Shown here one piece after another: positions 1-36,003 of a DNA stretch of 36,003 nucleotides (positions within the stretch are counted from its first letter, which is position 1; each line of letters opens with the position of its first letter). Origin of the DNA: Candidatus Daviesbacteria bacterium (lineage in GTDB: Bacteria > Patescibacteriota > Microgenomatia > Daviesbacterales > UBA10151); assembly GCA_028687915.1 (NCBI GenBank), contig JAQTZF010000001.1:65966-101968 (forward strand). Direction: 5' to 3'. The notes below the pieces were generated by a model. That model saw only the letters and a list, made by a program, of their open reading frames with translations, made no database searches and was not told where the DNA came from. Position numbers and translations under genes: made by a program.

Positions 1-149
1 ATTATAAGGAAAAAATCCCTGATTTTAAAACACCTCTCAGAAATGTTTATCTGGCAAACCTAGATATGGTTTACCCCTGGGATAGAGGTGTAAATTATGC
101 TATTAAATTAGGTGAGGATATTGCTAAAATAATTAGTAAGGAAAAATAA
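1..149 (+). CDS. 3' end of an FAD/NAD(P)-dependent oxidoreductase or amine-oxidase-like protein (5' truncated by window)
   Basis: Open frame from window edge to TAA 147-149: YKEKIPDFKTPLRNVYLANLDMVYPWDRGVNYAIKLGEDIAKIISKEK; the tail resembles flavin oxidoreductase C-termini. Confidence 0.5.
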   Translation, partial: YKEKIPDFKTPLRNVYLANLDMVYPWDRGVNYAIKLGEDIAKIISKEK

Positions 150-151
150 AG

Positions 152-2293
152 ATGCTTATTAGTGATCTGCTCTTGGAAACAAATTGGTGGTTAATATTGT
201 TAGTACTGGGATTAATCTTTTTACCTATCACCTCTTTAATTTTTAAATCTTTTTTTGATAAAGGATATATATTTTCTAAAATATTAGGAATGCTTTTTGT
301 TAGCTACCTTGTTTGGCTTATTGCCAGTCTAAAGATTTTACCTTTTAACTTTTTATTAATTTCTATTACACTTCTAATCTTCTCGCTGATTAATATAGCT
401 TTATTAGTTAGGTATAAACTCGTTGCTGTTTTTAAAAGGCATTTATGGATTTTTATTATGGAGGAAGCAACCTTTTTAACCGGCTTTTTATTTTGGAGTT
501 ATATTAAAGCACATGAACCTTCTATCCATGGTTTAGAAAAGTTTATGGATTTTGGGTTTATTAATTCTCTTTTAAGATCAGATTTCTTTCCTCCCTCTGA
601 TATGTGGCTTACTCCTTTATCCATAAATTATTATTATTTCGGGCACCTTGTTACTGCAGTACTTATAAAATTATCCACAGTCCCTCCAGAAATTGGTTAC
701 AATTTAATGTTGACCTCATTATTTGGACTTACGCTTGCTGCATCTTTCTCTATTGGTGCCAATCTGTATAACCTCTTTCTAAGGACTTCTAAATCACCTA
801 CCATAAACAAAACATTAATCATTATAGCTGGCTTCCTAAGTGCCTTCCTGGTCACTCTGGGAGGTAATTTACATACCATTTATATCTTTTTCCAAAGCTA
901 CATCATGGAGGACCCAATTGCTTTTTGGAATTTACCCGCAATGTTAAATTTAAATGGGTATTGGTACCCCAATGCAACCCGCTTTATACCTTTTACCATA
1001 CATGAATTTCCTATCTATTCTTTCGTAGTCTCAGACTTACATGGTCATGTCCTAAATATCCCTTTTGTTCTTCTCTTAATTGCATTACTGATGGTCATCT
1101 TTTTTCAACACAAGCTTAATTCTTATTGCTTAATTCTTATTTCTTTATTAATTGCGATTTTTCTAATGACAAACTTTCTAGATGCTCCGATTTATTTGCT
1201 GATAATTTTTATAGTCCTTGTTATGAGAAAAAGGACTATTCAACTAGCTTTTTTTGGGATTCCATTTTTTACACAAATTGCCAAAAAGATGACCATGATA
1301 GTTTTCTTTGCCATCCTCTTTTCACTTCCTTTTTGGTTATCTTTTAAACCTTTTGGTTCGGGAATTGGTGTAGTATGTGCACCCTTATTTTTAACAAATA
1401 TGGGTCATGTAGGTCCATTTCTTTTTGAAGCTGATCATTGTGCCCGCTCCCCTTTCTGGATGTTATTAATCCTCTGGGGCTTCCCATTATTTATTTTATT
1501 GGCTTTTCTTTTTAAACACTTAGACTTTGCTCATTTAAAATTGATTAAAAATTTGAAATTTAAAATTTATAATTCTGTAGATATTTTGGCTATCACTTTT
1601 TCTGTAACTGCTTTTATTTTAATCCTCATTCCAGAATTTTTATATGTCAAAGATATTTACCCCGCTCATTATCGGGCTAACACAGTTTTTAAGTTTGGTT
1701 ATCAGGCTTTTATTATTCTGGGGCTTATGTCAGGCTATATGATTACAAGATTCTTCTTAAATCTTAAATCATTTATCCTGAAACTAATCTTTGTAAGTTT
1801 ATTCTTTTTAGTTGCCATCTATCCCTATTTTGCCATTAATTCATACTTTAATAATCTAAATAATTACACCGGGTTAAATGGATTAAGCTGGCTACAAAAT
1901 TCATATCCTGCTGACTATGAAGCTATTACATGGATCAACCAAAATATTTCCAACCAACCAGTAATCTTAGAGGCTCAAGGTGATTCCTACTCTGATTTTG
2001 CAAGAGTTTCTGCTAATACAGGTTTACCCACAGTAATCGGATGGACTGTCCATGAGTGGCTTTGGAGAGGAAGCTATGACGAACCTGGTAAAAGAGTTGA
2101 AGATGTAAAACAACTTTATGAAAGCGAAGATTTAAATCTAACTAACCAGCTAATTCAAAAATATAAAATAAAATATATTTTTATCGGAGCATTGGAGAAG
2201 CAAAAATATACAAACTTAAATGAAAATAAATTTAAAAATTTAGGGGAAATAGTTTTTGAAAACAATCAAACTAGAGTCTACCAAATTTTCTAA
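152..2293 (+). CDS. DUF2298 (Chlor_Arch_YYY) polytopic membrane protein
   Basis: 713 aa, many TM segments, signature LSINYYYFGHL and conserved SDLHGH. Confidence 0.85.
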   Translation: MLISDLLLETNWWLILLVLGLIFLPITSLIFKSFFDKGYIFSKILGMLFVSYLVWLIASLKILPFNFLLISITLLIFSLINIALLVRYKLVAVFKRHLWIFIMEEATFLTGFLFWSYIKAHEPSIHGLEKFMDFGFINSLLRSDFFPPSDMWLTPLSINYYYFGHLVTAVLIKLSTVPPEIGYNLMLTSLFGLTLAASFSIGANLYNLFLRTSKSPTINKTLIIIAGFLSAFLVTLGGNLHTIYIFFQSYIMEDPIAFWNLPAMLNLNGYWYPNATRFIPFTIHEFPIYSFVVSDLHGHVLNIPFVLLLIALLMVIFFQHKLNSYCLILISLLIAIFLMTNFLDAPIYLLIIFIVLVMRKRTIQLAFFGIPFFTQIAKKMTMIVFFAILFSLPFWLSFKPFGSGIGVVCAPLFLTNMGHVGPFLFEADHCARSPFWMLLILWGFPLFILLAFLFKHLDFAHLKLIKNLKFKIYNSVDILAITFSVTAFILILIPEFLYVKDIYPAHYRANTVFKFGYQAFIILGLMSGYMITRFFLNLKSFILKLIFVSLFFLVAIYPYFAINSYFNNLNNYTGLNGLSWLQNSYPADYEAITWINQNISNQPVILEAQGDSYSDFARVSANTGLPTVIGWTVHEWLWRGSYDEPGKRVEDVKQLYESEDLNLTNQLIQKYKIKYIFIGALEKQKYTNLNENKFKNLGEIVFENNQTRVYQIF

Positions 2294-2475
2294 AAAAAAT
2301 ATTGTACTTTGCTCACTTGGAACAAAGACTGTTAAAAATTTTCTGAAGTTGATATCAGGGGGAGGTCCGGTTATACCGGAGGGGGTAAACTTTCCCCCGA
2401 TAATCAACGAAGAAAATTTAGGTCGACTTCCTGTGAGCAGAGTTTTGGTACTTTTGCGACCAAAAGTACAAATAA
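2292..2475 (-). ncRNA. Candidate structured noncoding RNA (6S-like rod with internal bubble), ends in U8 on minus strand
   Basis: Nested complementary blocks: 2302-2310/2463-2471, 2311-2316/2433-2438, 2319-2322/2428-2431, 2336-2344/2411-2419, 2348-2353/2403-2408, 2354-2356/2399-2401, 2358-2363/2393-2398, 2366-2370/2376-2380; A8 at 2292-2299 gives U8 on minus. Confidence 0.55.
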
Positions 2476-2480
2476 CAAAT

Positions 2481-3011
2481 TTAGAGTTTTACTACTTCTT
2501 CAAAAGGATATATCCAAACTTGGATTGTTCTTTGTCTGATTGGGTTAACGCCTGTTCCATCTCGACCATCAAATTCAAAAGCACCTATTTCCTGATACTT
2601 ACCCAAAGCTAATTTGCCATCATGGATTGGAATAGAAACAGTTGGTTGAGTATAAAGCATAGACCTAATGTGACTGGCAGCATCATACTCCAAATCTATT
2701 TCGTCACACAAAGGATTATCCTGACAACGATGACAAAAATCTCCTGTAGGATAACAAAAATCTTTTTGAGCTTTATGAGCACGGGTATCTGTGGGAGTAT
2801 TCTTTAAAGCATATTCCACAAAATCTTTAACTAAATTTGGCTCACAAATTTCCTGAACCAATACCCCCATTGTGGTATGTCTTGAATTAATTACCACTAA
2901 TCCATTTTTAACTTTACTTTTTGAAACTGCTTTTCTAACATCATCTGTGATGTTATTTAAACATGTGTATTCTGTTGAAGGAAATTTAAGCTCTTTTAAA
3001 AAAGTTTTCAT
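2481..3011 (-). CDS. YjbQ/UPF0047 family protein (secondary thiamine-phosphate synthase family)
   Basis: NSRHTTMGVLVQE and LALGKYQEIGAFEFDGRDG motifs of UPF0047. Confidence 0.85.
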   Translation of the reverse strand: MKTFLKELKFPSTEYTCLNNITDDVRKAVSKSKVKNGLVVINSRHTTMGVLVQEICEPNLVKDFVEYALKNTPTDTRAHKAQKDFCYPTGDFCHRCQDNPLCDEIDLEYDAASHIRSMLYTQPTVSIPIHDGKLALGKYQEIGAFEFDGRDGTGVNPIRQRTIQVWIYPFEEVVKL

Positions 3012-3030
3012 TTGTATATAGTATTAGTCT

Positions 3031-3576
3031 ATGCCAGTGCCAGAAACCCCACACTCTTTTGAGAAGTTGTATCGTAAGTGTGCTCTGCCTTTAATGAAAT
3101 TTTTAATCAGAAAAATGGGTGGTAATCAAATTGCAGCAGAAGAAGTTTTTTCAAATACAGTATTTGCAGCCTGGAAAGGGTTCCATACTTTTGAACATAA
3201 ATCAAAATTTTTTACCTGGATGTGCAGAATTGCCTTAAATAAAGCAGCAGATTATTACCGCGGACAAATTCATTATGAATCCCACCTCATTGCCCCTACC
3301 CTAATAGATCTAGCTAATATTAAAGATAAAAATTTAACTCCTGATGAAAAAGCTTCTCTTGATGAAATTAGATCTTGTGTCCATGATTGTCTAGATCTTT
3401 TACCAGATGATAAAAGAAATCTACTATATCTTCGGTATTGGAAAGATATGACCATTAAAGGAATTGCAGAAACTTTTAATATTTCTGAACGAGCTGCAGA
3501 GGGAAAAGTCTACCGGGCAAAGTTAGCTTTCAGAGAGGCTGTCAGTAAAAAGTATCCGGATTTAAGTGATTATTAA
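3031..3576 (+). CDS. RNA polymerase sigma-70 family (ECF-like) sigma factor
   Basis: 181 aa, region 2 (AAEEVFSNTVFAAWKG...) and region 4 (LPDDKRNLLYLRYWKDMTIKGIAETFNISERAAEGKVYRAKLAFRE). Confidence 0.85.
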   Translation: MPVPETPHSFEKLYRKCALPLMKFLIRKMGGNQIAAEEVFSNTVFAAWKGFHTFEHKSKFFTWMCRIALNKAADYYRGQIHYESHLIAPTLIDLANIKDKNLTPDEKASLDEIRSCVHDCLDLLPDDKRNLLYLRYWKDMTIKGIAETFNISERAAEGKVYRAKLAFREAVSKKYPDLSDY

Positions 3577-4664
3577 CTAATTCTTTTAACCAAAAAGTCT
3601 GCCATTTCTTCTAAAAGTTTTGCTTTTTCAGTGTTTTTGGTAATTTTTGAAATCATCTTTTTTGCCTCGCTTACTAATTCTTCTGCCTTTTTTTGAGAAT
3701 AATCCAAAGCACCAGTTTCAATAAATACATCCCTTATTAAACCCACTTCTGTATCCCCCACTTTTCCAACCCCATAATACTTCTCTAAAATATTGTTTTG
3801 TTCTTTTGAACCATTTTGTTTAGCATAAAGTAATAAAATTGTAATTTTACCTTCTTCTATATCAGAAGTAACTGATTTGCCTAAAGCCTCCTCTTCTCCA
3901 AAAATTCCTAATATATCATCTTTAATCTGAAATGCTATACCTAATTTTTCTCCAAAAGTTTCTATACTGTTTAATAATTCTTTATCTGCTCCTGCTAACA
4001 CCGCCCCTAATTGCATTGGTCCTATTAAAGTATAAAAAGCTGTTTTTAATTTACATATTTTAAAATACGTTTGCTCATCAGCCTTTCCAGATTGAGAAAC
4101 TTCTACATCCAATATCTCCCCTAATCCTGTTTGGATCATGGAATTAGAAAAAGAAAAGATAGCCTGATTTTTTTCTTTTTCTGGAAAATTAGATTCAGAG
4201 ATTAATCTAAAGGCAAGAAAAAAACCAACATCCCCTAAACAAATTGTTTGAGAAATACCATAATGATTTCCACCTAACTTTTTCCAGATAGTAGGTACTG
4301 CCCGTCTTAAGTCTGATTTATCTATAATATCATCATGGGCTAAAATCGCTGTTTGAAAGATTTCAAAAGCAGCTGCAGATTTTAAAATCTCCTTATTGTT
4401 GTCATTCTGAGTGATTAGCGAAGAATCTAGATCCTTCGTTTCACTCAGGATGACATTTCTTGCCAATTCATAACCCAATTTTACTAAAGCTCCACGAAGT
4501 CTTTTTCCACCCTTACAAGCATCAACAAAAGATTGGTTTAAAGGTACTAACTTTTCATTAATTTCCCCTACTCCTTTATTCCATTCAGCAAAAATTTCAT
4601 CCATTTCCTGATTAATTTCCTGTGCAGCTGTTTGTAAATAACTTTTAAAATCCATGTAGATCAA
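3573..4664 (-). CDS. Polyprenyl (trans-isoprenyl) diphosphate synthase
   Basis: First Asp-rich motif HDDIIDKSDLRR, second QIKDDILGIFGEEEALGKSVTSDIEEGKIT. Confidence 0.9.
   Translation of the reverse strand: MIYMDFKSYLQTAAQEINQEMDEIFAEWNKGVGEINEKLVPLNQSFVDACKGGKRLRGALVKLGYELARNVILSETKDLDSSLITQNDNNKEILKSAAAFEIFQTAILAHDDIIDKSDLRRAVPTIWKKLGGNHYGISQTICLGDVGFFLAFRLISESNFPEKEKNQAIFSFSNSMIQTGLGEILDVEVSQSGKADEQTYFKICKLKTAFYTLIGPMQLGAVLAGADKELLNSIETFGEKLGIAFQIKDDILGIFGEEEALGKSVTSDIEEGKITILLLYAKQNGSKEQNNILEKYYGVGKVGDTEVGLIRDVFIETGALDYSQKKAEELVSEAKKMISKITKNTEKAKLLEEMADFLVKRIS
4400..4455. repeat. 56-bp imperfect palindrome (REP/RPE-like) embedded in-frame in polyprenyl synthase CDS
   Basis: TGTCATTCTGAGTGA...CGAAGAATCT|AGATCCTTCG...TCACTCAGGATGACA; arms 14/15 and 9/10 complementary; encodes NVILSETKDLDSSLITQNDN. 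Confidence 0.85.
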
Positions 4665-4761
4665 TTTAACATACCAAAAGTCTTTTTTCTACTTTGATAA
4701 AAATGATCACATATGATATAGTTTCGCGTGTGGTTTCGCCATAAATAATTGTCTAACTAAT

Positions 4762-5358
4762 ATGCATAATCCAGATTCCTTTTACAAAGCTTCGCATGGC
4801 CAGATTTTTCAAACAGAATTAAGTGATGGTGCAACTTTTTCTGATCCAATACAAGGAGATTTTAATGCAAGAATGTCTGCCGAAGGATATGTTTCATTTT
4901 CAGAACACAGAAGAGAAGGGCCTATTACAGATCTACAAATGAGATTTGAGCCTTGCGGATTCGTTTTAGGGGAAAGACGCTCACATACACTCTGGAGCTC
5001 TGATTCCATGTGCGATGACAGATTAGATATTAGTCCAGAAGAGTTTTTAAATCATCCCGAATTATTTTATCCCTTTACCAGCCGCTTATCTCTTGTTGCA
5101 GTGATGTTAGAACAAATTCCTAATCAATTACCAGAAGCTTATCCAAAATTAAAAGGCAAATTCCCCTATGAACTGGTTTTTGATCTTAATAGATTTCTTC
5201 AATATCCTGAACAAACCAGAGCTATTTTAGATTCAAAATATGGAATTGATATTGATATTTTTGCTCATGATCCAAATTATACAAATATTTTAGAAAGTAA
5301 GAGAATTAATATTGAGTCTCTTTTAAGAAGAGCGCACAAGTATTTTAAATATGATTAA
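4762..5358 (+). CDS. Hypothetical protein, overlaps ispG by 8 bp
   Basis: 198 aa ORF; 8-bp overlap with downstream ispG suggests translational coupling. Confidence 0.65.
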   Translation: MHNPDSFYKASHGQIFQTELSDGATFSDPIQGDFNARMSAEGYVSFSEHRREGPITDLQMRFEPCGFVLGERRSHTLWSSDSMCDDRLDISPEEFLNHPELFYPFTSRLSLVAVMLEQIPNQLPEAYPKLKGKFPYELVFDLNRFLQYPEQTRAILDSKYGIDIDIFAHDPNYTNILESKRINIESLLRRAHKYFKYD

Positions 5359-6424
5359 AAAAATTACCAGAGTTGTAAAAGTTGGAAATTTGAAACTCGG
5401 AGGAGACAATCCAATCCGGATTCAGTCAATGTGTGACACTGATACTAGAAATGTTAAGGCTACTGTTAAACAAATTCTGGAACTGGAAAAAGCAGGATGC
5501 GAAATTATTCGTGTAGCAATTCCAGACATGGAAGCAGCACAAGCAATTGGAAAAATAAAAAAACAAATTCACATTCCCCTGGTTGCTGATATTCATTTTG
5601 ATTATTTATTAGCACTTGAAGTAATTAAACAAGGCATTGATAAAGTCAGAATTAACCCGGGAAATATTGGATCTGAAGAAAAGGTCAAAGCAGTTGTTGA
5701 AGCTTGTAAGAAAAAAAATATTCCTATCAGAATTGGAGTAAATGTTGGTTCTATTGAAAAAGAGTTACTGGAAAAATATGGTCCTACTCCTAAAGCAGCA
5801 GTTGAATCTGCTTTAGGGCATGTAAGAATTTTAGAAAAGCTAAATTTTTACGATACATTAATTTCCATTAAATTTAATTCTGTTCCACAACTTCTTGAAG
5901 GATATCGTATTCTTTCTAAAAAGGTTGATTACCCTCTTCATTTAGGAGTAACCCATGCTGGTCCCGCTTTTATGGGAACTGTTAAAAATGCTGTTGGACT
6001 TGGGATTTTAATTAACGAAGGTATTGGTGCTACTATTAGAGTATCTTTGACAGCTGACCCAAAAGAAGAAGTCAAAGCCGGATGGGCAATATTACAAGCA
6101 CTTGAGTTAAGGCGAAATGGCCCGGAATTAATTTCCTGCCCCACTTGTGGCAGAACAGAGATTGATTTAATTTCTTTAACCAACAAGGTTGAACAAGCAT
6201 TAAAAAAGATTAAAGCTCCTCTTAAAGTAGCTGTTATGGGATGCGTGGTAAATGGACCTGGCGAAGCCCGGGAAGCAGATGTAGGAGTAGCAGCTGGTAA
6301 AGGAATGGGTGCAATTTTTGTCAAAGGGAAAGTAGTAAAAACTGTGAAAGAAAATCAGATATTACCAGCATTACTTAAAGAAATTAATATATTAGCAAAA
6401 AATGCAGAAAAAAATAAAATCTAG
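5351..6424 (+). CDS. ispG: 4-hydroxy-3-methylbut-2-en-1-yl diphosphate synthase (flavodoxin/ferredoxin)
   Basis: IRIQSMCDTDTRNV, VRINPGNIG, CPTCGRTEIDL, VAVMGCVVNGPGEA. Confidence 0.95.
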   Translation: MIKKITRVVKVGNLKLGGDNPIRIQSMCDTDTRNVKATVKQILELEKAGCEIIRVAIPDMEAAQAIGKIKKQIHIPLVADIHFDYLLALEVIKQGIDKVRINPGNIGSEEKVKAVVEACKKKNIPIRIGVNVGSIEKELLEKYGPTPKAAVESALGHVRILEKLNFYDTLISIKFNSVPQLLEGYRILSKKVDYPLHLGVTHAGPAFMGTVKNAVGLGILINEGIGATIRVSLTADPKEEVKAGWAILQALELRRNGPELISCPTCGRTEIDLISLTNKVEQALKKIKAPLKVAVMGCVVNGPGEAREADVGVAAGKGMGAIFVKGKVVKTVKENQILPALLKEINILAKNAEKNKI

Positions 6425-7349
6425 ATTTCCTAAAAAATTACTCTTAGCAAATCCCAGAGGTTTTTGTGCCGGTGTAAAACGGGCAATTGATACACTTGAT
6501 GATTTAGTTAAAAAATATCCAAATCAAACTATTTATTGTTATCACCAGATTGTTCATAACAAGACAGTTGTAAATGACTTTCAGAAAAAAGGAGTTGTTT
6601 TTGTAGAAAATTTAGATGAGGTGCCAGAAAGCAGTATTCTGGTTTTTTCTTCCCATGGTGTTTCCCCTGCTATCCGCCTGAAAGCTAAGGACAGACAATT
6701 GAAGGCTGTTGATGCCACCTGCCCTTTTGTTTTAAAAACTCATATGGAAGTCAAACAATATGCTGCCAATAATTATAAAATTATTTATATTGGGCAAACA
6801 AACCATGATGAAACAATTGGAACAACAGGTGAAGCTCCAAATCAAACTTACACTATAACCAAACAAGAAGACATTGATTTGTTAAATTTTCCAAAAGATT
6901 CAGATATTGCATTAGTTACCCAAACAACTTTATCTTTTGATGAAACTGAAAGCTTAGTTAAATCTATAGAAAAAAAGTTTCCAAAAATAATTAAACCAAA
7001 ACTATCTGATATTTGCTCTGCCACTCAAAGCAGACAAAACGGTGTTAAAGAAATTGTTAAAAAAGGTGCCCAGGTAGTTATAGTAATGGGATCAAAAAAT
7101 AGTTCAAATTCCAATAAACTAAAAACTGTAGCAGAAAAAATGGGAGCAAAAGCATATCTTGTTGATGATATCTCTGAAATTAATTTAGCAAACCTTGAGA
7201 ATATTAATTATGTAGGTTTAACTGCCGGAGCATCACTGCCAGAATATAAAGTTACAGAAGCAATTGAGTGGTTTAAAAAACAAGGTACACAAGATATTGA
7301 GGAAATTACAGGAGATCAGGAAAGGTTAATTACTTTTCAACCACAATAG
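6402..7349 (+). CDS. ispH: 4-hydroxy-3-methylbut-2-enyl diphosphate reductase
   Basis: LLANPRGFCAGVKRAID, VDATCPFV, ICSATQSRQ. Confidence 0.95.
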   Translation: MQKKIKSRFPKKLLLANPRGFCAGVKRAIDTLDDLVKKYPNQTIYCYHQIVHNKTVVNDFQKKGVVFVENLDEVPESSILVFSSHGVSPAIRLKAKDRQLKAVDATCPFVLKTHMEVKQYAANNYKIIYIGQTNHDETIGTTGEAPNQTYTITKQEDIDLLNFPKDSDIALVTQTTLSFDETESLVKSIEKKFPKIIKPKLSDICSATQSRQNGVKEIVKKGAQVVIVMGSKNSSNSNKLKTVAEKMGAKAYLVDDISEINLANLENINYVGLTAGASLPEYKVTEAIEWFKKQGTQDIEEITGDQERLITFQPQ

Positions 7350-7554
7350 CGGTGGTTGGACAACTGGCTGCTGCCTCTTCAATTGTTTTAGCATCATCAT
7401 AAGGACCTTCCTCTTTTACTACACTAATTGATTCACCATCTAACTCAAATGTTTTAGGAGCCATGAATACACATGAGGAACAAGAGATACATTCAGGTCT
7501 TTTTATAGAGATCTTTACATCTCCTGCTTGGTAGGTTTTAGTTTTATCTGACAT
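7330..7554 (-). CDS. Single-cluster ferredoxin
   Basis: CISCSSC ... ASCPTTAIVVE; start at the internal Met (7554) preferred over the ORF-track start 7584. Confidence 0.85.
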   Translation of the reverse strand: MSDKTKTYQAGDVKISIKRPECISCSSCVFMAPKTFELDGESISVVKEEGPYDDAKTIEEAAASCPTTAIVVEK

Positions 7555-7577
7555 GTTCACCATTTTACACAATTTGA

Positions 7578-7614
7578 TTGACAAATATCAACATATAGAT
7601 TACCATCTATATGT
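7578..7614 (+). promoter_or_regulatory. Promoter plus ArsR-type operator of the regulator/ISC operon
   Basis: TTGACA (7578-7583)-17 bp-TACCAT (7601-7606); perfect 10-bp inverted repeat ACATATAGAT-tacc-ATCTATATGT (7591-7614) abutting ATG at 7615. Confidence 0.75.
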
Positions 7615-7878
7615 ATGAAGCTAACTTCTAGTTGCGGTGGTTGTTTTGCAGGTCTTTCTTGTGGCACTCGCATGGAAATTATCACACTTTTACAGAAAAA
7701 AAAGCAAATGAGTGTTTCTGATATTGCCAAACATTTTAAATTAGCTCAACCAACAGTTACCCACCATTTAAAATTCCTGGAAGAAGTTGGAGTACTTGCC
7801 TCTAAAAAAGAAGGTAGGCAGGTTTTTTATACTCTGGCTCCTGATTGTGATAATAAAGATTGTCATATTTTTGATTAA
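7615..7878 (+). CDS. ArsR-family winged-helix transcriptional regulator with Cys-rich termini
   Basis: MSVSDIAKHFKLAQPTVTHHLKFLEEVGVLASKKEGRQVFYTL; N-terminal CGGCFAGLSC and C-terminal CDNKDCH. Confidence 0.9.
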   Translation: MKLTSSCGGCFAGLSCGTRMEIITLLQKKKQMSVSDIAKHFKLAQPTVTHHLKFLEEVGVLASKKEGRQVFYTLAPDCDNKDCHIFD

Positions 7879-9065
7879 TGAAATCTATCTATTTAGATTA
7901 TGCTGCCACTACTCCAGTTGATCCACAGGTTGTAAAAAAAATGCAACCATATTTTTCTGACTATTTTGGTAATCCATCAGAGATTCATAAATGGGGTTTA
8001 AAAGCCTCTGAAGGCATAAAAAATGCCCGCACTCAGATTTCAAAGGCCTTGAACTGCAACCCTTCAGAAATCACATTTACCAGCTGTGCTACAGAATCTA
8101 TTAATTTAGCCCACAAAGGATTAATTGAAGCAGTTAGAAATCAAGACAAAAAAATAATTCCCCATATTATAACTACTCAAATAGAACATAAAGCAGTTTT
8201 AGAAACATGCAAACATTTAGAAAAACTTAATTGGGCTAAGGTAACTTATTTACCAGTTGATGAATTTGGTTTAATTTCTATAAATGATTTGGGAAAAGCG
8301 ATTACCAAAGATACAGTTTTAGTTTCTATTATGTTTGTGAACAATGAGGTTGGATCTATCCAACCAATTGCTGAAATTGGAAAATTACTTAAAACAAAAT
8401 ACCCAAAGATCTTTTTCCATGCTGATGCTACTCAAGCTCTTCCCTATTTTGATTGCGATGTTAATAAACTTAATATTGATCTGCTATCTTTTACCGGACA
8501 TAAAATTTATGCTCCCAAGGGAATTGGTGCATTATTTATTAAAAGTGGTACTCCCATAATCAGACAACAAGACGGTGGTTCTCAGGAAAATAATTTAAGA
8601 GCTGGTACAGAATCAGTACCTTTAATTGTAGGACTCGGACAAGCAACAGAACTAATTATAAAAAACAGAGCAAAAGAATCATCCCGTTTGAAAACTTTAC
8701 AAAAAAATTTAATCTCAAAGTTAACAGAAATTCCTGGAATAAAATTAACAGGTCACCCAGAAAAAAGAGCTCCTCACATTGCTTCTTTTATTGTTAAAGA
8801 TGTAGAAGGAGAATCAATGATGCTGCTTTTATCAGATTTAGGGATAGCAGTTTCCACTGGTTCTGCCTGTAACAGCCAAGTATTATCTTCATCTCATGTG
8901 TTAGATGCTATGGGAATTGCTGCAGAAGATTCTCATGGATCTTTAAGACTTTCTTTAGGAAAAGATACAACTAAAGAGGATATAGAATACACAATCAAAT
9001 CAATTAAGAAGGTTGTTACAACTTTAAGGAAGATGTCACCAGATTTAACAGGAATAGAATTTTAA
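7878..9065 (+). CDS. Cysteine desulfurase (NifS/IscS family)
   Basis: YLDYAATTPVD, SFTGHKIYAPKGIGALF, STGSACNS. Confidence 0.95.
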   Translation: MKSIYLDYAATTPVDPQVVKKMQPYFSDYFGNPSEIHKWGLKASEGIKNARTQISKALNCNPSEITFTSCATESINLAHKGLIEAVRNQDKKIIPHIITTQIEHKAVLETCKHLEKLNWAKVTYLPVDEFGLISINDLGKAITKDTVLVSIMFVNNEVGSIQPIAEIGKLLKTKYPKIFFHADATQALPYFDCDVNKLNIDLLSFTGHKIYAPKGIGALFIKSGTPIIRQQDGGSQENNLRAGTESVPLIVGLGQATELIIKNRAKESSRLKTLQKNLISKLTEIPGIKLTGHPEKRAPHIASFIVKDVEGESMMLLLSDLGIAVSTGSACNSQVLSSSHVLDAMGIAAEDSHGSLRLSLGKDTTKEDIEYTIKSIKKVVTTLRKMSPDLTGIEF

Positions 9066-9066
9066 T

Positions 9067-9465
9067 ATGGATTTAACTTATACAAAAGAAGTTTTAAAAC
9101 ATTTAAAGTCTCCCAAAAATATGGGAAAAATTAAAAACCCTGATGGTGAAGGTATGGTGGGTAACAGAGTTTGTGGAGATATTATGAAAATGTATCTTAA
9201 AATTATTAAAAATGAAAAGGGTGAAGAAATTATTTCTGATATTAAATTTCAAACTTTAGGCTGTGGAGCTGCCATTGCTACTTCTTCTGTTTTAACTACT
9301 TTAGCAAAAGGAAAAACTATCAAAGAAGCTTTAAAAATTTCAAAGGATGATATTATTCAAGCCTTGGGTGGATTACCTGCTATCAAAGTACACTGTTCAA
9401 TCTTAGCTGATGAGGCACTCAAAAAAGCTGTAGAAAATTACTGTTCTACTTTAAAGCAGCATTAA
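9067..9465 (+). CDS. IscU/NifU-like Fe-S cluster scaffold
   Basis: NPDGEGMVGNRVCGDIMKMYL, TLGCGAAIATSSVLT, KVHCSILADEALKKAV (three conserved Cys). Confidence 0.92.
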   Translation: MDLTYTKEVLKHLKSPKNMGKIKNPDGEGMVGNRVCGDIMKMYLKIIKNEKGEEIISDIKFQTLGCGAAIATSSVLTTLAKGKTIKEALKISKDDIIQALGGLPAIKVHCSILADEALKKAVENYCSTLKQH

Positions 9466-10252
9466 TTGTGGCTTCCATTGCAGAATAAGGAACAGCTCCT
9501 GGATAATTGATTGTGTTTAGATAAAAGCTTGGAGTTCCCTGAATATTTAATCCACTAGCAATAGTTTGATCTGTCTGTAATTGATTATCATATTTGCCAC
9601 TATCTAGACATGCTTTCATAGCTGTTGGATCAAAAACAGGAGTAAGAAAAGCTGCCATATCCCCGGATTTAGTTTTATCATTTTTGACAGTATTATTTAA
9701 CAAATCATATCCTTTTTCACTCATGAGAAGATTGTGAACTTCCCAGAATTTTCCTTTTTCAAAGGCACAGTAAAATGCTTTTGTTCCCATTTCCCCTGCC
9801 CCATGACCTGGGAAATATATCCAGGCAAAAGAAGCTTTACCTGATTGAACTAATTTCTCAATTTCAGCAACAGGAGCAACATATGTCCCACCATCCTTAA
9901 CTAATGTAAATTTAGAACCCATCTGTTTATTTAAGGCTGAATTTTGACCAGCTGCTGCCTGACAATAAGGACAACTTGGATCAGATATTTCTATAGCAAC
10001 TAGTTTGTTATTTGAATCACCAAATTTAATAAGTGCTTTATTAAAAGAATCTTTTATTTGAGCTAAGCTGATTGGAGCTTGGGTAGGCTGCGCTTGAGTA
10101 GATGGAGTTGGGGTTACAGTTGCTACTCCTTTTACACCTTTAGTTTCAAGCTTCACAGGAATAACACCACCAGAAATTAAGATTGCAACAGCAATAACAA
10201 TTGAACCAATTAGAATAGCAACAGGAGATGTTAAAAAAGGTTTTTGGTCCAT
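9446..10252 (-). CDS. Membrane-anchored DsbA-like thioredoxin-fold protein
   Basis: N-terminal TM, EISDPSCPYCQAA active site, IQGTPSFYLN cis-Pro loop. Confidence 0.88.
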   Translation of the reverse strand: MDQKPFLTSPVAILIGSIVIAVAILISGGVIPVKLETKGVKGVATVTPTPSTQAQPTQAPISLAQIKDSFNKALIKFGDSNNKLVAIEISDPSCPYCQAAAGQNSALNKQMGSKFTLVKDGGTYVAPVAEIEKLVQSGKASFAWIYFPGHGAGEMGTKAFYCAFEKGKFWEVHNLLMSEKGYDLLNNTVKNDKTKSGDMAAFLTPVFDPTAMKACLDSGKYDNQLQTDQTIASGLNIQGTPSFYLNTINYPGAVPYSAMEATINAALK

Positions 10253-10306
10253 AATTAGAAGGTGGAGCTAGTGTAGCTGAAGTTTTATTTAGTGTCAACC
10301 CCAATA

Positions 10307-10879
10307 CTAATTATATTGATTTTGAGCTACTTCTAAGCCTTTTTCTATAACCATTTCTATAGCTTTCACACCATCTTTGATCATTTTCTTAACTTTGCTT
10401 TTTTCATTGGGCATAAAATCTTCTACTACAAATTTATTTGTGTCAAAATGTTTACCTGCTCTTTCCCCTCCCAATGAGTGAATATTACCAATTCCTAATC
10501 TAACTCTAATAAAATCAGGGGAGTTTAAATCTTTAATCACAGATTCCACTCCATGATGTCCTGATCCTCCACCCCCAATTCTGATTTTTATTTTTCCCAA
10601 AGGTAAATCCAATTCATCATGAATTAAAATCACATCAGATAAAGGAACTTTAAAATAATCTACAACTAACTTAACCCCCATACCGGAGTTATTCATAAAA
10701 GTTTGAGGCTTAATAAAAATCACATCACCGTTCTTTAAAACTTCTGATTTTAACTTCTTATCCAGCTTAAAATTATCTGTTAAGTGTTCTGTTAACTCAT
10801 CCAGTACTTTAAACCCTAAATTATGTCTGGTGTTTTCATATTTATCCCCTGGATTACCTAAACCAATAATTAATTTCAT
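10307..10879 (-). CDS. pth: Peptidyl-tRNA hydrolase
   Basis: MKLIIGLGNPGDKYENTRHNLGF, FIKPQTFMNNSG, HDELDLPLGKIKIR. Confidence 0.95.
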   Translation of the reverse strand: MKLIIGLGNPGDKYENTRHNLGFKVLDELTEHLTDNFKLDKKLKSEVLKNGDVIFIKPQTFMNNSGMGVKLVVDYFKVPLSDVILIHDELDLPLGKIKIRIGGGGSGHHGVESVIKDLNSPDFIRVRLGIGNIHSLGGERAGKHFDTNKFVVEDFMPNEKSKVKKMIKDGVKAIEMVIEKGLEVAQNQYN

Positions 10880-10888
10880 ACTATATAC

Positions 10889-12142
10889 TTATTTTATATC
10901 TTCTTCTGTTTCAGTTCCATCCCAAATATTTATTACTCCATAAGTATTATCATAGCCAGGTTTGATTGATAGCTTGCCTTGTCTTACCCTATCAACTCCT
11001 TCAGCTATTTTTTCACCTGAATATAGTTTAATTAAATCAAGGGAAGTTTTTGTTAATATTTTTAACTCAGGATCTAAATTCATTACTAATTTATCATATT
11101 CATTCCTAACCTTTTGTGTTCCCACCGATTGCCCCAGAGCTTCTGCAATTATTTTTTCCAAACCAACCAGCATTCTAAAACCAGGTCTATTGGGATATTT
11201 TTTAGATTTAATTACACCATCTATTGTCTCAAGATCTAGATCAGCTACTGATCTGCTGGCTAATTTCTCTACTCTTTCAGCCACTCCAATGGTTAATCTT
11301 TTACCACATTTTGGACAAGTCTCTCCGTTTTTTCTGATATCTTCCGGCGAAGCAATTACATTACAATTCCTATGCCCTGACCAATGGTATTTTCCCTCCT
11401 CCGGAAAAAATTCTATAGTCCCAACAATATTTTGAGTTTTTAAATCACTGAGCAAATTACTATAACCTAAGTCTCCCTTAAACAAAGTAACTTCCCTCCC
11501 TATGTTGGGTAATGAATGGGCATCAGAAAAAGAGACAATTGATTTATTATCTAAATCAGCTACTCTCCAATTCATCTCTGGTTCAGAAGACAAACCTGTT
11601 TCTACAGCATAAATTGAATCAGAAAATTCTCCAAAACATTCTTTGAAAAAATCAAATCCCGACTCTGAACCAAATAAAGAAAACCATGGTGTCCAAATAT
11701 GAGCTGGAATAATAATAGCTGATTTATCTACTCCAAAAACAATTTCACAAATTTGCTTAACACTTAATCCGGTAATAGGCCTGCCATCGGAAGCTAAGTT
11801 TACTTTTCGCTTTATGAGTTCTGCAGAAAGTTTGGAGACAGATTCAAAAGAGGGTAAAAAAATTACCAGATGAATTCTTCGGCATTTACCTCCTTCTGTA
11901 TAAATACAGGAAATTTCTGTACTTAATAAGAATTTCACGCCATTATGTTGATATAAACCATTCCCCCATTCCCTTAAATCCTTTTTTAATTCTGCAAACC
12001 AAACAGGATGCAAAAAATCAGCAGTTCCCAATAAATCTATCCCTTTAAACTTTGCCCATTTACTCAAATTAGGGATATTTAATTGAGGAGAACAAGCCCT
12101 AGAAAACCTTGAATGAAGATGCAAATCAGCCACATACGCCAT
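10889..12142 (-). CDS. Endonuclease Q-like PHP-domain protein
   Basis: ADLHLHSRFSRACS PHP motif, C-terminal GHRNCNVIASPEDIRKNGETCPKCGKRLTIGV zinc motif. Confidence 0.85.
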   Translation of the reverse strand: MAYVADLHLHSRFSRACSPQLNIPNLSKWAKFKGIDLLGTADFLHPVWFAELKKDLREWGNGLYQHNGVKFLLSTEISCIYTEGGKCRRIHLVIFLPSFESVSKLSAELIKRKVNLASDGRPITGLSVKQICEIVFGVDKSAIIIPAHIWTPWFSLFGSESGFDFFKECFGEFSDSIYAVETGLSSEPEMNWRVADLDNKSIVSFSDAHSLPNIGREVTLFKGDLGYSNLLSDLKTQNIVGTIEFFPEEGKYHWSGHRNCNVIASPEDIRKNGETCPKCGKRLTIGVAERVEKLASRSVADLDLETIDGVIKSKKYPNRPGFRMLVGLEKIIAEALGQSVGTQKVRNEYDKLVMNLDPELKILTKTSLDLIKLYSGEKIAEGVDRVRQGKLSIKPGYDNTYGVINIWDGTETEEDIK

Positions 12143-12157
12143 CGCCCTATTTTAACA

Positions 12158-12229
12158 TTATTTTTTGTACTGTTGTTCGTACATTTCTGAAATCTCTTTA
12201 ACTGTTGTTGCATCCTCTGGGTGTTTAAG
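12158..12229 (-). pseudogene. Detached second copy of a DNA-ligase C-terminal tail
   Basis: Encodes LKHPEDATTVKEISEMYEQQYKK*, homologous to the resident ligase tail KRAEDCTTVAELKEMYKLQYKKD*; about 70% DNA identity by hand count. Confidence 0.75.
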
Positions 12230-12299
12230 AACAACGTAGCCATTCTAAGACAACGATCATTAGAATAGGCGAAGTTTTCGCAAGCGAGCAGTCTTTATC

Positions 12300-14033
12300 T
12301 CAATCTTTTTTGTACTGTAGTTTATACATCTCTTTCAGTTCTGCAACAGTGGTACAGTCTTCTGCTCGCTTATCCTCTCCTCTAAATCTAACCAACCTGG
12401 GAAATCTTAAAGCATAGCCTGGTTCAGAATCAGTCTTTCCTGCTGTATGGGTTGGGCTTTTAGTTATTTCATCTGCTAAAACTTCAATTACAATTTCTGG
12501 TTGAATCCAAACTGTAGGAGTTATTAAAGAATCAACTCTGGCAGGTTTATGATCAACGCTAATTTTATCAGACCTCTCATGTATTTCTTTCCACTCAATG
12601 TCAGTTAAACCTGTTCCAATTTTGGAAACTGTGACAAACATATCCTTTTTCTCATCATAAACACCAACTAATAATGACCCTGCCCCAAATCCAGACCTTT
12701 TCCCTTTCCCAAAAATATAACCTAAAATAACACAATCAATAGTATCTTTTAGCTCTCCTGCTGAATGTCTTTTTAATTTTACCCAGTTAAAATTCCTGGC
12801 TCCTGCCTCATATCTGGAATCTGGTTTTTTAACAATTAAGCCTTCTAAACCTTTGGTAATTGCATCATCAAACATTTGCTGAATTTTTTCTGCAGAATCT
12901 GTAAACTCTCCTGGTTCAGGAATCAACGTTTCATCCCCATTCACTTCTGAAACTAAAACTTTCATTCTTTCATCCAATGGTAAATCAACCAATGATTTTC
13001 CATTTAGATACATAACATCAAAAACAAAAGCTTTTAAAGGCAAGGTCTTACTCATCTCTTCCACCTGATATTTTCTTCTTCTTTTGGTAGTTTCCTGAAA
13101 AGGTAAAAATTCTTCTGAAGTCTTGTTATAAGCCAGAGCTTCTGAGTCTAAAATAATTGTTTTGGCTTTTACCTGTTTTAATACTCCTTCAATAATTTCC
13201 GGCATCATTAAAGTTGTTTCTTCCAGGTTTCTTGAAAATAATCTGACTGTATCCCCGCTTTTATGAATTTGAACTCTAAACCCATCATATTTATATTGAA
13301 TATGAGCTCTTCCTCCCATTTTTTCCAATATTGTTTTAGCGTCCGGCAATCTTTCAGTGAGTTCTGATCGAAGTGGCCTGCCTACTTCTACATCCAATTT
13401 CTTTACACCTTCCAAACCTTTATTCCATAAGGTTTCTCCGATAATTCCTAAATCAGAAGTCCTGTTATATGCTTCTTCTAGCTCTTTTCTTTCTTTTCTG
13501 TGTCCTAATTTACATTCTGCAAAAGCATCTAAAATAGTTGGATCTCCTACCCCAAGTCTTGATGATCCCATGGGAATTCTGACTAAATGCTTGGCAGAAA
13601 TTGGATCCATTTCCTGCAATAATCCTGCTAAAAGATTAACTTTTTTTTCTACTGTTCCTGCTCCAGAAGTTTTGGCAATTTCCAGTAATGTATCAAAAAT
13701 ATCTCCTACAGTCTGATTACTGATAGTTGATGACTGATGACTTAACACCTCTGTCACTTTCCCCAAATCCCCCATCTCACTGTATTTTTTCAACACTTCC
13801 TCCCGGCTAACTCCATAAGCTTTGGCAATTGCTTGTGCCACCAATTTTTCACTCATCCCAATTTCAATTGCTTCATAAAAAGGAGCTACTCTACCTTGAA
13901 TTAAATAGACAACCTGACAAATATCAGAAGACTCAACTTCTGCAAAAAGCCTGCCTAAAATATTAATTAAAGATAATCTGGAAGAAGTTTCTTCCAGTTG
14001 TTGTAAATACTTTGCAAAATTACCAAAAGTCAT
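12300..14033 (-). CDS. ATP-dependent DNA ligase (archaeal/eukaryal type)
   Basis: IQYKYDGFRVQIHKSGD adenylation motif, GLEGLIVKKPDSRYEAG, NFNWVKLKR; ATG at 14033 (ORF track starts at GTG 14036). Confidence 0.92.
   Translation of the reverse strand: MTFGNFAKYLQQLEETSSRLSLINILGRLFAEVESSDICQVVYLIQGRVAPFYEAIEIGMSEKLVAQAIAKAYGVSREEVLKKYSEMGDLGKVTEVLSHQSSTISNQTVGDIFDTLLEIAKTSGAGTVEKKVNLLAGLLQEMDPISAKHLVRIPMGSSRLGVGDPTILDAFAECKLGHRKERKELEEAYNRTSDLGIIGETLWNKGLEGVKKLDVEVGRPLRSELTERLPDAKTILEKMGGRAHIQYKYDGFRVQIHKSGDTVRLFSRNLEETTLMMPEIIEGVLKQVKAKTIILDSEALAYNKTSEEFLPFQETTKRRRKYQVEEMSKTLPLKAFVFDVMYLNGKSLVDLPLDERMKVLVSEVNGDETLIPEPGEFTDSAEKIQQMFDDAITKGLEGLIVKKPDSRYEAGARNFNWVKLKRHSAGELKDTIDCVILGYIFGKGKRSGFGAGSLLVGVYDEKKDMFVTVSKIGTGLTDIEWKEIHERSDKISVDHKPARVDSLITPTVWIQPEIVIEVLADEITKSPTHTAGKTDSEPGYALRFPRLVRFRGEDKRAEDCTTVAELKEMYKLQYKKD
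13711..13741. repeat. TGATGACTGA-type repeat embedded in ligase CDS
   Basis: gtctgattactgatagttgatgactgatgac, encodes SHQSSTISNQT; same motif as at 21509-21540. Confidence 0.7.
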
Positions 14034-14077
14034 CACAGAGATTGTAATTGATTATTGGTTTTATGTAAAATCAAAAC

Positions 14078-14743
14078 ATGGATACAGAGTCTGAGAAAAG
14101 AATTACACCAGAAATAGGCCCAGATCCAGAAATTTCAAGAATATATAAAGCTGTCCAAAGTGGTGAAATGAGCATTGAGGAATTTGCCGACTTATACGAT
14201 GCAGGAGGGTTGGTTGAAGGTTGCTTAAAGATTGATGCCTTTGAAAGAAGAGTATCTCATTACTTAGAGAATGGTGTAACAGGATCCCTCATAGCTATTG
14301 ACGTGGATGATTTTAAACGTTTTAACGATCAAAACCCCGAAGGTCATTTAGGAGGAGATGATTTACTAAGATTAATTGGAAAAATTATCCACAAAAGTTT
14401 CAGAACTAAAGAAGTACAAGAAGATACAAAAGAAAGAAGACAAGGAACATCTCAAGAAAAAGATCTTTTAGCCAGAGCTGGTGATGAATTTGTAGCATAT
14501 CTAGTAGATGCAGATGAATATCAGGCAAAAATCGCTTCTAAGAGAATGTGGACAGAATTAGTAAGTACAGTTAAAGAACAATTCCCTGGATATAAATATG
14601 ATCAGACTATGAGTATTGGAGTAAGTAGAACAAGACCTGGTGATAATATTAAAAATCTTCGGGGACGAGCTGATCTAGCTCTATATGATGCAAAAAAAGG
14701 CAAAGGAACAGGTAACCCCTCAGATGCAATTTCAATAAATTAA
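14078..14743 (+). CDS. GGDEF-domain protein (AGDEF variant)
   Basis: IAIDVDDFKRFNDQN...GGDDLLRLIG...LARAGDEFVAYL...SIGVSR...ADLALYDAKKGKG. Confidence 0.88.
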   Translation: MDTESEKRITPEIGPDPEISRIYKAVQSGEMSIEEFADLYDAGGLVEGCLKIDAFERRVSHYLENGVTGSLIAIDVDDFKRFNDQNPEGHLGGDDLLRLIGKIIHKSFRTKEVQEDTKERRQGTSQEKDLLARAGDEFVAYLVDADEYQAKIASKRMWTELVSTVKEQFPGYKYDQTMSIGVSRTRPGDNIKNLRGRADLALYDAKKGKGTGNPSDAISIN

Positions 14744-14744
14744 A

Positions 14745-15830
14745 TTACTTTAAAACATACATGGCATTTTTAGTACCACCTGTCTTTTTCACTAAGCTCT
14801 TTTGTTTTAAGAATTTAATCTCGCGAAGTACTGTGTCATCAGAATAATCTGGAAAGATTTTTCTAAAATCTTTATTTTGCATTTGTTTATGTCTGTGTAA
14901 AAATTCCATAATAATCATTTGTCTTTCATTTAATACTACCTGCTCCCCCAAAGCATCTTTAATTCTGGCATCAGCAGAAATTCTTTTTACCCTTTCTTTA
15001 ATTCTGTTTAATTCTATAGCCACCCCTTCAACAAAATAATCTAGCCAGGGAGTTAGATCACGCTCATGTGTATCAATCACTAATTGATTAGAAACTGCCT
15101 GAAGGGTTAAATAATAATCCATTGGATTTTCATCAAAATATTCTTCAAAAGAGAAGAACTTTCTAATATCATAATTATCCAAAAACATAACTAAAGTAGC
15201 GACAGCTCTGGCAGTCCTGCCATTACCATCAGCAAAAGGATGGATTCTGGCTAACTCATAATGAACAATTCCTGCTTTAAGAACAGGATGAACTTCTTTG
15301 GCTTCTTCAGAATTAATCCAATTAATTAAATCCTCCAATAAATATGGTACTTCTGCTGCCGGAGGAGGAGTATATGAAACTTGTCCAGTTTGAGTATTTT
15401 TTATAACTACCTGTTTATCACGAAGCCTGCCACTTTTTTCCTCTGGCAAAATTTTATCAGTGGTTAATTTATGAATTTGTAAGATAGTTTCTAAAGTTAC
15501 AACATATCCAGAACCTTCAGGAGATCCACTAATCTGAGTCGATACCTCATCAATAAACCTTAAAACGTTTCTATAATTTAAAATTTCCTGAATATCACGA
15601 TCCCGTCCAATAACATCCTCCCCTGCTAATACTTCTTTTGCCTCTTCCATGGTAAGTTTATTACCCTCTAAATGAGTGCCGTGATGAACAGTTCTCTCAA
15701 TTGCTTCTTTTCTGAATTTTGCTTCCCAGGCTGGAATTAAAGGAGAACTTAAAATTACTTCTCTGGAGGCGTCAACTATACCAATATTTTTAAGGATTTT
15801 ATTTGTAATTGAATATTTAGCAACAAACAT
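14745..15830 (-). CDS. Fic/DOC family protein
   Basis: IHPFADGNGRTARA Fic motif, THLEGN upstream; Met at 15830 (MFVAKYS) a likelier start than 15878, which overlaps pyrB. Confidence 0.9.
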   Translation of the reverse strand: MFVAKYSITNKILKNIGIVDASREVILSSPLIPAWEAKFRKEAIERTVHHGTHLEGNKLTMEEAKEVLAGEDVIGRDRDIQEILNYRNVLRFIDEVSTQISGSPEGSGYVVTLETILQIHKLTTDKILPEEKSGRLRDKQVVIKNTQTGQVSYTPPPAAEVPYLLEDLINWINSEEAKEVHPVLKAGIVHYELARIHPFADGNGRTARAVATLVMFLDNYDIRKFFSFEEYFDENPMDYYLTLQAVSNQLVIDTHERDLTPWLDYFVEGVAIELNRIKERVKRISADARIKDALGEQVVLNERQMIIMEFLHRHKQMQNKDFRKIFPDYSDDTVLREIKFLKQKSLVKKTGGTKNAMYVLK

Positions 15831-15870
15831 GAATTCAATTATTGCATATTTCCCGCAAAAAAAACAGAGG

Positions 15871-16851
15871 TTAGGCAAGAAGCATTTCTAAAAGCGCCAT
15901 TCTAATACTTACTCCATGCTCAACCTGTTTAAAAGGAACCACCCTCTGATCTTGATCATACTTCTCTGGTAGTTCACCAAAATCTTTGCTTCTAGGTAAA
16001 ACATGCATAATTATTGAGCTATCGGGTAATTTTTCCATAACTTCATCACTCAAACAAACATCACCACCATGTAAAAGATTTCTAATAGCGAATTGTCTAA
16101 TTTTTTTTGGTAACACCTTAAGAGTTTTCATTCTTTCGGTCTGCAATCTTGTCAGACACACTACATCTGCAGTTTCAGATACATCTATAAGCCGATTGGA
16201 AATATTATATTGAACATTATGTCGGTCGAGATAATCAAGCATATCTTGTCTCATTTGAAATTGTGGTGGAGATACAAAATCAATAGTTATATTTTTAAAT
16301 CGAGCCAAAAGATATGCTGTAGAACGGTGAGTTCGACTATTTTTCAAATCTCCAATCAAAGCAACTCTTAATCCATCAATTTGACCAAAATGTTCTTTCA
16401 TTGTGTAAAGATCTAAGAGAGCCTGCGTAGGATGCTGACCTTTACCATCCCCTGCATTAATAATTGGTACTCCTGAAACTTCAGCCGCATCCCTCGCACC
16501 CCCTTCATAGGGACTGCGTAGAACTATCGCATCAAAATTAAGAGCATTATATGTGCGGATTGAATCAGCTAAAGTTTCCCCTTTTATAGCACTGGAAAAT
16601 TCTCCAGCATTTTCTGTCACAGCTACATCAGCCCCGAGATTAAGAGCAGCTACCTGAAAAGAAAATCTTGTCCTGGTACTAGGTTCATAAAAAATAAGAG
16701 CAACACTTTTCCCTTTTAATGATCCATTTCCCAGTGAATATTTTCCAATTCGAGCAAGAGATTGAGCATGAGGAAAAAGCTCATCTTCCATCCAGGATCT
16801 GGTAAATTGTTGCGCATCAATAATGTGAGGAATGGTTTCTGTTATTGCCAT
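15871..16851 (-). CDS. pyrB: Aspartate carbamoyltransferase catalytic subunit
   Basis: FYEPSTRTRFSF, GKGQHPTQALLDLYT, LKNSRTHRS. Confidence 0.93.
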   Translation of the reverse strand: MAITETIPHIIDAQQFTRSWMEDELFPHAQSLARIGKYSLGNGSLKGKSVALIFYEPSTRTRFSFQVAALNLGADVAVTENAGEFSSAIKGETLADSIRTYNALNFDAIVLRSPYEGGARDAAEVSGVPIINAGDGKGQHPTQALLDLYTMKEHFGQIDGLRVALIGDLKNSRTHRSTAYLLARFKNITIDFVSPPQFQMRQDMLDYLDRHNVQYNISNRLIDVSETADVVCLTRLQTERMKTLKVLPKKIRQFAIRNLLHGGDVCLSDEVMEKLPDSSIIMHVLPRSKDFGELPEKYDQDQRVVPFKQVEHGVSIRMALLEMLLA

Positions 16852-16897
16852 AAAAAATCCTTGTTATATTAATAAACTTCTTCATCAGGGTGTCAAT

Positions 16898-17218
16898 ATG
16901 CTAAAATTATCTATGGTCAAAAAAGCTAACAATAAAAAATTAACCAAAAAGAAGAAAGAAGCAAAAGAAGAAAAAAAATTTCATGAAGAGCTGATAGCCC
17001 AGCTTCTAACTTTATCAACCGCAGGTTTTGGGTTGGTCGCAGCATTAGCTTGGAACCAAGCTATTCAAGCCTTTGTTACCCAATATATTACCCCCAGAAT
17101 TCCGGGATCTGGTTTGGTTTCCCAACTACTTTATGCCCTGCTTATAACAATAATCGCAGTTTTTATTACCTACCAGCTTTCCAGAATCTCCTCACATTTA
17201 GAAGTTAAAAAGAAATAG
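16898..17218 (+). CDS. DUF5654-like small membrane protein
   Basis: EELIAQLLTLSTAGFGLVAALAWNQAI...; internal Met at 16898 chosen. Confidence 0.75.
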   Translation: MLKLSMVKKANNKKLTKKKKEAKEEKKFHEELIAQLLTLSTAGFGLVAALAWNQAIQAFVTQYITPRIPGSGLVSQLLYALLITIIAVFITYQLSRISSHLEVKKK

Positions 17219-18257
17219 TACCCTTTTTTACATTTATTCTTTGTAGATTTTTCATAAAACTAGCTGGGATTTGTTCATTTTCTACTGCTGATATAATTGT
17301 CTGCTGCCCGGAAACTGCAGAAATAATATATTCACGATGAGCAGTATCTAACTCTGAAAATACATCATCAAGTAATAATAAGGGGCTGGTATTTTTATAC
17401 TGTTTAATAAACTGCAGTTCTGCTAATTTTAAATCTAACACAGCAGTTCTTTGTTCCCCCCGGGATCCAAAATGAGCCATATTTTTTCCTTTAAAATAAA
17501 AGCTAAAATCATCTCTGTGTGGACCAATTAAGGTAGATGCTGCCATTATTTCCCTTCCCAAGTATTCTTGTAATCTCTCTGCAGTTAAGACGCTTTCCTG
17601 ATAATTAAATTTAAACTGTGTATCATCTTTTAATTCATTTATAGTTTCAAAAAAATGTCGTCTTTTTTCTGAAACTACTATGCCAAAATCCAAAACTTGT
17701 TGACTCCAAAATATTAGCTGGTCTGTTTTTGCTAAACCCTCTTTAATCTTTTTTAAGATTCTATTGCGTGAAACTATGGCCTCATGATATTTAGTTAATG
17801 AATTTTTATAGAGTTTATCGATTTGAGCCAGACAAAGATCAACATGCCAGCGACGAAGAGATGGTGAGCCAGTTACTAAATTAATATCTTCCGGAGAAAA
17901 GTGAACTACTACAAGGTTACCAATATAGTCAACAGATCTACGGGGCACACCATTAACCTTAACTCTTTTTTCAAGTCCATTTCCCTGCTCCCTAATCTGC
18001 ATACCAATTTCCAGCTTTGTAATATCACCCCCTTCTTCCACTTCACCTTCCACGAAACAAGATGTCTCCCCGTCTTTAATCAGTTGAACATCTTTTTCTG
18101 CCCGTGGAGATTTAGTTGTTGCCAAAAAATAAATCGCTTCCAAAAAATTTGATTTTCCCTGAGCATTTTCTCCAATTAATAAAGAAGTTTTTTCTAAATC
18201 CAAATCTAGTTTGGAAAAATTTCTAAAATTTACAAGTTTAAGGTTCTTTAAAAACAT
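17205..18257 (-). CDS. recF: DNA replication/repair protein RecF
   Basis: NFRNFSKLDLDLEKTSLLIGENAQGKSNFLEAIYFL, LIGPHRDDFSF, SRGEQRTAVLDLKLAE, LLLDDVFSELD. Confidence 0.94.
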   Translation of the reverse strand: MFLKNLKLVNFRNFSKLDLDLEKTSLLIGENAQGKSNFLEAIYFLATTKSPRAEKDVQLIKDGETSCFVEGEVEEGGDITKLEIGMQIREQGNGLEKRVKVNGVPRRSVDYIGNLVVVHFSPEDINLVTGSPSLRRWHVDLCLAQIDKLYKNSLTKYHEAIVSRNRILKKIKEGLAKTDQLIFWSQQVLDFGIVVSEKRRHFFETINELKDDTQFKFNYQESVLTAERLQEYLGREIMAASTLIGPHRDDFSFYFKGKNMAHFGSRGEQRTAVLDLKLAELQFIKQYKNTSPLLLLDDVFSELDTAHREYIISAVSGQQTIISAVENEQIPASFMKNLQRINVKKGTISF

Positions 18258-18311
18258 GTTCTCGCAGAATAATGCAGTAGGAGAAAAGAATCAAGCTCTA
18301 TTCGAAATATA

Positions 18312-19691
18312 CTATACTTTATCTTTCCAGTGACCTAACCCTAAAAATTCTCTCCAATGATCCGGCAAATGACCTTCCTCAAAAAACCAACTTGGGTTAC
18401 GAGCTATTAAACCCACTACCATTGTAATTAATCCAGCTACTACTAAAATTGGTGCTGCTCCAAAAAGATCAGCAAATCCACCAGCCAAAACCACAGGAAC
18501 AGCAGAAAAACCTGTCATTAAAACAGCTAACATTGAAAAGATTTTACCGCGGTTACTATCTGTACTCTTTTCCTGCAATGATGTTTGGGTTGGAATAATA
18601 ATTGAAACCGCACTAAGTCCCGCCAGAAACGCTAACAAGGCAAAGAAAAATGATAATGATGGCGCTCTTAAAAAATATCTGGGATGAGTAATATATGAAG
18701 GTAAGTCTGTGGATTGTAAAGCTGTAGCAATACTTGGAATTACACCCATTAAGAAAAACACTGCTCCACTTGCAACAATAGCTGGAATCACTAAAAATCT
18801 TCGTGGCTTATTACTAAAAAGGCGCCCAACTAAAATTGCTCCAATAACCATTCCAAATCCTAATGGTAGCATTACAAAATAAGAAGCATCTGTAGCATGA
18901 ATTTTTAATACTCTTTCTAAATATGAAGGCATTAATACAGCTAATACCCCAATTATCCCCTGCACCCCTGCAAGAATGGCAATGGAAACAGTTATATCAA
19001 ACCTTCCTTTAATAAAGTTAATTGTACTTTTTACCTCTTTTCTGGTCAGCTCTAATAATTTAATAAGGTAATCTATTGAGTATGATTTTTTAATGTTAAT
19101 TTTGTTTACAGTTTTAATGGTCGGTAAATTACGCGATAAAATAAAGGCAAACCCAAGGGATCCTGCTCCAAATAAAAATGCTGCATTAATTCCTAAATGA
19201 GTAAGTATTGGTCCAGCTAAAGATGATCCTGCCATAAAAGAAGCATATAAAGTTAAAGAAAATAATGAGTTTGCTATAAATAATTGCTTTTTAGAAACTA
19301 ATAGAGGAATAGATGAACTCTCTGAAGGCATAAAGAATTGAGCTAAAGAATTAATAAAAAAAGTATTTAATAAAATTAAGGGAAAAGAACCTTTAATAAA
19401 AATAAATATTACAAAAGACACAGCTAATAAAAAATCTACTATTAAAATAATTCTCCGTTTATCTGCTAAGTCCACAAATACCCCAGCAAAAATACCAAAA
19501 ATAGCTACTGGTAAATAAACACAAAGTAAAAGCATTGCTACTGCTAAGTTTGAATCAGTAAGTTTAAAAACCCAAATCAGAAGGGAAAAATTTAATGTGT
19601 TATAGGCAAGCTGGATTAATACCTGATTAATCCATAAATATCTAAAACCTCGGTTACTAATTACCGAGGTAAATGTTGTTTCTTTAGCCAT
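18312..19691 (-). CDS. MFS transporter
   Basis: 459 aa, about 12 TM, FVDLADKRRII loop. Confidence 0.88.
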   Translation of the reverse strand: MAKETTFTSVISNRGFRYLWINQVLIQLAYNTLNFSLLIWVFKLTDSNLAVAMLLLCVYLPVAIFGIFAGVFVDLADKRRIILIVDFLLAVSFVIFIFIKGSFPLILLNTFFINSLAQFFMPSESSSIPLLVSKKQLFIANSLFSLTLYASFMAGSSLAGPILTHLGINAAFLFGAGSLGFAFILSRNLPTIKTVNKINIKKSYSIDYLIKLLELTRKEVKSTINFIKGRFDITVSIAILAGVQGIIGVLAVLMPSYLERVLKIHATDASYFVMLPLGFGMVIGAILVGRLFSNKPRRFLVIPAIVASGAVFFLMGVIPSIATALQSTDLPSYITHPRYFLRAPSLSFFFALLAFLAGLSAVSIIIPTQTSLQEKSTDSNRGKIFSMLAVLMTGFSAVPVVLAGGFADLFGAAPILVVAGLITMVVGLIARNPSWFFEEGHLPDHWREFLGLGHWKDKV

Positions 19692-19734
19692 AAATTATTG
19701 AGCAGAAATTATTATACCAAATGATTGTGAAAAA

Positions 19735-19860
19735 TTATTGCTGACAGGAGGGACAAAAAATAAGATAGGGTCGCCTTGAACAAGTTCAATGGCGCTTCCT
19801 TCTTTATTTTGCTCACTTTTGACATCGTTCGCAAAAATAAGAACCTTTCGCTGCGCTCAA
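19735..19860 (-). pseudogene. Two extra Fpg-like zinc-finger tails downstream of fpg
   Basis: Minus frames read FLSAAKGSYFCERCQK* and CSRRPYLIFCPSCQQ*, compared with the resident QQAGRGTYFCPSCQR*. Confidence 0.7.
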
Positions 19861-19874
19861 GAACCTTGATTTTG

Positions 19875-20735
19875 TCATCTTTGACAAGATGGACAAAAAT
19901 AAGTTCCTCTGCCAGCTTGTTGAATTTTTTCTACTTTACCAGGACAACCATTACATTTTTTTCCTTCTTTACCATAAACATTAGCATAGTCTAAAAAATA
20001 ACCTTTCTTACCCTCAACATCTACAAAGTGAGCTCTGGTAGAACCACCTTTTTCTATTGAAACTGTTAAAGATTTCTGTATTCCTTTAACCAATTTTTTA
20101 AACTCATCATCAGAGAGTGTTGATACTTTTCTTCGGGGATCAATTTTTGCATCAAACAAGGCTTCTGAAGCATAAATGTTACCTATTCCGGAAACAACAG
20201 TTTGATCCATAAGGGCAATTTTTATAGGTTGAGATTTATGATGCAAGAGTTTTGATTTAAGAATTTCCCAGTTAAAGTCTTTTTCCAGTGGCTCAGGACC
20301 AAGTGACTTGATAGCTAGAAGTTCTCCTACCTTATCAGTAGAAAGTAATTTTACCCAACCAAATTTTCTTTGATCATTAAAATATAATTTAGAACCATTG
20401 CTAAATTCAAAAATTACCCTGGTGGATTTATTAGGTAAAGCCCCTTTCATATCAGGAGTAGGATGCCCACCAATAATTCTGTCAGTTTCTGATTTATCCA
20501 CATAAATTAACTGCCCTGTCATCTTTAAATGAAATAAAAGTGTCAGATTTGATTCCAAATCTACTCCAAGCATCTTGGCTTTTCTCCAAACATTTTTAAC
20601 TTTTGCTCCTTCAACCTTTTTTTCATCTCCGAAAAATGTTTTAGAATTTAAGATTTGAATGTTTTTGAGCGTTTTGCCAGTAATTTTTTTCTGGAGACCT
20701 AATTTAATAGTCTCAACTTCAGGTAATTCAGGCAT
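19875..20735 (-). CDS. mutM: Formamidopyrimidine-DNA glycosylase
   Basis: MPELPEVETI N-terminus, KMTGQL, GNIYASEALF, C-terminal zinc finger CNGCPGKVEKIQQAGRGTYFCPSCQR. Confidence 0.96.
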   Translation of the reverse strand: MPELPEVETIKLGLQKKITGKTLKNIQILNSKTFFGDEKKVEGAKVKNVWRKAKMLGVDLESNLTLLFHLKMTGQLIYVDKSETDRIIGGHPTPDMKGALPNKSTRVIFEFSNGSKLYFNDQRKFGWVKLLSTDKVGELLAIKSLGPEPLEKDFNWEILKSKLLHHKSQPIKIALMDQTVVSGIGNIYASEALFDAKIDPRRKVSTLSDDEFKKLVKGIQKSLTVSIEKGGSTRAHFVDVEGKKGYFLDYANVYGKEGKKCNGCPGKVEKIQQAGRGTYFCPSCQR

Positions 20736-20741
20736 AGTTAT

Positions 20742-20957
20742 TTATTTTAATTCTTGTGGAATATGTCTAATTATGTGCACCAGAGAAGTTGCGAGTGTAA
20801 CAATCCCAATATTAGAAGCTTGTATACCTTCTACAAAAACAGAAAATTCATCATCGTTTAAACTACCAGCATCAACTGGTTTATGCATTCTAAAATTGTC
20901 AGTAGCTATCCTAAGATTAGTGGAAGTAGAATTACTAGGATTTTCCGCAATACTCAT
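20742..20957 (-). CDS. Small hypothetical protein
   Basis: 71 aa ORF between fpg and glycosyltransferase, same strand; TAATAT-type -10 close to ATG. Confidence 0.5.
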   Translation of the reverse strand: MSIAENPSNSTSTNLRIATDNFRMHKPVDAGSLNDDEFSVFVEGIQASNIGIVTLATSLVHIIRHIPQELK

Positions 20958-20989
20958 TAGTTTTAATATTACAAAATACTTCTATCTAG

Positions 20990-22120
20990 TCAATCTGCTA
21001 AATTTTTATCTATTAATTCCTGTAGCTCTTTCTTAAAATTTTCTTTAGAAAATTTTTCTGCCTGATTAATGCAATCCTCACTTTTGTACTTTTTATAATC
21101 AAAATCTTTTAGTACCTCTATCAAGGATCCTGTTGTAGCTTTATCAAAAAACTCCCCAGTCTTTCCTTCAACCACTGTTTCTAAAAATCCACCTGCCCTA
21201 ACTGCAATAACTGGAGTACCATTAGCCATTGATTCTACAGGCACAATTCCAAAATCTTCATCTTCTGATGCCACAATTGTAGCTTTTGCTCCTGCCAAAA
21301 GTGCAGGAATACTTTCATCTTTTACCAACCCTAAAAATTCTACATTTTTCCCAGCAAGTTTCTTTAACCTATTTAATTCTGGTCCGGCACCTATTACTTT
21401 TAAAGGTAGGTCAAGCTTAGTTGCTGCCTCCACAATTATTTCTGTCCCCTTTCCTCTAACTAATCTACCCAAAGAAAGATAATAGCTTTCAGCTGTCAGC
21501 TTTCGGCTATCAGACTGTCTGATGACTGATGACTGATGACTGAAAGCTTTCACATCTATAGGTGGATAAATTATTGTAGAATCTCTTTTGTAAAACTTTT
21601 TGATTCTTGAGGCTATATTTTTAGAATTAGCTACCAAAATATCTGGTCTTTGAGCAATTTCAAAATCCATTAACCTTAAGAAGTGATTTGCAATCTCACC
21701 CGCAATTCTAGTCCACCAATGTTTTTTATAATTATAGGAAGTGGCATATCCATATAAATATCGTGGTGGAGTGTGAATATAATTGATATGCAAAGTCTCT
21801 GGAGCAATAATTACAGCATTTGCAAAATATGAAGAAGAAGAAGAAATTACCAAGTCAAACCCTGTTAAATCAAAACTTTCAAAAGTAGCAGGAGCCAAAA
21901 CCCTTAAAGGAGAAATTAATTTATTTGCAAAAGGCAGTTTTTGCATCCAGGAAGTTTTGATATCCCATTTTTTAATTCTTTCAGCATGTGAACCTAAACC
22001 ATCTAGATTTAAATAGCTAGTATAGATTGGAGCTTCAGGAAACATTTCATGTAATACCTCCAGCACTCTTTCTGCCCCACCATATTCTCTTAAATAATCA
22101 TGCACAAGCGCCACTTTCAT
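20990..22120 (-). CDS. GT4-family glycosyltransferase
   Basis: HDYLREYGGAERVLEVL, YLSLGRLVRGKG, EDFGIVPVESMANGTPVIAVRAGG. Confidence 0.92.
   Translation of the reverse strand: MKVALVHDYLREYGGAERVLEVLHEMFPEAPIYTSYLNLDGLGSHAERIKKWDIKTSWMQKLPFANKLISPLRVLAPATFESFDLTGFDLVISSSSSYFANAVIIAPETLHINYIHTPPRYLYGYATSYNYKKHWWTRIAGEIANHFLRLMDFEIAQRPDILVANSKNIASRIKKFYKRDSTIIYPPIDVKAFSHQSSVIRQSDSRKLTAESYYLSLGRLVRGKGTEIIVEAATKLDLPLKVIGAGPELNRLKKLAGKNVEFLGLVKDESIPALLAGAKATIVASEDEDFGIVPVESMANGTPVIAVRAGGFLETVVEGKTGEFFDKATTGSLIEVLKDFDYKKYKSEDCINQAEKFSKENFKKELQELIDKNLAD
21484..21548. repeat. Palindromic repeat embedded in-frame in glycosyltransferase CDS
   Basis: AGCTTTCAG...CTGAAAGCT arms; inner ATCAGAC-T-GTCTGAT; TGATGAC tandem copies; encodes SHQSSVIRQSDSRKLTAES. 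Confidence 0.85.
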
Positions 22121-22197
22121 TCTTTAAATTTTACCAGAATTTCATTTAGAAAGATGCTATACCCTTTTTTGGTTAAATTATCATACAATAATTTTTA

Positions 22198-23139
22198 ATG
22201 TTAATAATTAAAAAATTAATTTTTGCTATTCCTTTTCTTTTAAGTATTACTGCTTTTTATATACAAGCAGAACCAATTCTCAAAGATCCTATGCTTTTAT
22301 TTTCCTTTGATCTAAATTTGCTACTACAATTAATTTATTTTGCTGTTTCTATTACTGCTACAGCATATTTTTTTATTACTTTTACTGCCTTAGCATCAGA
22401 CTGGAAAATAGTTGCACCTATTTCCTTAGTAGGATCTGCTCTGGTTTTGCTTTTTATTGCATCACCTGAAGCCACTTATTTGGGTATTGGATTATTCTTA
22501 GCTTTTTGTGCTGTCTTTGCCCTACTTTTAAATAAAATAACCAAAGATCCTACCAGTTTTCATACATCGGATTATATTATCAAACCATCAGGACAACTTA
22601 TTACCATCATAGTACTTATCACTTCAGCAATTGTTTATCTATCAATTTCCACATCTAGTCAACAAATGGTTACAAAAATGATTGATTCAGTGGTAAATCT
22701 TTCAACTGAATTTATTAAAAACCAACAATTGGCTCCCCAATCTGAAGGTAATACTCAACCCTCTCTTCCGACACTTACATCAGAACAACTTACTTTATTA
22801 AAACAAAATCCAAATCTTTTAAAACAAAATGGTATTGATCCTAATATTTTAAACCAGCTTGATGCAAATAAGAAAAATGCTCCGGTAACTCCACAAAGTA
22901 TAGCCGCAGAGGCTGCCAAACCAATGATAATAAAACAAGTGACAGACATGATTCAGCCTTATCTACCTTTTGTTCCATTTATAATTGCTTTTGTCTTTTA
23001 TCTTAATTTTCAATTCTTTACCTCAATTACTTCCCTACTTTTTTCACCTTTAGCTTATCTGCTTTTTTATATTTTAGAAAAAATAAACTTCATAAGATTT
23101 GAAACAACTACAAGAGAAGTTAAAAAGCTAGTTGTGTAG
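22198..23139 (+). CDS. Hypothetical polytopic membrane protein
   Basis: 313 aa with about 5-6 TM segments. Confidence 0.75.
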   Translation: MLIIKKLIFAIPFLLSITAFYIQAEPILKDPMLLFSFDLNLLLQLIYFAVSITATAYFFITFTALASDWKIVAPISLVGSALVLLFIASPEATYLGIGLFLAFCAVFALLLNKITKDPTSFHTSDYIIKPSGQLITIIVLITSAIVYLSISTSSQQMVTKMIDSVVNLSTEFIKNQQLAPQSEGNTQPSLPTLTSEQLTLLKQNPNLLKQNGIDPNILNQLDANKKNAPVTPQSIAAEAAKPMIIKQVTDMIQPYLPFVPFIIAFVFYLNFQFFTSITSLLFSPLAYLLFYILEKINFIRFETTTREVKKLVV

Positions 23140-23782
23140 AAGAAATTGAACTCTCCCAATTAGCAACTTTTTCTAAATTCTTTAGATCTTTTATAACAAA
23201 AAAATTTCCTTGTCTTTTAATAAGATCCGCTCGTTCCAATTTCTTTATTTCAACACTTGTTGTTTCTCTGGTTAAACCCACCAGACAAGCAATGTCACGA
23301 TGAGTAAGACCCAGCTTTATTAATACACTATTACCCTTTTTCACTCCAAAGCGCTCTGCACAAATAGCAAAAATAGAAGCAATTTTTTGATAAGCATTTC
23401 CAAATACTAAATAATCTACTCTTTCTAAAAGCCCATCTAGTCTTGTTAGAATATTGTTTAAAACTTCAAACTCTACTTCTGAATGACTTCTTAAAAACTG
23501 TATAAAATCCTCCTTAGAAACTTTACCTATTTCAACATCAGTCATAGCTTCAAAATAACGGTAAGTAGGAGTGTCATTTATGGCAGTCATTACAGGAAAA
23601 AAATCTCCTGGCTTAAATATAATAAGAGTTAATTCTTGCCCGGATTCAGAAATAGAGTAATATCTAACAAAACCTTTATGCAGATAAAGGACTCCAGGGG
23701 GGACATCTTCAGGTCGGAGAATAATCTGGTGCTTCTTATAAAGCACCGGGCGAGTTTGGGAAAATAATGAACTTAATCGCAC
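23120..23782 (-). CDS. Crp/Fnr family transcriptional regulator
   Basis: cNMP-binding fold (ESGQELTLIIFKPGDFFPVMTAIND) plus HTH (LTHRDIACLVGLTRETTSVEIKKLERADLI). Confidence 0.9.
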   Translation of the reverse strand: MRLSSLFSQTRPVLYKKHQIILRPEDVPPGVLYLHKGFVRYYSISESGQELTLIIFKPGDFFPVMTAINDTPTYRYFEAMTDVEIGKVSKEDFIQFLRSHSEVEFEVLNNILTRLDGLLERVDYLVFGNAYQKIASIFAICAERFGVKKGNSVLIKLGLTHRDIACLVGLTRETTSVEIKKLERADLIKRQGNFFVIKDLKNLEKVANWESSISSTQLAF

Positions 23783-23810
23783 GACCTCATTTCTTGCTTC
23801 GCCTCTTTAC

Positions 23811-23870
23811 GTAATCTATCTTACATTTTTTTAGTAATTATTTCAACCTTTGATATGTAATCTATCTTGC
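23811..23870 (-). promoter_or_regulatory. Crp/Fnr gene promoter with two GTAA-N6-TTAC dyads
   Basis: Minus: -35 TTGAAA (23846-23841), 17 bp, -10 TAAGAT (23823-23818); dyads at 23811-23824 and 23857-23870. Confidence 0.6.
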
Positions 23871-23919
23871 TGTGAAGTTTTATATTTGAAGTTATCATAC
23901 GAGTTAACCGAATGATTTT

Positions 23920-24072
23920 ATGAAAAAAGATAATTACAGTAAAAAAAAGAGTGTAAATAGAAAGACTTTAACAATAAATAAGCCAACTACTGAATTAAGA
24001 AAGTATATTACCATGGCAGGTAAAATTTTTAATATCGCAGAAATAGACGGAAAAATACGTGTTTTTCTCTAA
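23920..24072 (+). CDS. Small Lys-rich hypothetical protein (50 aa, below ORF-track cutoff)
   Basis: ATG 23920 to TAA 24072: MKKDNYSKKKSVNRKTLTINKPTTELRKYITMAGKIFNIAEIDGKIRVFL; stop overlaps polA stop. Confidence 0.45.
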   Translation: MKKDNYSKKKSVNRKTLTINKPTTELRKYITMAGKIFNIAEIDGKIRVFL

Positions 24073-26201
24073 AAAAGATTCAGTTCTTTCATTTCTCCCC
24101 AGTTAGAACCTACTTTTAAATCAACTAAAACCGGAACTGATAATTTTAAAGCGCTCTCCATTTTTTCTTTTACCATTGAAGCTATTGTTTTCACGCTGTC
24201 CTTTTCACATTCGAACAAAAGCTCATCATGGATTTGTAATACCATTCTACATTCTTCATTCTTCATTCCTAACTCTTTCTCTATTTCTATCATGGCTCGC
24301 TTTATCATATCTGCTGCAGTCCCCTGAACAGGATGATTAATAGCAGCCCTCTCTCCAAAAGCCCTCATCATATGATTTGTAGCCTGTAATTCTGGGAAAT
24401 ATCTTTTTCTACCATTAATTGTCTCCACATATCCTTTATCTTTTGCCTCATCCAGGGTTTTGCTCATCCAGATTTTAATTTTGGGAAACTGTTCAAAATA
24501 TTCATCAATATAGCCTTTGGCTGATTGATAATCTATTTTTAATTGTTGAGCTAAGGCATGCGCACCTTGCCCATAAAGTGTGGCAAAATTCATAGTTTTA
24601 CCCACCATTCTTTGCTCGCGAGTGACCTTATCAACAGGAATATTAAATATTTTGGCTGCAGTGGCACTATGAATATCTTCACCACTGTTAAAAGCTGCAA
24701 TTAAGGCCGGATCTTCTGATAAATGTGCCATGATTCTAAGCTCAATTTGAGAATAATCTGCAGCCAGTAAGATTTTGCCCGGAGGCGCAATAAAAGCCTT
24801 TCTAATTTCTCCTCCCTGTTCACCACGAACAGGAATATTTTGTAAATTAGGGTCTGATGAAGAAAGTCTTCCTGTTGCTGCACCCTCTACATGAAAGGTG
24901 GAATGAATTCTTGATGAATCATCTGCATATTTTGGTAATGCATCTACATAAGTTGAGACCAATTTATAGAGTGTTCTATACTCTAATATCAAAGGAATTA
25001 TAGGGTGTATCTCAAATAATTCCCGCAGAGTACTTTCATCAGTAGAACGCCCGGTTTTAGTCTTTTTCCCTTCTGGTAGTCTTAATTCGTCAAAAAGCAC
25101 TACTTGTAGCTGCTTTGGACTGTTGAGATTGAACTGATGTCCTACTTTTGAGTAAATATCTTGTTCAAGATCAAGTAATTTGCTTTTTAAAAGCTTGCCA
25201 AACTTACCTAGGAAATCAAGGTCAATTAGAACCCCAACTGCTGACATTTTCTTTAAAACCTTATCAACTTCCGAATCCAAATCAGTGGTTGCCTTATTCT
25301 GATTTTTCACACTATCGGGTATTTCTATTTCTCCTGAAATCTCAATCCCAGGGATTCTTTTAACCAAACTTTTAAAACCCAGTTCCTCAAAAACCTTTTT
25401 TGCAACATTTTTATCAAACTCATGAATTTTACTTTTATCTGGATCAAATTTAATGGGAACTTCTGTTTCAATGGTTGCCAATTTTTTACTCATAAAACCA
25501 GACTCTTTACCTTTTTCTAATAATTTTTTTGTTTTCTCAGGAATTTTATCCAGATTCTTATAAATTTCCTCTAAGTTCTCATATTCCTGAATTAATTTTG
25601 TGGCTGTGACTTCCCCTATTCCTGGTACTCCAGGGATATTATCAGAAGAATCTCCTGCCAAACCTTTGTAATCGGTCATATTAATAGGATTAAAGCCATA
25701 CCTTAAACTGAATTCCTCCTCCCCATATAAACCCACATCACTTAAAGTCTTTTTAGGCATTAAAACTTTTACATTTTTGGAAATCAACTGCATTAAATCC
25801 CTGTCCCCTGTTAAAATAATTGTTTCCAAGTCCTTGCTTGATGCTTGTTTGGCTAAGGCTCCGATTAAATCATCAGCCTCAAATCCTTCCAGCCCGAATT
25901 GCGGAATATCCATGGATTTTAAAACTTTACCTACAATGTCGTATTGAGAAAGCAAAGTATCATCTGTTTTTACCCTGGTGGCTTTATATTCTGCAAATTG
26001 TGCGTGTCTGAAGGTGGGAGCTTTCTTATCCCAGGTAACAACCACAAAGTCTGGTTTAAGATCATCCAGAGCCTTTAAAAGCATAGAGGTAAAACCAAAT
26101 ACAGCGTTTACCAGTTCTCCCTGAGGAGAGGTTAGAGGAGGGGTAGCATGATATGCCCTATGCAGTAATGCATTCCCATCCACCAGAACAAACTTCTTCA
26201 T
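24069..26201 (-). CDS. polA: DNA polymerase I (5' nuclease plus polymerase; no 3'-5' exonuclease domain)
   Basis: N-terminal 5'-nuclease (LVDGNALLHRAYHA, GDSSDNIPGVPGIG) and Pol A motifs (LAADYSQIELRIMAH, RMVGKTMNFATLYG, LQIHDELLFE); only 710 aa. Confidence 0.95.
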   Translation of the reverse strand: MKKFVLVDGNALLHRAYHATPPLTSPQGELVNAVFGFTSMLLKALDDLKPDFVVVTWDKKAPTFRHAQFAEYKATRVKTDDTLLSQYDIVGKVLKSMDIPQFGLEGFEADDLIGALAKQASSKDLETIILTGDRDLMQLISKNVKVLMPKKTLSDVGLYGEEEFSLRYGFNPINMTDYKGLAGDSSDNIPGVPGIGEVTATKLIQEYENLEEIYKNLDKIPEKTKKLLEKGKESGFMSKKLATIETEVPIKFDPDKSKIHEFDKNVAKKVFEELGFKSLVKRIPGIEISGEIEIPDSVKNQNKATTDLDSEVDKVLKKMSAVGVLIDLDFLGKFGKLLKSKLLDLEQDIYSKVGHQFNLNSPKQLQVVLFDELRLPEGKKTKTGRSTDESTLRELFEIHPIIPLILEYRTLYKLVSTYVDALPKYADDSSRIHSTFHVEGAATGRLSSSDPNLQNIPVRGEQGGEIRKAFIAPPGKILLAADYSQIELRIMAHLSEDPALIAAFNSGEDIHSATAAKIFNIPVDKVTREQRMVGKTMNFATLYGQGAHALAQQLKIDYQSAKGYIDEYFEQFPKIKIWMSKTLDEAKDKGYVETINGRKRYFPELQATNHMMRAFGERAAINHPVQGTAADMIKRAMIEIEKELGMKNEECRMVLQIHDELLFECEKDSVKTIASMVKEKMESALKLSVPVLVDLKVGSNWGEMKELNLF
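24243..24268. repeat. ATTCTTC tandem repeat embedded in polA CDS
   Basis: CATTCTACATTCTTCATTCTTCATTC encodes GMKNEECRM immediately before motif C. Confidence 0.7.
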
Positions 26202-26234
26202 GCTTGAATTTTAACAGAAAACTAAGAGCTTTGA

Positions 26235-26633
26235 TTATTTACTTTTAGTTGAGTCTCTTTTGGCGGCTCCGATTAGACAAAAGGTCGCTGCAGAAATAGG
26301 AGCTACAATCATACCTCCAGTAATAAAGTAACGGCTAACATCAAAAACTCCTTGATTGTCTAAAGCTATTCCTACAGTAGCCAACATGCATCCCAGAAAA
26401 GCTATTCCGAAACCGCTATATGCTCCCGGCAAACAAAAATCATACAATTTTACAGCTAAACTAGAAGGTCTTTTGGGAGGTTCTAATTTAATTAACTGTT
26501 CAGGCTTATCAGTAACACCTACCTCTGTAAGCCCATTCCTATTGTTTTTTATCTTTTCAACAAACTCATCGCTATATTCCTTAAGCCATTGGTCTAGCTC
26601 TTTATTTGAAGGTAAGTTATCGTTTTCTTTCAT
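26235..26633 (-). CDS. Hypothetical membrane protein
   Basis: 132 aa, two C-terminal TM segments. Confidence 0.6.
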   Translation of the reverse strand: MKENDNLPSNKELDQWLKEYSDEFVEKIKNNRNGLTEVGVTDKPEQLIKLEPPKRPSSLAVKLYDFCLPGAYSGFGIAFLGCMLATVGIALDNQGVFDVSRYFITGGMIVAPISAATFCLIGAAKRDSTKSK

Positions 26634-26711
26634 AACAAGCGTAATATATCACACTATAAGATAACGAACAAGATTAGGACTTTAATTCACTTTAATGGAC
26701 AATAGACAACT

Positions 26712-27230
26712 TTAGGGCCGGGGTATATAACCATCAAAGTGCGGACTCTTTAAAATTGAAGTTTTTAATCTTCTTTCTGCCCTTTCTTCCATTTGACGAA
26801 CATTTTCTAATGTAGTTCCAAAAATATTCCCAAGCTGAATTAACGAGCACTTTCCACAAATAGCCAGTAGCGCTATTTCTTCAAAACTAATGCCAGCTTT
26901 TTCGCATATTTCTTTTAAGCGTTCTCCTTCTGTGCTTATCCCATATCTTAATCGTAAAACAAGCTCTGGTTTAGGTTGCAAACAATCTTTTAGTGTTTGA
27001 TCAACTAACCTAGCTAACTCGGATGATTCAGCAATTTTCTCAGGGGTATACGTTACCCATTGTCCAATTGAGGCTGGACACTCTTCTATTTTCGCTTCCT
27101 TTGATAAAGTTCTGCCCAACTGGTTTAAATATGCTTGCTGTTCAGCTGCATAAGTTTCTAAAACAGATATCTCTTCTTTAGTCATACTAAGCATAATTTG
27201 TGTCTGAAAGTTCAATTCAGAGTCTATCAT
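26712..27230 (-). CDS. Hypothetical protein with sigma-70 region 4-like helix-turn-helix
   Basis: LVLRLRYGIS... and SLIQLGNIFGTTLENVRQMEERAERRLK resemble sigma region 4. Confidence 0.65.
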   Translation of the reverse strand: MIDSELNFQTQIMLSMTKEEISVLETYAAEQQAYLNQLGRTLSKEAKIEECPASIGQWVTYTPEKIAESSELARLVDQTLKDCLQPKPELVLRLRYGISTEGERLKEICEKAGISFEEIALLAICGKCSLIQLGNIFGTTLENVRQMEERAERRLKTSILKSPHFDGYIPRP

Positions 27231-27268
27231 AATGAAAATTATACCAAACTATAGGATTAATATCAAAT

Positions 27269-29149
27269 CTACGCGGATACTTTTTTACCTACGATTTTTT
27301 CAAACTCATCTGTATCCAAAGTTTCTTTTTCTAATAAGGCTTTTGCTACTTTATCAAGCTTTGATCTTTCTTTTTTCAAAATAACCTGAGCTACTTTATA
27401 TTCATCATCAATAAACTTTTTAATTTCTGCATCTACCTTGGTTTGCATGGTTTCAGAAATTCCACTTCCCTCTTCTGGAGACGCTTGCCATAAACCGAAT
27501 ACAGAGTGTGGTTTAATATTAACAGGCCCTAAATCTGACATTCCATATACTGTTACCATATCACGGGCAATTGCTGTAGACATTTCCAAATCAGATGAAG
27601 CACCGGTAGAAATATCTTTAAACACCATTTCTTCAGCAGCCCTACCTCCTAAAGCTGTGGCAATTTGTTCCAACAACCTTGATTTGCGCTCATTAGAACG
27701 GTCTTCCGTTGGCGGAAACATAGTAAACCCTCCTGCCATACCTCGGGCAATAATAGAAATTCTATGCACTGGATCAACTTGGGATAAATTATGACCAACA
27801 ATGGCGTGTCCAGCCTCATGATAGGCAGCAAGCTTCCGATCATCTTCTGATTGCATTCTCTTCCTTTGTGGACCCATCTTAACCTTGGTAGCTGCTTCTT
27901 CTAACTCAATAGTATCAATAGCTTTTTTACCCTCACGGGCAGCTAAAATAGCAGCCTCATTTAACATGTTTGCCAAATCTGCTCCGGAAAAACCAACTGT
28001 TCTTCGGGCCAGCTTTTCAACATCAACATCAGAAGTAAATGGCTTACCCTTCATGTGAATTTCGATGATAGCTTTTCTACCTGGTAAATCAGGCATGTTT
28101 AAGACCACCCGGCGATCAAACCTTCCTGGGCGAACCAAAGCTGGATCTAATAAATCAGGCCTATTCGTAGAACCAACCACAATAACATGATCATTAGGAG
28201 TAAAGCCATCCATTTCAACTAATATTTGATTTAAAGTCTGCTCTCTTTCATCATGTCCACCGGAAATACCATAACCACGGGCGCGACCTATTGATTCAAT
28301 CTCATCAATAAAAATAATAGATGGAGAAGATTGTTTAGCCTGGGCAAACATATCCCTAACCCTGGCTGCCCCCACTCCCACCAACATTTCCATAAATTCT
28401 GAACCAGCGATAGAGAAAAACGGTACAGCTGCTTCCCCTGCCAAAGCTTTAGCCATTAAAGTTTTACCAGTTCCCGGAGGTCCTACCAATAGCACACCTT
28501 TAGGGATTCTGGCTCCAATATCTTTATATTTTTGTGGGCTTTTTAGAAAATCTACTACTTCTTCAAGCTCTTTTTTAGCCTCGTCAACTCCTGCCACATC
28601 AGCAAACTTTACCTGTGGAGCATCTTTAGAAAAAACTTTGGCTCTACTTTGTCCAAATGAAAATATTCCCTGTCCGGAATCTTTGGCTTGACGAAAGATA
28701 AAAAAGAAGATGACAATCATTGCAATAATGGGCAAAAGTGAACCTAAAATATTCACCCAGACTGCTTGCCAGGAAGTATCTTTAATATCAATAGTTACAC
28801 TCTTTGGATCAATATCAGAATTCTTTAAAACCTGATAAATAGATTCACCATTTTCTTTCCTGGTAGTTTCAATTTTATCAGTACCTTTTAATTTAACGCT
28901 AATTTGATCATTTTCCAGTGATAGTTTCTCTACTTTTTGATCTTTAATTTCTGATACTACCTGAGATAAAGGAACTTCATTTACATTTTTGTTTCCACCT
29001 GCAAAGAATGAAACTGCAATTAAAGCAGTGAAACCAATTAATGCGTATATAAGGGCTGTTCGAGCCAGCGACCAAGCTTTATTATTTTTAAGATTTTTAT
29101 TATTTTTGAGTAATGGATGTTCTAAAATTTTCTTTTTGCTATTTCTCAC
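27269..29149 (-). CDS. ftsH: ATP-dependent zinc metalloprotease FtsH (GTG start)
   Basis: GPPGTGKTLMAKALAGEA, SRH region, HEAGHAIVGH. Confidence 0.97.
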   Translation of the reverse strand: MRNSKKKILEHPLLKNNKNLKNNKAWSLARTALIYALIGFTALIAVSFFAGGNKNVNEVPLSQVVSEIKDQKVEKLSLENDQISVKLKGTDKIETTRKENGESIYQVLKNSDIDPKSVTIDIKDTSWQAVWVNILGSLLPIIAMIVIFFFIFRQAKDSGQGIFSFGQSRAKVFSKDAPQVKFADVAGVDEAKKELEEVVDFLKSPQKYKDIGARIPKGVLLVGPPGTGKTLMAKALAGEAAVPFFSIAGSEFMEMLVGVGAARVRDMFAQAKQSSPSIIFIDEIESIGRARGYGISGGHDEREQTLNQILVEMDGFTPNDHVIVVGSTNRPDLLDPALVRPGRFDRRVVLNMPDLPGRKAIIEIHMKGKPFTSDVDVEKLARRTVGFSGADLANMLNEAAILAAREGKKAIDTIELEEAATKVKMGPQRKRMQSEDDRKLAAYHEAGHAIVGHNLSQVDPVHRISIIARGMAGGFTMFPPTEDRSNERKSRLLEQIATALGGRAAEEMVFKDISTGASSDLEMSTAIARDMVTVYGMSDLGPVNIKPHSVFGLWQASPEEGSGISETMQTKVDAEIKKFIDDEYKVAQVILKKERSKLDKVAKALLEKETLDTDEFEKIVGKKVSA

Positions 29150-29155
29150 GCAGAG

Positions 29156-29161
29156 ATTATA
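29156..29161 (-). promoter_or_regulatory. Extended -10 (TGGTATAAT) of ftsH, 6 nt before GTG start
   Basis: Minus TGGTATAATCTCTGCGTG. Confidence 0.65.
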
Positions 29162-29189
29162 CCATGGGCTGTCTAATAAGAACAGCCTC

Positions 29190-29507
29190 CTACCTAACTT
29201 TTGTTCCTGAGGGAGTTTTTGAAGCTGGTTTTAAAAAGATTGGTTTTTCGCCATCGGAAAAAAGAATCATACCATTTGATTCCAACCCCATCATCATTCT
29301 TGGCTCTAAATTAGTTACAACCACTACCTGTTTCCCTATTAGCTTTTCTGGTGAATACCATTTTTTAACACCTGAAAGAATCTGTCTTGTTTCTTCTCCT
29401 AAATCAATTTGAAATTTAATTAATTTTTCAGAACCTTCAACCTCTTCAGCTGTAATAATAGTCCCAATTTTTAACTCAACCTTAGAGAAATCATCAATAG
29501 TAATCAT
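29190..29507 (-). CDS. tRNA-binding (EMAP/MetRS-beta-like) domain protein
   Basis: KVELKIGTIITAEEVEGSEKLIKFQIDLGEETRQILSGV...GKQVVVVTNLEPRMMMGLESNGMIL. Confidence 0.9.
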   Translation of the reverse strand: MITIDDFSKVELKIGTIITAEEVEGSEKLIKFQIDLGEETRQILSGVKKWYSPEKLIGKQVVVVTNLEPRMMMGLESNGMILFSDGEKPIFLKPASKTPSGTKVR

Positions 29508-29519
29508 AATATTAGAGTA

Positions 29520-31299
<1,780 letters not shown>

Positions 31300-31303
<4 letters not shown>

Positions 31304-31548
31304 TTTCTTTTTTCTATTATTGTTATATACGCTGCTTCTTTTTCTGAAACAACTACTACTCTATTTCTTAGTGACCCATGTAGGTTTCTATATAGTCCAA
31401 GACGGGCTCTATGGCTTAATGGAAATGGTAAATCTACACAACCAAAACCATCACCTACTTTATGTACTTCTTCTAAAACAGCGTTAACTGCCAACCCAAT
31501 AGCCTTATCACAACTTTGTATATTATTTAACGTTTGTCTTTCTTTCAT
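31300..31548 (-). CDS. Hypothetical protein, 4-bp overlap with racemase
   Basis: Met at 31548 preceded by AAAGGAG (minus AAAAAAGGAGAAAATATG). Confidence 0.6.
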
Positions 31549-31569
31549 ATTTTCTCCTTTTTTGCACAC

Positions 31570-31677
31570 AAAAAAATCGCCCTGTTGGCGACTTGGTGCT
31601 TTTATATTTAAATTTTAGATTATTTTTTAGGAAAAAGGCACGTAAACGCCAACAGATTTAGATGTTGATGTTTTGCC
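31570..31677 (-). promoter_or_regulatory. Candidate attenuator leader: terminator with competing antiterminator
   Basis: Terminator TCGCC-AACAG-GGCGA-T7 (31591-31570, minus); CTGTTGGCG (31655-31647) perfectly complementary to CGCCAACAG (31590-31582). Confidence 0.6.
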
Positions 31678-31723
31678 AATATTGAATTGTAGAATTCAAT
31701 AATTCCATATAAATATTATACTA

Positions 31724-32032
31724 TTATTCATTTGCTGGTTCAACTTTTTCAAATCTTATTAGTCCATCTAAAGATTCAATATCACCTTCCCAAACCTCCA
31801 TTGATCTAATACCACTTAATTCTCTTAGTACTACTACCCTCTCTTCTGGTACATATGAGCCATCTTTTGTAGGTGCAACTTCCGGAGGAAAAACAACTTC
31901 TTTTAAGCGTTGAACATGATCTCCATCCTCTGCACCAAATGAGTTTTCTACTACTACCGGATAAGCCTCACTTCCATTTGAGCCGTTTATCACTACTCTA
32001 TATACATCTCCTCTTCGTATCTGTCTTTCCAT
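31724..32032 (-). CDS. MazF/PemK-like protein (diverged)
   Basis: IRRGDVYRVVINGSNGSEAYPVVVENSFGAEDGDHVQ; no adjacent antitoxin seen. Confidence 0.6.
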   Translation of the reverse strand: MERQIRRGDVYRVVINGSNGSEAYPVVVENSFGAEDGDHVQRLKEVVFPPEVAPTKDGSYVPEERVVVLRELSGIRSMEVWEGDIESLDGLIRFEKVEPANE

Positions 32033-32171
32033 AAAAAATCCCAAAAAAAGACCCACTTAGGACCAGGGATAAAAATATTATATTAAATAGCTACTTAACA
32101 ATCAATTATTACCCCTAACTCTATAAACGATTGCTTGTATTTATATTTTTGTTAACTACAATAGAAGGCAT

Positions 32172-32357
32172 ATGGGTGAATTTATTCCCAATCAAAAATT
32201 CCCGGAAGTTCCGTCAAATAATAAAATCCAATCATTTGCTGAAAAAATCAGATCCTTTTCTTTCAGTCAAGAAATTAAACCTAAAAAGAATATTACCCGT
32301 ATTAGTGGAGATTTATATGGAACAATAGATAAAGATGGCCTTATTACCTTCCACTAG
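32172..32357 (+). CDS. Small hypothetical protein
   Basis: 61 aa ORF MGEFIPNQKFPEVPSNN...GDLYGTIDKDGLITFH. Confidence 0.4.
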   Translation: MGEFIPNQKFPEVPSNNKIQSFAEKIRSFSFSQEIKPKKNITRISGDLYGTIDKDGLITFH

Positions 32358-32369
32358 TAGCCTATTTTG

Positions 32370-32443
32370 TAGCAGGAGTGGGGATCGAACCCACGACCTC
32401 GGCGTTATGAGTGCCGTGCTCTAACCAGCTGAGCTACCCTGCC
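32370..32443 (-). tRNA. tRNA with CAU anticodon (elongator Met or Ile2)
   Basis: Minus GGCAGGGTAGCTCAGCTGGTTAGAGCACGGCACTCATAACGCCGAGGTCGTGGGTTCGATCCCCACTCCTGCTA. Confidence 0.93.
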
Positions 32444-32544
32444 ACGTTCAGTTTACATGAACGTGGCCTGCCGGCCATTCATTCATGTATGCGTAATTTT
32501 AACAAATTAAAGAGAAATTAGAAAGTTTTAGCTTGGGAATTGTG

Positions 32545-32616
32545 TTGCGGGGCCAGGATTCGAACCTGGGACCTTGAGATTATGAGCCTCACGAGCTACC
32601 ACTGCTCTACCCCGCG
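32545..32616 (-). tRNA. Initiator tRNA-fMet (CAU)
   Basis: Minus CGCGGGGTAGAGCAGTGGTAGCTCGTGAGGCTCATAATCTCAAGGTCCCAGGTTCGAATCCTGGCCCCGCAA; C1xA72 mismatch and A11-U24. Confidence 0.93.
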
Positions 32617-32635
32617 AAGCTATTATAACTTTTAA

Positions 32636-32989
32636 CTACTTAAAAAACAACCTCAGCCAGCCTTGCCAGTTAGGAATTATCTCTTCTTTTTTCTCTATCA
32701 TTGTGCCTAACACCTTATTTATTTCATCCTGGGAAATAATAACCACTGTTTCCCCTGCTCTGCTAAAATTTAGCCTGTCCCTTGCCTGAGACTCAATAAA
32801 CTCCACACTGTTTACCTGTTTCATCTTTGATTTAAGTTCTGAATTTTGTTTTTGTAAGCTTAAAACCTTTTGTGTTTCTGTATCCACTCTGCCTCCAGCC
32901 TGCAGTGAATCAACCACTTGTTTTATCAAGCTGTAACAGATCACACTAATCAATATAAATCCCCCTAAATAGGCTATTTTCTTTAACAT
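32636..32989 (-). CDS. FtsB/DivIC-like septum formation protein
   Basis: N-terminal TM, coiled coil (QKQNSELKSKMKQVNSVEFIESQARDRLNFSRAGETVV). Confidence 0.8.
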   Translation of the reverse strand: MLKKIAYLGGFILISVICYSLIKQVVDSLQAGGRVDTETQKVLSLQKQNSELKSKMKQVNSVEFIESQARDRLNFSRAGETVVIISQDEINKVLGTMIEKKEEIIPNWQGWLRLFFK

Positions 32990-33053
32990 AAGCTCTAAGC
33001 TATATATTTACATTTGTCCTATAATATGTTAGACTTAAGATCATAAAATAATT

Positions 33054-33926
33054 ATGGATAACACTTTAATTAATGCCAGAGAACAATTTATCGCTTTTCT
33101 AAAAGAAAAAAGCCGCTCTTCCAGTACTATTTTAGCTTACGGTAAAGACATAGAGCAACTAGTTACCTACTTAGAAACTCAAGGAGCCACAACTCCTAAT
33201 CAAATAACCCCTGAGATGTTACAATCTTTTATGCAAAAGCTAGCTTCGGAAAGCTATACTCCAAAATCAATCTCCAGAAAAACTAATTCTACAAAAACTT
33301 TCTTTAAATTCTTAAAGAATCAAGGCTTAATTGAAACTGATCCCGCTTCTGCTTTAGAACACCCATCCTTTGAAACTAAACCACCTAGAATCCTTTCTAA
33401 AATGGAATACAGAGCCTTAAGAGATGCAGCCAGAGGAGATATTAGAATGTCTGCAATTATTGAATTATTATTACAAAGTGGAATCAGAATTGGTGAACTT
33501 GCTAAAGTTACCATTGATGATGTCAGATTAGATGCTGAAAATCCAAATATTTATGTCCGCCCAGAAGAAGGTTCATCCGAACGAACCATTCCCTTAACAA
33601 AATCATCTATTGATGCAATTAGAAAATATTTAGAAATTAGACCAAAATCTCAAAGCAAAGCTTTATTTATTACTAAAACAGGCAGACCATTACTTGTTAG
33701 AAATATCAGAACAGCAATAGACAGATATTTTAGATTAGCAGGTATTAAAGGAGCTAAAGTTAATGATTTAAGACATACCTGGGTAACTCACCAACTCTCC
33801 TCTGGTTTATCTTTAACAGTAATTTCCAAGTTAGCAGGACATAAAAGAGTTTCCACCACAGAAAAATATTTACAATATGTTCCAGCCAGAACCTCAGAAG
33901 ACAAAATTAAACTGGAAGAACTTTAA
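33054..33926 (+). CDS. Tyrosine recombinase (XerC/XerD-like)
   Basis: LLLQSGIRIGELAKV (Arg I), LRHTWVTHQLSSG, LAGHKRVSTTEKYLQY. Confidence 0.93.
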   Translation: MDNTLINAREQFIAFLKEKSRSSSTILAYGKDIEQLVTYLETQGATTPNQITPEMLQSFMQKLASESYTPKSISRKTNSTKTFFKFLKNQGLIETDPASALEHPSFETKPPRILSKMEYRALRDAARGDIRMSAIIELLLQSGIRIGELAKVTIDDVRLDAENPNIYVRPEEGSSERTIPLTKSSIDAIRKYLEIRPKSQSKALFITKTGRPLLVRNIRTAIDRYFRLAGIKGAKVNDLRHTWVTHQLSSGLSLTVISKLAGHKRVSTTEKYLQYVPARTSEDKIKLEEL

Positions 33927-33942
33927 ATCTCTACAAAAAATT

Positions 33943-34218
33943 ATGACTGAACAGCCTCACAATGGGGATATCCCTGAATTAAGGAACAGACTTAATGAAC
34001 TAAAGTCTCTAACAATACTTCTTCAAAAAGGTCTAACAGAACCCAGCACACCGGAAGTAATACAAGCTCAAGCAGCTCGAGCCGGTAAAATTATTTCTGA
34101 TATAGCTTGGATAAGAGCATTACAACTATCAGGTTTCAGCCCAGAAATAATCCTAAAAATATACAATATTAAAGATCTAGTGACTGAAGGTGCAAAAGCA
34201 GACTCCAATCCTTCTTAA
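33943..34218 (+). CDS. Hypothetical protein
   Basis: 91 aa from ATG 33943: MTEQPHNGDIPELRNRLNELKSL...; start downstream of the recombinase stop. Confidence 0.6.
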   Translation: MTEQPHNGDIPELRNRLNELKSLTILLQKGLTEPSTPEVIQAQAARAGKIISDIAWIRALQLSGFSPEIILKIYNIKDLVTEGAKADSNPS

Positions 34219-34237
34219 ATATACAATTCTCACTTGC

Positions 34238-34266
34238 TTGCCTCACACATGTTACTGAGGTAAAAT
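34238..34266 (+). promoter_or_regulatory. Promoter of tRNA-Ile(UAU)
   Basis: TTGCCT-17 bp-TAAAAT, 8 nt before tRNA position 1. Confidence 0.6.
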
Positions 34267-34274
34267 ACATTCAC

Positions 34275-34346
34275 GAAGCCGTAGCTCAATGGTAGAGCAG
34301 ATGTCTTATACACATCTGGTTGGAGGTTCGAGTCCTCCCGGCTTCA
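34275..34346 (+). tRNA. tRNA-Ile (UAU anticodon), no encoded CCA
   Basis: GAAGCCGTAGCTCAATGGTAGAGCAGATGTCTTATACACATCTGGTTGGAGGTTCGAGTCCTCCCGGCTTCA; loop CTTATAC gives anticodon TAT. Confidence 0.9.
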
Positions 34347-34349
34347 CAC

Positions 34350-34553
34350 TTATTTTAAAGCCATTGAAAGAAGTATTGTGATAATTACAGTGATCACAAT
34401 TGTAGATAAAACAGGGATGTAAAATTTCATTCCTATTTTATCTATATAAATATCCCCCCACATATGAAAAGGTGCCTTTGTAACAAAATTAAAGAGTAAT
34501 GTTTCCAAAGTCCAAACAAGTGCAGTAATTGTCATTATCCTGCCAAAATCCAT
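34350..34553 (-). CDS. Small hypothetical membrane protein
   Basis: 67 aa with two TM segments, directly downstream of the ATPase gene. Confidence 0.6.
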   Translation of the reverse strand: MDFGRIMTITALVWTLETLLFNFVTKAPFHMWGDIYIDKIGMKFYIPVLSTIVITVIITILLSMALK

Positions 34554-34554
34554 A

Positions 34555-36003
34555 TTAAAGGCTTGTCCTTCTGTTAATATCAGCTTCTACAGTAGCCACA
34601 TCCCGACCATATGTAAGTCTGGATAGTTCTTTAATAGCAGCCGCAATTTCAGGCCTTTTCATTCCGTTCCATGCATTAAAATCAATGGAGACTTTCATAG
34701 AAAAAGGTGGCACTGGTTCTCCGTGAACCTGTGTTTTCATATAAACATGCCAAGCTTCAATATTAACCAAATCTTGTTCAGTAAAAACTGGTGCAAATTC
34801 ATGCTGCAAAAAGTTAGCATCTGTTACACCAACCCGATAAGAAATAACTGTACCCACATTTCCAAAAATAGCATTTTTAATATCCTCTGGCATTTGACCA
34901 ATAAATTGGTTAGCCACAATCAAATCCAGCTTATATTTTCTGGCCTCAGATAAAATAGTGGCAAAAGTTTCTGTGGCAAAATTTTGAAACTCATCAACAT
35001 AAAGGTAAAAAGGACGTCTTTCCGCTTCAGGAATATTAGCCCTGGACATAGCTGCTGCTAAAATCTTTGGTACTAAAATTAACCCCAAAAAGTTAGAGTT
35101 TTCCTCCCCCATTGTTCCTTTTGATAAATTAACTATTAAGATTTTTCCTTCATCCATAATCTGGCGGAAGTTAAAAGAGGACTTTGATTGCCCAATAATA
35201 TTTCGAAGCATTCGGTTAGTCACAAACCGACCAAATTTGGAAACTGTATAATCTAACACCTCTGATTTATGAAAGTCAGCAGTATGAGCAATCTGATCTG
35301 TCCAGTAACGGCGCACCACCGGATCAGTTACATGAGGTAAGAGTTCACGTACATACTCCGGATCCTGCATTATTCGCATCACCTCCACAAAAGTATTTCC
35401 TGGAACAGACATGACAGTTAACATGGCATTTCTAATTCCGTGTTCAAAACGGGGTCCAATAATACCTGTTTTATTTGGATCATACAGCTTATACATCAGA
35501 CCAATAATTTCCGTGGTAATGAAATGTTTTTCATCCTCTGTAATTGCCTCCATCATATTCATACCAAAAGGTCGGTCAACATCCCCCGGATTAAAATAAA
35601 TCACATCCTTCGCCCGGTGTGGTGGAATTAAAGATAACATTTCTTCAGCTGCATCTCCGTGGGGATCAATAAAAGCTAAGCCACGACCTGCCATAATATC
35701 TTGCAACATTAAGGTTTTCATCAGTGTAGTTTTTCCGGTACCTGTTCGACCAATCATATACATATGCCTTTCCCTGTCCTGATCAGCAATATAAATTGGT
35801 CGTTCTGTTCCTCTAAAAATTGATTTACCCAAATAAAGTCCTTCCATAGGTATTTTTTCTGAGGCTGGAGCACTTCTGGCTGATAACCAATTAATATGTG
35901 GCGTAGTAATTTGTTTATTAGGGAAATGATAAATTGAAGCAATCTCATCAGCAGTTAATACCGGAGTTTTAGAATACATTGGCATATATCTATACACAAA
36001 ATC
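34555..36003 (-). CDS. HerA/TraD-like conjugation/T4SS-type ATPase (5' end beyond window)
   Basis: GRTGTGKTTLMKTLML Walker A, LAFIDPHGDAAEEML, FYLYVDEFQNFATETF Walker B; frame open to the window edge. Confidence 0.85.
   Translation of the reverse strand, partial: DFVYRYMPMYSKTPVLTADEIASIYHFPNKQITTPHINWLSARSAPASEKIPMEGLYLGKSIFRGTERPIYIADQDRERHMYMIGRTGTGKTTLMKTLMLQDIMAGRGLAFIDPHGDAAEEMLSLIPPHRAKDVIYFNPGDVDRPFGMNMMEAITEDEKHFITTEIIGLMYKLYDPNKTGIIGPRFEHGIRNAMLTVMSVPGNTFVEVMRIMQDPEYVRELLPHVTDPVVRRYWTDQIAHTADFHKSEVLDYTVSKFGRFVTNRMLRNIIGQSKSSFNFRQIMDEGKILIVNLSKGTMGEENSNFLGLILVPKILAAAMSRANIPEAERRPFYLYVDEFQNFATETFATILSEARKYKLDLIVANQFIGQMPEDIKNAIFGNVGTVISYRVGVTDANFLQHEFAPVFTEQDLVNIEAWHVYMKTQVHGEPVPPFSMKVSIDFNAWNGMKRPEIAAAIKELSRLTYGRDVATVEADINRRTSL

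Follow-up and report, generated by a model that had tools for sequence, protein, structure and literature searches.

The window analysed here is a stretch of 36,003 nucleotides from Candidatus Daviesbacteria. Near its start, a gene encoding a DUF2298 membrane protein (PF10060; 152..2293, + strand) faces a convergent gene for a YjbQ/UPF0047 protein (PF01894; 2481..3011, − strand). The 187-bp gap between the two folds into a long rod, with a minimum free energy of −69.2 kcal/mol for the + strand (z = −6.4) and −60 kcal/mol for the − strand (z = −6.3), and none of 200 shuffled sequences folded as well on either strand. This agrees with a previous reading of the window made from its letters (the sequence-only reading), which had proposed that a long rod-like RNA fills this gap. 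The nested complementary blocks that it reported, AAATTTTCT/AGAAAATTT, GTTGAT/ATCAAC and GGGGGA/TCCCCC, were all confirmed at their positions.

Architecture and covariation of the fold

A covariance model (R1) based on 16 relatives, with 135 positions and 40 pairs, matched the rod of the window copy at 2307..2442 on the + strand with 134.6 bits. The helices of this copy, all given on the + strand, were assigned from the fold and from covariation. The conserved base of the rod, P1, is formed by ACTTTGCTCAC (2306..2316) and GTGAGCAGAGT (2433..2443). Above it lie P2, in which GGAA (2319..2322) pairs with TTCC (2428-2431), a conserved CAAA loop, and P3, consisting of GACT (2327..2330) and GGTC (2421-2424). 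A conserved one-sided bulge, GTTAA (2331..2335), is situated opposite A2420. The upper part of the rod consists of P4 (AAATTTTCT, 2336..2344, with AGAAAATTT, 2411-2419), P5 (GTTGATATC, 2348..2356, with GAT-A-ATCAAC, 2399-2408) and P6 (GGGGGAGG, 2358..2365, with 2391-2398), the last being a G-run paired with a C-run with an A bulge beneath. The rod is capped by an apical hairpin, TCCGGT-TAT-ACCGGA (2366..2380), followed by a second, bulged G-run (2381..2385). As noticed in the sequence-only reading, GGGGG at this site can alternatively pair with CCCCC at 2394-2398. This alternative is itself conserved, in that both G-runs and the C-run are equal in length (5/5/5, 4/4/4 or 3/3/3) in 41/63 copies. 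The whole + strand architecture, from P1 through P2, the CAAA/GACT internal loop, P3, the GTTAA bulge, P4, P5, P6 and the apical hairpin to the second G-run, is kept.

Two parts of the layout proposed earlier changed on comparison. The supposed closing stem, TTGTACTTT/AAAGTACAA (2302-2310/2463-2471), proved to be a chance pairing: such complementarity extends over 9 nt in the window copy and at best 2-5 nt in other copies, and the conserved rod base is P1 instead. What had been taken for a single central bubble (2323-2335/2420-2427) holds the covarying helix P3, with 98% of cells paired in the 16-sequence alignment, and resolves into a CAAA/GACT-type internal loop and the one-sided GTTAA bulge.

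Covariation was examined by projecting the window's own fold on the 16 sequences in a MAFFT alignment, keeping pairs for which at least 9 of the 16 rows fitted. Two-sided changes were present in 27 of the 40 pairs, and the covariation score was 0.488, against 0.198 for shuffled data and no more than 0.19 when partners were slid. With 58 copies aligned to the model, an alignment that leans towards structure and contains related copies that are not independent data points, two-sided changes rose to 34/40 pairs and the score to 0.622 (0.195 when shuffled). In addition, the + strand folds better than the − strand in 57/71 copies, and G-U exceeds A-C in paired columns by 138 to 46, with a few columns giving much of this excess and with the copies being related. 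A single-stranded + form, either DNA or RNA, is therefore favoured. Comparison of the sequences strongly supports the view that this is a structured element under selection.

The rod is accompanied by a separate perfect hairpin on its 3′ side, GTACTTTTG-CGAC-CAAAAGTAC (2448..2469, with arms at 2448-2456 and 2461-2469). Such a hairpin was found in 65/71 copies compared with 19/635 random stretches (3% of random 65-mers), and its onset lies 5-7 nt past the rod in nearly all of the 65 copies that carry it. The stem varies in sequence (29 different arms) with the pairing retained. The alternative pairing GTACTTTT/AAAAGTAC seen in the sequence-only reading does exist, but rather than competing with a closing stem it corresponds to this independent hairpin. 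Comparison of the copies revealed an A-rich tail after the hairpin (AAATAACAAAT, 2470..2480, in the window; consensus AAARAAAA), with 57% A over 15 nt, 84% A at the best position and 23% T. The 5′ flank of the copies is T-rich. On the minus strand, the run of eight U that follows the stem, also pointed out earlier, is present in the window copy and is peculiar to it. The copies display no U-tract after either end of the element, and the element is therefore not an intrinsic terminator, in which a U-tract would directly follow a GC-rich hairpin.

Integron attC sites carry the boxes GTTRRRY/RYYYAAC. Judged against these, an attC site seems unlikely, as GTTAA forms an internal one-sided bulge and not a terminal box.

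Several copies deviate from this plan. Extra small hairpins resembling AGCGAAGC or CCTGCCGGCAGG, or inserts of another kind, are found inside the rod arms at L007:8045-8177, L093:4066-4214, L097:13746-13913, L158:6749-6919 and L164:2079-2242, with the remaining fold still recognizable. A diverged copy at L157 (~7592-7850, − strand) has the same 3′ hairpin and retains the bulge (GCGTTAA.../TAGCG), with a different core and without G-runs, and possibly represents a sister family.

Copies, boundaries and gene context

A BLASTN search with the gap sequence found six places in the 1.097-Mb single-contig genome, and the R1 model detected eight copies in this genome (G000; C1 positions 68272+, which is the window copy, 1015785+, 1016044−, 1019045−, 1019197+, 1042921−, 1070500+ and 1086550−). 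R1 matches were present in 26/138 relatives, with 24 copies in G031 and 10 in G007, and no match was found in the other 112/138. Among 380 genomes sampled across the phylum, matches occurred in nine, all from the class of the window. When a genome collection was scanned for the pattern of the 3′ hairpin, 20 stretches were obtained, all in Patescibacteria records, and those with finer titles were exclusively Daviesbacteria or Levybacteria/Levyibacteriota. A stringent DNA pattern scan of the collection gave zero matches. Phage or plasmid cargo was rejected, as no similarity was found in plasmid or phage collections and no viral contig contained the hairpin pattern.

All eight G000 copies are located to one side of dnaA/oriC at distances of 84-233 kb (dnaA is at 152 kb, where the GC skew flips), and 9 of the 10 G007 copies lie in a block syntenic with this G000 region, all on one strand. 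An origin-proximal function was set aside, since the origin does not lie at the centre of the copies' distribution and the pattern was seen in G000 and G007.

Near-identical copies (90-100%) are found at unrelated sites of one genome, and their likeness ends at or near the edges of the fold. The copies L159 and L167 are 100% identical over 167 nt, from position +2 of the rod base to 28 nt past the rod; L092/L095, L094/L095 and L167/L170 are 97.6%, 96.5% and 95.6% identical, respectively. These spans coincide with the limits of rod and hairpin, so the boundaries of the repeat match the structure. In the window, the whole mobile unit of rod and 3′ hairpin corresponds to 2306..2469 (+ strand; ends accurate to a few bases), the span common to near-identical copies, outside of which the copies elsewhere show little likeness.

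One clean empty site was found, occupied in L136 and empty in L078 with a difference of ~200 bp, and TTAT is present at both of its ends. Other sites that differ in presence and absence do so over the whole intergenic region. In congeners, the L064 site is a compact gap, has no element or carries dissimilar rods. Certain sites carry an element in more than one genus (G000/G007 and G026/G062/G067), with dissimilar rods. This same-site occupancy could reflect a conserved function, but insertion hot spots are the more likely explanation because the rods at the same site are dissimilar across genera and the gap is compact in other congeners.

We found no target-site duplication, nor an extra terminal inverted repeat above the level of shuffled pairing. 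Although the arms of the rod are inverted, the 3′ hairpin is situated beyond them. On these grounds a classical DDE-type MITE was rejected. In other respects the element is MITE-like: it is ~170 bp long without coding capacity, its eight G000 copies are dispersed at unrelated loci, near-identical copies have unrelated flanks, and a clean empty site exists.

Copies are also found next to one another. Head-to-head pairs of rods, with 5′ ends ~15 bp apart or less, are frequent (L007:11046-11331, L061:569-852, L155:2845-3163, L102:3636-3929, L097:13746-14058, L100:2894-3250 and L098:7538-7921), and one tail-to-tail pair was seen (L007, 7786+/8045−). A further copy, of which a truncated 5′ arm is present (CTGCAATTGATGCAGAGAGCGT, L064:1470-1500), lies immediately next to a full copy, which suggests a nested or adjacent insertion.

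With respect to genes, the positions are biased. The gene on the side of the 3′ hairpin points at the element in 50/71 cases (50:21), and stop codons often lie 0-12 nt from the hairpin, the stop codon of yjbQ being ~11 nt away. In tandem contexts the co-transcribed strand is mostly minus, or antisense (28:14). The neighbouring genes share no regulon or common theme and look like unrelated housekeeping genes.

Candidate enzymes and comparison with known repeats

Among the transposase types tested (Y1 and TnpB), no mobilizing gene was identified. Y1 transposases are encoded in 8/10 genomes tested. No copy lies within ~1.5 kb of the 19 Y1 loci in these eight genomes, and G031, with its 24 copies, has no Y1 gene. 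A REP of the RAYT type was rejected, as no Y1 gene is flanked by the element. PF07282 (TnpB) was found in 1/10 carrier genomes; its absence from the other nine argues against the omega (guide) RNA of TnpB or an IS200-IS605 end.

Two other short repeats adjoin rods. A REP-like repeat of ~42 bp (TCCACCC..GGGTGGAATTGTA..ACACCTGCGGA) is located directly 5′ of two of them (L138:1457-1500 and L064:1427-1470), and at G025:C3:258685-259455 two of its copies flank a Y1 transposase gene (258962-259216), the arrangement known from RAYT/REP systems. A second dispersed repeat, a ~35-bp palindrome of the AAGATTGCCACG..CGCAATGACA type, adjoins rods at L138:1705-1740 and L064:1689-1730 and is also present at dozens of other places, many of them in genus g26.

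In kind, the element resembles ERIC and bcr1, the latter a repeat with a conserved fold: all are small, non-autonomous, folded and intergenic. Like bcr1, it is also multi-copy and lineage-restricted. The likeness is one of kind and not of compared sequences, and the phyla differ. The bcr1, bcr2 and bcr3 repeats of the Bacillus cereus group are MITE-like intergenic repeats of the 100-400 bp class, with tens of copies, restricted to their lineage and often located in UTRs or operon spacers (PMC3446304, PMC6542083), and their mobility has been linked to a TTTAT motif (PMC6542083). The Microgenomates element differs in having no target duplication above chance, although TTAT is found at both ends of the clean empty site. 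The enterobacterial repeats ERIC/RU-1 and RU-2 are described as multi-copy, MITE-like intergenic repeats of 127-168 bp (PMC2759123, PMC2229807). Unlike these, the element studied here consists of a rod and an independent 3′ hairpin, folds asymmetrically with respect to strand and belongs to another lineage. With the REP/BIME repeats of RAYT it has in common hairpins near gene ends, frequent head-to-head pairing and the occurrence of Y1 genes in most of the genomes tested. However, REPs are 20-40 bp in length (PMC3733652), whereas the Microgenomates element is ~170 bp, flanks no Y1 gene and reaches its highest copy number in the Y1-less G031.

How the element may spread

We consider that the repeat is probably a non-autonomous small mobile element of ~170 bp in the Microgenomates, whose folded + strand would be under selection and which would be mobilized by an enzyme provided in trans. 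The unit would consist of the imperfect rod with its conserved bulges and the separate 3′ hairpin. Its folded + strand, as a single-stranded DNA or an RNA intermediate, would most likely serve as substrate for a recombinase, a transposase or a reverse transcriptase acting in trans. New copies would be inserted chiefly close to the 3′ ends of genes, the 3′ hairpin facing the gene, and this would place many copies in 3′-flanking or untranslated sequence. The data show the multiplicity and patchy presence of the repeat, boundaries that follow its structure, empty sites, covariation and a positional bias. We infer that folding is needed for mobilization and that the enzyme acts in trans, and the manner of spread outlined here is to be understood in the same sense.

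The positional bias could also be read as function. A cis-acting RNA in the 3′ UTRs and spacers of mRNAs, stabilizing 3′ ends or controlling readthrough and retained for that reason, would fit the proximity to gene ends, the 50:21 orientation, the short distances from stop codons, the occupancy of some sites in different genera and the strongly constrained fold. We nevertheless regard this as unlikely: in tandem contexts it is mostly the minus strand that is co-transcribed, yet the + strand folds better; the neighbours form no regulon, most relatives do without the element, and with no U-tract at either end it is not an intrinsic terminator. The sequence-only reading had favoured a gene for a 6S-like or other trans-acting non-coding RNA, to which the length, rod shape and covariation would correspond. 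6S RNA (SsrS) is usually present in one or two copies per genome and is widespread in a lineage. The element shares with it a rod of roughly similar length, but occurs patchily in 8, 10 or 24 copies per genome, with near-identical copies at unrelated sites. The closing stem and single central bubble on which the 6S-like layout depended find no support in the comparison, and Rfam returned no family at E≤10 beyond chance matches, 6S being absent from these and at the gathering threshold. Head-to-head rods whose 5′ ends lie ~15 bp apart are also too close together to accommodate promoters of their own, which speaks against an autonomous RNA gene. A 6S-like gene is thus already disfavoured by the comparative data, and as judged from sequence any such gene seems very improbable.

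An origin as a selfish, SINE-like RNA deserves separate mention. Here the + strand would be transcribed, the 3′ hairpin and A-rich tail would serve to recruit or prime a reverse transcriptase, whose cDNA product would be inserted. The ends of the element coincide with those of an RNA-like fold, and the A-rich tail, the strand asymmetry and the lack of target duplication are all in line with this. We give it a slim chance, as head-to-head pairs leave ~15 bp between rods, any internal promoter is putative, and the tail may instead reflect a target preference, given the T-rich 5′ flank. In a broader form, there is a rather small chance that the repeat is either a selfish structured RNA (a bacterial counterpart of SINEs) or a new type of single-stranded DNA element, with boundaries set by its own fold instead of terminal repeats or target duplications, and mobilized in trans by an enzyme of the Patescibacteria.

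Whichever enzyme is involved, the Microgenomates harbour a real, and apparently undescribed, family of mobile repeats that are small and structured; we found no description of such repeats from this group in the open-access literature. In several families belonging to a single class of ultra-small bacteria, extensive compensatory change has maintained the fold of a dispersed repeat whose mobile boundaries coincide with that fold. This raises the question of which enzyme reads the fold, and whether it does so as DNA or as RNA. Small repeats that were active recently are present in these streamlined genomes, and a model for annotating them is now ready.
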